The position numbers and the translations under genes were made by a program. The notes below the pieces were generated by a model. It was given only the letters and a program-made list of their open reading frames with translations, was not told the DNA's origin and did no database searches. Positions 1 through 64,000 of a stretch of DNA of 64,000 bases are shown piece by piece (within the stretch, counting starts at the first letter, position 1; every line of letters starts with the position of its first letter). This DNA comes from Dromiciops gliroides. Taxonomy: Eukaryota > Chordata > Mammalia > Microbiotheria > Microbiotheriidae. The stretch is taken from positions 411,164,169 through 411,228,168 of the forward strand of contig NC_057862.1 of assembly GCF_019393635.1 (NCBI RefSeq), in the 5' to 3' direction.

Positions 1-54
1 AATGCCAATTGTAATCCAGTTATGATATGAGCAAGTTATAGGGAGTTGATCAAG

Positions 55-155
55 ATGCCCAAGAGTTAAGTGACTTGCCCAAGATGACACAGTTAGTAGA
101 TGTCAGCAGTAGAATATGATCCCATCTTCTTGATGCTGAGGTCAGCTCTTTAATA
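55..155 (-). repeat. MIR/CORE-SINE fragment
   Basis: Antisense core motif (TTAAGTGACTTGCCCAAG, then ACACAGTTAGTAG) typical of mammalian MIR/CORE-SINEs. Old and diverged. Confidence 0.6.
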
Positions 156-780
156 CCCCCTTTATTTGTGCCTAAACACTCAAATGGTGTTTTTTAGTCC
201 TTTGGAGATGTCCAGGCATGAATTTGGATGCCAGAAGCATATAGTCATTGACTTAATTAGATATGACAAATATTTATTAAATGTCTATGATGGTGCCAGG
301 TACTGGGCCTGGCACTTTGGAAACAAGAAAGCCTTTGTCCTTGAAGAATTTAGAGTGCTGTGGGGGTGGTAGGGGCATTGAAGATGGGTATGACTCAGTG
401 TATAGAAGATATCAAGCAGAGGGACCCACAAGACTAGTGGAGACTTTGCCTCCATGTAGACATCACAAATCTCAGTCCTTGAAGTTGTCACCATCTCCCA
501 GATGTTTCTAAGCTAAGAGCTAATGGTGGCCAACCTTCAGGGAACAAATGGGATTGGTGCCACCATGTTTTTTATGACTTGAGTTTTCTGCTCTCTGCTG
601 TATGCCTTGTATGCTACTCTTCCCTTCCCTTTGTCTGGAGGGGCAGTGGTACCATCTCAAGGAGAAGGTTAAGTGTGACAGAGACCTAGCACATAGTGCT
701 TAGAAAACTACATTTCCCCCAGGAAGCCTCATTTATTTGAAAGATGTTTGGTTTTCATTTGAGCAGAAGACCATCGATCA
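156..780. other. No gene; unclassified non-coding DNA
   Basis: Short overlapping open frames on both strands without recognisable protein. A weak old-repeat signature (AAATATTTATTAAATGTCTA, then GTGCCAGGTACTGGGC) lies near 265-310. I see nothing else. Confidence 0.5.
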
Positions 781-814
781 CATCAAGGGAATGGCATATG
801 GAGGACAGACACAC

Positions 815-960
815 AGGGAGGCCTAAGGTTTTTGCTCTGAGCTCTGCCACTGCCTTGCTGTGTGACCTTGAGCAAAGTCCTTAACTTCTCTGTGCCTCAG
901 ATTTTCCCATCTGGAAAAATCTGATAATACTATTTGCTGCTCACCTTTCTTCTGTCCAAG
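815..960 (+). repeat. MIR fragment
   Basis: Sense MIR core: CTTGCTGTGTGACCTTGAGC, followed by the CTGTGCCTCAG...CATCTG stretch. Diverged copy. Confidence 0.65.
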
Positions 961-1154
961 CATGTGGAGAGGATTAATGAGAGATCTAATTAACACATGT
1001 AGCTTTTTGGAAGAAAGAGGCTAGAAGACAGTATAATGTCTTCATTAATATTTCTTATTGGTTCAAATGCCAGGTTTGGTCTATTCTTGACCATTACATA
1101 ACATTTCCAATGTCTTCCAACTTCCTTTGGACTCTCAGTAATTTAAAGGTATTT

Positions 1155-1321
1155 TGGAAGAGAATCTTGTTATTATTATAGTTATTGTTGTTGTTGTTGT
1201 TGTTGCTGTTATTTTTGTGGGGCAATGAGGGTTAAGCTCACAGTTTCTGAGGCTGGATTTGCCCTCAGGTTCTCCTGAATCCAGGGCTGGTGCTTTATCC
1301 ACTGTGCCACTGAGCTGCCCC
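1155..1321 (-). repeat. CORE-SINE (WSINE/Mar1 type) with GTT tail
   Basis: Antisense SINE running from a (GTT)n tract at about 1181-1206 (its CAA-type tail) to the 5' end GAGCTGCCCC at 1321. It contains GGGGCAATGAGGGTTAAG and the reverse of the B-box region. Confidence 0.8.
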
Positions 1322-1419
1322 CTTATCTTGGTATTATTTTTAAGTGACCACCAAGGTGGAATATGATTCCAACCTTCCCATGTCCCACTAGCATTCTTCA
1401 CAGATGAGCTGTGAAGGAA

Positions 1420-1545
1420 AGATAAGATACCAAAACAACTCCCTTTCTGAATGAGCATTGGCTTTGTAGACAAAGGGCCTGGGTTCAAATCCTACCACTG
1501 ACATGTAAAACCTCTGTGACCTTAATCTCCCTGGGCTTCAGATTG
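1420..1545 (+). repeat. MIR-like SINE fragment
   Basis: Sense fragment with GGGTTCAAATCCTACCACTG and CTCTGTGACCTTAATCTCC. Diverged, directly abutting an antisense SINE. Confidence 0.6.
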
Positions 1546-1546
1546 T

Positions 1547-1812
1547 TAGTTTTCAGTTGTGTCCAACTCTTCATAATCCTATTTGGGGTTTTCTTGGCAA
1601 AGATACAGGTGCAGTTTGCCATTTCCTTCTCTAGCTCATTTTACAGATGAAGAAACTGAGGTAAACAGGGTTAAGTGACTTGCCTAGGGTCACATAACTA
1701 GTAATTATCTAAGCCAGATTCTTACTCAGGTTTTCCTGACTCTAGGCCCCGGGACTCTAGTCACTGGTCCATGGAGTCTCAAAGAGTTGAACACCAACTG
1801 AACAACAACAAA
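1547..1812 (-). repeat. Mar1-type SINE, antisense
   Basis: Full-length type with the 3' body TTTGGGGTTTTCTTGGC, TTTGCCATTTCCTTCTC, ACTGAGGTAAACAGGGTTAA and the core. The last part (about 1775-1812, GAGTCTCAAAGAGTTGAAC... AACAACAACAA) resembles the SINE tail in the opposite direction, so the end may be composite. Confidence 0.75.
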
Positions 1813-1859
1813 ATTCATCTATCTTTATATTTCTAGACCAGTATTTATAGGGTATATCA

Positions 1860-2320
1860 ATATATTTCAAATCCTAAAATGGTCCTAGGTGAGATCCAAA
1901 TTAACTCAAAAGATCTTGGATTTGAGCCAAGTCTTGAAGGGAAACAAAGAGGTCAGAGCATTCCAAGAATGGGGAATAAGTGGCACAAAGACGTGGAGAT
2001 GAGAAATGGACAACTGTGTCTGAGAAATTATAAGTGGGGTATCATTATTAGATTATAGAGTCCATGGAGGGAAATAGAGATGAAGAGGACTGGAAAGGCA
2101 TGAAGACACCAGGTTTTTGAAGAACTTTAAATACAAACAAAGAAATCTGTTTGGTCCTGGAAGTAACAAGGATCCAATGTATCTCTTTGAGCAAAGGAAT
2201 GATATAGACAGACATTTGCATTAGAAAAGTCATGTTGATATATGAGTGAAGAATAGATTGGAGTGGGAAGAGACATGAGGCAAGGAGACTATTTAGAAAG
2301 CTATGGTGGGACAATCTGTG
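1860..2320 (+). repeat. Old interspersed repeat (CR1/L3-like or ancient LTR class, unresolved)
   Basis: Carries landmarks shared with other copies here (CTTGAAGG, AGCATTCCAAGAATGGGGAA, GTTTTTGAAGAACTTTAAAT, GGAGTGGGAAGAGACATGAGG). The same landmarks recur at 38330-38460 and 39360-39900. Family not resolved by eye. Confidence 0.5.
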
Positions 2321-2429
2321 GACTTAACTGGCTTCCTAATGATGTTGAGAAAAATCTAAGAAGGTCCTTGGCACTTAGGGTGAAGACACTGTGAAGCATT
2401 TGTGAGAGGACATGGACATGTCACCCATG

Positions 2430-2690
2430 ATGAATTGTGATCTGTCTCAGAAGCTGAGAGTTGGAAGGGATCTCAGGAGGTATCTCCATCCAGTCCCTAC
2501 ACAAATGAATGGAATCCCCACTAAAACCCACTTGAAGGCATCCCTGCTGTGACATACTACACTGTAAAATACTCAAGTTGTCTGAGTTGCAATTATGGAT
2601 CTCATCCAGGAACATTTTAGAATTTGAAATATATTGATATAGCCTATAAAAGCTGGTCTGGGAGAATAGAGACACACTGTAGCCCTGAAG
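2430..2690 (+). repeat. CR1/L3-like LINE remnant
   Basis: Landmark order GAGTTGGAAGGGATCTCAGG, then CATCCAGTCCCTACAC, then CTTGAAGGCATCCCTGCTGTGAC resembles 3' regions of CR1/L3 LINEs. No open frame remains. Confidence 0.5.
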
Positions 2691-2859
2691 ACCTCTAAAG
2701 AGCAGGGACTTACCATTTCTTAAGGAAGCCCATACATTGATGAGATCACTTGAGAACTTTAGTAGACTCCTCCTTGGCCATGGTCATTTGGGAGACCTTA
2801 CTTTAGTGTTTTCTAGTATGCAAAGTGACTTCACACACATGAGCATCTTTGAGGTAAAA

Positions 2860-3073
2860 TAAGCACTGTGGGTTAAATACAATTCTTGGACTCAGAAAGA
2901 CCTGTGTTTCAATCCTGTTTCAGACGCTTACTAAGCTTTGTGACCTGGATAAGTCACTCTCTGTGCCTCAGTTCCCTCATCTGAAAAATTAGGGTGATAA
3001 TAGCACTTAACTCACAGAGTCATTATAAGGATGAAATTAACATGTAAAGTGCTTTTCAAAATGTAAAGCACTC
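2860..3073 (+). repeat. MIR, left part (split by L1)
   Basis: Sense MIR: AAGACCTGTGTTTCAATCC, CTTTGTGACCTGGATAAGTC, CTGTGCCTCAGTTCCCTC and its 3' end. It is interrupted at 3073 by an L1 and resumes at 3998 (AAGCACTCTATAAATCCTAG). Confidence 0.7.
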
Positions 3074-3997
3074 CTAAATCACTATTGATTAGAGAAATGC
3101 AAATTAAAACAACTCTGAGGTACCATCTCACACCTATCAGATTGACTAATATGACAAAAAAGGAAAATAATAAATGTTGGAGAAACTGGAAATATCGGAA
3201 TACTAATGCATTGTTGGTGAAGTTGTGAGCTGATCCAACCATTCTAGAAAGCAATTTGGAACTATGCCCAAAGGGCTATGGGACTGTACATACCCCTTGA
3301 CCCAGTAGTACTACTATTAGGTCTGTATCCCAAAGAGATCATGAAAAAGGGAGAAGGACCCACGTGTACAAAAAATATTTATAGCAGCTCTCTTTGTGGT
3401 GGCAAAGAACTGGAAATTGAGGGAATGTCCATCAATTGGGAAATTGCTGAACAAGTTGTGGTATTTGAATGCAATGCAATATTATTGTGCTGTAAGAAAT
3501 GATGAACAGGCAGATTTCAGAAAAACCTGGAAAGACTTAAGTGATGCTGAGTGAAGTAAGCAGAACCAGGAGAATACTGTACATAGTAACAGCAACAATT
3601 GTGTGATGTTCAACTGTGATAGATTTAGCTCTTCTTAGCGTGTAATAATCCAAGACAATTCCAAAGAACTCATGATGGAAAATGTTCTCCACATCCAGAA
3701 AAAAGAACTGTGGATTCTGAATGCAGATTGAACCATATTGTTTCTACCTTTTGACTGTTTTTTTTTCTTTTTTGAGATTTTCCCCTTGTATTCTGACTCT
3801 TCTTTCATAATATAATCAATGCAGAAATAAGTTTGATGTGATCGTACATATATAACCTGTATCACATTGCTGTCTTGGGGAAGGAGGAGGGAAAGGAGGG
3901 TGGGAGAAAAATTTGGAACTAAAAATCTTATGAAAAAAATGTTGAAAACTATATCTAAATGTAACTGAAAAATAATATAATACTTTTATGATTAAAA
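3074..3997 (+). mobile_element. 5'-truncated L1 (ORF2 C-terminus + 3' UTR)
   Basis: About 924 bp of L1 in the sense direction. Translation between 3280 and 3530 gives decayed ORF2 C-terminal text (IYSSSLCGGKELEIEG, then MSINWEIAEQ; the intact copy at 58 kb has [22 protein letters not shown]). The 3' UTR (AGCAGAACCAGGAGAATACTG) and its G-rich GGAGGAGGGAAAGGAGG stretch follow. It is flanked by the 11-bp target duplication GTAAAGCACTC (3063-3073 and 3998-4008) inside a MIR. Old copy with frameshifts. Confidence 0.85.
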
Positions 3998-4039
3998 GTA
4001 AAGCACTCTATAAATCCTAGCCATCATCATCACCATCAC

Positions 4040-4600
4040 CTTTGTGTATGAATAGATCTCTTCTGATTATAGAACCAAAAGCCAGAGGGTTAGAATTGTC
4101 TGTACTCATTCTGAGTTAAGCTGAGTGGAAAGCAAGGGAAGAGAGAACTTTCTTCCTGAATATAATTCACCATAGAGTTGTTGAACACCATGAGGGTACC
4201 ATGACTGTTTATTTTCTATTATCTCTTGAAATTGTCTCTGAGTCCTTATGTTGATAAAATGCTCAGGTATTTTAGAATTGACTTATATTTTTTCCATGTA
4301 AGTCTCAAGGAAAAGTGTGATTCCAGCTTGTTATCTAGTGAAATTCTAACTTGAATTAGATACATTTACAGAAAGAAATAACTAGATGGAAAAAAACCCA
4401 GCAACAGGAGGAGGCAAGTTCAGTACCTAATTCCCAACCTTTTCTTCCTCCTCCTTGATTTCCTACTCCTTTTTCTCCTTCTCCTCCTCCTCCTATTCCT
4501 TCTCCTCCTTATTAATTTCTTTTCTCTCTGTCTCTGCATCTGTTTCTGTCTTTCTCTGTATCTCTTCAGGTATTTGATAAAGAAATGTATTCAATCAATA
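4040..4600. other. No gene; pyrimidine-rich tract near 4440-4560
   Basis: Unclassified DNA. A CTCCTCCTC/TTCTCC-rich low-complexity block lies at about 4438-4560. Confidence 0.5.
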
Positions 4601-4609
4601 AAGATCAGT

Positions 4610-5229
4610 AACTCATTTATAACAAAAACTTCTCCTATCTTATGATCACCCCTCCTCAGCTAAATAATCTGTCCCTCCAGGCTCTATTCTGGGTCTCTTT
4701 CTTTTCTATACTCTATACTTCCTTCTCTTCTCTATACTCTCTCACTTGTTGATCTCATCAGCTCCCACTGATTTAAGTGTCATCTTTGTGTACAAGAATC
4801 CTAGCTCTATCTTCATCCTTGGTCTCCCTTTTGAGTTCTAGTCCTGTGTCTCCAACTACTACTAGACATTCCAAACTGGATTCCTATAGGGCTTTAAATG
4901 TCCCAAAATAGAACTAATTTTCTTTGCCCCAAATCCACCCCTCCAAATCACTTTCCTATTTTTTTCAAGGGCATCATAATCCTTCCTTCCAATCATCAAA
5001 TGTTCGACCTCAGGTCATCTTTACCTCCTCTTTCTCATTCATCCTACAAATCCAACTAGTTGCCAAATCTTTTCCTTTGGCACATACATCAACACATTTT
5101 CTCTCACAACACTCCTTCCAGATACCCCAGACATTCATCACTGTCCATTTATAACTTCCTCATTCACTTCCCTGCTTTGTCTGTTTTTTCTAATGTATTC
5201 TCTATAAAGTCATCCAAAATAATTTTCCT
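4610..5229 (+). mobile_element. L2 LINE remnant, left part (split by L1)
   Basis: Sense L2 3' ORF region: TAGTCCTGTGTCTCCAACTAC, CCAAAATAGAACTAATTTTC, AAATCTTTTCC and AAAGTCATCCAAAATAATTTTCC. It continues at 6055 after an L1 insertion. Highly decayed. Confidence 0.65.
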
Positions 5230-6040
5230 AGACTTACGTGAGCTGATGCAGAGTGAAGTGTGCAGAACCAAGGGAACATTGTACACAACAACTGCAATGT
5301 TGTACAGGGAAGAACTTTGAAGAACTTCACTATTCTCAGTAAAACAATGATAGAAGTCCATCCCATAGGACCCATGATAAAATATACTATCCACCTCTGG
5401 AGAGAAAAATGATGTTGTTTAAATGCAGACTGAAGCATACTATGTTTTACTTTATTTTGTAAGGACTAAAATTCTAGCTATACTGTCTGAAATATCTGAG
5501 TGGTCTCCAATAAATTATAAACTTTAGCAAGAGTTAGACTTTTAAGCATTTATTAAGGAGAATAAGAATTTTGTAAAGAGAGAGAGAAAGGCCTAAATTA
5601 ATCTATCTATCAAAAGGAGAGTGCGTTTCTAGCTCTGCTCTCCACCAGAGTCCACACAAAAAGAAAGCGAGCCAGCACGCCAGGCTCCCCCTTCTTTAAG
5701 CAAACTTGTCAAGTGACAAGCAAACATCCCTTCCTGATGCCAAAGAAAAGGCGCATGGTCCTGCCCTCAGAGGCCCTCTCCTCATGTTGGACCTTTCCTA
5801 CAGTAAGCCTCCAGCAGGTGGCGTCATTCCAGTCTTTATAATTTCTTCTTTTGTTAGTCTTCTTATATGAAGTGAATAATAAGGAAATGTTTTACGTGAT
5901 TGTACATGTATAACCTATATCTGATTGCTTACTATCTCAGGGAGGGTGGAGGGAATAGAGGGAGGGATAGAATTTGGAACTCAAAACTTAAAAAAAAAAT
6001 GTTTCACATTTAATTGGGGAAAAATAAAATATTTCCTTAA
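5230..6040 (+). mobile_element. L1 3' end inserted in L2
   Basis: L1 3' terminal sequence (GAGCTGATGCAGAGTGAAGTG, ACTGAAGCATACTATGTT, TGTACATGTATAACCTATAT, GGAGGGTGGAGGGAATAGAGG), interrupted at about 5458-5831 by an LTR. Target duplications 5216-5229 and 6041-6054 agree at 12 of 14 bases (AAAATAATTTTCCT and AAATTGATTTTCCT), and the flanking L2 is continuous across it. Confidence 0.8.
5458..5831 (-). mobile_element. Solo LTR-like fossil (retroviral), in L1 3' UTR
   Basis: A block of about 374 bp interrupts an otherwise collinear L1 3' UTR (compare the copy at 10276-10690). It has TG...CA ends and, on the minus strand, a poly(A) signal in CTTAATAAATGCTT (about 5548-5561). No internal retroviral region is present, so it reads as a solo LTR. 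The target duplication is indistinct and both ends are uncertain by a few bases. Family not identified; older than the WSINEs. Confidence 0.5.
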
Positions 6041-6054
6041 AAATTGATTTTCCT

Positions 6055-6290
6055 GAAGCACAGATCTGACCATTTCACTCCTTCTGTATAAATTCCAGTG
6101 GTTTCCTATTACCTCTAGGATTAAATATAAACTCCTCTGTTTGACATTTAAAATCCTTCACAGCCCAGCCCCATCCTACCTTTCCAGTCTTATTATACTT
6201 TACTCCTCTTCCCAGACTCTATGGACCTGCCAACCAGGCCTTCTCACATGATTGTCGTTCCATTTTATGTCTGGGTGCATTTGGACAGGC
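6055..6290 (+). mobile_element. L2 LINE remnant, right part
   Basis: Continues the L2 at 4610-5229: GATCTGACCATTTCACTCC, AATTCCAGTGGTTTCC, CTCTAGGATTAAATATAAAC, CTTCACAGCCCAGCCCC, CTTTCCAGTCTTATTATAC. Confidence 0.7.
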
Positions 6291-6299
6291 TGCACCTTA

Positions 6300-6415
6300 T
6301 GATAGACAGTGAATGAAAATGCTTCTGTTCAGTACCTACCATGTGTCATGGATTGTCCTAGGGACCAAGGAGGCAAGTTCAAAAATGAAATAATCCTTAA
6401 AGGAGCTTATATTCT
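6300..6415 (+). repeat. Old interspersed repeat, left part (split by DYNLL1 retrocopy)
   Basis: Contains CAGTACCTACCATGTGTCATG... and AAGGAGCTTATATTCT, the motif of the abundant old family that also occurs at 13770, 19860, 23846, 27905 and 37125. It resumes at 7104 after the retrocopy. Confidence 0.6.
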
Positions 6416-7103
6416 TTTTTTGTCACATCTCCGACAGGTTTATTTTTAAAAGAGGATTTTTTTCTGGAGGGGGCTGAGAAGAGCAGAGTATGGAATAGGA
6501 AATAATTACCAAGGTAAGCAGTGTTTTGCTTATTGTTTTATAACCACAACAAACTAATACATAGGATGCCCTGTACAATAACCACCCAATAAAGGCTTAA
6601 AGTTCCAGGTGTTCCCATGGCAATGCCAAAGATAGTTCAGTCTCTGGTATTTGGACTTTAGACTACAGTCCTTATGATTTGGATGGTTCTCCTTGCAAGA
6701 GGCATAGGCCACGCTCTAACCACACTTGAAGAGGAGAACTTCAACCTGGCCCAGGTAAAAGTAGATGAAGTGCTTTGTCTTGCGTGTCCCGTAGCTGCCC
6801 ATGTTCCTCCCCACGATTCAGTGCCAGGGTGGGTTATGTCAAACTCCTTCTTGATATGGGCTGCTATGTCCTTCTCTGTGTTATACTTCTCCAGGGCCTG
6901 GGTGGCACACTCTACTGAGTCCTGCTGCATCTCCTCCAACACCTCTGTGTTTTTTATTACAGCCTTGTGGTCACACATAATTGCCAAGGGTCAGGGCCAC
7001 TAGCAACTGTGACAGTCCCAGCAGGAAGGGGCAGTGATGGCTTGGCTCAGGCACTCCATGAGACCTGGTAGGTATTTTCACTCCCTGAGCTATAGCACAT
7101 CTC
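6416..7103 (-). pseudogene. DYNLL1P: Processed pseudogene of dynein light chain LC8-type 1
   Basis: Intronless retrocopy of a DYNLL1 mRNA. The CDS match runs from ATG at 6978 to TAG at 6716-6718, about 263 bp against the 270 bp of an 89-codon LC8 gene. The first 45 or so codons are clear ([10 protein letters not shown]..., [31 protein letters not shown]). The [19 protein letters not shown] block fits DYNLL1 better than DYNLL2. After FD the frame shifts, and the C-terminal half (family [39 protein letters not shown]) is recognisable only in other frames. A minus-strand AATAAA (6439-6444) lies about 22 bases before the short oligo(A), seen as T's from 6416. A perfect 15-bp target duplication AGGAGCTTATATTCT (6401-6415, 7104-7118) proves insertion. 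The parent protein is an LC8 hub of dynein and many partners; this copy cannot encode it. Confidence 0.93.
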
Positions 7104-7143
7104 AGGAGCTTATATTCTAATAGAGCTTATAGTCTGCTACAAT
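7104..7143 (+). repeat. Old interspersed repeat, right part
   Basis: Continuation of 6300-6415 after the DYNLL1 retrocopy (AGGAGCTTATATTCTAATAG). The first 15 bases are the duplicated target. Confidence 0.6.
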
Positions 7144-7377
7144 GTGCAGCTAGATGACTCAGTGAATAGAGTGCTAGGCCTGGAGTCAGGAAGACCCGAG
7201 CTTAAATTCAACCTTAGATACCAGCTGTGTGACCCTGGACTGAGCCTCTTAACCACTTCACTTGTGTTTGCCTTAATACACTTGAGAAGGAAATGGGACT
7301 CCTGTATTCTTTACCAAGAAAACCCCATGGACAATATGGTCCACTGGGCCAGGGAGGGTCAGACAAAACTGAACAAG
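7144..7377 (+). repeat. Mar1-type SINE
   Basis: Sense SINE from GTGCAGCTAGATGACTCAG through CCAGCTGTGTGACCCTGG to the 3' body GAGAAGGAAATGGGACTCC and GTCAGACAAAACTGAACAA. Confidence 0.8.
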
Positions 7378-7391
7378 CTTTCTTTGGAGGA

Positions 7392-7610
7392 GGGGCAGAG
7401 GATAGAGGACCTGACCAGGAGTTAGGAAGGCTTATCTCCATGAGTTCAAATATGGCCTTAGATACTTATTAGCTGTGTGACCCTGGACAAGTCACTTAAA
7501 TGTTTGCCTCAGTTTCCCCATTTGTAAAATGAGCTGGAGAAAGCAAACCACTTCAGTACTGAGAGAAAAGGCCCTATTTGGACTCTTCTCAGAGTCTTAA
7601 AGACAGAGAA
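7392..7610 (+). repeat. Mar1-type SINE
   Basis: Second sense SINE directly downstream: AGTTCAAATATGGCC, TTAGCTGTGTGACCCTGG, CTCAGTTTCCCCATTTG, then the 3' body GAGCTGGAGAAAGCAAACC. The 3' end is diverged where the LTR-like block begins. Confidence 0.75.
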
Positions 7611-8268
7611 TGAGTCTAGTTTCAAGCCCCACAACTTTGTTGCCTGAACCTCCCAGCAAGGAGCAACCGGGCACACAAGGCTCTGATGAGCCAAAGCCCT
7701 GAGACTTAGGTCCAAGCAGGGCCTAGAACGGGACCTGCACTTTGTGGGAGCCAAGCTAGGCTGGGAGTTCACCTTGAGGCACCTGAGGTGATTCCCATGT
7801 GACCCCAATGTTCAAACCCTAACTTAAGTTTTGTTTCTTGACAAGTTATATATGTTTATGTATGTTCACACAGCACTGTTCTAGTGAAGAACAGACATTC
7901 TTGCCCAGAATAAAGTTAAGGCCTCATGTTGCAATTTGATTGGTCGACTGTTGCAATCTGATTGGTTGTTAACATGGCAGTCTGATTGGTCGACTAGTAT
8001 AATCTGATTGGTCCTTACAGTTACCATATATGGGACATTGATACTATATGCTGTGATTGGCTGTTTTTGTAATGTTGCATGGAAATGGAAACTGTAATGT
8101 GATTGGTCGAGAGGGACCCTTGGTTGGTATAAATCAAGGTGTGGGACCTCACTTCAGTGCACTTTCTGGCACATTCAGAAGAATGCCCAACTTTGAAGAT
8201 GAATAAAGACACCTTCACCCACACTCTGCTGCCCACTTGGATTCTTTGAGTTGTGAGCTGCTAGCAAC
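7611..8268 (+). mobile_element. LTR-like fossil with six inverted CCAAT boxes
   Basis: Promoter-like block. Six ATTGG (inverted CCAAT, the NF-Y site) lie at 7939, 7961, 7985, 8007, 8056 and 8102, four of them on a spacing of 22-24 bases. A TATA box TATAAAT follows at 8128-8134 and a poly(A) signal AATAAA at 8202-8207. The order enhancer, TATA, AATAAA about 70 bp on, then a short tail is that of a retroviral U3-R-U5. No gag/pol/env is adjacent. Ends are approximate and I could not confirm a target duplication. Alternative: a host promoter or other promoter-bearing repeat. Confidence 0.5.
7939..8134 (+). promoter_or_regulatory. CCAAT-box array plus TATA box
   Basis: Six ATTGG boxes, several within the longer unit TGATTGGTCGACT or CTGATTGGT, end 22 bases before TATAAAT. 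NF-Y binding is known for this motif; activity here is inferred only from arrangement. Confidence 0.5.
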
Positions 8269-8325
8269 ACTTGAACTGGGCAACACTATTCAAGCGGTTA
8301 GCTGTGTTTCTAACTGTACCTTTAC

Positions 8326-8380
8326 CAAAACAAAACAAACGAAAACAAGAACAAAACAAACAAAAAACAACAACCCCAAA
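8326..8380. repeat. A-rich (CAAAA)n tract
   Basis: AAAACAAAACAAAC-type low complexity, possibly an old retroposon tail. Confidence 0.7.
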
Positions 8381-8449
8381 TGCAATCACAGAGAAATGCA
8401 CACTAAATGTGGCTGAACAACAACACAACAGGGAAGGGAATTTATTTCC

Positions 8450-8753
8450 CTCCTTACTTCTAGCTCTCAGAAATCTTATTCTCCTTCAGGACTCTATCAC
8501 TTTCTCCTGCATGAGGATTTTCCTGTTGCCACCAGTTGCTTTTATATTCCCTCCCCGCCCCCAGAACATTTTATTTATTTTGTATATATCTCTGTGTATC
8601 TTTGTTTATATAGCTATATATTCTCTCTATTCATATAGAATATGAGCTCCTTGAAAACCAATTCTCTTTCAGATTTTTGCTTAAAGTATTCCCTATACCT
8701 AGCGTAGTACTTGGCACAAAGAAAGTGCTTAATAAATGCTTGTTGATTGATTG
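8450..8753 (+). mobile_element. L2 3' end
   Basis: Ends with the L2 3' signature GAGCTCCTTGAAAACC..., CTTGGCACAAAGAAAGTGC, TTAATAAATGCTTGTTGATT. The 5' boundary is uncertain. Confidence 0.65.
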
Positions 8754-8875
8754 GGGCACAAAGAAATTAAGTAATCTGCTTACTTCTAAGGTAACATTTC
8801 TAGTATGTGTCAGAGGCATAGGTTCCAAACATAGGTCTTTCTGACTCCAAGGCTGGCCTTCTATATCCTCTAAGG
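8754..8875 (-). repeat. MIR fragment, antisense
   Basis: Reverse MIR core: AAATTAAGTAATCTGCTTAC, then CAAACATAGGTCTTTCTGAC. Diverged. Confidence 0.5.
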
Positions 8876-8938
8876 CATGCTGACACTCATTTATTTTAAT
8901 ACAGTTTCAAATATTCATCCAAGCATCACCTAAAGGAA

Positions 8939-9194
8939 CACTGGTGTGCTGGTAAATGTTTAACAACCAGCTCTCTGGATGAGGAGGGGGGAATAGAAGT
9001 ATGTCTGACATACTTTTAAGATTAATCTGCATTATTCATATTTATCCCACCACTTTTTAAGTCTAATAACCAACACAACAATAAATCAAGCCCAGATTTA
9101 GAGGTTTTACTGCTTTCCAAGGTATGAATGCTCACACTGAAAATTCAACAATTGACTCTTGTGAACTGATACGAGCAAATTCTAGCACACTACC
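8939..9194. mobile_element. hAT-like non-autonomous DNA transposon, copy 1
   Basis: Shares landmarks in the same order with 44726-44965 (TAAATGTTTAACAACCAGCT, TTTTTAAGTCTA, AATCAAGCCCAGATTT, AATGCTCACACTGAAAATTC). The termini are imperfect inverted repeats: left CTGGTGTGCTGG, right end read backwards GGTAGTGTGCTAG. About 255 bp, no transposase. The hAT assignment is inferred from the terminus style. Confidence 0.55.
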
Positions 9195-9284
9195 ACATCA
9201 AATCTTTTGTTGAGCAATTCTTTATTGTGTTCTATGTTGAAGGTTCCAATCCTTGGAGAATTTATGTGCCAGTACATCCCGACA

Positions 9285-9412
9285 CAGATATATCTCTATC
9301 TCTATCTCTATCTCCATACACACATGTGTGTACACATATATACATACATATATATATATATACACACACATATATATATATGCATAGAGAGAGAGAGCGT
9401 GTGTGTTTCAGA
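9285..9412. repeat. Compound microsatellite
   Basis: (TATCTC)n, then mixed (CA)/(TA)n, then a short (GA)n/(GT)n run. Confidence 0.9.
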
Positions 9413-9730
9413 ACCCAGAACATCTCCTTTCTCTAATTTCCTTTAGTATTTCCCACAAGAGTCCCAAAGTCTTATTCTCTGTTCCCCTGTTTTGTTCTCT
9501 GTTTCCCTATTGTGAGTCATCTCCCTAAGCAGAAGGGGACCTTTTCTCTTTCTTCTCTTAATTCCCTCACAATCTAGGATAGGACTTAGAGCTGAGACAC
9601 TGATTGGGTTATCTTAGAAGTGGGAGTCCAAGTCTTGGCAGGTTCAGAGTGGATATCAGGGAGGGGAAGAAGGTAAGCTAGATAAGGCAGAGCTGGTGAA
9701 GTTAGGATTTAGGGCCTTGGATATGCTTAT
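9413..9730. other. No gene; unclassified
   Basis: No repeat or coding signature recognised. Confidence 0.4.
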
Positions 9731-9746
9731 CAGTCCCTAAAGTATT

Positions 9747-9888
9747 TTGGAGGGGCAGAGCAATGGGGATTAAGTGACTAGCCCAGGGTCGCACAGCTAG
9801 TAAGTATCAAGTGTCCAAATCCGGATTGGAACTCAGGTCCTCTTGAATCCAGGGCCGGTGCTTTATCCACTGCACCACCTAGCTGCCC
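9747..9888 (-). mobile_element. WSINE1-type SINE with perfect 16-bp target duplication
   Basis: Antisense SINE from TTGGAGGGGCAGAGCAATGG to CACCTAGCTGCCC. Target duplication CAGTCCCTAAAGTATT at 9731-9746 and 9889-9904, perfect, implying a fairly recent insertion. Confidence 0.92.
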
Positions 9889-10074
9889 CAGTCCCTAAAG
9901 TATTAAAAGAAGACTATTGTTTAAATGTACTTGCTTTCTGTGGATTCTCTGTTGAAACGTGGCCTTTCTTGTCTTCCATTCTCTTCTTTGTTCATTGCCC
10001 TTGTGAACAAAGTGTTATCAGAAGAAATTATGAAACTGAGTCATCCTTAAATTGAAAATAGTTTCAGAGGATCA

Positions 10075-10270
10075 TAGACTGTCAGAGCTGAAAAAAAATT
10101 CAGAGGTCATTCAATTCAACCCAGACCTGAGCAGATGTCCCCAACCAGTAAGTGGTCCCTCAATTTCAGCTTGAAGGCTTCTCATGTTGGAGAACTTGCT
10201 ACCTCCCAAGATAGCCCATTCCACTTTTACAATTGAGAAAGTAGTGGCAAGCAGAGGTTAAATGATTTGC
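10075..10270 (+). repeat. CR1/L3-like or MIR3-like remnant
   Basis: CAGAGGTCATTCAATTCAAC, GCTTGAAGGCTTCTCATG, CTTGCTACCTCCCAAGATAG and CCATTCCACTTTTAC match CR1/L3-like landmarks at 44966-45490. The right end merges into an antisense MIR core (TTAAATGATTTGCCCAG). Confidence 0.5.
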
Positions 10271-10275
10271 CCAGC

Positions 10276-10690
10276 CTGAAAAAGACTTGTATGAACTAAT
10301 GTAGAGTGAAGTGAGCAGAACCAGGAGAACATTGTGCACAGTGACAGCAATATTGTTCGATGAAGAACTGTGGATGACCTCACTATTCTCAGCAATACAA
10401 TAATTTAAGGAAAGCTCAAAGGACTAATGATAAAGCATACTATCCACCTCCAAAGAAAGAACTGATATCGATGGAACACAACTGAAGTAGACTATTTTTA
10501 CTTTCTTTCATTTTCTTCTTTTATTCACTTTTTCTTATACAAAATGGCTAATATGGTAATGTTTTACATAATTACACATATATAACCTCTACCTGATTGC
10601 TTACCTCTTCAGGGAGGGTGGAGAGAAGGAAGAATAGAATTTGGAACTCAAAACCTTAAATAAAAATGTTTATTATTTTTAAAAAATTAA
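10276..10690 (+). mobile_element. L1 3' UTR fragment in MIR
   Basis: AGTGAAGTGAGCAGAACCAG, GAACATTGTGCACAGTGAC, CACATATATAACCTCTACC, GGGAGGGTGGAGAGAAGG. The antisense MIR it splits resumes after it (CAGGATCAAAGCTAGTAAAC). Target duplication approximate (ATGATTTGCCCAG and ATTATTTTCCCAG). Confidence 0.8.
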
Positions 10691-10795
10691 TTATTTTCCC
10701 AGGATCAAAGCTAGTAAACGTCTGAAGTGGGATTCAAACTCAGGTCTTCCTAACTCCAGGCTCAGGTCTCTACTTACTAGATTACCTAGTACCTA
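10691..10795 (-). repeat. MIR, antisense remainder
   Basis: CCCAGGATCAAAGCTAGTAA, GGATTCAAACTCAGGTCTTC, CTACTTACTAGATTACCTAG. Continuation of the MIR cut by the L1. Confidence 0.6.
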
Positions 10796-10799
10796 GTAA

Positions 10800-11045
10800 T
10801 TCAAATATACCTCCCCCCACTTACCAATTCCCAATCCAGTTTATGTAGGCAAAGGATGCCTCTTTCTATAACGTCCACCCATTGTTATTCATTCTGTCGG
10901 GACATTTTAAAAATATGTCTTAAGGTAAAGGTCAAATTATATCAATTCTATTGAATATACCAAGCAGAGGATGGGATGAGGGTGGAAGGGACAAATTATA
11001 GAGAAGTCAGACATTCTTCCTTGGTCAGAGACCTGGCAACTCAAC
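10800..11045. other. No gene; unclassified
   Basis: No recognisable coding or repeat family. Confidence 0.4.
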
Positions 11046-11049
11046 CCCA

Positions 11050-11230
11050 TGATGATAGAGTAGAAAGAGCCCTGAACCTAGAGGCAGGAAACCTGCATTC
11101 ACATCCCAGTTTTGACATAATTAACCACGCCTCTGATAAATTTCCTCATCTGTAAAACGAAGCTGACACTTGTATCACCTACATCACCTGACTCTTATAA
11201 GGATGGCATTTTGCATCCAACCCAATATTT
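11050..11230 (+). repeat. MIR fragment
   Basis: GAGGCAGGAAACCTGCATTC, then TTTCCTCATCTGTAAAACG. Sense MIR. Confidence 0.6.
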
Positions 11231-11386
11231 ATATATAAAACTTACAGCTCTATATTTATATTTGTATAGCTGTGATAACAGAAAAATGAAGAAACTCCTA
11301 TTATATGCCAGGGATTGTACAGAACAAATACAAAAGTCTTATAGTCCCTTCCCTTAGGGAGTTTATATTCTAATAGGGGAATTTTC

Positions 11387-11600
11387 TTGTTGTCCAGTCA
11401 CATTCAACACTTCATGACCTCATTTGGGGTTTTCTTGGCAAAGATACTGCAGTGGTTTGCCATTTTCTTTTCCAGTTCATTTTACAGATGAGGAAACAGG
11501 GTGACGTGACTCACCCAAGGTCATACAGCTAGTGTCCAGGGCCAGATTTTAACTGAGGTCTTCCTGATTACAGGTCTGGTGCTCTATCCACTGTACCATA
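11387..11600 (-). repeat. Mar1-type SINE, antisense
   Basis: TTGTTGTCCAGTCACATTC, CATTTGGGGTTTTCTTGGC, TTTACAGATGAGGAAACAGG, CTCTATCCACTGTACC. Near full length. Confidence 0.85.
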
Positions 11601-11785
11601 TGTATGAATGTATATATTTATGTATGTATACACATATAGAGAATGGTAACCTGGAAAGAGAGTTTCAGGCTGGAAAATCCCAGGGGTGGAGAGTAGAACT
11701 ATAGGGTAGTGAGTTGTTACACCTATGTTACAGCTATTCCAAGTAGCAATGGTTGTATTCATTTGCTTGCTATTCCAAGAGGAAG

Positions 11786-12000
11786 GGGCAGGGAGGTGGT
11801 CCAGGCGATAGAGCACAGGGCCTAGTTTTTGACTAACTGACCCTTAGCAAGTCAGTTAACCCCTATTTGCCTTTAGTTCTTCATCTGTAAAATCAGGAAA
11901 CACTGAAGAAGGAAATGGCAAAGCACTCCAGTGTCTTTGCCCAGGGACAATATCCATTGGGTCATATAGAGTCAAACATGACTGAAAAACTGAACAATAA
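11786..12000 (+). repeat. Mar1-type SINE
   Basis: AGGTGGTCCAGGCGATAGAG, CATCTGTAAAATCAGG, GAAGGAAATGGCAAAGCAC, CATGACTGAAAAACTGAAC. Internal divergence in the core. Confidence 0.8.
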
Positions 12001-12159
12001 ACACTAGGAAGTACATGGTAGGATGGGGGGGAAGGGACAAAGCAGGGCAGATGGCAAGATGAAACACACCTGGTGAGTGACTGCTTTATATAATGTGAAG
12101 CATAGCCTGGACCCAACTAGCTCTGGTGGCTTAGGTGAGGTTTTGGGGTTTTTTTGTGT

Positions 12160-12316
12160 TTGTTTTTTGTTTTTTAGAGTGAGGCAATTGGGGTTAAGTG
12201 ACTTGCCCAGGGTCACACAGCTAGTAAGTGTGTTAAGTGTCTGAGGCCATATTTGAACTCAGGTACTCCTGACTCCAAGACCAGTGCTCTATTCACTGCT
12301 CCATCTAGCTGCCCCC
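12160..12316 (-). mobile_element. WSINE1-type SINE, antisense
   Basis: T-rich tail, GAGGCAATTGGGGTTAAG, core, CTGCTCCATCTAGCTGCCCC. Flanking TTAGGTGAGGTTTT and TTAGGTGGGTTTTC are a probable degraded target duplication. Confidence 0.85.
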
Positions 12317-12427
12317 GGTTAGGTGGGTTTTCATTCACTCTGATAACCCACTTACTGATCAGAATAGCTCAGTCCCAGAGGGGCCTGAAAAGCTGAGTAG
12401 ATTAACTCTCTCATGGAGAGGAGTATG

Positions 12428-12708
12428 TTGTTGTTTTCCCTTGATTTTCGAAGAAGACCATGACATCTGGGTGATGTCATGACTTGCACTGAATTGGATT
12501 TAAGTGAGGGAGAAAGTCACTTAACCCCAATTGCCTTAAAAGTCTGGGGGCCATCTCCAGCCATTTTGCCATTGGAGCCAGATGGCTCTGGAGGAGAGAG
12601 TGAGATTGCCCAGGGTCACACAACTAGTAAGTGTTTAAGGTGAGATTTGAACTCTGATCCTCTTGACTCCAGGGCCAGTGCTCTATCCACTGTACTTCCT
12701 AGCTGCCC
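12428..12708 (-). repeat. Composite CORE-SINE with 'GAAGAAGACCATGACATC' body
   Basis: A SINE flavour distinct from Mar1: the 3' body reads TTTTCGAAGAAGACCATGAC, GGTGATGTCATGACTTGC, GAATTGGATTTAAGTGAGG, GGCCATCTCCAGCC, joined to the usual antisense core and CTAGCTGCCC. A second copy lies at 42008-42343. Confidence 0.75.
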
Positions 12709-12709
12709 A

Positions 12710-12895
12710 TGGAGGGGAGCATAGAGAGGAAGTGTTTGAAAGTCTGGTGGGGAGAGTCACTCGTTGTTCTAGGTTGGAAGGAAGCAGCAAATGGTAAGAT
12801 GCCCAGTTAGTCCCTGGTTTTATAGTTGCTTGGTGGCTGGATGCAGTATGAAGCAAACTCTGGGGCCATGTAGATATAGCAGGAAGTGATAATGA
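12710..12895. other. No gene; unclassified
   Basis: Nothing recognised. Confidence 0.4.
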
Positions 12896-12897
12896 GT

Positions 12898-13140
12898 GTG
12901 TGGTGGCTATGTAGTTCAGTGAATAGAGCTCTGGGCCTAGAATCAGAAAGACCTAAGTTCATATTCAGTCTCCAACACTAAAGTAGCTGTGTGACCTTGG
13001 GGAAAGATGCTTAACCTCTGTCTTATGGTTTCCTCAAGGGCAAAATGGGAATAATTATAGCATCTAAATCACAAGGATAAAATAAGATATTTGTAAAATA
13101 CCTAGCATATAGTAGGTGCTATATAAATGCTAACTATGAT
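12898..13140 (+). repeat. MIR/CORE-SINE
   Basis: GTGGCTATGTAGTTCAGTG, AGTAGCTGTGTGACCTTGG, CAAAATGGGAATAATTATAGC, TAGTAGGTGCTATATAAATGC. Confidence 0.7.
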
Positions 13141-13204
13141 AACGTAGTGATCCTGCTACATTTCCCTTGCTCACTCCTAAATTTCATCATTGCTGCAGTA
13201 TTGT

Positions 13205-13423
13205 AACTCTGGATCACAAGATCATGGATTTAGAGCTGAAAAGCACATTAGAGGCTAATCAAACACAACCACCTTATTTTACAGAAGAGAAAACTGAAGC
13301 CCAGAGAGGGTAGGTGAGAAACCCAAGAGTCCACAGCTAGGAAGGGTCTGAGGTAGGATTTGAACCCAAATCTTTATGACTCCAATTCCAGTACTCTATC
13401 CAGTCACTCTATCAAGTTGTTCT
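13205..13423 (-). repeat. MIR-type SINE, antisense
   Basis: TTTTACAGAAGAGAAAACTG, AGCCCAGAGAGGG, GGATTTGAACCCAAATC, CTCTATCCAGTCAC. Confidence 0.65.
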
Positions 13424-13439
13424 AAACAATCTTTAAAAC

Positions 13440-13563
13440 AAACAAATGCATTAGTGAATGAATAAATAAATACATAAATAAATATATGAATAAGTAAATA
13501 AATGGATGGATGGATAGATAGATAGGCAGGTAGATAGAGTATATAGATAGGGAGAGAGAGAGA

Positions 13564-13630
<67 letters not shown>
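13440..13630. repeat. Compound microsatellite ending in long (GA)n
   Basis: (AAAT)/(GATG)/(GATA)n from about 13455, then a GA run of about 80 bases at 13550-13629. Minus-strand Leu/Ser-rich frames here are repeat translation, not genes. Confidence 0.95.
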
Positions 13631-13632
<2 letters not shown>

Positions 13633-13769
13633 AGGAAGAACATTCCTCCCTTAGAGTGTGTTTCACTCCTTTGCCATTACTCCAGTTGTTGAATGTCATG
13701 TAACTAACATTTGTTTATAAAATGTACAGTTTACAGACATCCAGAGCTATTGTGATGATGAAGGTGATA

Positions 13770-13990
13770 ATAGTGAATGAAAAAGCATTTATTCAATATT
13801 TTCTATGTGCCCAGGGGCTGTGCTAAGCACTAGGGATGCAACAGAAGTGAGACAGTCCCTGCTCTCAAAGAGCTTATATTCTAATAGGTGGATACAAAAC
13901 CTAGAGGGAATTGGTGCCCAGAGAAAGGAGTACATATTTATCTATCTGGCAGTAGGAGTTCCTATTGAATTATGTGAGGAGTGGTAGAAT
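13770..13990 (+). repeat. Old interspersed repeat (CR1/L3-like, unresolved)
   Basis: AAAAGCATTTATTCAATATT, GGGGCTGTGCTAAGCACTAG, TGCTCTCAAAGAGCTTATATT. Same family as 6300 and 37125. Confidence 0.6.
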
Positions 13991-14054
13991 TCAAGGAGTG
14001 AGTGCTCTACTTAAATCAATACTCCATGTTCTTCTAAGAGCATTTCTACAAAGC

Positions 14055-14150
14055 TAGGAAGGTACCATGGAAAGAGCACGAGATTTGAAACAGACCTGGG
14101 TTCAAATCCAAACTTTACTACTTATTCCCTGTGATTCCTTGCACCAGTCT
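14055..14150 (+). repeat. MIR fragment
   Basis: CATGGAAAGAGCACGAGATT, ACCTGGGTTCAAATCC. Sense. Confidence 0.6.
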
Positions 14151-14405
14151 CTAATAATAGCTAACAACAACACCTTTAAGATTTACAAAGCATTTAACAA
14201 ATACCATTTCATTTTATTCTCATAACAACCTTGGGATGTAGGTGCTATTACTATTCCCAGTTTACAGATGATAAAACTGAGGCAAACAAAGATTAAGTGA
14301 TTTGCCCAGAGTCATGTAGCCAATAAGTGTCTAAAGCAAAATTTGAACTCAATTCTTCCTGATTCCAGGTCCAAGGCTTTACCTGCTATACCACCTAGCT
14401 GCCTC
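14151..14405 (-). repeat. MIR/CORE-SINE, antisense
   Basis: AGATTTACAAAGCATTTAAC, CCATTTCATTTTATTCTCA, GTTTACAGATGATAAAACTG, ACCACCTAGCTGCC at the 5' end. Abuts the sense MIR. Confidence 0.7.
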
Positions 14406-15165
14406 TATGGGCTTGCTTTGTTCTGTAAAATAAAAAAGATTATATTAGATGATGTCTGCTCTGAATCCAGGATGCTACAGCATTTGGCTTTACTGGCCCC
14501 TGCTATCTAGCTGTATATCCCTGGACACCAATGTCTTTGGCTACCCTGTGAGTCTTCAATGAGAAAGTACACCAAATGCTTTTTTCTCCTCTAACATTTT
14601 TCTCATTGTGGGTGTGTTAAAATGGGTTTCTAAGATGAATGTTACATGTGGCAGATGTCACAGCAAATACAACAATTGTTTCTCACTGTGATGGTTTAGA
14701 ATTAATTTATTTCTGATGAAAAAAAATGCCCTTCTCCAGGAGAAAAGGAATTCTGGTAGTCTGCTGAGGGATTGTGGGTAATGTTCAGAGAACAGAGCTC
14801 AGGTCCAAGGCTTCTGACTTGTGCTGGTATTCTCAATCACTGAGATTCGCTGGATCCTGAGTGACAAGTGAGAACTTGCTACTAGAGATCTGAGAACAGA
14901 GACCATTTTTGACTTGAGAGAACTAGAGAAAGCATCACAAAGCAGGCTGTATTAGAATTGGGCCTTGAAGAATTTAGGTCCCAGAATCTATAGCTGGAAG
15001 AAACCTGAGGGTTTGAGGGCAGGAAAATGACATAGTCGGAGTTGTAAAAGCATGCAGTATGCATAGACATTTGAAGGAAATAGGGATAGAGACACCTGTG
15101 AGGATGCTCTTGCAATATTTTACATAATAATAAGAACCTGAAATAGGGAAGTTAAAAAAAAAGGA
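14406..15165. other. No gene; unclassified, with weak old-repeat signal
   Basis: Near 14940-15115 a weak resemblance to the old CR1/L3-like repeat (ATTGGGCCTTGAAGAATTTA). Otherwise nothing recognised. Confidence 0.4.
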
Positions 15166-15174
15166 AATCTTAGA

Positions 15175-15325
15175 ACTCATCTGTTCTGATCCCCTCATTT
15201 TACAGAAGAGGATACTGAGACCAAAAGAGGCTCAGTGATTTGTCCAAGGTAATACACCTAAGAAGGGGTAGGACCAGGAATCAAATTCAGGTCCTTTGAC
15301 TCCAAATCCCATGGTTTTCCCACTC
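15175..15325 (-). repeat. MIR, antisense
   Basis: CCTCATTTTACAGAAGAGG, GATTTGTCCAAGGTAATAC, CAGGTCCTTTGACTCCAAAT. Confidence 0.7.
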
Positions 15326-15379
15326 TATCGTACTTCCAGGTTTTAAAATACAGTGATGATGGTACTTCCTTGGACCCTT

Positions 15380-15792
15380 TGTTGCTGTTGTTTTGTTGAT
15401 AAAGAGTCATATATGACTCTTTTTTTTTTTTGTGAGGCAATTGGGGTTAAGTGACTTGCCCAGGGTCACACAGCTAGTAAGTGTTAAGTGTCTGAGGCCG
15501 GATTTGAACTCAGGTCCTCCTGAATGCAGGGCTGGTGCTCTATTCACTGCGACACCTAGCTGCCCCTGATGTATGACTCTTTATGACCCTATTTAGGGTT
15601 TTCTTGGCAAATATACAGGAGTGGTTTGCCATTTCCTTCTCCAGCTCATTTGATAGATGACGAAACAGAGGCAAACAGAGCTAAGTGACTTGCCCAGGGT
15701 CACACAACTGGCAAGTGCTGAGTCTGAATTTGAACTCAGGTCTTCCTGACTCTAGGGCCAGCACTTTATCCACTGTGCCACCTATCTGTCCT
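15380..15792 (-). repeat. Mar1-type SINE, antisense, split by a WSINE
   Basis: Left piece 15380-15420 (TTTTGTTGATAAAGAGTC) and right piece 15568-15792 (ATGACTCTTTATGACCC, TTTAGGGTTTTCTTGGC, TGTGCCACCTATCTGTCC) are one element with a younger SINE in its 3' body. Confidence 0.85.
15421..15567 (-). mobile_element. WSINE1 nested in Mar1 SINE
   Basis: Poly(T), GTGAGGCAATTGGGGTTAAG, GGCCGGATTTGAACTC, CACCTAGCTGCCCC. Target duplication TATGACTCT at 15412-15420 and 15572-15580 (the extended match has mismatches). Confidence 0.9.
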
Positions 15793-16039
15793 CCTTGTCA
15801 CTTTGGAGAAATTGAAGAGAATAAACCCTCTTTCTCTTCCCTCTCCCCCCTCCTAAAAGGCCTTCTCTTCAGAAAACATGCCAGGTTGTTTGTTGATTGG
15901 ATTCAATTGTTCTAATTCATGTCAAGTATTTTAACATAAGCCCTTTGACCTTGAATCATTTACCATTTATGTAATATTTGTTATAATGGAGGCCTAGAAG
16001 GGTGAACAATTTGCTTGGACTCCCTGAGCTCTCATCCAT

Positions 16040-16281
16040 GATGAGGCAGCATGGCAGTGGATCGATGAGAGGCGTCGGAGGTCTCAGTGTCAAGGTGCCA
16101 TTGGTTTTAGTCCTGCCCCTGAAACATACTGGCTGTGCTGGGGAAGTCGCTTCACTTCTCAGCAGCCCGAGCAACTCTCTAAGATAGAAGCTGAAGAACA
16201 GTTGCCCATCTGCTTTGATTGTTGGAAAAGGTTTCCTCATCAGAGTTGTCTACAGTGATGAAATCATAGGTCCAGACCCCC
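16040..16281 (+). repeat. CORE-SINE variant with 'AACTCTCTAAGA' 3' body
   Basis: CATGGCAGTGGATCGATGAG at the head; the 3' body CAACTCTCTAAGATAGAAGC, GTTGCCCATCTGC, AGGTTTCCTCATC, GAAATCATAGGTCCAGACC. A related copy is at 17890-18112. Ends in C and A runs (16279-16298). Confidence 0.65.
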
Positions 16282-16299
16282 CCCCCCAAAAAAAAAGCT

Positions 16300-17180
16300 A
16301 AATGTCATTCCTAGGTAGGACACTTTCTCAGTCTCCTCCTGTCTGATTTATTCTCCTGGCAAGGACTTTGGGTCTTCCTGAAACTGTGGGACAGGAGGGC
16401 ACTGGGGGTTGTGCATCCTTACAGGAAAGGTACATTTTTTGGTCTTCTTTTAAAATACGCATTCTGTACCTAGGGGCATTTGCCAAATGCATAGGCTTTC
16501 CCTCATAAACCCCCCCATACTTCCCCACTATGAATATTATTTATGTTTGGAGTACCACTATGGCAAGAGCAGAGTAACTAAGGAAAAATATTAAAAATCC
16601 TTCCTTTATTTTATGGGATATCATTATAAGCTCTATTTCCTGAACAATGAAAGCAAGACCAGGGCTCAAACCTTCCCCTCTCCTTCCTCTAATGAAGCAG
16701 ATGTAATATGGCTTCCAAGGGATTAAACACCTTGGATGGACTTTGGATTGTTTCATTAAATACCATGTCCCTGAGATGGCTATAATTGCCACACATCTAT
16801 CTGGCAGTTTCTCATTAATTACGGTGCTGAGAATGTGGAGCATTTTTCATTTATCTGTGCTCTTTGAGGAAGATCCTGATGAAGGTGGGGGGAAGGGGAG
16901 AGAAGAGAAGAGCAGAGCAGGTTTTAGAGGAAGGCAGAAAGTCCCCCTGGAAATCACAGCTGACACTCATGAGTAGGAGCCAAGATGCAGAGGGAGCCGA
17001 GATTTCTTCACAAGCTGACTTTGAAGGTTTCTAACAGCAACCAAACAAGTGTAGGTTTCTTATATGAGGGTCTGAAAGAAATCAGGTTGGGCCTAAATGA
17101 AATGAGACAGATGGTCTGAGGGTCTCTATTGTCTTCCATTTTCATCCTGCTAGATTTCCAGGGGCAGATGTAGCTGAGAG
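16300..17180. other. No gene; possible single-copy DNA
   Basis: No repeat family recognised. Short frames on both strands carry no known motif. Confidence 0.4.
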
Positions 17181-17189
17181 AAGAGGTAC

Positions 17190-17350
17190 TAGATTTTATA
17201 CATACATACATACATACATACATACACACACACATGCATACATATAATATATGGATACATATGTGCATGTGTGTATGGGTGTGCTGTATACATGCTAATG
17301 AACATACATATACATAACTCTATATGTATTTGTATGTATATATGTATTTT
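17190..17350. repeat. (TACA)n / (TG)n microsatellite
   Basis: TACA tetranucleotide run at about 17197-17225, then CACA and TATG/TGTA-rich sequence. Confidence 0.9.
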
Positions 17351-17384
17351 CCTGCCTGCAAATACCTTTGCTCTTCTGTAAGAT

Positions 17385-17620
17385 AGCCTGGCATACAGCT
17401 AAGAACACCTGTGTTCAAATCCTACCTCAGTCACTTACTAGCTGCCTGATTTGGGGCCAGTGACCTAATTTCCCTAAGCGTCACTTTCCTCTTCTATAAA
17501 ATGGGAACAATAATAACACCTATCTCACTAAATTGTGAGGATGATGTATGTAAAACATTTTGCAAGTTTTAAGCTGCTACATAAATGTGAGTTATCATTA
17601 TTATCATTATTATCACTTAT
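17385..17620 (+). repeat. MIR
   Basis: CACCTGTGTTCAAATCCTAC, CTCTTCTATAAAATGGGAAC, TCTCACTAAATTGTGAGG, CTACATAAATGTGAGTTATC. Confidence 0.75.
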
Positions 17621-17659
17621 ATTCTTCTTTCACATGATTCTCAATTTGGTGCCAGTAGG

Positions 17660-17805
17660 AACCTAAGAGATCAGCCCTTCTCTTCTCCCTCCCCAACCCT
17701 GGCTTTTATAGAAGAGGAAACTGAGGTCCACAGAGGTTAACTGACTTTCAAATCCTGGTTCTCTGCCTCCAAATCCAGCATTCTCTCTACTATACTAAGC
17801 ACTCA
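17660..17805 (-). repeat. MIR, antisense
   Basis: GAAGAGGAAACTGAGGTCC, CAAATCCTGGTTCTCTGCC. Confidence 0.65.
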
Positions 17806-17889
17806 GGTAGAGATTGTTATATGTGTATGTGTATGTTGAGGAGAGGGACATGAGGGAACATAATAGTAAGCAAATGTGAATAGGACTGA

Positions 17890-18112
17890 AGAGTCAGAGA
17901 GGAATTGTGGATAGAGGGCCAGCACTGGAGTCAAGAAGACCTGAATTTAAGTCACACATTTCTTCTGTGTGACTTTGGACAACTCAGTGCTTGTTGCCTC
18001 AGGCAACCATGTGAGGCCCTAAGTTTCAGAGAAGGTGATCATCTACATAAGTGGAAGCAATTTATTCATCAGGAGATTCTTACACTAATGAAATTGCAGC
18101 TCATCTCAATGT
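17890..18112 (+). repeat. CORE-SINE variant with 'CAGAGAAGGTG' 3' body
   Basis: ATTGTGGATAGAGGGCCAGC, AAGAAGACCTGAATTTAAG, CTTCTGTGTGACTTTGGAC, AAGTTTCAGAGAAGGTGATC, CATCAGGAGATTCTTAC. Same 3' body as 16040-16281. Confidence 0.65.
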
Positions 18113-18279
18113 TTTCATTCCACAATTTGGGAAATAGTCTTAAGTGAATAGTCTTAAGTCAACCACAGGGACTTGGCTCCATGGCTTATCCAATGCCTGA
18201 AGTCCTTGAAAAAGAAAAAGAAATGATCTCTTAAGATCCTTAGTTCAGAAAGGGAAGGAGTCTTGCATTCTAACTAACA

Positions 18280-18405
18280 CCATCATATTACATATGAAGA
18301 AATTGAGGCTCCAAAAGGTAAAACACTTTGCCTAAGGTTACAGAGTTAGTAAGCAGGAGAGAAATGATTCAAACACAGATCTTCTTGACTTCTAATTCAC
18401 CCATT
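18280..18405 (-). repeat. MIR, antisense
   Basis: ATATGAAGAAATTGAGGCTC, CTTTGCCTAAGGTTACAG. Confidence 0.65.
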
Positions 18406-18420
18406 ATTTCCAGTGAGCTT

Positions 18421-18664
18421 TTGTTGTTCAGTCTTGTCTAATTTTTAGTGACCCCATTTGGGGTTTTCTTGGCAAAAATTTTGGAATGCTTTGCCATTTC
18501 CTTCTCCACATCATTTTATAGATGAGGAAACTGTGGCAAACAGGCTGAAGTGACTTGCCCAAGGTCACACAGCTAGTCAATTTCTGAGACCAGATTTGAA
18601 CTTAGGAAAACGAGTCTTCCTGACTTCCAGCCTGACACACTATCCACTGTGCCACCTAGCTGCC
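18421..18664 (-). repeat. Mar1-type SINE, antisense
   Basis: TTGTTGTTCAGTCTTGTC, CATTTGGGGTTTTCTTGGC, AGATGAGGAAACTGTGGC, ACTGTGCCACCTAGCTGCC. Full length. Confidence 0.9.
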
Positions 18665-18689
18665 TTCAACTTTGTACTACGCTCATGCA

Positions 18690-19262
18690 GATCAACTCTT
18701 CTTTCCATTGCTCCCTTTGTTGGAATTATGTGTATCATCTTGATTCCATCTTTTAGCTCTACTCTCTCCTCCTCTTCCCCTTCTAGTTTCCCTGGCTTCC
18801 TTCAAGTCCCAACTAACATCTTACCTTCCATAGCAGTTATGTCAAACTTAGAAATGGGGCCACTAAACCCTATGTGGGCTGCATATTAGCTTAGAAAACC
18901 AAATATTGGCATTATTTATGTCCTAATGTATTTTTATTTATTTTGTTAAATATTTCCAAATTACATTTTAATCTGGTTCTGGCTATATTGGGGATTGGGG
19001 GGTTGCTTGTGTATGATACTTCTGCTTTTATGGGAAGCCTTTCCTGGTCTTGCTTAATTTTAGTGTCTTCCCTCTGTTGGTTTTTTAAAAGTTTATCTTG
19101 TATATAGCTTGTTTGCACATATTTATTTTCATGTTGTCTCTTCCATTAGATTATGAATTCCTTGAAGGCAGGGACTATTTATTTACATTTCTTTGTACCC
19201 TCAGTGTTTAGCACAACACCCAGGCACATAGAAGGGACTTAATAAATAGTTATTGATTAATT
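18690..19262 (+). mobile_element. L2 3' region, split by a hAT relic
   Basis: Left CCTGGCTTCCTTCAAGTCCC, CATCTTACCTTCC; right GGAAGCCTTTCCTGGTC, CCTTGAAGGCAGGGAC, TTTAGCACAACACCCAGGC, TTAATAAATAGTTATTGATT. Interrupted by 18834-19024. Confidence 0.75.
18834..19024 (+). mobile_element. hAT-like non-autonomous DNA transposon
   Basis: 191 bp inside the L2. Ends CAGTTATGTCAAACTT and, reversed, CAGAAGTATCATACAC: imperfect inverted repeats starting CAG, as in hAT elements. Interior GGGGCCACTAAACCCTATG, GGGCTGCATATTAGCTTAG, CATTTTAATCTGGTTCTGGC. Flanking octamers TTCCATAG and CTTTTATG agree at 5 of 8 positions, consistent with an old 8-bp target duplication. Confidence 0.65.
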
Positions 19263-19289
19263 GTTGTACTTTGGGTAAGACAAAATGGA

Positions 19290-19560
19290 GTTTGCTAAGG
19301 TCTAGAGAAGAGATACTAAAATGATCTAGGAAATGAGCAGTAAGGAGCTACTTTAGGTAAATGTAATAAAAAAGACTCAGCTTCTTCAGTCTGAAAGGGT
19401 GAAGCCTGAGAAGGGGATGTGATCAAACTCTATAAAATTACTAAGGAGATAGATGAGGTAGAGATAGTATTATTGATCAAACCCTGTAATTGTAGAAAGA
19501 GGAAGCCTCTTAGGAGTTTGGGATGGAGAGAGGGGGAGTTTTAGAATAAAGGAGGTCTTA
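19290..19560 (+). repeat. Possible CR1/L3-like remnant
   Basis: CTCAGCTTCTTCAGTCTG, AAGCCTGAGAAGGGGATGTG, CAAACTCTATAAAATTAC resemble old LINE 3' sequence. Weak. Confidence 0.35.
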
Positions 19561-19717
19561 CTTTTCAGAAAGAAAACAGGATTTTTGAGCTAAAAGAAGT
19601 CATAAAGATGATCCAATCTAACCCATCCATTTTACAAATGGGTGAACTGAGGCTCAGTAAGATTATATGACTTTATACAACTTGCCCAAGCTCACCCCAC
19701 TAATTATCTTTCTTTTT

Positions 19718-19859
19718 TCAGAGGGGGGGGTGAGGTAATGAGAGTTAAGTGACTTTCCCAAGGTCACACAGCTAGTAAGTGTTGGAGGCCAATTTGAACT
19801 CAGGTCCTTCTGAATCCAGGGCCGGTGCTTTATCCACTGCATCACCTAGCTGCCCCCCC
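19718..19859 (-). mobile_element. WSINE1-type SINE, antisense
   Basis: GGTGAGGTAATGAGAGTTAAG, AGGTCACACAGCTAGTAAG, GGGCCGGTGCTTTATCC, CACCTAGCTGCCCC. Preceded by a short antisense MIR (19600-19700). Confidence 0.88.
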
Positions 19860-20035
19860 TCACTCCAATAATTATTCCAATAGACATATATGAAGAGTCT
19901 ACTATGTGCCAGGCACTGTGCTAAGCACTGGGGATACAATTAATAAAAATAAAGACAGACTCTGCCTTCCCAAAGGTTACAGTCTAATGGGGAAGGGCAA
20001 CATTAGGAGGCAGAAAAGCAAGGGGGACTACCTGG
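19860..20035 (+). repeat. Old interspersed repeat (CR1/L3-like, unresolved)
   Basis: TACTATGTGCCAGGCACTG, GCTAAGCACTGGGGATAC, AAAGGTTACAGTCTAATGGG. Best preserved copy of this family in the window. Confidence 0.65.
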
Positions 20036-20039
20036 AGGG

Positions 20040-20345
20040 GGGCAGTTCTTGTTCTATGGCATTGAAACTAGAAACAGCAGCAGATGCAGAATAGAGTGAG
20101 ACAAAAAGTCAATTTTCTGCCCTCTGTAAAGGAAAGAATTAGGAGGAGTTTGGTATCCCACTCTCCAGCTCTCCAAACAGAGATAGCAGAGGTTGAGGGA
20201 GATGGTGTCAGTCAAGGTTTGAGTTAGCAGCATGGTGGTGAGATTAGAAATAATGAGTTCATCCTTGGAGGGGCATCTTGCTCTGTGGAGTTGAAACCAG
20301 GCAAAGCCACAGATGCAGAGTGGAGTGGAATTAGTTGCTGAGCTG
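20040..20345 (+). repeat. Unclassified repeat, two partial copies in tandem
   Basis: Unit A (20055-20180: CAGCAGATGCAGAATAGAG, TTCTGCCCTCTGTAAAGG, GGAGGAGTTTGGTATCC) and unit B (20265-20335: GAAACCAGGCAAAGCCAC, AGATGCAGAGTGGAGTGG). The reverse complement of 52218-52375 matches both. Confidence 0.55.
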
Positions 20346-20349
20346 GAGC

Positions 20350-21300
20350 AGAGCCCAGGTCTTCTGATTTCCAAGTCAGTCCTATTTCCGGTACATTCTG
20401 TTGCCTTTCACCAATGGTCCTCATCAACTCCAAAACTGGCACTGAGTGAAAATATAAATGCATTCAAGATGGGCTTAGATAAATTTGTAGGTGTCATACC
20501 CATAATGGGACACTAAGAGGAGATCGGAAATTTAGGATCCATTGTTGGCTTTTTGTTATTGGCCACCATGTACAGGACTGGTGTCCCTCCTGCAAAGTAT
20601 CATTGGTGCCTCCATTGGATTCAGAATCTTGGACTAGAGGAGTGATTGGTCTGATTTAGGGATCTACTTCTGATATCCTTAGAGGAGGCATTCTTTACTG
20701 AATCCAGTGATAAGCTTTCCCAGAACTTTGTCTTCTCTGGGGCTGGGATAGCTTTACACAAAGGTCATTTCTTCCTGGCCCAAGATTCAATGCCATGTGG
20801 TTCCAGTCTGATATCTCCAATTGCAGCTTGCACCGGCTGCAGCCAGGATCCCTCCAGCCCAATGGAGGATTGCACATCGGCTCCAGAAGTCACCCTGGTG
20901 ATCTCAATCTCTCATTGCTGGCTTCACAGATTTCGAAAGGAGAGTCAGACGGTGCTGAGATGAACCAGAATGATGGAGCCCTAACTTCCAGCCAGATATG
21001 CTCACAGATACTATCTCTATTTCTTGGTGGATTGATGGCATTAATTCTGCTACAACTATAGCCTTCTCAGCTGATGTGGAGAGTAAATCATCACAAGTCA
21101 ATCATTCATCACTGAGAGATACCAGCCTCCCTTTATTCCTGGCTTGGCCTGAAACTAACTCTCTCAAAATGGACTCTGATTCAGATTGAATCCGAGGACC
21201 ACTGCTGAGCCTGCCTATTTTTCACAAGGTCTCACCCGGCTACCTTCCCTATCTGCACAGAGCCGCCTTTCTTCTGCTGGGTTAAAAAGAATTCACAGAA
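20350..21300. other. No gene; unclassified
   Basis: No coding signature or repeat family recognised. Unusually balanced base composition for the window (for example TGCACCGGCTGCAGCC at 20830). Confidence 0.4.
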
Positions 21301-21309
21301 ATCTAAATA

Positions 21310-22555
21310 GAACAAATGGCTTTCTTTCCTCTAATTAGGCTCCTATTCCTACCTCCTCTCACATCTCCAAATTCCATTCAGAAATTGAGAACTACATGTC
21401 TAGTCCACATCTTAAACTCGATGACATATCCAAAACAGAGCTCATCATCATTCCCCTTTAAATCCTCCACTATCCCCACTCCCAACTTCCCTATAACTGT
21501 TGAGGCAACACCATCTTCCCAGTCCCTCAGCTTCTGATCTAGGAATCATTCTTGACTCCTTACCATCTCTCACTCCCCATATCCAATCTGTTGCCAAGGC
21601 CTGTCAATTCCACCTTTGCAATTCCTCTCCAATATGCCAAGCCCCACCTTCTCTCTTCTGATACCACTCCTCCCCACCACCATATTTAGACAGGCATTCA
21701 TCACCTAACATCTGGACTGTTTCAATAACCTGCTGGTGAGTCTGCCTGCCTTAAGTCTCTCCCCACTCCAATAAATCCTCTATTCAGACACCAAAGTCAT
21801 TTTCCTAAAGCAGGAGTCCAGCCATGTCCCCTCCATCCTTAGTCAATAAACCCCAGTGATTCACTTTCACCTCTAGGATCAAATACACAACCCTCTGTTC
21901 CACATTCAAGGCCCCATAACCCAGTCCCCCACCTCAACTTTTCTAGTCTTTTTATACCCTATACCGCCACTACTCCTCCCCCACTTCCATGTTCTCTTTG
22001 ATCCAGTGACCCTGACCTCCCTGCTGTTCCACAAACAAGACCCTTCATCTCTCAAGTCCATCTGTTTTCTCTGGCTATCTCCCATGTCTGGAATGTTCTC
22101 TCTCCACAACTTTGTCTGCTGGCTTCCTTTAAATCCCAACTAAAATCCTACTTTCCACAGGAAGATTTTCCCAACCCTGCTTTATCCTAGTGCCTTCCCT
22201 CTGTTAATTATTTCCTATATATCCTGTACATACCTTGTCTGTGCAGATTGGTTTACTTGTCTCCCCCATAAGATTGTGATCTCTGTGAGGACACAGTACT
22301 ATTCTTTTTTTCTTTCTTTTTTTTCAGGGCAATGAGGGTTAAGTGACTTGCCCAGGGTCACACAGCTAGCAAGTGTCAAGTGTCTGAGGCTGGATTTGAA
22401 CTCAGGTATTCCTGAATCCAGAGCCAGTGCTTTATCCACTGCACTACTTAGCTGTCCCTACAGTACTATCTTTTGCCTCTTTTTGTAATCCCAATTCTCA
22501 GCACAGTGCCTGATGCATAGTAGGTACTTAATAAAGGTTTATTGATTGATTGACT
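21310..22555 (+). mobile_element. L2 LINE, ORF2 C-terminal region and 3' UTR
   Basis: Longest L2 here. Landmarks in order: ATATCCAAAACAGAGCTCATC, CTTCTGATCTAGGAATC, ATCCAATCTGTTGCCAAGG, AAAGTCATTTTCCTAAAGC, CCTCTAGGATCAAATACAC, TGGAATGTTCTCTCTCC, CTTCCCTCTGTTAATTATTT, GCACAGTGCCTGATGCATAG, TTAATAAAGGTTTATTGATT. Many stops. Split by a WSINE at 22303-22459. Confidence 0.85.
22303..22459 (-). mobile_element. WSINE1 nested in L2
   Basis: T-rich tail, CAGGGCAATGAGGGTTAAG, CACTACTTAGCTGTCCC. Target duplication ACAGTACTAT at 22293-22302 and 22460-22469. Confidence 0.92.
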
Positions 22556-22820
22556 GACCTGGTAACTCAATGACACCCTGGATGACATGGATACTTTTGT
22601 GGGAAATAGGCCAAAGGTTTTAGGAACAGCACTTTTTTATCTTAGTTACCCCAAAACATCTGAGCAAGAATATTTGTAGATTACCCATTCCTGGGAATGA
22701 GAGCTAAGGAAGGGAGGAAAGAGGAGCTAATTGCAATGGAATTCTGCATGCAAAAAGTAAATTTAAATAGAATTTTATAGGAGCATCAAGAAATACACAA
22801 TGACCTCCAAGTGGTGTCTT

Positions 22821-23000
22821 AGGTTCTTATTCCTTTTTTTGTTTCATGAGACCCTTTTGAAGTCTGGCGAAGCCTATGAATCCCTTCTCAGAATAATGTC
22901 TTTTAAATGTATAGGATTACAAAGGAAGTCAAGTATATTGAAACAAGGATGTGGTTTTTTTTCTATCCATGGTCACAAACTCCCAGAAATTATCCATGGG
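22821..23000. mobile_element. TIR-bearing repeat family, copy 1
   Basis: CATGAGACCCTTTTGAAGTC, GCGAAGCCTATGAATCCC, TCAGAATAATGTCTTTTAAA, GGATTACAAAGGAAGTC match 43790-44185 in the same orientation and 32272-32472 reversed. Probably a non-autonomous DNA transposon. Confidence 0.5.
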
Positions 23001-23344
23001 TTTGTGGTTACAACGTCCTCTTAGAGAGCATGAAATTGGGAGGCAGGTGAGCTCCAGTAGATATATCCTGTTGTCCTCCCCCGCGGGAGGCAGCAGTTGC
23101 CAGAAGCACAAGGCTTCTCTTTGGATCATCGTCAAAGGATTTACAAACAGTAGTCCTGAGGTAGTCCTCTAGCTTTAGGTCGTTCTGGGTTTGTCTCTCC
23201 TTGTTCTTTTCCCGCTCATCCTAGCATAATGCCACAGGGTAATTTTAAAGATAACACTTTCTGACCCATCTTTTCATCTCAAAGGACTCTAATAATTTTG
23301 TAAATATACACTGTGTTTTATGATATGTTCGTGTGTCCTATATT

Positions 23345-23640
23345 CATGCAGTAATTAAATCTTAGAGGTCATCTACTCTGACCTCCCAATCATATAAGAA
23401 TTTTCTCAGTAAAATCCCTGACAGGTGGTCACACAGTCTCTGCTTCAAGCTACTCATCCTCCTCCCTAACCTGTGCCAGGAGAACAGAACTTCCCAGGCA
23501 GCAGTCTCCATTGTCAAATGGCTCTAATTTTTAGGAAACAGTTCCTTATATTGGATCAAAATATGTCTCACTGTAACTTCTGTTCATTCATCTTAATTTT
23601 CTTCTCTGGTTACAAACAGAATATCCTACTCCAGTAGTTC
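23345..23640 (+). repeat. CR1/L3-like LINE remnant
   Basis: AATCTTAGAGGTCATCTAC, AAAATCCCTGACAGGTGG, CAGTCTCTGCTTCAAGC, GCTCTAATTTTTAGGAAAC. Same family as 44640-45490. Confidence 0.55.
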
Positions 23641-23845
23641 AAGACAACAAGCACTTATTAAGCACCTACCATTAGTCAGTTATTGTAGAGATTTTTCTAT
23701 TTGCATTTATGGTCCCAGAGCAAAATTGTCTGCCCAGGTGTATAATTTATATTTGGAAGGCAACAGTGTGAGTTTCCCCTCCTTTGGTTTCATATTTCTC
23801 TGCTGCTACATCCAGTTCCTTCATAAATGATCCCAGTTAGAAGTT

Positions 23846-24020
23846 CCACATATTAACACAATAAGCATTTATTAAACCCTTACTGTATGCCAAGAACTCA
23901 GCTAATTACTAGTGATATAAATACAAGCAAAAAGAAAGAGGTCCTGCCCTTAAGAAGCTTGCATTCTAGTGATAGAGTGAAAGATAGAAAATAGAGGAAA
24001 TATCATGGGGAGGGAACAGG
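23846..24020 (+). repeat. Old interspersed repeat (CR1/L3-like, unresolved)
   Basis: ATAAGCATTTATTAAACCC, CCTTAAGAAGCTTGCATTC. A further fragment is at 23648-23690. Confidence 0.6.
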
Positions 24021-24084
24021 ATAGAGGGAAACACAGCAATAGTAACTGTGAAAAAAAAACTTGAAGCAGAGACAAGAGCAATGT

Positions 24085-24196
24085 AAGATGATGATGAAGA
24101 GGAGGATTTATGGATGAAGATGAGGATTGATTGATGATGATTGGTTGTTGATTATGATGATGATTGGTGAGGAGGAGAATTGAATGATGATGATAA
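24085..24196. repeat. (GAT)n/(GATG)n low complexity
   Basis: GATGATGATGAAGAGGAGG and related imperfect units over about 110 bases. Confidence 0.85.
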
Positions 24197-24357
24197 AATG
24201 TATGGTACTTACTTTGCTAGGCTATTGTGAAGAAAATTCTTTGTCAGATATAAGGTACTGTATAAATGTTATCTATTCCTGTTGTTGCAATAATCAACCT
24301 CATGAGTTTATTGTAAGGAAATCTCTCTTTAACATACTATATAAATGTAGATTACTA

Positions 24358-24797
24358 TAAAAATATGATGAGCAGGATGCTATCAGAAAAACCTGGAAAG
24401 ACCTATATAAGCTGATGCAAAGTGAAATGTACTATATACAAAAGAACAGCAATATTGTAAGATTATCTGCTGTGAATAACAGTTATTTTCAGCAATACAA
24501 CTCTGATGGACTTATGAAAAATGCAGTCCATCTACAGAGAAAGAACTGATGGTATCTGAATACAGATTGAAGCATAATTTTTTGTTAGTTCCTTTATCTG
24601 AAGTTTTGTTTTTGTTTTTTTTCTTTCACAGCCTGGCTAATGTGGAAATGTTTTGCATGACTACTCATGTATAATTTATATTGAATTGTTTGAGTTCTTA
24701 AGGGGGGTGGGTAGGGAGGGAGGAAGAGAATTTGGAACACAAGGTTTAAAAAATTGATGTTAAAATTTGTTTTTACATGTAATTTAGGAAAATAAAA
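24358..24797 (+). mobile_element. L1 3' UTR fragment (same subfamily as 30551-31148)
   Basis: CAGAAAAACCTGGAAAGACC, AAGAACAGCAATATTGTAAG, AGAACTGATGGTATCTG, GTTTTGCATGACTACTCATG, GGAGGGAGGAAGAG. Ends in a (GAAT)n/(AAAT)n tail to 24862. Confidence 0.85.
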
Positions 24798-25097
24798 ATT
24801 CTAAATGAATGAATGAACGAACGAATGAATGAACAAATAAATAAATAAATAAATAAACAAACAATCTTACATTCTAATGGGGAAAAGTATCTAAAGACAG
24901 GAAGGGACTGTAGGAGTAGAGTGATATGCCATGATGAAGCCCCACCTTCTGGCCAAATATACACATACAGACACTATCCTAGCATTATATAAACCAGACT
25001 CTTTCATCTCTGAAGATGGTACTACTGGATGATCTTCCACCACAATGAAGGGAATATATTGGGGTTGTGGAAGCTCTGCTAACGAGGATGGGCTGCC

Positions 25098-25385
25098 CTG
25101 AGAGGCAGTGTAGTAGAATGGAAAAAGCACTAGACTTAGAGTCCAAAGTCTTGTGTTTGAATTCCAGCTCTACCACTTACTAGTCATGTCACCTTAGACA
25201 AATCATTTAATCCTTGGGACCTCAGTTTCCTAACCTGTAGAATGAGATTAATAATATCTACCTCTATACCAGGTTTGTGTGTGTGTGTGTGTGTGTGTTT
25301 GTGTGTGTATAAAAGGCACATTTTAAAATTGTAAAGCATCATAGAAATGTGAACCGCTCCTATTGTTATTATCCATCCTCCCTCC
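25098..25385 (+). repeat. MIR with internal (TG)n
   Basis: GAATGGAAAAAGCACTAGAC, TGTGTTTGAATTCCAGC, GACCTCAGTTTCCTAACC; a TG run at 25274-25310 lies between its core and 3' end (ATAGAAATGTGAACCGC). Confidence 0.75.
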
Positions 25386-25786
25386 TAATACCTCTAGAAG
25401 CAATAGCACTTATTAGTGTTATAGTGGGATGTCGGTTTAGAAAACTCTGGGGCTCCCCATTGCCTACAGAAGAAAATGCAGCTGTGTCGGCTTGACAATT
25501 AAAGCAGTCTCTCCACATGGATGCTACATTCCAGGTGATCTGAACTAGGAGCTGCTCCTCAAATCTGGTCTTGCCCTGTCCAGACTCAGTATGCTTGTCT
25601 TTGACTATCAAAATCCTTTTGTTCATTCAAGGCCCAGCCCAGGGGCCCTCTCTTCCATGAGGCCTTCCCTGATCTCTCTGGTTAAAAGTCATCTCAGTCA
25701 TTTCAAACTTTCTTAGAACTGTTTTTTCTGGATTTTCCCTTTTTCCTAATGGTATTTTGCTTTGCCTTGTATTTATTTCTATACAA
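25386..25786 (+). repeat. Possible L2-like remnant
   Basis: GGGCTCCCCATTGCCTAC, AATCCTTTTGTTCATTCAAG, ATGAGGCCTTCCCTGATC are L2-style phrases, but the order is poorly kept. Weak. Confidence 0.35.
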
Positions 25787-25788
25787 AT

Positions 25789-25917
25789 GGCAGTTAGGTG
25801 GCACAGTGGATAGATGGAATCAGGAAGATCCAAGTTCAAATCTGGTCTCATTCATTTACTAGCTGTGTGACTTTGGACAAGTCACTTCACCTCCCTTTGC
25901 CTGGTTTTCTTCATCTG
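25789..25917 (+). repeat. CORE-SINE, left part (split by L1)
   Basis: GGCAGTTAGGTGGCACAGTG, CTAGCTGTGTGACTTTGG, TTTCTTCATCTGT. Resumes at about 27558 (TTCTTAATCTGTAAAATGG). The head and core are diverged. Confidence 0.8.
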
Positions 25918-27557
25918 TTTAAGGATTTTATTTCTTCTTCAGTTAACCTGGGCAGTTTGTATTTTTGTAAATATTCATCCATTTCATTTAGATTGTCAAA
26001 TTTATTGGCATACAGTCATGTATCCATTTTGACCTTATTTTAGTATAAGGTGTAAGATGTTGGTCTATGCCTAATTTCTGCCATACTATCTTCCAGTTTT
26101 CCCAGCAGTTTTTGTCAAATACTGAGTTCCTATCCCAGAAGCTGGAGTCTTTGGGTTTATCAAACACTATATTACTAGTGTCATTTATTACTGCATTTCC
26201 TGAGCCTAGCCTATTCCATTGATCTACCACTCTCTTTTTTAGCCAGTACCACATAGTTTTGATGACTGCTGCTTTATAGTAAAGCTCCAGGTTTGGTACT
26301 GCTAACCCACCTTCCTGTGAATTTTTTTTCATCATTTCCCTGGATATTCTTGATTTTTTGTTTTTCCAGATGAATTTTGTTATTATTTTTTCTAGCTGTA
26401 TAAAATAATTTTTAGGTAGTCTGATTGGTATGGCACTGAATAAGTAAATTAATTTAGGCAGTATTGTCATTTTTACTATATTAGATCTGCCTATCCATGA
26501 ACAACTGATATCTTTCCAATTATTTAGATCTGATTTGATTTGTGTGAAGAGTGTTTGGTAGTTGTGTTCATAGAGTTCCTGGGTTTGTCTTGGCAAGTAG
26601 ACTCCCAAGTATTTTATATTATCTACTGTTACTTTAAATGGAATTTCTCTTTCTATCTCTTGCTGCTGGACTTTGTTGGTCATGTATAGAAATGCTGATG
26701 ATTTATGTGGATTTATTTCATATCCTGCTACTTTGCTAAAGTTGTTAATTGTTTCAAGTAATTTTTGAGTTGATTCTCTAGGATTCTTTAAGTATACCAT
26801 CATATCATCTGCAAAGAGTGATAGTTTTGTTTCCTCCTTGCCCATTCTAATTCCTTTAATTCCTTTCTCTTCTCTGATTGCTAAAGCTAACATATCTAGG
26901 ACAATATTAAATAATAGGGGTGATAATGGACATCCCTGTTTCACCCCTGATCTTATTGGGAAGGCCTCTAATTTATCTCCATTGCATATAATACTTGCTG
27001 ATGGCTTTAGGTAGATACTGTTTATTATTCTGAGGAAAGCTCCACCTATTCCTAAACTCTCTAGTGTTTTTATTAGGAATGGGTGCTGTACTTTGTCAAA
27101 AGCTTTCTCTGCATCTGTTGAGATAATCATATGATTTTGGTTGGTTTTCTTATTGATATGGTTGATTATGTTAATAGTTTTTCTAATGTTGAACCAGCTC
27201 TGCATTCCTGGTATAAATCCCACCTGGTCATAGTGTATTATCCTGGTGATCACTTGCTATAATCTCCTTGCTAATATCTTATTTAAGATTTTAGCATCAA
27301 TATTCATTAGGGAAATTGGTCTATAATTTTCTTTCTCTGTTTTTGCTTTGCCTGGTTTTGGTATCACCACCATATTTGTGTCATAAAATGAATTTGGTAG
27401 AACTCCTTCACCTATTTTTCCAAATAATTTGTATAATATTGGAATTAATTGTTCTTTAAATGTTTGGTAAAATTCACCTGGCCCTGGGGATTTTTTCTTA
27501 GGGAGTTCATTAATGGCTTGTTCAATTTCGTTTTCTAATATGGGTTTATTTAAGGAT
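25918..27557 (-). mobile_element. Circularly permuted L1 ORF2 fragment
   Basis: Two L1 pieces, same orientation, in the wrong order. 25918-26013 matches 60418-60514 of the ORF2-intact copy; from 26014 to 27557 it matches 58873-60426. The start and end points of the source interval therefore meet (overlap TTTAAGGAT, about 9 bases), as if a circle covering 58873-60514 had been opened at about 60420. No 3' UTR and no poly(A). Flanks GGTTTTCTTCATCTGT (25903-25918) and GTTTTTCTTAATCTGT (27558-27573) agree at 14 of 16 and the host SINE is collinear across, so the block was inserted as a unit. Confidence 0.85.
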
Positions 27558-27595
27558 GTTTTTCTTAATCTGTAAAATGGGGATGATAATGGCAC
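25988..27595 (-). pseudogene. L1 ORF2 fragment, RT domain
   Basis: The minus-strand frame 25988-27253 (421 codons) carries the reverse transcriptase region: [33 protein letters not shown], catalytic FADDMMVYL, and the thumb region [22 protein letters not shown] second frame upstream (27257-27557) has [10 protein letters not shown] and [24 protein letters not shown]; a stop in LQQVI (position 27259 area) and a 12-bp deletion around SPGP-GEFYQ separate it from the intact copy. The last residues CMPINLTI come from the permuted piece read in another frame. No endonuclease or C-terminal domain; cannot act. Closely similar in protein to the 58-62 kb copy, so the insertion is young relative to its neighbours. 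Confidence 0.9.
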
Positions 27596-27690
27596 CTACC
27601 TTACAGGGTTGTTTTGAGAATAAATGGAGATTCATATTTGTAGACTACTTTGCAAACAAAAATCTATATAACTGCTAGTTACCACTACTA
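27558..27690 (+). repeat. CORE-SINE/MIR, right part
   Basis: Continuation of 25789-25917: CTGTAAAATGGGGATGATAA, CCTACCTTACAGGGTTG, GTAGACTACTTTGC. Confidence 0.75.
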
Positions 27691-27744
27691 CTACTATTGC
27701 TGCTGCTCTTCCTCCTAAACCTGATTCTCTTTCCTAGATTTAAG

Positions 27745-27895
27745 CCCTTAGGATGATGTTATATAGAATTAGAAAAACCCTTAGAAGGCATCTAGTATGA
27801 TACTTTCATTTTCTAGATGAGCAAACTGATGAGGAAACTCAGAAAGAGGAAATTACTTGTATCATGTCATGTGGATGATAAGTAGTGCCAAACAC
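27745..27895 (-). repeat. MIR, antisense
   Basis: TTTCATTTTCTAGATGAGC, GATGAGGAAACTCAGAAAG. Diverged. Confidence 0.5.
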
Positions 27896-28232
27896 AGTAT
27901 AGTGTTGGAGTTGCACAGACAAAAATCCCCAAATCAAAAATTCTGCCTTCAAAGAGCTTATATGTTAATAGGAGATGACACATTTAGAGGTGGCCAGGGA
28001 GGGGTATTTTGGTTTGGAAAGTTAAAGCGATGGTAAGTGGGATCATATTGGAATGGATTGACACATCTTTTGTAGTAGTAATAATGACAATGATCTGTTT
28101 ATAGTTACAAAATAGAAAAAGGGGATGTGGGGATGGAAACAGAGGAGAAGGTAGGATGTACTCAGCAGCAAGGTGGTCTGTGAAAAGGTATACTGGTGCC
28201 AATCAAAAGATCAAGGCCCCAGTAACAGAATT

Positions 28233-28546
28233 CTTTTTTTTTTTAATTTAATACTTTATTTTCCCTGTTTACATGTAAAAACAATTCTTAACATTCATTT
28301 TAAAATTATCTCCCTTCCTCCTTATAATCTCCCCCCCCCATTAAGAAGGCAAGCAATTTGATAAAGGTTATACATGTGTAGTCATGCAAAACATTTCCAT
28401 TTTAGTCATGTTGTAAAAGAAAACATAGACCAAAAAAACCTCAAGAAAAATAAAGAAAAAAGTTATGCTTTAAATTTGTATTCAGACACCATCAATTCTT
28501 TCTCTGGAGATGGATAGCATTTTTCATCATAAGTCCCAGTGAAGGA
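28233..28546 (-). mobile_element. L1 3' UTR fragment, antisense
   Basis: Poly(T) then TTTATTTTCCCTGTTTAC, CTCCCTTCCTCC, ATGTGTAGTCATGCAAAAC, CCATCAATTCTTTCTCTGG. GAATTCT flanks both sides (28228 and 28546 areas), a short probable target duplication. Corresponds to the 3' UTR subfamily at 24358. Confidence 0.85.
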
Positions 28547-28689
28547 ATTCTGAAGGTGAGGTGAAATGCTCTGTCCCTCTTCCAAGAAATATTCATTTTT
28601 GGAAATACCAACAACCATTCAGGTCCAGCTTTAGAATCAGAGATGGAGAAATATCCAAACCAGAAGAGAGTTTAAAGATCAACATCTTG

Positions 28690-29025
28690 CATCTCTTCAT
28701 TCTGCAATAGGGTAAATGGAAGCCCAGAGAGGAGAAAGAATTGCCACATTGGTGGTGGTGGTGGTAGTAGCAGTAGTGACAAAAGCAGTATCAGCAACAG
28801 CAGCAGCTGCTCACATTCAAATAGCATTTTCAAGTTTATAAGGCACCTTCCTCACAACAGCCTGAGGAGGTAGGTAGTACAAATATAATTATCTACATTT
28901 TATAGACTAGAAAACTGACTCAGAGAGATTAAACGATTTGTCCTGGGTCACAATATGAATGGCTGTCAGTGTCAATATTTGAACTAATGTCTCTCCTGAT
29001 TCTATGTCCAATGCTTTCCACTTGA
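28690..29025 (-). repeat. MIR/CORE-SINE antisense with GGT microsatellite
   Basis: (GGT)n at 28748-28770 followed by AAATAGCATTTTCAAG, TTTTATAGACTAGAAAAC, CGATTTGTCCTGGGTCAC. Confidence 0.6.
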
Positions 29026-29029
29026 GTTA

Positions 29030-29465
29030 GTTGAAAGGTGCAGACCGCAGCTGAGGTCTACTTATAGCCAGTCTAGGGCTATCATGTTAGCTAAAATGGT
29101 CCAAGCTCAAGAGTCTCTCTTTAATATATTCTACCAATTTGGGCTCTGGATTTATAATCTCTTCTTCCAGGAAATCAGCATCTTTTGAGAGGTTTGACTT
29201 CCTCAGGACCATCATAGTGATGGGCTAATCAGAACCTTCCTGCAGAGTAAAGTAACACCAGATTACAGACTTTCTCTCTGCTACGGCTGCACCTCAGGTA
29301 GGCTGCTCTCTACCATGCTCTGCCTTTCTCCTTTTCCACATCATAGTTACTCTAGCAGCAACCTCATGAAATCTTGGATATCCACACATAGATGATTCCT
29401 AGGGTCTTTGTCTCTCCACTCTGGAGTAATCTACCATCTCCCCCACCCCATCTCCCATTAAATTT
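29030..29465. other. No gene; unclassified
   Basis: Nothing recognised. It sits directly upstream of the old L1 beginning near 29480. Confidence 0.4.
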
Positions 29466-30550
29466 ATCTTAAAATTCAGTTTTAAAGTATTTTTTAGTGA
29501 GAAGAGGATAAATGGGGGGGGGGGAATAGGATGGAGGGAAATATATAATCATAACTGTGAATGTGAATGGGATAAAATCCATAAAATAAAAGCAAATAAC
29601 AGAATGAATTAGAAACCAAACAATATGTTGTTTATAGGAGACATACTTGAAACAGAAAGATACACACAAAAATTAAAAGAAGAGTTTGTAGCAGAAACTG
29701 TTATGCTTCAGCTGAGGTTAAAAACAAGAGGGATAGCAATCATGATTTCAGACAAAGTAAAAGCAAAATAAAATAAAGGTCTAATTAAAAGAGATAGGCA
29801 GGGAAGCTGCATTTTGCTAAAAGGTACCATAGACAATGAAGTAATATCAGTACTAAAATATATGTACACCAAATGACATAGCATCTAAATTCCTAAAGAA
29901 AAAGGTAAATGACACATAGGAGGTAGTAGACACTAAAGCTATATAAGTGAGAGACCTCAAATCTCCCCTCTCAGATCTAGATAAATCTAACCATAAAATA
30001 ATTAAGAAAGAAGTTAAGGAGATGATTCCAATTTTAGAAAAGTGAGATATGAAAGTGGAGAAAATTGAATGGAGATAGAAAGGAGCATACCTTTTTCTCA
30101 GCACATGGCACATAACAAACAAAAATCTTAAGATTATCTCAACAGATGCATAAAAAGCTTTTGACAAAACATAACGCTCATTCCTATTAAAAACACTAGA
30201 AAGCATAGGAATAAATGAATCTTTCCTTAAAATGATAAGTAATATCTATCTAAAACATTCAGTAAGTATTCTCTATAATGGGAATAAGCTAGAAACCTTC
30301 CCAACTAGATCAGGGGTTAAGCAAGAATGCCCATTTTCACCACTATTATTCAATGTTGTACTGAAAATGTTAGCTAAAGCAATAAGAGAAGAAAACTAAA
30401 TTGAAGGAAATAGAATAGACAGTGAAGAAATAAAACTATCATTCTTTGCAGATGATATGATGGTATATTTAGAGACTACAAGAGAATAAAAAAATAACTG
30501 AAACAATGAACAGCTGTAGCAAAATTGCAGGATATAAAATAACCTCCATA

Positions 30551-31148
30551 ATGCTTTCAGAAAAACCTGGAAAGTCTACATGAACTGAAGCAGAGTGAAA
30601 TGTACTGTATACAAAAGAACAGCAATAGCATAAGATGATTTGCTGTGAAGCACGTGGTTATTTTCAGCAAGGCAATGATCCTATATAACTGAAATATTTA
30701 TGAAAATTGCAATCCTTATACAGAGAAAGAACTGTTGGTATCTGAAAACAGATTGAAGCATATTTTTGGACAGTTACTTAATCTGAAGTTTTGGTTTTGA
30801 CTGTTTTCTTTTACAACCTAGCTAATGTGGAGATGTTTTGCATGACTACTCATGTATAACTTATATTGAATTGCTTGAGTTCTTGGGGTGGGGAGGGAGG
30901 GAGGAAGAGAAGATGGAACACAGAGTTTTAAAAAAATTGATGTCGGGGGTGGCTAGGTGGCGCAGTGGATAAAGCACCGGCCCTGGATTCAGGAGTACCT
31001 GAGTTCAAATCCGGCCTCAGACACTTGACACTTACTAGCTGTGTGACCCTGGGCAAGTAACTTAACCCCCATTGCCCCACAAAAAAAAAAATTGATGTCA
31101 AAATGTGTTTTATATGTAATTTGGAATATAAAATTCTAAACAGAAAAT
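30551..31148 (+). mobile_element. L1 3' UTR inserted in older L1
   Basis: CAGAAAAACCTGGAAAGTC through GTTTTGCATGACTACTCATG to AATATAAAATTCTAAACAG. Flanked by a perfect 15-bp duplication AAAATAACCTCCATA (30536-30550, 31149-31163). Contains a WSINE at 30945-31085. Confidence 0.93.
30945..31085 (+). mobile_element. WSINE1 nested in L1 in L1
   Basis: GGGGGTGGCTAGGTGGCGC, GCACCGGCCCTGGATTC, CTAGCTGTGTGACCCTGG, A-tail. Duplication AAAAAATTGATGTC at 30931-30944 and about 31086-31099. CpGs in GGCGC, ACCGG and CCGG are kept, indicating youth. Confidence 0.95.
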
Positions 31149-31290
31149 AAAATAACCTCCATAAATCATAAGCATTTTTATATATTAGCAACAAAGTCCA
31201 AGAGGACCATGTGAGTGGTGGTAGTAGAATACTAGGAGAAACAAATAGAAAAACAAGAAGAGAATATTTATCAGTCATTTCAAGAACTTT

Positions 31291-31387
31291 ACTGAGTTCC
31301 AAATTCTATTCTTCCATCCCTCTGCTCCCCTCCCTACTGAGAAGACAAGCGATATGATGTCACATATATCTGAAGTCATGCAAACAT
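31291..31387 (-). mobile_element. L1 3' UTR piece, antisense
   Basis: GAGTTCCAAATTCTATTCTT, CTGCTCCCCTCCCTACTG, CTGAAGTCATGCAAAC: reverse complement of L1 3' terminal sequence. Confidence 0.6.
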
Positions 31388-31389
31388 GA

Positions 31390-32225
31390 AATGGAGGAAT
31401 GTATTTATAAAGGAAAGACATGCTTATATGCCACTACAGGTCTGCCTCTGGTCTTCCCCCTTGGTTTATTTCTTCTCTTTCCTTTCCATCTTTATGTTGG
31501 ATATTTTTTATGGATCTCCTCTGGAAGATTTCTGGAGCCCTCTAGAATCCATTCATTTTGTAGGCTTTGGAAATAAACACTGTCTTATTTCATCTTTATC
31601 CCCAGAAGCTAGAACTTACCACGCACCAAATTTTGAACAGAATGAATTTGAAAGACACTCAGAGCTAGGGGTGTGTTCCCTTACCATGGAATTTAACTAA
31701 GAAGCGACTTAGTGGCAAGGTTCTCTGTGCTTGGCACTGCTTAGAGAAAGGGTAGCTAACTGGCCCATGTGAAAATTGAATCCATGCCCTTGGACTCATT
31801 AGTGCCTTGCTGTAATCAACAAAGCTAATCAATCCACAAGTGTGCACATGTCAGAATGAAGAGCCATGAGCATTGTTGACACAGATTAGGACTCGGATGG
31901 AGAGAGCTCATCTGCAATCTCTTAGAGGTACGGTTTCAAGAGATTAGGACACTACAGGGAGAGTTGGGGTATAAAGAGGTACAGGTGCTATCATTCTCAT
32001 TGGAAGTTGCTTGTGTAACAGCACTGCTCATGTAGCTAAAGAGGGGAGCAATTGATCCTACTTCTTTCAAGGTTATTTGAGGGCATATTGTTGACATATG
32101 TTGGAAGGTGGTAGAAATAAAACTGGCCCAGGTATAAAGAATGCTGGGATATATTCTGAGAGTCAGTGGTTATAGAAACTGTATACTTCAGTGTGAGATC
32201 AGGGTGTAAATACAGGACAGAGCAG
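31390..32225. other. No gene; possibly single-copy
   Basis: No family recognised. Two overlapping short plus-strand frames (31386-31700) show no domain. Confidence 0.4.
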
Positions 32226-32229
32226 AGAG

Positions 32230-32720
32230 TCTTGGAATTTGAGAATTGGTAGGAACTTCAGAAGCCATCTAATTCAGTGATTTTAACTTGGGGATTGTGA
32301 ATTTTTTAACAAAATATTTTTATAAATGTAATTCAATATAACTGGTCTCCTTTTATAATTCTATGTATTTTATCTTACACGTTTATAAAATATTATTCTT
32401 AGAAGAGTTCTGTAGACTTCACTAATCTGTCAAAGGGATCCATGACATAAAAAGTGTTGAGATCCCCATATTCATTCTAATGCATACATGAAAGGAATAA
32501 CATAACAGACAAGTGAGCAAAGCCTCTGTCCAAAGACCTCTAGATTAGTAGAACCCATTGCTTCTTAAAGTCACCCACTGGACAGCTATTATCATTAGGA
32601 AGTGTCTTCCTGACATTGAGCCTAAATTAGCCTCTGGAACACCAGAAAATGTCACCTGGAAGATCTTCTTATCATATTGCTGATCCTTAGCTAAGTGCTG
32701 ATAATATCCTTTCTCATTTT
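32230..32720 (+). repeat. CR1/L3-like remnant, split by TIR repeat
   Basis: Left ATTTGAGAATTGGTAGGAAC, CAGAAGCCATCTAATTCAG; right about 32540-32720 CCACTGGACAGCTATTATC, GTGTCTTCCTGACATTGAGC, CTAAATTAGCCTCTGG. Same family as 44640. Confidence 0.5.
32272..32472. mobile_element. TIR-bearing repeat family, copy 2 (reverse orientation)
   Basis: AGTGATTTTAACTTGGGG at the left and AAAAGTGTTGAGATCCCC at the right are near inverted repeats. Interior TATGTATTTTATCTTACACG, TATTATTCTTAGAAGAG, GTCAAAGGGATCCATGAC is the reverse of 43830-43930. Confidence 0.55.
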
Positions 32721-32819
32721 GAAAACACTGCAGCGGTTGGGGAAGTCTGAGAGTCAGACATGAAGCATGCAGAGATACAGCCACATAGATGGTGGCAAAA
32801 CTTAAGAAACTTGTTCATT

Positions 32820-32852
32820 TCTCTCTCTCTCACTCTCTCTCTCTCTCTCTCC

Positions 32853-32916
<64 letters not shown>

Positions 32917-33002
32917 ATGTATACATATATACATATATATACATATATATATATATAGTGTGTGTGTGTGTATGTGTGTATGTATGTATATGTGTGTATG
33001 TA
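32820..33002. repeat. Compound (TC)n(AT)n(GT)n microsatellite
   Basis: TC run 32820-32850, AT run 32855-32880, GT run 32880-32913, then further AT and GT blocks. The AT/GT alternation is purine-pyrimidine alternating, hence Z-DNA prone in principle. Confidence 0.95.
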
Positions 33003-33009
33003 TTTCCTA

Positions 33010-34140
33010 ACCTCATCCTCCTTCTGTCCCTTGCCATGATCTCTCCCACTACAATTTTGTTCTATGGCTTTAAAAAAACCAAACAAACAAACTAAAAAGC
33101 ATACCAATTCATATACTAAGAAGGGCCTCATTGAACAGGCTTCCTTCACTTCAGAAAAAAAAACCCCACCAACAACTAATTTTCTTTCTCCATCATATCA
33201 TTTATATCATATAGTTAGCTCTCCAAAACTGTTTCTCTGATCCTGCCATGCAGGGACCTTTTTAATCAACATACCTTCCCAGACAAATGAAGTGTCAAGT
33301 GTTTTTTACAAATGGAGATATGAGTAGGGCCACTTGGCATCCCCTCTCTGGATTCATCTAGTCTTTGCTATCTGTTTTTTTCTCCCTTTTTTCATTCATT
33401 TTCTTGTTCAGACTCCTCCCTTTGGGGGTTCATTAGACCCATCCCTTAGCGCAGACCTTTCAGGAAAAAAAGCTCAAATGGTATCCCAAAGAGATAACAG
33501 GGATTCACAGCAATTGACTCCCCAGTTGAAGAGGTGACTTTTGGGGTTGGATCACATGCTTCCCTCTTGGGTGTTAATTGTATGAAGATTTCTGGGTGGC
33601 TCAGCTTGGGAAACCTTCAGAAAAGGACATGGAGTCACTTGCAGAGTGCAGGCCATTGGAGACGTAGGGGCTTTCTGGTTCAATTATGGGATTCAAGGCA
33701 ACAAATACTGTAGTGGCAATAACCTCCATTTTTTAAATTCCTGTCACTGACTGAAGTATCTCAGAAAGAGTCCTTGGGGATCTGATGAAAAGTGAATGTT
33801 CCTAGAGAGCTTAGGGAACTGTACCATCATTCTGGAAAGAGTATGCATGTGTGTGTGCCTGTGTGTACTGGGGGTGGGGAGGGTTTGTTTGAAATAAAAA
33901 CTGTTCGGTCTACTCTGATACCCAATTCAGAGTCTAAAACTGGGCAAAGTCTCTTTTTTGGGGTCCAATGCTGACCCTCTTTAACCCTGAGGAGATCATT
34001 AAGGGATCTTTCTAGAATAAGCAATGGGGTGGTGAATGGATGAGGGAGGATGTTGGAGAGAGGCTCTTGACTATCTTGACTGGGAACATATTTATACCAG
34101 ATGTGAGGTGCATCCTAGATGATTTCTCAAGCTCTGGGAC
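33010..34140. other. No gene; unclassified
   Basis: No repeat family or coding motif recognised over about 1.1 kb. A short GT-rich run lies at 33845-33870. Confidence 0.4.
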
Positions 34141-34146
34141 CAGCAC

Positions 34147-34340
34147 GGGACAGTAGAAAAAGCAGTGGCTCTGGAGTTAGAAGACCGAGCTCCAATTCTG
34201 ACTCTGATGTTAACTACTTGTGTGGACTTGGGCAAATTGTTTAACCTCTCAGTTTCCTCATCTGTAAAATGAAGGGATGTGAATTTACTAGATAACCTCT
34301 GAAATCCCTTACAGGTCTAGAACAATGATCCCATGATCCT
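34147..34340 (+). repeat. MIR
   Basis: GACAGTAGAAAAAGCAGTGG, GAGCTCCAATTCTGAC, CTCAGTTTCCTCATCTG, AAATCCCTTACAGGTCTAG. Confidence 0.8.
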
Positions 34341-34429
34341 CAGGCCTCCCTGCTATAGTTTTTCATTAGAGATTGGGGGTAAAAGGAGAAACAAACTCTT
34401 CTTCTCTGTCTCTACCCATGGCCAGCGAG

Positions 34430-34720
34430 ATATAAAAGAGTCTTGTAATCTTAAAGTTGGCAGCCACCTCATAGACTGTCTAGTTCAATAGGAATTTCTT
34501 CTATTACATCTCCCACAAGTGATCTAGTCTTGCTTTGAAGCTAGGAATAAATCCTACTCCTTCACAGATGAAAAAAAAAAAAACCTACCACAACTTACCC
34601 CAGATGTGGCCATCTGGTTCCAGCTTAACAATATCTAAAATGGAGAAACCACCCCATAGGACAGCCCCTTCCACGTGTTGACCTTCAAATATTTGAACAC
34701 AGATATAATGCTGGGGACAT
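34430..34720 (+). repeat. CR1/L3-like LINE remnant
   Basis: CACCTCATAGACTGTCTAG, TTGCTTTGAAGCTAGG, ATAGGACAGCCCCTTCCAC, CAAATATTTGAACACAG. Contains an A12 run at 34571. Confidence 0.5.
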
Positions 34721-35009
34721 ATCCCAACCCAGTGCATACATGTCAATAGACATCCAAGCGCCCCAGAAGGAAAAGGCCTCAGGAGGTCCTTCCCATCTCT
34801 GCCCCTGCCCCTATTACTCAATGCCCATAAAGCATAGTGTGATGCCCTGTCCTAACTCCATGATGATAGCCCCCACCCAATTGGCCCAGGGCTTCACTTC
34901 ATACCAACCCACAGACCCGCTATCCCTATTCTCCACAGACCTTGATCAGGCATACCTGCCCTGCCATTGCTCACCAAAATCCTTTAGGTTTTTCTGTATC
35001 CCCTGATGC

Positions 35010-35200
35010 TTTGCCCTCTGGAGTCCTGCCTTAAATCTGCCTTAAAGCAGAACCTTCCTGTACTCCCATTTGGGTTTTATTTTCTAGATATAATATTAAC
35101 TCCAAGAGAGCAAAGGGTGTCTTGCTATTCTATTTGTGTTCCCAATGCTCAACAAAGTACTTGGAGCATAGTAAGCGCTTAATCAATGCTCTTATGTTCC
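35010..35200 (+). mobile_element. L2 3' end
   Basis: GGAGTCCTGCCTTAAATC, CAAGAGAGCAAAGGGTG, CCCAATGCTCAACAAAGTAC, CATAGTAAGCGCTTAATC. Confidence 0.6.
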
Positions 35201-35264
35201 TTTCCATTTGAGGTTCCACCCCCACCCCAGTCTTTCCTTCTCCACACTAAACATCCTTACTTCT

Positions 35265-35455
35265 TTCACCCAATACTCACACAACATGTACTCAAAGCTC
35301 TTCACCATCCTGCTCATCCTCTTTTGGCATCACTGCAGCCTATCATCATCCTTCCAAAATGGTAGCACTCAGAACAAATCACAAAATACCTTATGCAGTC
35401 TGACCAGGAAAAAGAAGGGAGTATCATTATCTTATTCATGCACACTGTGCCCCGC
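35265..35455 (+). repeat. CR1/L3-like fragment
   Basis: CATCCTGCTCATCCTC, CCTTCCAAAATGGTAGCAC, GCAGTCTGACCAGG, GAGTATCATTATCTTATTC follow the 'assay of target gene' end of CR1/L3 3' UTRs seen at 45395-45480. Confidence 0.45.
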
Positions 35456-35469
35456 CTAATGCAGCCTAT

Positions 35470-36640
35470 AATCTGAATAACTGGGCTTGGTCAGGTAGAG
35501 GCATCTCAAGTTTACCTAGTCAGTTTCCCTTCTGTTTGTGTGGACAGAGACTAGAACATCTTTGGGACAGTCTGGTCACTTGCTAGTTTCAGCCGCACAT
35601 TTGTGTGTGTCTGTATGCTGCGCTAACTGCTCAATAGCCAGTTTCTTCCTGTGCAGATATATCAGACACAGACTGGTCATGATGATTTGGGAGTGATGTG
35701 ATGGTGGGATAGGATGTCTTAATTGACAATCAGCTTTTGATTGGCAGTCATAAAGCCCCCCATTCGTAGGTTACAATGGCATTTTGTACCTGAGAAATCA
35801 TGAAAATGGATCTGCTAGTCCCAAAATAACTGTATTCGTTAAAGATGTGCGAATCATCAGCCATCTGACGCCTAGTTAAGGATGCAGGAAAGGGTCTCTT
35901 CCAAACAACAGTATGACAGCATGCCAGACAGGACTCAGATGAAGCCGACTGGACCCACCCCCCAGGTTTCCATGCCTTTAGAAAACTCAGAAACTGCCAG
36001 GCGCCAGAGGGGCCTGTTCTCGTCATGGCGCCTCTCCCCCAGCACTATCAGTCACTGATATTGATAGCAGATCCATAACTCGCTGAGCAACTTGTGTCTG
36101 TGTTCTGCTATATTTATTTGGTAAATGTGCTGTAAAATCATATTATGAAATAAAAACAAGATCTTAATAAATCACAAGATGAGAGATTTACTAACAACAT
36201 TAGAAGGCAAGGCAGAAAAAGACTCCCCAAAGATGGTCCTGCCTGAAAAGCCGGCTGCTTCCCTGGCCCCAGCAACTCTCCAAGGGCTCTGGCTCTATTT
36301 GGCCCCGTGAGGTGGATTAGATCCCTTGGTTTTCTGGAACCGGGACTTGGGTTGTGGATTGTCTGTTAACAGCAAGGCTGCCATGCCAGCCCTTTAGCTC
36401 CACTTAAGTAGCTGTTGCTTTTTGTGCTTGGATGGTAGATACAGGCAGGGGAGAATTTGCACTTTTAATAGCCTGATGCCTTTTAGAGAATCTCTATTTC
36501 CTTCCAAATTGAGAGAGCCTGTGTTGAAGTTTTGGTATCTAATAAGCGGTCATGTTGCTGTTATAGTATGGAATTGCCTCTCTCTTTTTCCCTCTAAATG
36601 TTTGTGATGATAAAAACAGAAACACCTCATATTTATATAG
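35470..36640. other. No gene; longest stretch without recognised repeat
   Basis: About 1.2 kb with no SINE, LINE or simple repeat. Contains homeodomain-like AT motifs (TTGACAATCAGCTTTTGATTG at 35724 region) and GATATTGATAG. No convincing open frame. Candidate single-copy or conserved non-coding DNA. Confidence 0.4.
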
Positions 36641-36649
36641 TGTTGTTTA

Positions 36650-36790
36650 CTGTGGCACTATGGAACAGGGATAATCTGTGGACTGAGTCAGAAGGCAGCA
36701 GGTTGTAATTCTGCTCTGTTCTTAACTAGCTACGTGGCTAAGTCCCATCTATGAGCCTCAGTTTCTCTATTTATAGGCATTTTATAAATG
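36650..36790 (+). repeat. MIR
   Basis: CACTATGGAACAGGGATAATC, TCTTAACTAGCTACGTGGC, GAGCCTCAGTTTCTC. Confidence 0.6.
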
Positions 36791-36894
36791 CTTACTGATT
36801 AGATTAATGCATTACAGTTAAACATAATTAAATGATGCTGTGATTGCAACCCCTGTCAGTACTAACCTTCCCCTAGCACCCCACTTAGCACTAG

Positions 36895-37120
36895 GAAATG
36901 CACTAAAAGCACTGAACTTGGAATCAGGAAGATCTGGGTTCAAAACTGTCATTATACACTTATTCACCATGCAGTCTTAGACAAATCATTCAACCTTATT
37001 TTTCCTTCAGTTTGTTCATCTGTAAAATGGGGACAATTATTCCTATTGTACTTGCTTTACAAGGTTGTTGTGAAGAACAAATGAGAATTGGATGTAAATT
37101 GCTTTGTAAAATATTAAAGG
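36895..37120 (+). repeat. MIR/CORE-SINE
   Basis: AAAAGCACTGAACTTGGAATC, GATCTGGGTTCAAAACTG, CATCTGTAAAATGGGGAC, TACAAGGTTGTTGTGAAG. Confidence 0.75.
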
Positions 37121-37124
37121 ACTA

Positions 37125-37227
37125 CATCAATCAAATCAACAATCATTTGTTAAGTGTCTGGTGTGTGATGGGCACTGTTCTAGGTCCTAGAGATAAAAAT
37201 ACAACAAATTAAGTGTTCTCTACTTTC
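37125..37227 (+). repeat. Old interspersed repeat, left part (split by FTH1 retrocopy)
   Basis: AACAATCATTTGTTAAGTG, GATGGGCACTGTTCTAGG, then the duplicated target. It resumes at 38194 and continues, with further insertions, to about 39900. Confidence 0.65.
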
Positions 37228-38193
<966 letters not shown>

Positions 38194-38207
38194 TGTTCTC
38201 TACTTTC

Positions 38208-38462
38208 AAGAAGCCTATAGTTTACTGGGAGGCACAAGTACATGTATAAGTATATAGAGACTAAATATTAAAAAAGTGAATATAAATAAATAAATACCAA
38301 GTAATTAAAAATGGTCATTTAGGAGGGAAGTAACTAGCTATGGGTAAGGGGCTTGAGTTATATATAGAAGGAAGGGTAGAGCAAATGAAGCAGCCCATTC
38401 CATATGTGGGTAATGGCCACTGCAAAGACATGGAGATGGAAGAGATACTTGTGTGAGGAATT
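38208..38462 (+). repeat. Old interspersed repeat, middle part
   Basis: AAGAAGCCTATAGTTTACTG, then AAGCAGCCCATTCCATATG, CACTGCAAAGACATGGAG. Continues 37125-37227 after the FTH1 copy. Confidence 0.55.
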
Positions 38463-38737
38463 GTCGAGTCATTTTTCAATCATATTCTACTCTTCATAAC
38501 TCTATTTGAGGTTTTCTTGGTGAGTGGGATGGGAAGTACACCCACTGACCCCTGTAATAGAGACTTGAGGAGAAAGGAGGACAAAGCACTGATTTTATTT
38601 CTTTCAAAAGAAAGGTCTACCACACTCACTGGGACAACCAGGAGGTGTGACACACCGAGATTAGGAAACCAAGCAGTTTTTATACTCTTTACAGACATCT
38701 AATTTGAGCAAAATGCGGTAATTGGGTTGATACTATA

Positions 38738-38822
38738 TGTTCAGCAATAAATCTTTCTCCTGGGATGTTCAGCGATAAGTCTCTCTCCTGGGTTGTTCAG
38801 TGATAAGTCTCTCTCCTGGGTC
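38738..38822. repeat. Three tandem 28-29-bp units in the LTR
   Basis: Units begin TGTTCAGCAATAAATC, TGTTCAGCGATAAGTC and TGTTCAGTGATAAGTC, each ending TCTCCTGGG. Tandem units in U3 are common as enhancer repeats. Confidence 0.85.
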
Positions 38823-39002
38823 AGAGTGCCCCAACCTCAGGGGTTCAGCCGTAGGTTATTTTGCAAAATTTCCTGTTTCAGCAACAATTTATCATATCCA
38901 CATAATATCTCGATGCAGACCCTATGAAGCAATTTTTAAGTTGATATGCCTATATTTAGAAAGGGGAATAGTAGCTTCCTGTTATTGCCTTTCTCTAGAG
39001 AA

Positions 39003-39007
<5 letters not shown>

Positions 39008-39057
<50 letters not shown>
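39008..39057. repeat. (GA)n microsatellite
   Basis: Continuous GA run inside the LTR, followed by a GGGGGGG tract. Confidence 0.95.
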
Positions 39058-39060
<3 letters not shown>

Positions 39061-39358
39061 GGGGGGGCCTAAGGGGCTTTAAGACTTTGATATCAGATCA
39101 CTAGGCCGAAGGGGGGGGCACTTTCCATCTCGGTGGAGGGTCATATACCCATGTCCCTCTCATTGGCAAAGATACTAGAATGGTTTGCCATTTCCTTCTC
39201 CAGTTTATTTTACAGGTGAGAAAACTGAGGCAAACAGGGTTAAATGACTTGCCCAGGGTCACACAGCTAGTAAGTATCTGAGGCCAGATTTGAACTCAGG
39301 AAGATGAATCTTCCTGACTACAGACCCAGCATTCTATCCACTGCTCCATCTGGTTGCT

Positions 39359-39900
39359 CCTTGTATGAGGAACAGAGTAGGTTAATTTGTCTGGATCACT
39401 GAATGCAAGCAAGGCAAGTGTATCCAATGGACATGATTGGGACCTGGTTGTAAAGGCTTTTAAAAACTAAACAGTAATTTACATTTTATCTTAGAAACAA
39501 CAGGGACCTATTAAAGTTTATAGAATAGAAGTGACCTGGTCAGATCTATATTTAAGGGAAATCAAGGTGGCAGGAGTGTGGAGGATGAACCAGAGTGATG
39601 AGAGACTTGAGTCAGAGACAAATTTGGATGCTGTTGTAACAACTTAAGCAAGATATAATGAGGGCATGGACTAAGATGGTAACTTAGTGAGTAGAGAGAA
39701 GGGAGCAGAATCAAAGGATGACATGGGAGTAGAAATGTCAAAACTTGGCAAATGATTGGATTTGTGGAGAGAGAGAAAGTGACGAGTCAAGAATAACACT
39801 GACATGAAACTAGGAGACTAGAACAATGGTGGTACCTTCAATAGAAAAAGGGAAGTTTGGAAGATGTGTCAGTATGGTTTAGAAAAGAATAATAGTGAGA
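39359..39900 (+). repeat. Old interspersed repeat, right part
   Basis: GTATGAGGAACAGAGTAGG, GTTGTAAAGGCTTTTAAAAAC, AGTGACCTGGTCAGATC, GGCAGGAGTGTGGAGGATG, GAGAGACTTGAGTCAGAG: the classic internal order of this family. Compare 1860-2320. Confidence 0.6.
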
Positions 39901-40018
39901 TCTGTTTTAGACATGTTGAATTTGAGATGTCCAGGACACCTAATTTGAAGTAGGTGATGTGGGACTGAAATTCAAGGAGATAATAGGGCTGATTGTATAG
40001 ATCTAAGGATCTATATCT

Positions 40019-40241
40019 GAGGCAGCTAGGTGATTCAGTGGATAGACTGCTGGACCTGGAGTGAGGAAGACCCAAGTTCAAATCTGGCCTCAGATGCTCA
40101 CTAGTTGTGTGATCCTGTGCAGGTCACTTAATCTCCTTAATCCACTGGAGAAGAAAATGGCAAACCACTCCAGTGTCTTTGCCGAGAGAATCCCATACGG
40201 AGTCATGAAGAGTCAGTTACAACTGAACAACTGAACAACTA
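40019..40241 (+). repeat. Mar1-type SINE
   Basis: AGGCAGCTAGGTGATTCAG, CCAAGTTCAAATCTGGCC, GAGAAGAAAATGGCAAACC, GAGTCAGTTACAACTGAAC. Full length. Confidence 0.9.
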
Positions 40242-40264
40242 AAACTATAGGTCATCCTATGTAG

Positions 40265-40510
40265 TCAGCTATGGGGAATAGTGGATAAAGTGTTTGGCCT
40301 GAAGTCAGGAAAACACAAGTTCAAATATAGCCTCAGATATTTATTAGCTGTGTGACCATGGGTAAATCACTTAATCTCTGTCTACCTTAATTTCCTCTAA
40401 TAGATAATAAATAACATTGACTTCCCAGGATTGTGAGGATAGAATGAGATATTTGTGGAGGTCTTTGCTAACCCTAAAGTGTTATATAATTGCTAGCTAC
40501 TATTATCATT
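40265..40510 (+). repeat. MIR/CORE-SINE
   Basis: AATAGTGGATAAAGTGTTTGG, ACAAGTTCAAATATAGCC, TTAGCTGTGTGACCATGG, GTGAGGATAGAATGAG. Confidence 0.75.
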
Positions 40511-40639
40511 GCTGTTATCATTACTAATAATTATCTGCCATTAATATTTATTAATATGTTATTGGTTAATGGTCAATTACCAGTTATTAACAACTAATAA
40601 TATTTAAATGTTTTTAATCCCACAAGAGTTAAAGAGATT

Positions 40640-40905
40640 ACCTACAGGGAGCATGTAGAAAGAGAAGGAAGTCCAGTACCAATTCTTGAGGAATACTCAT
40701 GCCTTGGGGCCATTGTATAGCTGATGAGCCAGCAAAGGAGCCTGAGAAAGGGTAATTAGACAGGTAGGTTACAACAAGGAGAGAATGTTATCATGAAAGC
40801 CCAGAAAGGAGAACATATCCAGTAGTAAAGGGCAGTCAACAGTATCAAATAGAAGTCAGATCCAGAAGTTTTAGAACTATGAAAAGACCAACAGATTTAG
40901 CAATT
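40640..40905 (+). repeat. Old interspersed repeat fragment
   Basis: CAGTACCAATTCTTGAGGAA, GAGCCAGCAAAGGAGCCTGAG, GGGCAGTCAACAGTATCAAAT: phrases of the same broad family as 39359-39900. Confidence 0.45.
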
Positions 40906-41067
40906 AGAGACAGTTGTTAACTTTGGAAAGACTGGTTTCAGTTGAGTGATATGACTGGATGCCAGATTGCAATAAGGTTGACTGAGTGAGAAGAGAGGAA
41001 GTAGAAGCAACAAGTGTAGACAGCTTTTTCTAGGAAAGTAAGAGGAGATATGGTTCAGTGAAGCATA

Positions 41068-41127
41068 TTTTTTTTTGTGGGGCAATGGGGGTTAAGTGAC
41101 TTGCCCAGGGTCACACAGCTAGTAAGT
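41068..41127 (-). repeat. WSINE1, 5'-truncated, antisense
   Basis: Only the tail and first 50 or so bases of the antisense SINE (TTTTTTTTGTGGGGCAATGG, GTCACACAGCTAGTAAGT); the tRNA-like head is missing. Confidence 0.8.
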
Positions 41128-41299
41128 TTGGAAAGGCAGGAAGGTAAAGTGAGAATATGGGTAAAAGCCAGAGGAAAAAAAAGTATTATGTATAAAAGGG
41201 AAGGATAGATTGAAGGTCACAGCAATTATGAAAGATAGGCTTAGGAGGGGTGAGGCATAGAGAGACATGGCATGATTGGAGTTTATAATCAAATAGAGG

Positions 41300-41775
41300 A
41301 GTGCCATCCTGGACTATTGCAATAATAACTTTCTGGTTGGTTTCTCTGTCTCCAGTCACTCCCACTCAAAATCATCCTCTCCTCAGATGTCAAAGTGATT
41401 TTTCCTAAAACAGGTTTGACCCTGCTACTCCTAACCCAAAGCCCTATTCAATAAACTCCAGCAGCAATTTTGTATTTCTGGGATCAAATATAAAAGTCCC
41501 TTTTTTACCTTTAAAACTTGGTCTGTTCCCTTTTTCCAGTCTTCTTATGTTTAACTCTTTTCCACATATACTATGATCCTTCATAAATTGTCATTCATAT
41601 TGTTCTGCACCCATGCCAGTCTATCTCCCAACTCCATGCCTTTTCATTGTCTGTCCTTGAAGCCTGGATGGTTCTCTCCTTAACCCTCCCCTTGCAGGCC
41701 TCCATGGCATCTTTCAATACTTAACTCAAATCTCATCTTCTGCGAGAAGTCTTTCCTGATTCCTGACACACATCC
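41300..41775 (+). mobile_element. L2 LINE remnant
   Basis: GACTATTGCAATAATAAC, CTCAGATGTCAAAGTGATTT, CAATAAACTCCAGCAGC, TGGGATCAAATATAAAAGTC, TTCTGCGAGAAGTCTTTCC. Confidence 0.75.
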
Positions 41776-42007
41776 CATCACACATAATAGCTAATGTGTG
41801 TTCTATGAGATTACTTCTCATGGGATGCAGTCTCATTTGTGGAAGGCAGTTCTCACTGATGACTAGCAGATGGAAAGAATGTGAAAGAAAGAGATATAGA
41901 ATTAAAGGAATTTTGTTCACTATGCAACTGGAATTCCAGCATGCACAGTGGAAGAGGCAAATAAGGTTGGAATGGGATGTGGTATGGTGGAGTTTAAATG
42001 GATATCT

Positions 42008-42343
42008 TTGTTGTTGGTAGTGGTGGTGGTGGTCCCCAAAGAGGACCATGACATCAGGAGGTGATGTCATGCCCTGAACTGGATTTAAGTGAGGCAGGAC
42101 TGTGCAAAGTCACCAGCCTTGCTCTCTCTTCCAGAGCCATCTGGTTCCAGTGACAAGATAGATATTAGGATGACTGGAGATGGCCCCTGATGTTTAACGC
42201 AATTGGAGTTAAGTTATTTGCCCAAGATCACACATCTAGAAAGTGTCTGAGGTGAGATTTGAACTCAGGTGTGAGCCTGAGGTGAGATTGGAACTCCTGA
42301 CTTCAGGGCCAGTGCTGTATCCACTGTGCCACCTAACTGCCCC
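42008..42343 (-). repeat. Composite CORE-SINE with 'GAGGACCATGACATC' body, copy 2
   Basis: CCCCAAAGAGGACCATGACATC region, GGTGATGTCATGCCC, AACTGGATTTAAGTGAGG, AGAGCCATCTGGTTCCAG, core, CACCTAACTGCCCC. Has an internal 30-base partial duplication (GTGAGATT...AACTC twice). Same type as 12428-12708. Confidence 0.78.
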
Positions 42344-42635
42344 TACATAGATGGGGATGAAAGAAGAGGAGGAGAAAGATTGGAATTGAGGATAATTGGC
42401 TCCTCTGTTGCCAGTGATTGAATAACATAGGTATAGGGAAATAAATTGGTGGTGGTGGATTGTTAGCTATAGGAATCGTAGTGTATAGCAAGAAAATAAT
42501 AATATTCCCAGTCTCTAAAGGACATCATTTCTGCACTAAAACCAGGGATGTAGGTCCTTAGTCACTTTTACCTGGTCATCTGGGTCTAGCTTATTTCTCA
42601 TGTCAGTTGTTATTACTATCAGTACTGTGCATTGA
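42344..42635. other. No gene; partly L2
   Basis: Unclassified to about 42530, then L2-like 3' sequence leading into the SINE insertion. Confidence 0.4.
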
Positions 42636-42647
42636 AAGTATCTCTGT

Positions 42648-42793
42648 TGGGGCAGCTAGATGGTGCAGTGGATAGAGCACTGGCCCTGGAGTCAGGAGTA
42701 CCTGAGTTCAAATCTGGCCTCAGACACTTAACACTTACTAGCTGTGTGACCCTGGGCAAGTCACTTAACCCCAATTGCCTCACAAAAAAAAAA
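42648..42793 (+). mobile_element. WSINE1 nested in L2 3' end
   Basis: GGGGCAGCTAGATGGTGCAG, GTACCTGAGTTCAAATC, CTGGGCAAGTCACTTAACC, A-tail. Target duplication AAGTATCTCTGT and AAGTATCTTTGT (42636-42647, 42794-42805). Confidence 0.93.
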
Positions 42794-42805
42794 AAGTATC
42801 TTTGT

Positions 42806-42925
42806 CAACTAGACTATAAGCTCCATGGGAGCCTGGATTGGGTCCTATCTAAATCTTGTGTCTCTAGTACAATGTTGATGCTTTATATATGGCAGGTGTT
42901 TAATAAATATCTGTTGAATTTGTTT
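42806..42925 (+). mobile_element. L2 3' end
   Basis: ACTATAAGCTCCATGGGAGC, GTCTCTAGTACAATGTTG, GTTTAATAAATATCTGTTG. Confidence 0.75.
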
Positions 42926-43144
42926 GAATTGGATTTATCAGATGATAGAGGCCTTTTCCAGTTCTAACATTTTATGGTTTTGTTTTATACAGACCTTTAC
43001 TTCTCTGGATCACCCATCTATAATTACTGTAATGAAATTAGGAGGGTTGCAGAAAGATCCTTTTAAATGGAGTTTTCTTGAGAGGAACCTCCTATTGAAT
43101 AGCTCTATGTGAAGTTGAAATAACTGTCTTTGTTTTAATAGCTA

Positions 43145-43190
43145 AGAGAGAGAGAGAGAGAGAGAAATAAATGAATAAATAAATATAAGT
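43145..43190. repeat. (GA)n / (AAAT)n microsatellite
   Basis: GA run 43145-43165 followed by AATAAATG units. Confidence 0.85.
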
Positions 43191-43199
43191 GAGAATATC

Positions 43200-43785
43200 C
43201 TGGCTCCTTACCAAAACCAAAATGGTCAAAGGGAAAACATCTGTGCAGGGAATATTTCCACAATCTTTTTTGTCTAGTGATTTTATGTTTGTATTTTCCA
43301 TCTGTTATAAAGGTGGGATGGTATATCAAAGGAAAGACATCTACAACTCTGAATTTGTAGCAATTACAGTAATGTTACAGGACAAGTTCATGCCACATTC
43401 TATTTCGTGGGTGGTAGGTCTCAGAGTTTCAAGTTCAAATAAGTTTCACATGAGAAATCACTCCTTGTACTTTCTCCAGCATTTCAACTCTCCTAGAGCC
43501 CAAAGGTAGAGTTTTTCATTTATGATTAGTTATGAATACTTACATGCAGGGAATCAAAATTCACCTTGCCTCCTGGATTTGTGATTGTCTGTGTCTCTTA
43601 GGGAGTTGTGTCTCTTCACCCTAGGCTTCTCTCAAGTAATTTCTGTTTCTTTCTTTTTTTTAATTTTTAATTTTGATTTTGCGTTTGCCTTTTCCTTTTC
43701 CCGAGTGCTCTTTTTCTCCATCTGGCAGAGGGGCTTGGGAGAAGAGAGGTGGGACCACTTGTCTCACTCAGCATAGGTCTTGCCC
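43200..43785. other. No gene; unclassified
   Basis: Short open frames without known motifs; T-rich at 43640-43690. Confidence 0.4.
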
Positions 43786-43789
43786 CTAT

Positions 43790-44185
43790 GATAAGGATTC
43801 TTAACACCCCCCCCTTTTTAATGAATCACAGACCCCTTTGATGGTCTGGTGGAACCTATGGACCCTCTCTCAGAATAATATTTTAAGTGTATGAAATAAA
43901 ATACATAAGATTACAAATGAAACAATTATATAGGAATAAAGATGTCTTTTTTGGAGGGCAGCTAGGTGGTGCAGTGGATAAAGTACCAGCCCTGGACTCA
44001 GGAAGACCTGAGTTCAAATATGTTCTCAGACACTTGAGACTTAATACTGTGTGACCTTGGGCAAGTCACTTAACCCTCATTGCTCTACCCCCCCCCATGT
44101 CTTTTTTTTTTTACCTAAATTAATGGATCCCTTAAAATCTATCCTTGGGGAATCTGTGTACCCCAAATTAAGAATGTTTGCCTTA
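43790..44185. mobile_element. TIR-bearing repeat family, copy 3, split by WSINE
   Basis: GGATTCTTAACACCCCC at the left and CCCCAAATTAAGAATG at the right are imperfect inverted repeats. Interior GACCCCTTTGATGGTCTGG, CTCTCAGAATAATATTTTAA, CATAAGATTACAAATG. WSINE at 43952-44095. Confidence 0.55.
43952..44095 (+). mobile_element. WSINE1 nested in TIR repeat
   Basis: GGAGGGCAGCTAGGTGGTGC, CTGTGTGACCTTGGGC, CTCATTGCTCTACCCCC. Flanking ATGTCTTTTTT on both sides. Confidence 0.9.
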
Positions 44186-44199
44186 GGGAGATACAAGGT

Positions 44200-44635
44200 C
44201 CATCATTAAGTTCAACCACTTAGAAAAATGGAACTCTAAGGCAGACGAAATAGAGAGATTGCTGTGATGAATGCACTGCATGAGTGGAACTTAGAAAATG
44301 GGGGCTTTTCTACCAATGGAAAAAAGGAGGTAAAGGGTAGGTTGATAAGCCCTCAACTAAATGATATCAGAGAGTACCTGGAGATGTCTATTCACCATCT
44401 CCAGAGATGAAAGGATGACAGGAAGCAGAACTGAGTAGGAGGAATATTTTGACTGTGGTTAAACCAGCTTGGTGCAGAATTTTAAAGCAGGTGCCATATA
44501 GGACACTTTCTTACCTGAGCCTTGTATTCCCTGGCTCATCAACCTTATAATTTCCCCTTAAAGACACTGATCTGCCATTCGATATTCTTGTATTACCCCT
44601 TTCTCTTGACTGAAACTTTCTCATTTCCTCAGGGC
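44200..44635. other. No gene; unclassified
   Basis: CAAGGTCCATCATTAAGTTC, then GAACTCTAAGGCAG are repeat-like, but no family is recognised. Confidence 0.35.
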
Positions 44636-44639
44636 ATGA

Positions 44640-45492
44640 GGCATTATAGAATCTCAGAAGTAGAAGTAACTTTAGAGGCTATTTAATGCATACCTGACCA
44701 AAAGAAAAAAAAATTCCCTTTACACAAGGATGTGCTGATAAATGTTTAACAACCAGCTCTCTGGGGGAAGAAGCAAAACACACTTTTAATTTAAATTACA
44801 TTATTAACATTTTCTCCATCATTTTAAGTCTAGACAATCAATATAATAAGAAATCAGGCCCTGATTTGTAGCATTTATCAATTGCCCAGGTGCAAATGCT
44901 CACAATGAAAATTTAACAGCTGACTCTCCCAAGAGTTAGTTGGAGTTGGTTCCAGTGCATCCTTTCTTCAACAACATACCCAGGAATAAGAGGTCCTTCT
45001 TGTCCAGGACAAAGATATCACTTCTTGAAAACCTTCAGTAATAGGGAAACTTTGCTTTCTAAGGCAGCCTGTTCCACTTTTGAATAGTTCTAAGTATTAG
45101 GAAATTTGGGGCTTTTGTTTCTATTTCTTTTCCCCCTGACATAAATCCTAAAGTGGCTTCTTTGCCACTTCTCCTTATTGTTCCTAATTCTGCCCTGTGG
45201 GGCCACGCAGAAGAAAAATCTATTCTGTCTTTCATATGACAACCTTTCAAGAATTTGACAATTGCTATTCACTTCTCCTTAAGTCTCTTCTACAGGCAAA
45301 ATATCCCTACTTCAAATGATCCTCAAATTCCATGAACCCCAGGCATTTACCCATCCTGGTTGATCTCCTCTAATGCTTCCCAACTTACCAATATCAGTCC
45401 TAAAATGCAGCATCCAGAACACAATACAGTACTCCATATATGATGACAGAAGCAAAGTACAGCAGAAGTATCATTTCCACAGGCCTGGACAC
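44640..45492 (+). mobile_element. CR1/L3-like LINE 3' region, split by hAT relic
   Basis: Best preserved copy of this family here. Order: ATAGAATCTCAGAAGTAGAAG, (relic 44726-44965), AGGCAGCCTGTTCCAC, GTTCTAAGTATTAGGAAATTTG, AATTCTGCCCTGTGGGGCC, CTCCTCTAATGCTTCCC, CCTAAAATGCAGCATCCAGA, GTACTCCATATATGATGAC. Matches the general plan of vertebrate CR1/L3 3' ends. Confidence 0.6.
44726..44965. mobile_element. hAT-like non-autonomous DNA transposon, copy 2
   Basis: 240 bp. Left end AAGGATGTGCTGATAAATG; right end reversed AAAGGATGCACTGG. Interior matches 8939-9194 in order. It interrupts the CR1/L3-like LINE, whose text runs on from ATTCCCTTTACA to ACATACCCAGG. Confidence 0.6.
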
Positions 45493-45504
45493 TATCCCAT
45501 TCTT

Positions 45505-45674
45505 TTATTTATTTTTATTTATTTATTTATTTATTTTTGGTGGGGCAATGGGGGTTAAGTGACTTGCCCAGGGTCACACAGCTAGTAAGTGTGAAGTGTC
45601 TGAGGCCGGATTTGAACTCAGGTCCTCCTGAATCCAGGGCCGGTGCTTTATCCACTGTGCTATCTAGCCGCCCC
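45505..45674 (-). mobile_element. WSINE1, antisense, long (TTTA)n tail
   Basis: (TTTA)n tail 45505-45536, GTGGGGCAATGGGGGTTAAG, GGCCGGATTTGAACTC, CTATCTAGCCGCCCC. Perfect target duplication TATCCCATTCTT (45493-45504, 45675-45686). CpGs kept: young. Confidence 0.95.
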
Positions 45675-45704
45675 TATCCCATTCTTAATAAGGTTCAAGA
45701 TTCT

Positions 45705-45738
45705 GGGGGCGGCTAGGTGGCCCAGCGGATAGAGCATA
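45705..45738 (+). repeat. WSINE1 5' end only
   Basis: GGGGGCGGCTAGGTGGCCCA and GCGGATAGAGCAT only, about 34 bp of the tRNA-like head; core and A-tail are absent. Confidence 0.8.
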
Positions 45739-46011
45739 TTGAACTTGTCGTCCACCTTCTAAAACAAATCCAATGAGTGGTCATCCAACATCAACTTAGA
45801 AGACAGCAAGTTCCAGTAAAGAAAGACCTCCTGTTTCCTGAGGCAGTCCTTTTTTTTTTTTTTTTTTTTTTGGTTAGCTCTTATTAGTAGGAAATGTTTT
45901 CTTAAAGGTTTTTTCTTTCACCAGCTCCTTCAAATGATGTCTCCAGTATTCCCTCATCTACCAGTCTAGTCACCCAGTCAAAAAAGATTATGCTGGTATG
46001 ATGAGTTCTTA
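45739..46011 (+). repeat. CR1/L3-like remnant with T24 run
   Basis: AATGAGTGGTCATCCAACATC, GAAAGACCTCCTGTTTCC, GGTTAGCTCTTATTAGTAGG, AATGTTTTCTTAAAGG; a T run at 45850-45872 interrupts it. Confidence 0.5.
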
Positions 46012-46025
46012 ATAATGCCATTCCA

Positions 46026-46174
46026 GGGGGCAGCTAGGTGGCGCAGTGGATAGAGCACCGGCCATGGAGTCAGGAGAACCTGAGTTCAAATCTGGCCTCA
46101 GACACTTAACACTTACTAGCTGTGTGACCCTGGACAAGTCACTTAACCCTAATTGCCTCACCAAAAAAAAAAAA
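46026..46174 (+). mobile_element. WSINE1
   Basis: GGGGGGCAGCTAGGTGGCGC, GCACCGGCCATGGAGTC, CTAGCTGTGTGACCCTGG, A-tail. Flanks TAATAATGCCATTCC and AATAATGCCATACC: target duplication with one change. Confidence 0.95.
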
Positions 46175-46284
46175 AATAATGCCATACCAGCTTTTAGTGA
46201 ATGCTTTCTTTCCTTTTTTAATGCTTGCAAACCGCCATTTCAAATTGTGTCAAGCCCAGGGAGTTTGCTAACTCTACCCTCTAC

Positions 46285-46430
46285 TTTTTTTTTGTGAGAC
46301 AATGAGGGTTAAGTGACTTGCCCAGGGTCACACACAGCTATTAAGTGTCAAGTGTCTGAGGCCACATTTGAACTCAGGTCCTCCTGAATCTAGGGTCAGT
46401 GCTTTATACACTGCACCACTTAGCTGCCCC
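46285..46430 (-). mobile_element. WSINE1, first of two at one target
   Basis: T tail, GTGAGACAATGAGGGTTAAG, ACCACTTAGCTGCCCC. Target TACCCTCTAC at 46275-46284 and 46431-46440. Confidence 0.93.
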
Positions 46431-46440
46431 TACCCTCTAC

Positions 46441-46593
46441 TCTTTTTTTTTTTTTTGGTAAGGCAATTGGGGTTAAGTGACTTGCCCAGGGTCACACAGC
46501 TAGTAAGTGTTAAGTGTCTGAGGCTGGATTTGAACTCAGGTACTCCTGAATCCAGGGCCAGTGCTTTATCCACTTCACCCACCTAGCTGCCCC
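46441..46593 (-). mobile_element. WSINE1, second at the same target
   Basis: T tail, GGTAAGGCAATTGGGGTTAAG, CACCTAGCTGCCCC. Preceded by TACCCTCTAC (46431-46440) and followed by TACCCTTTAC (46594-46603). Confidence 0.93.
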
Positions 46594-46604
46594 TACCCTT
46601 TACT

Positions 46605-47340
46605 TTAAAAAAAATTAAGGTGTTTATACTTCTCCACTCTTTCCACATGTTTCTTGTTCTCCAAATTCTTTCAAAGATTATGGACAGCAGCTCAAAAATT
46701 CCTTCAAGAATTCAAGAATCTACTATGTTTGGGGTTTTTTTTTAATACTCTACAATTTAGTCCATCCAGTACTAGAGACTTGAACTAATTAAAGGCAGCT
46801 AGATGTTTCCTAACTCTCTCTTCACTAATTGTGGATTTCTATTCCTTGCTGACCATTTTTGGTTTATGCTTCCTAGTCCCTAAATCATTGTCCTTGGGAG
46901 AATGAATAGAAGCAAAGCCGAAATTTAGTGGTTCACCCTTCATAGCATCATTAATGATCATCATCCCATCTACTTCCCCTTCTCTTGTCCCAATTTAGCT
47001 AAAATAATTCTTTTTGGTTGTATTTTCACATTCAGTGTTTGCTTTAGCTTATTCTTGAATTTAATGTTCCCGACCAAATTCTTACAGAAGCATGTTACTC
47101 TTTCGCATCCATCCTCAGTTATTTGCTACTTCCATTCTTCAGTGGAAGATACTCCAGTTACACTTTGCCAGCCCATTCCTCCATACTAGTCTACAGCTAT
47201 GTATGAAGCAATGACTGAGCATGAAGAAGGAAGAAGCCAGCAGAAGGCAACTACGAGGGAGTAGAGCTATGCTGTTCACATGTTAGCCTAGGAAGCATAG
47301 AAAAGAAATGCTGAGCCCAGAATAGAAACCCACAATCAGT
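46605..47340. other. No gene; probably an unclassified old repeat
   Basis: Phrases such as TAGAGACTTGAACTAATTAA, ATGATCATCATCCCATCTAC and TTGTCCTTGGGAGAATG look like decayed interspersed repeat, but I cannot name the family. No open frame of note. Confidence 0.35.
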
Positions 47341-47344
47341 GCAG

Positions 47345-47660
47345 TGAAGTTAGCCTAAGGAAATGGTGTAGCACAGTGACTGGTACATAGGAGTCACTTA
47401 ATAAATATTTATTGGATTGCATAGGATACGATAGGACAGAATTGGATTGGATGGATTTGATTTCTCTTTTTAAATCCACTACATTTCCATACATTGAATT
47501 TGATTTCTATTTCTTTTTCTACTTTTATTATCAAAGACCTAGTTACAGTCATGGGAGACAAGGCAGGACAAAATATTGGTTTGGATTAGGCTAAGAGGAA
47601 TGATGCTGTTCTTGGTACTGAAGTTGGATATAAGAACACAACTATTATTTTAGCTCTTTA
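47345..47660 (+). repeat. L2 3' tail plus (GGATT)n and shared repeat
   Basis: AGCACAGTGACTGGTACATAG, TTAATAAATATTTATTGG, then GGATT units and TATTATCAAAGACCTAGTTAC, which matches 52510-52660 (TATTAACAAAGACCTACTTA). Confidence 0.5.
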
Positions 47661-47669
47661 ATAAAAGCA

Positions 47670-49049
47670 GGCAGACAGAAGCTGGTGATCCACAGTTACT
47701 TTTAGCCACCTTCCTGAAATAAGACTTCTATATCTGTGAATGTCAGGCACAAGGAGGTTCAGGGGCAAATGAGGGAATATTTCAAAGAGGAGGAGCCACG
47801 GCTAGGATAAAGTGGAGACTAGAACTGTTGCAGAAGGCAAAAGAAGAGAACCATTGACACCTAGAGCACCCAGCATTGCTGGGCAGTAAGGGTCTCCCAG
47901 GACTTCAGTTCTCCATGCCCAGGGGAGATTTATGACTAATGCTTTTTTTTTTCTTCTCCCTATAGCAGTGGGAGGGTAAAGTTTGAATCTGAACACTAGA
48001 ACTGTTTCTTTGAGCTGTTGGATTTTGTATAGCCTGCTGCACAAAGGAGACTAGCTTCTTCTTTTAAAAATGATTCATAGGTATCTAGCCCTGATTAGTG
48101 TCTGTATGCATTTTCATGCATTTAGTATGCAAATCTCCGGTAATCCAGGCTAATAAAAACAACCCTTCTTCTCTTCCCCCCAGCAAGAAGAAACTAAATT
48201 CAGGAAAATTTGACTTACTGACTTCTTGTTGAAACAGCCTAGGTGAAAGAGGAATATGGTTTAGTTCAAGAGGAGCACAATGCATTCAAACTAAATGAAA
48301 AAGATCCCTTCTCCAGCCTACTATTTTGGAGAGACCACCACATGAGGAAGAGAAGAGAAAACAAGGCAATATGATGGCATTTAGACATTTAAAAAGAAAG
48401 AAAGGGTGGGAAAGAGTTCTCAGTACACCAGCTGCAGACCCTTGGAGAGATTTTTTAATAGAAATTAGTATATCGGCTATGACCAAGCCAAGGTCTTATC
48501 TGGTGAAACAGACTTGACCATGATTCAGATTAGTTGCTGGTTTAGTACTCCCCACACAAGGAAGAAGAAATATGAAGGCTAAGAAGAAGAAATACCCAAG
48601 CAAACTCTGTCTTAGAAAATATCCATCCTTATTCAAGGGACTGGAGTTCCCAAGCTAGGTCTAGATCTTCATCCTGCATCCCTTCCAGTCATGTACAATG
48701 GCAGTGAATGTTTATACTCCTGTTAATAACTTCTATCAACTTTTAAATGGCTATTTTTCTCTCTCAATTTTCCATAATTTCAGTTAACTGGACTGAATAA
48801 TAATAATGTGTGTTATCAGTTCCATTGAATATAAGATCTTTGTCTTAAAGGAATGCCATGTAGTTAAATATAACTAGAGAGAAAATGAAATTTTACACAC
48901 AGATGACATTTGTCAATTTTTGAATGAGGGGGAAGAATAAAAATGTAAAGACATAAAAAAAAAAGATACACTCACTCTGCAATTGCTGCTCTACCTGGTT
49001 TCAATTCCAGGGAACAAGATGCCTCACCTGCTAGGTTAAGCTTGGTCAC
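47670..49049. other. No gene; possibly single-copy
   Basis: About 1.4 kb without recognised repeats. Short frames on both strands have no known motif. TTGTTAACT near its right end is the L1 target. Confidence 0.4.
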
Positions 49050-49063
49050 CATTTTGTTAACTT

Positions 49064-49914
49064 TTTTATATGGTATGTTGTCTCATTATTGTCATTGTCT
49101 TGGATATAGTTATTGATTGTTTCTATGATTTGTTGTTTGACCTATTCATTCTTTAGAATGAAATTATTTAGTTTCCAATTGATTTTCATTCCACTTTTCT
49201 CTGGCTCTTTCTTACATGTAATTTTTATTGCATCATGATCTGAGAAGGATTCATTTACTATTTCTGCCTTTCTACATTTGACTATGATGTTTTTGTGCCC
49301 TAATACATGGTCAATTTTTAAAAATGTGCCATGTACTGCTGAGAAAAAGGTATATTCCTTTCTATCCCCATTCAATTTTATCCACACATCTATCATGTCT
49401 AACTTTTCTAGTAATCTATTCACCTCTTTCACTTCTTTCTTATTTATTTTTCAGCTAGATTTATCTAATTCTGAGAGGGGGAGATTCAGATCCCCCACTA
49501 GTATAGTATTACTGTCTAATTCCTCTTGTAACTCATTTAACTTCTCTAAGAATCTGGATGCTATACCACTTGGCATATACATATTTAATATTTATATTAC
49601 TTCATTATCTATAGTACCATTTAGCAAGATGTAGTTTCCTTCCTTATCTCTTTTAATGAGATCTATTTTTGCCTGTGCTTTGTCTGTGATAAGGATTGCT
49701 ACCCCTGCTTTTTTTACTTTAGCTGAAGCATAATATATTCAGCTCCAGCCTTTTATCTTTACTCTGTGTGTATCTCTCTGCTTCAAATGTGTTTCTTGTA
49801 AACAGCATATTGTGGGATTCTGGTTTTTAATTCACTCTGCAATTCGCTTCTGTTTTATAGAAGAGTTCATCCTATTCACATTCACAGTTATTGTTACTGT
49901 CTATTCCCCTCCAT
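49064..49914 (-). pseudogene. L1 ORF2 endonuclease domain only
   Basis: N-terminal ORF2 region starting at ATG 49912-49914. Best frame 49142-49432: [50 protein letters not shown], so the catalytic D/H of SDH and the KIDH aspartate are readable. In-frame breaks upstream (for example the TGA at the SSQK position near 49453, where the young copy has TGG) inactivate it. No RT follows. Confidence 0.85.
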
Positions 49915-50489
49915 TCTATTTACCCCCTTTGTAATTTTTCCTCCTTCTTTCACCCTATTCCTCCTCACCGACGTTTTGCTTCTTACCCCAGTCTCACCCA
50001 ATCTGCCCTCCCTTTTTATCGCCCCCTCCCTTTTCTTTACCCGTTTCTCCCTTGCTTTTGTCCTCCCTTCTGTCAGTCCCCCCTTTCCCTTCCCCTTTTT
50101 ACTTCCCTAAAGAATGAGCTAAGTTTCTGTATCCCAATGAACATATATGTTATTCCCTCTTTGAATCAAACCTAATGAGAGTAGGGTTGAAACAATGTTC
50201 GCCCCTCCTTTCTTTCCCTCTATTGTAATAGGCTTTTTTTCACCTCTTCATATGATGTAATTCACCCCATTCCACCTCCCCTTTCCTCTTCTCCCCATAG
50301 ACTCCCTTTTTAACCCCTTAATTTTCTTTGTATCAACACATCAAAGACAATTTATATTTATACCCTCTGTGTAAAGTCCTTCTCTCTGCCCAAATACTTT
50401 TAAAATTCTTAAGAGTTATGAGAATTATCTTCCCGTGTAGAGATGTAAACAGTTTAACCTGAGTAACTTTTTTCCCTCCTTTTACCTTT
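49915..50489 (-). other. Long purine-rich L1 inter-ORF spacer
   Basis: About 575 bases between the ORF1 stop and the ORF2 ATG, G/A-rich on the minus strand (C/T blocks such as CCCCCTCCCTTTTCTTTACCC on plus). The young copy has a matching spacer of about 583 bases (61764-62346). Confidence 0.75.
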
Positions 50490-51584
50490 TTAAACTTCTC
50501 TTGAGTCTTGTATGTTAAGATTGAATTTTCTATTCAGTTCTGGTCTTTTCATCAGGAAAGATTGAAAGTCCCCAATGTCATTGAACGTCCATTTTTTCCT
50601 CTGAAAAAGAATGTGCAGTTTTGCTGGGTAATAGATTCTCAGCTGCAATCCAAGCTCTTTTGCCTTCCGGAATATCATATTCCAAGCCTTGAGGTCCTTT
50701 AATGTTGAAGCTGCCAGGTCCTGAGCAGTCCTGACTCTGGCTCCATGATATTTAAATTGCTTCTTTCTGGCTGCTTGGAGTATTTTCTCCTTCACCCGAT
50801 AATTCTGGAATTTGGCTACAATATTCCTTGGGGTTTTCGTTTTGGGATCTCTTTCAAGAGGTGATCGGTGGATTCTTTCAATGATGATTTTATCCTCTAA
50901 TTCTATAATATCAGGGCAGTTCCCCTTAATAATTTCCTGGAATGTGGTGTCTAGATTCTTTTTCTGATCATAGCTTTCAGGCAGTCCAGTGATTCTCAAA
51001 TTGTCTCTCCTGCATCTGTTTTCCAGATCAGTTGTCTTTCCAATTAGGTATTTCACATTTTCTTCTATTCTTTCATTCTTTCGATTCTGCTTGACTAATT
51101 CCTGGTGTCTCATGGATTCCTTATCTTCCAACTGTCCAATTCTAATTTTTAAGGCATTGTTTTCTTCAGTGAGATTATGCACCTTTTTTTCCATTTGGCC
51201 AGATGAATTTTTTAAGGCATTGTTTTCTTCAATGAGATTATGCACCTTTTTTTCCCATTTGGCCAGATGAATTTTTTAAGGAATTGTTTTCTGCAGTCAA
51301 TCTTTGTGCTTCCTTTTCCAAGCTGCTGATTCTTTTTTCATAGTTTTCTTGTTTTGCTTTCATTTCTCTCCCCATTTTTTTTCTACCTCTCTCAATTGAT
51401 TTTTAAAATCCTTTTTGAGCTCTTCCAGGAAGGCTTTTTGTTCTTGAGTCCAATTCACCTTCCCTCTTGAGCCTTCACATGTAGGTAATTCGAGGGTATT
51501 GTCCTCATCTGAGTTTGTGTTTGCCTCTTCCCTGTTGATACAGAAGCTCTCAATGGAGAGGGCTCTTTTTTGCTTCTTACTCAT
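50490..51584 (-). pseudogene. L1 ORF1 (RNA-binding coiled-coil protein), frameshifted
   Basis: Start MSKKQKRALSIESFC at 51584, stop before 50490; about 365 codons. N-terminal piece 51360-51584 (acidic, then QEQKAFLEELKKDFKNQL). Coiled coil with heptad-like units VHNLTEENNALK, LIEENNALK at 51120-51300. RRM-like region LRITGLPESYDQKKNLDTTF, IIIERIHRSPLERDP, IVAKFQNYRVKEKIL; C-terminal domain LQLRIYYPAKLHILFQ, then FNDIGDFQSFLMKRPEL. The frame breaks near 51246-51360, partly by a 1-base change in a C/T run between coiled-coil units. The normal role is binding L1 RNA as a trimer. Confidence 0.9.
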
Positions 51585-52164
51585 TATTGCAGCTTATTTA
51601 TTTATTTTTTAAGTTGAGGTCTGCTCTGGGGGTACCAGGGTCCCTGTTTTGGGCTTCTTGTGCAGCGGTATAGGTGCTATATGACTGGCTTTTTACACTG
51701 AGGCCTTTATGGTGTGTGTAGTTCGCCTGCCCTGCACTTCCTGTATGAGCGCGCTAGGATCAGTAGGCCTAGTCGCTTCTATCCTGTTCGTGGCCCTCCA
51801 TCTGGCAACTTGCCCTCTCAACTGGTGTAGGTAGGTTTTTCCACTGTCCTGCTGGGCCACCATATTTTTGAGCCAGGATCCAGGGCCCTCAGTTGTTCAG
51901 CTGTGGCCCACAGCTTCCTGATGACTTGCCCCAACCCCCTCAGCGCTGGGCTGCTGCCCTGCCCTGCCCTGCGCATCCCTTTTGCCTGAGTCAGACCGAC
52001 CATTCCTGAAGTCTTCTAAATTATCTCTGGTTTGAAGACTGTGTCTCTCTGTCTCTTTGCAGGTTCTGTAGTTTCAGAATCCTTCCAGAGGCTAGATTTA
52101 ATGTTCTTTTTGAGGGAACAGAAGGAGAGCTCAGGCAGCTTGCTGATTCCTCTCTGCCATCTAA
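51585..52164 (-). promoter_or_regulatory. L1 5' UTR / internal promoter region
   Basis: About 580 bp upstream of ORF1, beginning GATGGCAGAGAGGAATCAG on the minus strand. More CpG and GC than its surroundings (GAGCGCGC near 51746, TCAGCGCTGGG near 51942). L1 5' UTRs carry internal promoters by family knowledge; activity here is not shown. Confidence 0.7.
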
Positions 52165-52217
52165 CATTTTGTTAACTTAAGCCTTAACTGATACCACCTT
52201 TCTCATCCTCCTTTCCC

Positions 52218-52375
52218 CTCTGTTTGGAGAACTTGAGGTGGACTATCAAATGCCTCCTAATGTCTTTCTTTATAGAGGACAGAAACTGAACTTCTGGGCT
52301 TGCTCCACTCTGCATCTATTACTTTGCCTGGTTTTAGCCCTATGGAACTTCATGTCACTATGCCATGTTGCCAGT
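52218..52375 (-). repeat. Unclassified repeat, reverse copy of 20040-20345
   Basis: Reverse complement reads AGATGCAGAGTGGAGCAAG, GTTTCTGTCCTCTATAAAG, ATTAGGAGGCATTTGATAG, matching 20060-20170 in order. Confidence 0.55.
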
Positions 52376-52400
52376 GCTCTCTTCCATGCCCCAATTTCCT

Positions 52401-52403
<3 letters not shown>

Positions 52404-52441
<38 letters not shown>
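52404..52441. repeat. (TG)n microsatellite
   Basis: Uninterrupted GT run followed by an L2 3' end. Confidence 0.95.
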
Positions 52442-52560
52442 GCCTTTCCTCTTTAGATTGTAAATTCCTTGAGGACAGGGGCAGTCTTTCTTTTTTGCAT
52501 TTAGCACAGTGACTGGCACATAGTAGGTACTTAATAAATGTTTATTGTATTGGATTTGAC
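52442..52560 (+). mobile_element. L2 3' end
   Basis: TAAATTCCTTGAGGACAGGG, TTTAGCACAGTGACTGGC, TAGTAGGTACTTAATAAATG. Confidence 0.8.
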
Positions 52561-52781
52561 TGGATAGAAATGGACTGTATTGGATGCATTTGTTTGCTTT
52601 TGGGGTTTTTTAAATTTTTATTAACAAAGACCTACTTATAGTTATGGCAGATTTTAAAATGGACAGATAGGTCCACACACTAAATTCTTACACTAAAGAA
52701 GTAAAAGTTTCTACCCATAAATAGGCAAGGGCCAGGGAATAGAGATAGCCAGATTTCTTCAAAACATAGAGAGCTAATTAT

Positions 52782-53015
52782 TGGAACAGACTGAAGCATG
52801 CTATTTTCACTTTCTTTAATTTTTCCCTTTATAATCAAGTTTTCTTGAGCAAAATGACAAATATGATAATGTTTTACATAATCATACATGTATAACCTAT
52901 ATCTAATTGCTTGTCAACTCAATGAGAGGTGAAGGGAGGTAGGGAAGGAGGGATAAAAATTAGAACCCAAAACTATAAATAAAAATGTTTTATTACATTT
53001 AAAAATAAAATAAAA
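52782..53015 (+). mobile_element. L1 3' UTR fragment
   Basis: AGACTGAAGCATGCTATTTT, ATAATGTTTTACATAATC, TGTATAACCTATATCTAATT, GGAGGTAGGGAAGGAGGG. Confidence 0.8.
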
Positions 53016-53041
53016 TACCAAAAAACCATACAGAGCTTGAT

Positions 53042-53201
53042 GTTATTTTATTTTATTTTATTTTTGCGGGGCAATGAGTGTTAAGTGACTTGCCCAGGGT
53101 CACACAGCTAGTAAGTGTCAAGTGTCTGAGGCCAGATTTGAACTCAGGTACTCCTGAATCCAGGGCTGGTGCTTTATCCACTGTTCAACCTAGCTGCCCC
53201 C
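53042..53201 (-). mobile_element. WSINE1, antisense
   Basis: (TTTTA)n tail, GCGGGGCAATGAGTGTTAAG, TTCAACCTAGCTGCCCCC. AGAGCTTGAT flanks it at 53032 and 53217, but 15 extra bases lie before the right copy. Confidence 0.88.
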
Positions 53202-53319
53202 ACTTGCTGTTGTTTTAGAGCTTGATTTCTGGTATAGAAGTAGAAACTGGGGCACAGAAGCATGGAAGTTTAAAAATGGTCATAAGCTTTATCCCCATAA
53301 TCATCCCCATAACATTCTA

Positions 53320-53470
53320 GTCTTAAAGATTCCTCCCTGTCCACCACTCCCTTATATGCCTGGTTTTCTTTCACTAGAATGTAAGCTTCTCAAGGGCAAT
53401 GACTTATTTTTGAAGGAAACTTGCTTGTATTTGAATACCCAGTGTTTATATTTGTATCCCCTAGTGGTGG
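53320..53470 (+). mobile_element. L2 3' end
   Basis: AAAGATTCCTCCCTGTCC, AGAATGTAAGCTTCTCAAGG, CCCAGTGTTTATATTTG. Confidence 0.55.
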
Positions 53471-54078
53471 GAGGAATGCATAATTCCTAGAGATGAGTTT
53501 TCATTCCTTTATCTTATGCCATGTCCAGAAATCAAAATCCCATTCTCAGAGACTACCTTTTAACCCAGCTGCTAACTTCACAAATCTCTTCTTCCCCTCT
53601 TCTGAATCCCCTAATTTCAAATGATAGTCATGATGACAACACTACCTGTGCCACAAGGTCTTAAGATGTTTGCCTATGACTTCATAGTCCTTAGCAATGC
53701 CCCACATGAATCACCTAAAATGGATGTTCAGGGAGTTTGATGGTTCTTGGGAGTTTTGCCATCACATCTAAGATATAAACTACAGGAAAAGGGCGGAACT
53801 TTCTTTTAGTGTTTTTGTAAACTCAGGTCAACAAGAAGTTGCTTCCATGCCCCTCAGCAAGGCACTGACACTTTTCTTCCTCTAACAATTATTAGATAAG
53901 CTCTCTCCTGATGACAAATGTGGATCTACATAATCATTCCTTGGAGAACTGCCTTCAGAGATGGTCTGGTCATCTCCAGAGATGAACTCAGCCTGGATGA
54001 GCTAAAGAGTGTTAAAAGGTAACTCTTGGCAAACATAAAATTTCATAGTCCTCTTCTGGAGTAACTCAATTTTCATCA
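53471..54078. other. No gene; unclassified
   Basis: No family recognised. Confidence 0.4.
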
Positions 54079-54094
54079 CCTCCTGAGCATTTTT

Positions 54095-54240
54095 TTTTTT
54101 TTTGGTGAGGCAGTTGGGGTTAAATGACTTGCCCATTGTCACACAGCTAGTAAGTGTTAAGTGTCTGAGGATGGATTTGAACTCAGGTCCTCCTGAATCC
54201 AAGGCCCGTGCTTTATCCACTGCACCACCTAGCTGCCCTT
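54095..54240 (-). mobile_element. WSINE1, antisense
   Basis: T tail, GGTGAGGCAGTTGGGGTTAA, CACCACCTAGCTGCCC. Flanks ACCTCCTGAGCATTTT and ACCTGCTGAGAATTTT: target duplication with two changes. Confidence 0.93.
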
Positions 54241-54299
54241 ACCTGCTGAGAATTTTCAAGCTTCCATGTCCTTGTTTTCCAACCACTCAACTCTGACCC

Positions 54300-54397
54300 A
54301 AAAATGTGGCACGGTACCTCTTTCTTTTTACCTATGTTTGTATCCCAGTGCTTAGCACAGTGCCTTGCACATAGTAAGTGTTTAAGAAATACTTATT
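54300..54397 (+). mobile_element. L2 3' end, split by WSINE
   Basis: TATCCCAGTGCTTAGCACAG, GCACATAGTAAGTGTTTAAG. The short remainder lies past 54585. Confidence 0.7.
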
Positions 54398-54571
54398 AAG
54401 GGCAGCTAGGTGGCGCAGTGAATAAAGCACTGGCCTTGGATTCAGGAGGACCTGAGTTCAAATCCAGCCTCAGACACTTGACACTTAACTAGCTGTGTGA
54501 CCCTGGGCAAGTCACTTAACCCTCATTGCCCTGCCCCCCCCCCAAAAAAAAAGAAAAGAAAAGAAAAGAAA
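54398..54571 (+). mobile_element. WSINE1 with (AAAAG)n tail
   Basis: AGGGCAGCTAGGTGGCGCAG, GGAGGACCTGAGTTCAAATC, C-rich and (AAAAG)n tail. Perfect 14-bp target duplication AAGAAATACTTATT (54384-54397, 54572-54585). Confidence 0.95.
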
Positions 54572-54599
54572 AAGAAATACTTATTGCCTTGATTCAGCT

Positions 54600-54930
54600 C
54601 AAAGTTACCATGATATTTTCCAGCTATCTTAATGCCATGCCATTCTACAGGTTATCCTCTTTTGCCTCCTCCCCTACATCCAATTTCAAAATCTTTCTCA
54701 GAGAACAAGAATCAAATCAACACCAACCATTCCATGGAATGACATGAAATCAATTGCCTCATGGATCCAAGTACTGTTCATCGTGGCCACCACTCCCCAT
54801 ATGTGTGTTGTCTTACCCTATCACAATATGAGCGTCTTGTGGGCAGGGATTATCTTGCTTGTTTGTAAGTTATATACCCCATGCTTACCTCAGTGCCTAG
54901 CACATAGTAAGCTCTTTTTGTGCTTTATAT
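54600..54930 (+). mobile_element. L2 3' region
   Basis: AGGTTATCCTCTTTTGCC, ATGAGCGTCTTGTGGGCAGG, CTCAGTGCCTAGCACATAG. Confidence 0.55.
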
Positions 54931-54989
54931 TTGTCTATCCGTCCATTGGCCCACATATTGCCCAAGAACCTATCACTGAATAAATTCTC

Positions 54990-55715
54990 TTCCCTTGTAT
55001 GTTTTTATACTCACATTATCCAAACTAAGTATAGAAAAACAAGTGTGAAAAAAACATTAGCTCCTTTTGCCTGTAGTAACATTTTCACACCTGTAGTCAA
55101 AGGGAGACCTGCTTCCATGAAATTCACATAATCTTCAGAATGCATTAAGACATATTACCATCTATAGGCACTTCAATACCTTGTGGAACACTGACCACAG
55201 CAACATATGTCTACCATCTTGGAATTTGTACCTAGTTAGTTTGACAGCCAAGTAAAATTTTTAAATGATCCCTAAATCAAGGAAACATGAAATGAGATTA
55301 AAGGAAAATTAGAAGACAGATTTTTCTTCTGCCCTTTGTTGAAATTTCTTCTCAAGGGACATTAGAAAACAAACAAAAATGTGCTTATTACCACTTATCA
55401 TTATACCTAAGAACTGCTTTGGGGCACGATGATATGACTACAGATAATAGTTATGAAAAATGTGTTTTGCTTTTTTTTTTCAGTCTTTTTCCTCCCAACA
55501 CCTTGAGAGGCAAAGACCCAGCTCACTTATGAACTTTGCATTTCTTTGGAAAGCATTCATTTTCCTGATTAGCTTCCCAAGTAAACATTGACACTATTAG
55601 CTTCAAGAAGGATTCTCACTTTTACCTTTCTTGGGAGAACAGGTTTATGGGTAGGTTGTATGACTATTCACTTTTCAAAGAATAAAATTCTCCAGTTCTG
55701 TTCTTGGGCATGATA
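54990..55715. other. No gene; unclassified
   Basis: AT-rich DNA with no recognised family. Confidence 0.4.
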
Positions 55716-55719
55716 AAAA

Positions 55720-55910
55720 ATGCTGTGATGGAAAGAACATTTGAATTAGAATTAAAGGACCTGGGGTGTGCTCTTGGCTCTTTTTCATGCCCTGCCCGAC
55801 CTAAGTAAGCCTATTATTTCACGGCCATAAACCTCAGCTTTTTCACCTATAGGATGAGGGGGTTGGATTACATGACCTGTGAGGTCCCTTTCCATCTCTG
55901 AATGCCATGA
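55720..55910 (+). repeat. MIR
   Basis: GTGATGGAAAGAACATTTG, AAACCTCAGCTTTTTCACC, GATTACATGACCTGTGAGG. Confidence 0.7.
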
Positions 55911-56197
55911 ACGTATTTGATTTACCCTTACTGAAGAGTCTTCTTTCTTCTCCAAGGACACCTGCTGAAATTTTGGATGTCACTAAAGCCCTTTTCAGTT
56001 TTTTATTGAAATGTTGTTGATAGCTTTTATTTTTCATCACTTTATTTTCCAATATTTCTCCCCCTTTTTTCTGTCAGAGAGCAATCTTTTATAACAAAGA
56101 AGAAAAAGAAAGGAAAAAAACAACAGTTCTGCAAAACTAACCAAACATACCAGCTAAGTCTTTTACTGTATATAAGTTTTGACTACATAGCCCTATA

Positions 56198-56465
56198 GTT
56201 AGGTGGTTCAGTGGAAAGAGTACTAGGTCAGGAGCCAGGAAGACCAGAGTTCAGACACTTAATAACTGTGACCCTGGGCAAGTCACTTAAACTCTGTTTG
56301 CTTTAGTTTCGATAACTGCAAAATGAAGATAATAATAGCATTTACCTTCCAGGGTTTCTGTGAGGTTCAAATGATATTTGTAAAGTGCTTAGCACAGTGC
56401 CTAGCAAAGAGTAGATGCTATATAAATTCTGTTTACTGTATTATTATTATTATTATTATCACCTC
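56198..56465 (+). repeat. MIR/CORE-SINE with (ATT)n end
   Basis: TTAGGTGGTTCAGTGGAAAG, CCAGGAAGACCAGAGTTC, CCTGGGCAAGTCACTTAAAC, GTAAAGTGCTTAGCACAG, ATTATTATT at 56440-56459. Confidence 0.85.
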
Positions 56466-56589
56466 TGCAAAGAAGGTAAAGAGGTATTCTTTCTTTTTTT
56501 TTGAAGATCAAGCTTCATCTTAAAAAATTTATAGCATTCCATTTAATTTTATTATTGTTTATTTCCTTTTCATTTGTATTGTTGCTGTC

Positions 56590-56790
56590 AAAAATACTGC
56601 CTTCTATAGTAAGCCTTTCCTGACCCTCCCAGATATCAGTGCCTTACTATCTAAGGTGAACTTTTATTTTCTCTGGATATATCATGTCTTTTTGTGTAGT
56701 CTCCCCACTTAGGATGGAAACTCGTTGAAAGCAGGGTTGTTTTCTCTTTGTCTTTTACCTCTAATGCTTAGCACAGTCCCTAGAACACTT
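56590..56790 (+). mobile_element. L2 3' region, split by SINEs
   Basis: AGTAAGCCTTTCCTGACCC, GATGGAAACTCGTTGAAAGC, AATGCTTAGCACAGTCCC. Resumes at about 57195 (TAATACAGTAAGGG, TTTGTTAATTGATTAC). Confidence 0.75.
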
Positions 56791-56794
56791 TTTG

Positions 56795-57192
56795 TTCACT
56801 TGTTCTCTGCTGTCTCCAACCCTTTGTGACCCCATTTGGGGTTTTCTTGGCAAGTATATTGGAGTGATCTGCCATTTCCTTCTCCAGATCATGCTATGGA
56901 TGAAGAAACTGAGGCAAACATGGTTAAATGACTTGCACAGGGTCATACAACCTTTAAGAGTCTAACACCGAGGGGCAGCTAGGTGGCGCAGTGGATAGAG
57001 CACCGGCCTTGGATTCAGGAGGACCTGAGTTCAAATCCGGCCTCAGACACTTTACACACTTACTAGCTGTGTGACCCTGGGCAAGTCACTTAACCCCAAT
57101 TGCCTTACAAAAAGAAAAAAAAGAGTCTAACGCCAAATTTGAACTCACAAACATGAGTCTTTTTCCAACCCCACCACTCTATTCACTCTGAC
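56795..57192 (-). repeat. Mar1-type SINE, antisense, split by WSINE
   Basis: Left GTCTCCAACCCTTTGTGACC, CATTTGGGGTTTTCTTGGC, AACTGAGGCAAACATGG; right CAAATTTGAACTCAC, CCACCACTCTATTCACTC. Confidence 0.88.
56970..57120 (+). mobile_element. WSINE1 nested in Mar1 SINE
   Basis: AGGGGCAGCTAGGTGGCGCA, GCACCGGCCTTGGATTC, A-rich tail. Target duplication AAGAGTCTAAC-CC at 56956-56969 and 57121-57134 with one change. Near consensus: young. Confidence 0.95.
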
Positions 57193-57300
57193 ATCTAATA
57201 CAGTAAGGGATTAATGCATGTTTGTTAATTGATTACTATATTGTTTTCTTGCTTACTTTACTTTGCATTAGTACATATAAATTTTCCCAAACATTAAAGG

Positions 57301-57452
57301 CTTTTTTTTTTTTTTTGGTGAGGCAGTTGGGGTTAAGTGACTTGCCCAGGGTCACACAGCTAGTTAGTGTCAAGTGTCTGAGGCCAGATTTGAACTCAGG
57401 TCCTCCTGAATCCAGGGCCAGTGCTCTATCCACTGCGCCATCTAGCTGCCCC
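57301..57452 (-). mobile_element. WSINE1, antisense, flanking the young L1
   Basis: T tail, GGTGAGGCAGTTGGGGTTAA, GCGCCATCTAGCTGCCCC. Target duplication CATTAAAGG at 57292-57300 and 57453-57461. The right copy was later re-used as target by the L1. Confidence 0.93.
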
Positions 57453-57482
57453 CATTAAAGGTTTTTTTTTTTGTTTTTTTTT

Positions 57483-57932
57483 TGAGATATTTTATTTTTT
57501 CCGTTACATGTAAAGATAGTTCTCAACTTTTGTTTATACATGCTTTACAATTTCAGATTTTTCTCCCTCCCTCCCTCCCCTCCCTCCCCCCTCCCCTAGA
57601 CAGCAGGTAATCTGATATAGGTTATATCTATATATATCTATACATATACATATAGATATATATACACACACATATATATACACATAATAACATTAATCCT
57701 ATTTCTGCATTAATCCTGTTACAAGAGAAAGAATCAGAGCAGTGATGCAAAACCTCAAAATAGAAAAAAAAAAACAACAGCACCCAAAACAAAAGAAATA
57801 ATATGGTTCAATCAGCATCTATACTCCACAGTTCTTTCTTTCTTTCTTTTTCTTGGATTTGGAGATCCTCTTCTATCATGAGTTCCCTGGAACTCTTCTG
57901 TACCATTGCATTGGTGAGAAGAATATAGTCCA
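57483..57932 (-). other. L1 3' UTR with G-run tract
   Basis: On the minus strand at 57563-57597 runs of three or more G's alternate with A (plus strand CTCCCTCCCTCCC, CCCCTCCC), a G-quadruplex-capable motif known from L1 3' UTRs of several mammals. AT/AC simple repeat at 57625-57686. Confidence 0.75.
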
Positions 57933-60900
57933 TCACAGTAGGTCAACACTCAATGTTGATGATACTGTGTACAATGTTCTTCTGGTTCTGCTCATCTCAC
58001 TCATCATCAGCTCACGTAAGACCCTCCAGGTTTCTCTGAACTCTTCCTGCTCATCATTTCTTACAGCACAATAGTATTCCATTGTATTCATATACCACAA
58101 CTTGTCCAGCCATTCCCCAATTGATGGGCACCCCCTCAACTTCCAATTCCTTGCTACCACGTAAAGAGCAGCTATAAATATTTTTGTACATGTGGGTCCC
58201 TTTCCCCCTTCCATGATTTCTTTGGGCAAAAGACCTAAAAGTGGGATTGCTGGGTCAAAGGGTATGCACAGCTTTATCGCCCTTTGGGCATAATTCCAAA
58301 TTGCTCTCCAGAATGGTTGCATCAGCTCACAGCTCCACCAACAATGCATTAGTGTTCCAATTTTCCCACAGCCTCTCCAACATTTATTATCTTCCTTTTT
58401 TGTCATTTTAGCCAATCTGATAGGTGTCAGGTGGTACCTCAGAGTTGTTTTAATTTGCATCTCTCTAATCATTAGAGATTTAGAGCATTTTTTCATATGG
58501 GAATAGATAGCTTTGGTTTCTTCATCAGAAAACTGCCTGTTCATATCCTTTGACCATTTCTCAATTGGGGAATGACTTGGATTCTTATAAATTTGATTTA
58601 ATTCCCTATATATTTTAGAGATGAGGCCTTTATCAGAAGCACTGGCCTCAAAAATTGTTTCCCAGCTTTCTGCCTCCCTTCTAATTTTGGATGCATTGCT
58701 TCTGTTTGTACAAAAATTTTTTAATTTAATATAATCAAAATCATCCACTTTGCATTTTATAATATACTCTATCTCATGTTTGGTCAAAAACTGTTCTCCT
58801 TTCCAAAGATCTGATAGGTACACTATTCCTTTCTCTCCTAATTTACCTATGGTATCACCTCTTATGTCTAAATCATGTATCCATTTTGACCTTATTTTAG
58901 TATAAGGTGTAAGATGTTGGTCTAAGCCTAATTTCTGCCATACTATCTTCCAGTTTTCCCAGCAGTTTTTGTCAAATACTGAGTTCCTATCCCAGAAGCT
59001 GGAGTCTTTGGGTTTATCAAACACTACATTACTAGTGTCATTTACTACTGCATTTCCTGAGCCTAGCCTATTCCATTGATCTACCACTCTATTTTTTAGC
59101 CAGTACCAGATAGTTTTGATGACTGCCGCTTTATAGTAAAGCTCCAGGTTTGGTACCGCTAACCCACCTTCCTGTGAATTTTTTTTCATTATTTCCCTGG
59201 ATATTCTTGATTTTTTGTTTTTCCAGATGAATTTTGTTATTATTTTTTCTAGCTGTATAAAATAATTTTTAGGTAGCCTGATTGGTATGGCACTGAATAA
59301 GTAAATTAATTTAGGCAGTATTGTCATTTTTACTATATTAGCTCTGCCTATCCATGAGCAATTGATATCTTTCCAATTATTTAGATCTGATTTGATTTGT
59401 GTGAAGAGTGTTTGGTAGTTGTGTTCATAGAGTTCCTGGGTTTGTCTTGGCAAGTAGACTCCCAAGTATTTTATATTACCTACCATTACTTTAAATGGAA
59501 TTTCTCTTTCTATCTCTTGCTGCTGGACTTTGTTGGTCATGTATAGAAATGCTGATGATTTATGTGGATTTATTTTATATCCTGCTACTTTGCTAAAGTT
59601 GTTAATTGTTTCAAGTAATTTTTGACTTGATTCTCGAGGATTCCTTAAGTATACCATCATATCATCTGCAAAGAGTGATAGTTTTGTTTCCTCCTTGCCT
59701 ATTCTAATTCCTTTAATTCCTTTCTCTTCTCTGATTGCTAAAGCTAACATTTCTAGGACAATATTAAATAATAGGGGTGATAATGGACATCCCTGTTTCA
59801 CCCCTGATCTTATTGGGAAGGCCTCTAATTTATCTCCATTGCATATAATACTTGCTGATGGCTTTAGGTAGATACTGTTTATTATTCTAAGGAAAGCTCC
59901 CCCTATTCCTAAACTCTCTAGTGTTTTTATTAGGAATGGGTGCTGTACTTTGTCAAAAGCTTTCTCTGCATCTATTGAGATAATCATATGATTTTGGTTG
60001 GTTTTCTTATTGATGTGGTTGATTATGTTAATAGTTTTCCTAATGTTGAACCAGCCCTGCATTCCTGGTATAAATCCCACCTGGTCATAGTGTATTATCC
60101 TGGTGATCACTTGCTGTAATCTCCTTGCTAATATCTTATTTAAGATTTTAGCATCAATATTCATTAGGGAGATTGGTCTATAATTTTCTTTCTCTGTTTT
60201 TGCTTTGCCTGGTTTTGGTATCACCACCATATTTGTGTCATAAAACGAATTTGGTAGAACTCCTTCACCTATTTTTCCAAATAATTTGTATAATATTGGA
60301 ATTAATTGTTCTTTAAATGTTTGGTAAAATTCACCCGTAAACCCATCTGGCCCTGGGGATTTTTTCTTAGGGAGTTCATTAATAGCTTGTTCAATTTCTT
60401 TTTCTAATATGGGTTTATTTAAGGATTTTATTTCCTCTTCAGTTAACCTGGGCAGTTTGTATTTTTGTAAATATTCATCCATTTCATTTAGATTGTCAAA
60501 TTTATTGGCATACAGTTGGGCAAAATATTTCCTAATTATTGCTTTAATTTCCACTTCATTGGTGGTAACATCACCCTTTTCATTTTTGATACTGGTAATT
60601 TGGTTTTCTTCTTTCTTTTTTTTAATCAAATTAACCAGTATTTTATCTATTTTATTGGTTTTTTCATAAAACCAGCTCTTAGTTTTATTGATTAGTTCTA
60701 TAGTTTTTTTGCTTTCAATCTTATTGATTTCTCCTTTAATTTTCAGGATCTCTAATTTAGTGTCTAATTGGGGATTTCTAATTTGTTCTTTTTCTAGCTT
60801 TTTAAGTTGCATTCCCAATTCATTAATCTCCTCTTTCTCTTTTTTATTCATGTAAGCATTTAGAGCTATAAATTTTCCCCTAAGCACTGCTTTGGCTGCA

Positions 60901-61763
60901 TCCCATAGATTTTGGTATGTTGTCTCATTATTGTCATTCTCTTGGATAAAGTTATTGATTGTTTCTATGATTTCTTGTTTGGCCCATTCATTCTTTAGAA
61001 TGAAATTATTTAGTTTCCAATTGATTTTCATTCTACTTTTCCCTGGCTCTTTCTTACATGTAATTTTTATTGCATCATGATCTGAGAAGGATGCATTTAC
61101 TATTTCTGCCTTTCTACATTTGACTATGATGTTTTTGTGCCCTAATACATGGTCAATTTTTGAAAATGTGCCATGTACTGCTGAGAAAAAGGTATATTCC
61201 TTTCTATCCCCATTCAATTTTCTCCAGACATCTATCATGTCTAACTTTTCTAGTAATCTATTCACCTCTTTCACTTCTTTCTTATTTATTTTTTGGCTAG
61301 ATTTATCTAATTCTGAGAGGGGGAGATTCAGATCCCCCACTAGTATAGTATTACTATCTAATTCCTCTTGTAACTCATTTAACTTCTCCTCTAAGAACTT
61401 GGATGCTATACCACTTGGCGCATACATATTCAATATTGATATTACTTCATTATCTATAGTACCTTTAAGTAAGATGTAATTTCCTTCCTTATCTCTTTTA
61501 ATGAGATCTATTTTTGCCTGCACTTTGTCTGAGATAAGGATTGCTACCCCTGCCTTTTTTACTTTAGCTGAGGCATAATATATTCTGCTCCAGCCTTTTA
61601 CCTTTACTCTGTGTGTATCTCTCTGCTTCAAATGTGTTTCTTGTAAACAGCATATTGTAGGGTTCTGGTTTTTAATCCACTCTGCAATTCGCTTCCGTTT
61701 TATAGCAGAGTTCATCCCATTCACATTCACAGTTATTATTACTGACTGTCTATTCCCCTCCAT
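57933..61763 (-). CDS. L1 ORF2 protein (endonuclease / reverse transcriptase)
   Basis: Uninterrupted frame of about 1276 codons from the ATG at 61763 ([20 protein letters not shown]), chosen because it aligns with the usual L1 ORF2 start; the frame stays open 36 codons upstream. The usual length is about 1275. APE-type endonuclease, residues 1 to about 240: N13 in NVNG, E42 in LQETH, D and N in [34 protein letters not shown]. Reverse transcriptase about 500-770: [29 protein letters not shown], catalytic [10 protein letters not shown]-terminal Cys-rich knuckle [18 protein letters not shown]. Acts on its own and Alu/SINE-type RNAs by target-primed reverse transcription. Every key residue I can check is present, but there is no promoter or complete ORF1 here, so expression would need a neighbouring promoter. 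Confidence 0.95.
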
Positions 61764-62346
61764 TCTATTTACCCCCTTTGTACTTTTCCCCCCTTCTTTC
61801 ACCCTATTCCTCCTCACCGACGTTTTACTTCTTACCCCTGCCTCCCCCAATCTGCCCTCCCTTTTTATCACCCCCCTCTCTTTTCTTTACCCTTTTCTCC
61901 CTTGCTTTTGTCCTCCCTTCTCAGTCCCCCCCTTTCCCTTCCCCTTTTGTTTCCCTAAAGAGTGAGTTAAGTTTCTTTATCCCAATGAACGTATATGTTA
62001 TTCCCTCTTTGAGTCAAATCTAATGAGAATAGGGTTGAAACCATGTTCCCCCCTCCTTTCTTTCCCTCTATTATAATAGGTTTTTTTCCACCTCTTCATA
62101 TGATATAATTCATCCCATTCCACCTCCCCTTTCCTCTCCTCCCCATAGACTCCCTTTTTATCTTCTTAATTCTTTTGTATCATCACATCAAAGACAATTT
62201 ATATTTATACCCTCTATATAAAGTCCTTCTCTCTGCCCAAATACATTTACAGTTCTTAAGAGTTATGAGTATTATCTTCCTGTGTAGGGATATAAACAGT
62301 TTAACCTAATAGGGTAACTTTTTTTTTTCCCCCTCTGTTTACCTTT
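61764..62346 (-). other. Long purine-rich L1 inter-ORF spacer
   Basis: About 583 bases with G/A-rich blocks on the minus strand. Human L1 has only about 63 bases here. Partly open in the ORF2 frame (to 61871). Confidence 0.8.
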
Positions 62347-62538
62347 TTAAACTTCTCTTGAGTCTTGTATGTTGAGATCAAATTTTCTATTCAGTTCTGG
62401 TCTTTTCACCAGGAAAGATTGAAAGTCCCCAATGTCATTAAATGTCCATCTTTTCCCCTGAAAGAAAATGCACATTTTTGCTGGGTAATAGATTCTCGGC
62501 TGCAATCCAATCTCCTTTGCCTTCCGGAATATCATATT
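62347..62538 (-). pseudogene. L1 ORF1 C-terminal remnant
   Basis: Last 62 codons of ORF1 (MIFRKAKEIGLQPRIYYPA, RWTFNDIGDFQSFLVKRPEL, LNIQDSREV), cut by the 5' truncation of the element. Nearly the same as the C-terminus at 50490-50680, confirming both belong to one L1 lineage. Confidence 0.93.
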
Positions 62539-62579
62539 CCCCCATTAAAGGTTTTTAAAAGCAGTTAGTACTGTGGTAT

Positions 62580-62660
62580 ATTTTCATCACTCAAAGAATT
62601 CATTCATTCATTTATTCACTCATTCATTTGTGCATGCATGCACACATGCATGCATTAATT
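62580..62660. repeat. (CATT)n / (TGCA)n simple repeat
   Basis: ATTCATTCATTCATTTATTC, then GCATGCATGCACACATGC. Confidence 0.85.
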
Positions 62661-63000
62661 CAACACCCACCCTGTTCACTGCATTGTGCTAAACATTGGC
62701 AGAATTTCTAAGAATTATGGCCTACTAGTGAGGAGTTCAGGCCAGACAAAAAAATAGGATTTGGAGGTTCCAGGCAGGACAAACAAAGAAAGATTATAGA
62801 AAGAAAGGTCTCTTGGTACTTGCCATGACATTCTATGGGTGGCTGGCTATCTCATCTATTGATAGAGGCTAGGCATGCTATGAGTCATGTGAAAGGACTT
62901 TTAGTCCCCATAGAATATCCTTTTCTAGGAGTGATAGGGAAAGAGAGAACTAAATGGGGTGATGTCAACATCTGTGTGGGGGGGGTGAAGAGAGGGGGGG
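62660..63000. other. No gene; weak old-repeat signal
   Basis: CATTGTGCTAAACATTGG resembles the old CR1/L3-like repeat; the rest is unclassified. Confidence 0.35.
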
Positions 63001-63001
63001 A

Positions 63002-63075
<74 letters not shown>
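63001..63075. repeat. (GA)n microsatellite
   Basis: Continuous GA run of about 70 bases after a G-rich stretch. Confidence 0.97.
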
Positions 63076-63080
<5 letters not shown>

Positions 63081-63154
63081 GGAGATAGGTTGCTATAGGA
63101 TTCTGCTAATGGGAAGAATTCTGACCTCTGAGCTATCTTTTAGCCTAGTTATCC

Positions 63155-63157
<3 letters not shown>

Positions 63158-63204
<47 letters not shown>
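63158..63204. repeat. (GT)n microsatellite
   Basis: Continuous GT run. Confidence 0.97.
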
Positions 63205-63207
<3 letters not shown>

Positions 63208-63459
63208 ATTGTAGAAAGAATACCAGAAAAATCAGGAAGCTGATCAAGCTCATCTGGGGACTCTTCCAGTGTTCTCCTCTCCCCCCTGAGCCCTCTCTTC
63301 CCTGAGGTGCCTGATGACCTCATTGCAATATCTTACCCAGTCTTGCTTTTCACAGTCAGTGCCCCAGCTTTTTGGTCTTGTTCTGCAGGGAGCTACTCCC
63401 AGAGAACAATTCTGGAAAAGATCTGATAAACTAATTTCTGTTAAGGCACCAGTGATTGA

Positions 63460-63545
63460 TAATGGCTTAATGTGTTACTACTCCCAGAGCATCCTCAGTC
63501 CCTATCACAATGCCACGTACATTGGGTGTACTTAATAAATTCTTC
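63460..63545 (+). mobile_element. L2 3' end
   Basis: CCTCAGTCCCTATCACAATG, GTGTACTTAATAAATTCTTC. Confidence 0.5.
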
Positions 63546-64000
63546 TTATTTAATTTAACAGAGGACAAGGCTTTAACTCAAATGATAGAATTTCCATTTC
63601 TGAAAAGAGCCCCTAGGGGAATATTTGGGGGGCAGGGAAGTCTTCTAGGCAACTCAGAAAGGAGACAAGAAGTCTTTGCTCATAGTCCCATTGATTCACA
63701 CAAGGGCTCTGGGAGAATCGAGGCACAATGAGACAGAGGGAGGGGCCATCTCTCTTCTTTTTTAATGTGAAGGAAAAGCCATCATTTCCTATGACTCTCA
63801 TTAATTATCTTACAAAGGAGTGGAGCAGCTAGTGGAAAAGTAATAGGTCTGGATTCTAAAAATTTTCATGCTCAATAAAATCCAAACCTTTTAAAACTGG
63901 AGTATATCTTAGCTAGAGTTCAGGCAGTGAGGGCAGAGAGACAGTTATGCATAGAGAAGAAATGAAATGGCCCGTAACATAAAAATTACCCAAGAAAATG
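63546..64000. other. No gene; unclassified
   Basis: No coding or repeat family recognised to the end of the window. Confidence 0.4.

What the first reader, a model, noticed from the sequence alone, without database searches (positions are those of the whole stretch)
25918..27557. Circularly permuted L1 ORF2 fragment inserted with a target duplication
Seen: the block equals two pieces of L1 ORF2 in one orientation but swapped order (25918-26013 = 60418-60514; 26014-27557 = 58873-60426 of the intact copy). The outer ends meet at the same source point with about 9 shared bases, so all of 58873-60514 is present once, as if a closed circle had been opened at 60420. It has no 3' UTR or poly(A), yet is flanked by a ~16-bp imperfect duplication inside a collinear SINE. 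Twin priming would invert one piece; this is not inverted. Inference: integration or reverse transcription of a circular L1 template (extrachromosomal DNA or circular RNA), or a template switch that happened to end where it began.
Basis: partly seen in the sequence, partly recalled or inferred. Interest (0 to 1): 0.82.

Follow-up and report, generated by a model that had tools for sequence, protein, structure and literature searches.

The report
Permuted L1 fragment, copied full circle
A 1.6-kb piece of a jumping gene (L1) sits in this genome with its two halves in swapped order and its outer ends meeting at one source point, as if the copying enzyme had gone once round a closed or end-to-start-joined template; it is a dead fossil, but a clean trace of an unusual copying route.

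Summary
An L1 ORF2 fragment of 1639 bp (25919-27557) lies between 15/16-bp imperfect target duplications inside a collinear SINE. In L1 sense (minus strand) it reads source 60426→58874, then 60515→60419. Both pieces face the same way in swapped order, and the outer ends overlap by 8-9 bp, so a source circle of 1643 bp is present once plus 8 bp, minus a 12-bp deletion. The internal joint shares one base, carries no extra bases and has no splice signature. It occurs once in the 3.3-Gb own genome at up to 3 mismatches. Human ORF2p and 4 of 4 other fetched loci covering both pieces have the ordinary order. No poly(A), the duplication length and the nick side (CTGT/AAAA) fit tailless target-primed reverse transcription. 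Best reading: the L1 machinery copied one RNA fragment for one turn, the RNA being a ligated circle or a linear fragment jumped from its 5' end back to its 3' end; sequence cannot separate these. Insertion of a DNA circle, or a two-template jump ending by chance where it began, remain open. It is a single inert fossil: interesting, not a new system.

The parts
25789..25903 (+). Left part of the host SINE
   Evidence: Matches many SINE copies in the window; the name marsupial SINE is recalled, not from a call
25904..25918 (+). Left copy of the target duplication GTTTTCTTCATCTGT; its 3' end is the inferred reverse-transcription primer (nick CTGT/AAAA)
   Evidence: chance test
25919..26015 (-). 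L1 ORF2 piece 1 = source 60419-60515 (copied first in the inferred order)
26016..26016 (.). Circle joint: one shared base (T), present at both source ends (60516 and 58873); no extra bases, no AG/GT splice signature
   Evidence: unique in the genome at up to 3 mismatches
26017..27557 (-). L1 ORF2 piece 2 = source 58874-60426 (copied second)
27477..27478 (.). Point of the 12-bp deletion (source 60335-60346)
   Evidence: intact in 5 of 5 copies that cover the site (reference, L003, L004, L007, L008), but the same deletion is found at 7 other places in the genome
27550..27557 (.). TTAAGGAT, the 8-bp source segment (60419-60426) present twice; the other copy is 25919-25926
27558..27573 (+). Right copy of the target duplication GTTTTTCTTAATCTGT
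27574..27655 (+). Right part of the host SINE, collinear with the left part once insert and one duplication are left out (right edge approximate)
57467..62539 (-). Reference L1 copy, ordinary order, 5'-truncated, open frame 57933-61871 (scripts used 57453-62538)

Best explanation
This is a tailless L1 insertion made by target-primed reverse transcription in which the L1 enzyme copied one ~1.64-kb fragment of L1 ORF2 RNA for one full turn plus about 8 bases. Inferred steps: (1) the + strand of a SINE is nicked at CTGT/AAAA; (2) its 3' end primes on the RNA at source position 60419, with almost no pairing; (3) cDNA runs to 60515, where it passes directly to 58873/58874, because the RNA is a ligated circle or because the enzyme jumps from the 5' end of the fragment to the 3' end of the same fragment; (4) it continues to 60426 and stops where the RNA is already paired to, or has been removed after copying into, the start of its own cDNA; (5) second-strand cutting about 15 bp away gives the target duplication. 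Shown: the order, overlap, joint, duplication, empty-site continuity and uniqueness of the joint. Inferred: RNA as the template, closure of the template, and the reason for stopping.
For: Swapped same-orientation pieces and 8-9-bp outer overlap. Target duplication of L1-like length, 20 of 400,000 by chance. The nick lies on the strand that this L1 orientation requires, 4 of 6 bases of TTTT/AA (consensus as stated in PMC2912911, passages). No poly(A). Of 7 other L1 loci fetched, the 4 that cover both pieces (L003, L004, L007, L008) have the ordinary order, and the other 3 are single collinear pieces across the 58873 point only. Precedents: human ORF2p core performs rolling-circle reverse transcription on circular RNA of about 1 kb in vitro (PMC11331410, passages) and template jumping (PMC10830420, passages); tailless L1-mediated copies with target duplications exist in therians (PMC5322556, passages and one section); circRNA-derived pseudogenes mostly without poly(A), 39 of 42 for circRFWD2, are reported (review PMC5345220, passages); ligation of L1 RNA to U6 before insertion is cited in PMC13247085 and PMC8857657 and named as one of two possibilities in PMC13174262 (passages).
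Against: Primer-template pairing at the start is no better than at other L1 positions: 4 of 8, a score reached by 2441 of 4900 positions. The nick site departs from the consensus at 2 of 6 bases. No splice signature at the joint, and pairing between the source flanks of the joint is not unusual: -19.0 kcal/mol against a mean of -22.4, 68% of 300 random pairs as strong or stronger; so nothing in the sequence explains why a circle should form there. ORF2p rolls round several times in vitro, so stopping after one turn needs an extra assumption. Against the jump version: PMC8857657 suggests template jumping may not be needed physiologically and that L1 chimeras in mobility assays come from ligated RNA (passage). 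One example only.
Confidence: 0.6

Rival explanations
1. Two different L1 RNA fragments were copied in succession (ordinary template jump or RNA-RNA ligation), and the second copy happened to stop at the point where the first began.
For: Template jumping and RNA ligation are documented for or proposed for L1. Non-canonical insertions are not rare: 15.73% of human mobile-element insertions (L1, Alu and SVA together) in PMC12350158, of which 66.4% lack poly(A) and 52.8% have internal rearrangements (passages).
Against: Needs a coincidence within 8 bp: 17 of 3666 (0.5%) or 17 of 1643 (1%) positions (arithmetic). The finding was picked because it is striking, so this is not a clean probability. 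Similarity of target and source at that point, which could force the coincidence, is not unusual: 26-31% of neighbourhoods are as good.
Confidence: 0.18
2. A small circular DNA (excised L1 fragment or circular L1 cDNA) was opened and inserted at a staggered break.
For: LINE DNA circles form in a yeast model (Zorro3), and small dispersed circular DNA of mammalian cells contains L1s (PMC3510499, outline and Discussion read). A staggered opening with fill-in would give the 8-bp end overlap; one-base homology at the joint fits end joining.
Against: Needs two independent staggered cuts (8 bp in the circle, about 15 bp in the target). The Zorro3 circles have poly(A) joints, unlike this one. The T/AAAA nick on the strand expected for L1 target priming is then a coincidence.
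Confidence: 0.12
3. Rearrangement after insertion (tandem duplication plus deletions, or two successive insertions).
For: Some L1 copies in this genome carry internal deletions (window 29518-30542; L032 and L033).
Against: The target duplications abut the present outer ends exactly; later deletions would have to stop at both duplications. A second insertion would leave its own duplication at the joint; none is seen.
Confidence: 0.05
4. Assembly error, either a false joint or a collapsed multi-turn tandem array.
For: Young L1 copies (about 97-98% identical) can mislead assemblers; a multi-turn product would look like this if collapsed.
Against: Assembly of 3.3 Gb in 17 contigs, no N in the window, matching target duplications on both sides, and 16 private substitutions that show a real distinct copy.
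Confidence: 0.05

Closest known systems
Tailless retropseudogenes / 3'-truncated L1 copies (Noll 2015, PMC5322556, passages and one section; Schmitz 2004, seen only as a reference)
   Same: No poly(A), internal start on the RNA, target duplication, L1 machinery, therian mammals
   Different: As far as I saw, those are collinear; here the order is swapped and the ends meet. The A-rich complementarity reported for that class is not seen here.
circRNA-derived pseudogenes (circRFWD2 and others; primary paper not held, seen through review PMC5345220, passages)
   Same: Retrocopy carrying a back-joined order, mostly no poly(A)
   Different: Those come from spliced host exons; here L1 RNA itself, with no splice signature at the joint
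Twin-primed (5'-inverted) L1 insertions
   Same: Two L1 segments between one target duplication
   Different: Twin priming inverts one segment; here both have the same orientation and the order is swapped
Zorro3 circular LINE products (PMC3510499, Discussion read)
   Same: Circular form of an L1-clade element
   Different: DNA episomes with poly(A) joints in yeast, not integrated permuted copies
U6/L1 and other chimeric L1 insertions (PMC13174262, passages)
   Same: Non-contiguous RNA segments joined in the same orientation by ligation or template switch
   Different: Both segments here are from L1 ORF2, and the joined order closes on itself

Membership tests
[quoted passage not shown]
   15/16 bp, one substitution and one indel
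[quoted passage not shown]
   CTGT/AAAA, 4 of 6 bases, correct strand
[quoted passage not shown]
   L1 sequence joins the target directly
Tailless retropseudogene class | 3'-truncated, no tail, target duplication | tested here: met
Tailless retropseudogene class | Complementarity of target primer and RNA at the internal start | tested here: not met
   4 of 8 bases pair; 2441 of 4900 L1 positions reach that
Twin-primed L1 | One segment inverted | tested here: not met
   both pieces on the same strand
Back-spliced circRNA pseudogene | AG before and GT after the joined ends in the source | tested here: not met
   source sense flanks ...GCCCA before the 5' point and TTTAG after the 3' point
Back-spliced circRNA pseudogene | Swapped order with a single back-joint | tested here: met
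Insertion from a circular template (RNA or DNA) | Outer ends adjacent or slightly overlapping in the source | tested here: met
   8-9 bp overlap
Insertion from a circular template (RNA or DNA) | Existence of the circle in cells | not testable with these tools
   needs RNA or circular-DNA sequencing of the germline

The most novel reading that the evidence does not exclude
L1 ORF2 RNA fragments are ligated into true RNA circles in the germline of this animal without the spliceosome, and the L1 enzyme uses its own RNA circles as insertion templates, leaving permuted, tailless copies that mark this route.
Probability: 0.33. Interest if true: 0.72.

Novelty: new variant of a known kind. Interest (0 to 1): 0.5.

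Why it matters
Human ORF2p can copy circular RNA in vitro (PMC11331410, passages), and pseudogenes from host RNA circles are reported (PMC5345220, passages), but whether L1 uses circles of its own RNA in the germline appears open from what I saw. A clean genomic case defines a signature (swapped same-strand pieces, ends overlapping by a few bases, target duplication, no tail) that can be counted genome-wide. If such ends meet more often than chance, closed-template copying is a real route; if not, plain template jumping suffices.

Tried and rejected
Subfamily with permuted order: rejected. The joint occurs once in the genome at up to 3 mismatches. Of the 7 other L1 loci fetched by similarity (the first 7 of 39 other places listed), 4 cover both pieces and all 4 have the ordinary order; the other 3 reach only the 58873 side and are collinear there.

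Back-splicing: rejected, no splice signature at the joint. Flank pairing to bring the circle ends together: nothing unusual.

Target similarity as the reason why both ends lie at one source point: the T-rich stretch near the breakpoint looked alike by eye, but 26-31% of L1 neighbourhoods are as similar to the target.

12-bp deletion as a tag of the source copy: the pattern across it is found at 8 places in the genome at up to 3 mismatches, the insert included. In the other seven loci the longest L1 piece is 72-94% identical to the reference L1, and where they cover the insert they are no closer to it than the reference is; so the deletion looks recurrent and does not identify the source.

Base rate: in 21 fetched genome stretches (20 at random positions, of 160 planned; L009 chosen at an L1) plus the window, 273,901 bases, 43 L1 pieces of at least 50 bp (E up to 1e-8) gave 3 abutting pairs: 2 collinear, 1 swapped (this one), 0 inverted. 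Too small to estimate a rate.

Literature: no title on circularly permuted L1 insertions among those listed by searches (25 of 173 papers listed; 30 of 155; 20 of 49; 3 of 3; 5 of 5; 10 of 80; 12 of 12; 10 of 11; 3 of 3). I saw listings, outlines, passages and a few sections, no whole paper, and most subscription papers are not held. The primary circRNA-pseudogene paper and the U6/L1 ligation paper were not held.

Full report
What is there. The region 25904-27573 of the + strand reads: SINE; GTTTTCTTCATCTGT (25904-25918); L1 97 bp (25919-26015); one shared base (26016); L1 1541 bp (26017-27557); GTTTTTCTTAATCTGT (27558-27573); rest of the SINE. The L1 parts are antisense on +, so sense is the minus strand. 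Against the L1 copy at about 57467-62539 the small piece equals 60419-60515 (97 of 98 bases identical including the shared base) and the large piece equals 58874-60426, 97.9% identical over 1542 compared positions and lacking 12 bp (60335-60346). Both pieces have the same orientation and the order is swapped. The two outer ends overlap in the source by TTAAGGAT (60419-60426), 8 bp, or 9 with an ambiguous T. The insert is 1639 bp = 1643 (circle) + 8 - 12.

Is the reference order the normal one? Yes. The reference copy has an open 1312-codon frame that aligns in one stretch, residues 39-1305 of the query, with human ORF2p (8uw3_A). Of seven other L1 loci fetched with the start of the insert as query (L002-L008), the four that cover both pieces (L003, L004, L007, L008) show the ordinary order; L002, L005 and L006 reach only the 58873 side and are collinear there. 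In one search, 39 of 39 other scored places match the query only from the joint on (40 of 1367 candidates were scored). The joint pattern (33 bases) occurs once in the 3.3-Gb genome with up to 3 mismatches, and its reversed control does not occur.

Is it an insertion? Leaving out the insert and one duplication restores a SINE that aligns across the joint with other SINE copies in the window, for example 14367-14182 and 36919-37083. The duplication is unlikely by chance: 20 of 400,000 random boundary pairs reached 13 of 14 with a slack of 3 bases either way. Against eight L1 relatives, three of which cover only part, the large piece has 16 private substitutions (the call lists 18 private differences, of which I dropped two alignment-edge gaps). 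That means a young insertion, a few million years at typical mammalian rates (rate recalled, not from a call). The genome size and the six contigs whose lengths I saw (764, 702, 671, 497, 303, 281 Mb) resemble the 2n=14 dasyurid marsupial set; this is recalled and unconfirmed.

How it most likely arose. With sense on the minus strand, target-primed reverse transcription must nick the + strand and extend it rightward as antisense cDNA. The left duplication ends CTGT and the SINE continues AAAATGG, so the nick is CTGT/AAAA, 4 of 6 bases of the L1 consensus TTTT/AA (stated in PMC2912911, passages). Copying then ran 60419→60515, passed to 58873/58874 without extra bases, and ran up to 60426, eight bases past its own start. 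A single closed template explains why the end coincides with the start: the enzyme returns to RNA that is already paired with, or has been degraded after copying into, its own first cDNA (inference). A linear fragment with ends at 60515 and 58873, and a jump from its 5' end to its 3' end, predicts the same product. Sequence alone cannot separate the two. Human ORF2p core can do both relevant reactions in vitro: rolling-circle reverse transcription on circular RNA of about 1 kb (PMC11331410, passages) and template jumping (PMC10830420, passages). PMC8857657 (passages) doubts that jumping matters in life and points to RNA ligation as the source of L1 chimeras, which leans towards the ligated circle.

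Points against. The primer pairs poorly with the RNA at the start (4 of 8, reached by 2441 of 4900 L1 positions), unlike the A-rich complementarity described for tailless retropseudogenes (PMC5322556, passages). The joint carries no splice signature, and the flanks of the circle ends show no unusual pairing, so why a circle would close there is unexplained. In vitro the enzyme makes several turns, while this copy has one. It is a single case among 43 L1 pieces examined in 273,901 bases, which gives no rate.

Rivals. A jump between two RNAs with a chance end costs about 0.5-1% (17 of 3666 or of 1643 positions, arithmetic), tempered by the fact that the finding was chosen for being striking; non-canonical insertions as a class are common (15.73% of human mobile-element insertions, L1, Alu and SVA together, in PMC12350158, passages; its authors allow that some arose by later rearrangement). 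A DNA circle would need a second staggered cut, and the LINE circles known from yeast have poly(A) joints (PMC3510499, Discussion). Later rearrangement would have to stop exactly at both duplications. Assembly error is unlikely given long contigs and no N in the window, although a collapsed multi-turn array is not strictly excluded.

Place among known things. It works like a tailless L1 insertion and has the order signature of a circRNA-derived pseudogene, but it is neither a back-spliced product (tested, not met) nor twin-primed (tested, not met), and the primer complementarity of the tailless class was tested and not met. The combination, L1's own sequence copied in closed order with ends meeting, was not among the titles listed by searches. 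I call it a new variant of a known kind. It encodes nothing useful: the circle length 1643 is not a multiple of three, so the frame is lost at the joint, and the large piece has one stop and a 4-codon loss in its ORF2 frame.

Noticed in passing
window 27477/27478 and seven other places in the own genome (L032-L038): The same 12-bp deletion in the ORF2 stretch coding for PGPDGFT occurs at 8 places at up to 3 mismatches, in copies whose longest L1 piece is 72-94% identical to the reference L1, so it looks recurrent rather than inherited.
   Followed up: partly
window 29518-30542: An older L1 copy in the opposite orientation has a sharp internal deletion: source 61166 joined to 60003 at 30113/30114, collinear.
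   Followed up: no
window 57467-62539: 5'-truncated L1 with an open 1312-codon frame, flanked by CCCCATTAAAGGTTTTT on both sides (57450 and 62540).
   Followed up: no
L032 and L033: Two L1 copies carrying the 12-bp deletion match the reference in three pieces each (for example L033 reference sense positions 1328 joined to 1861 and 2449 to 4572); cryptic splicing or jumps possible, not tested.
   Followed up: no
window 49071-50683: L1 5' portion (source 60913-62540, 92.6% identical); no other L1 piece was matched next to it in that call.
   Followed up: no
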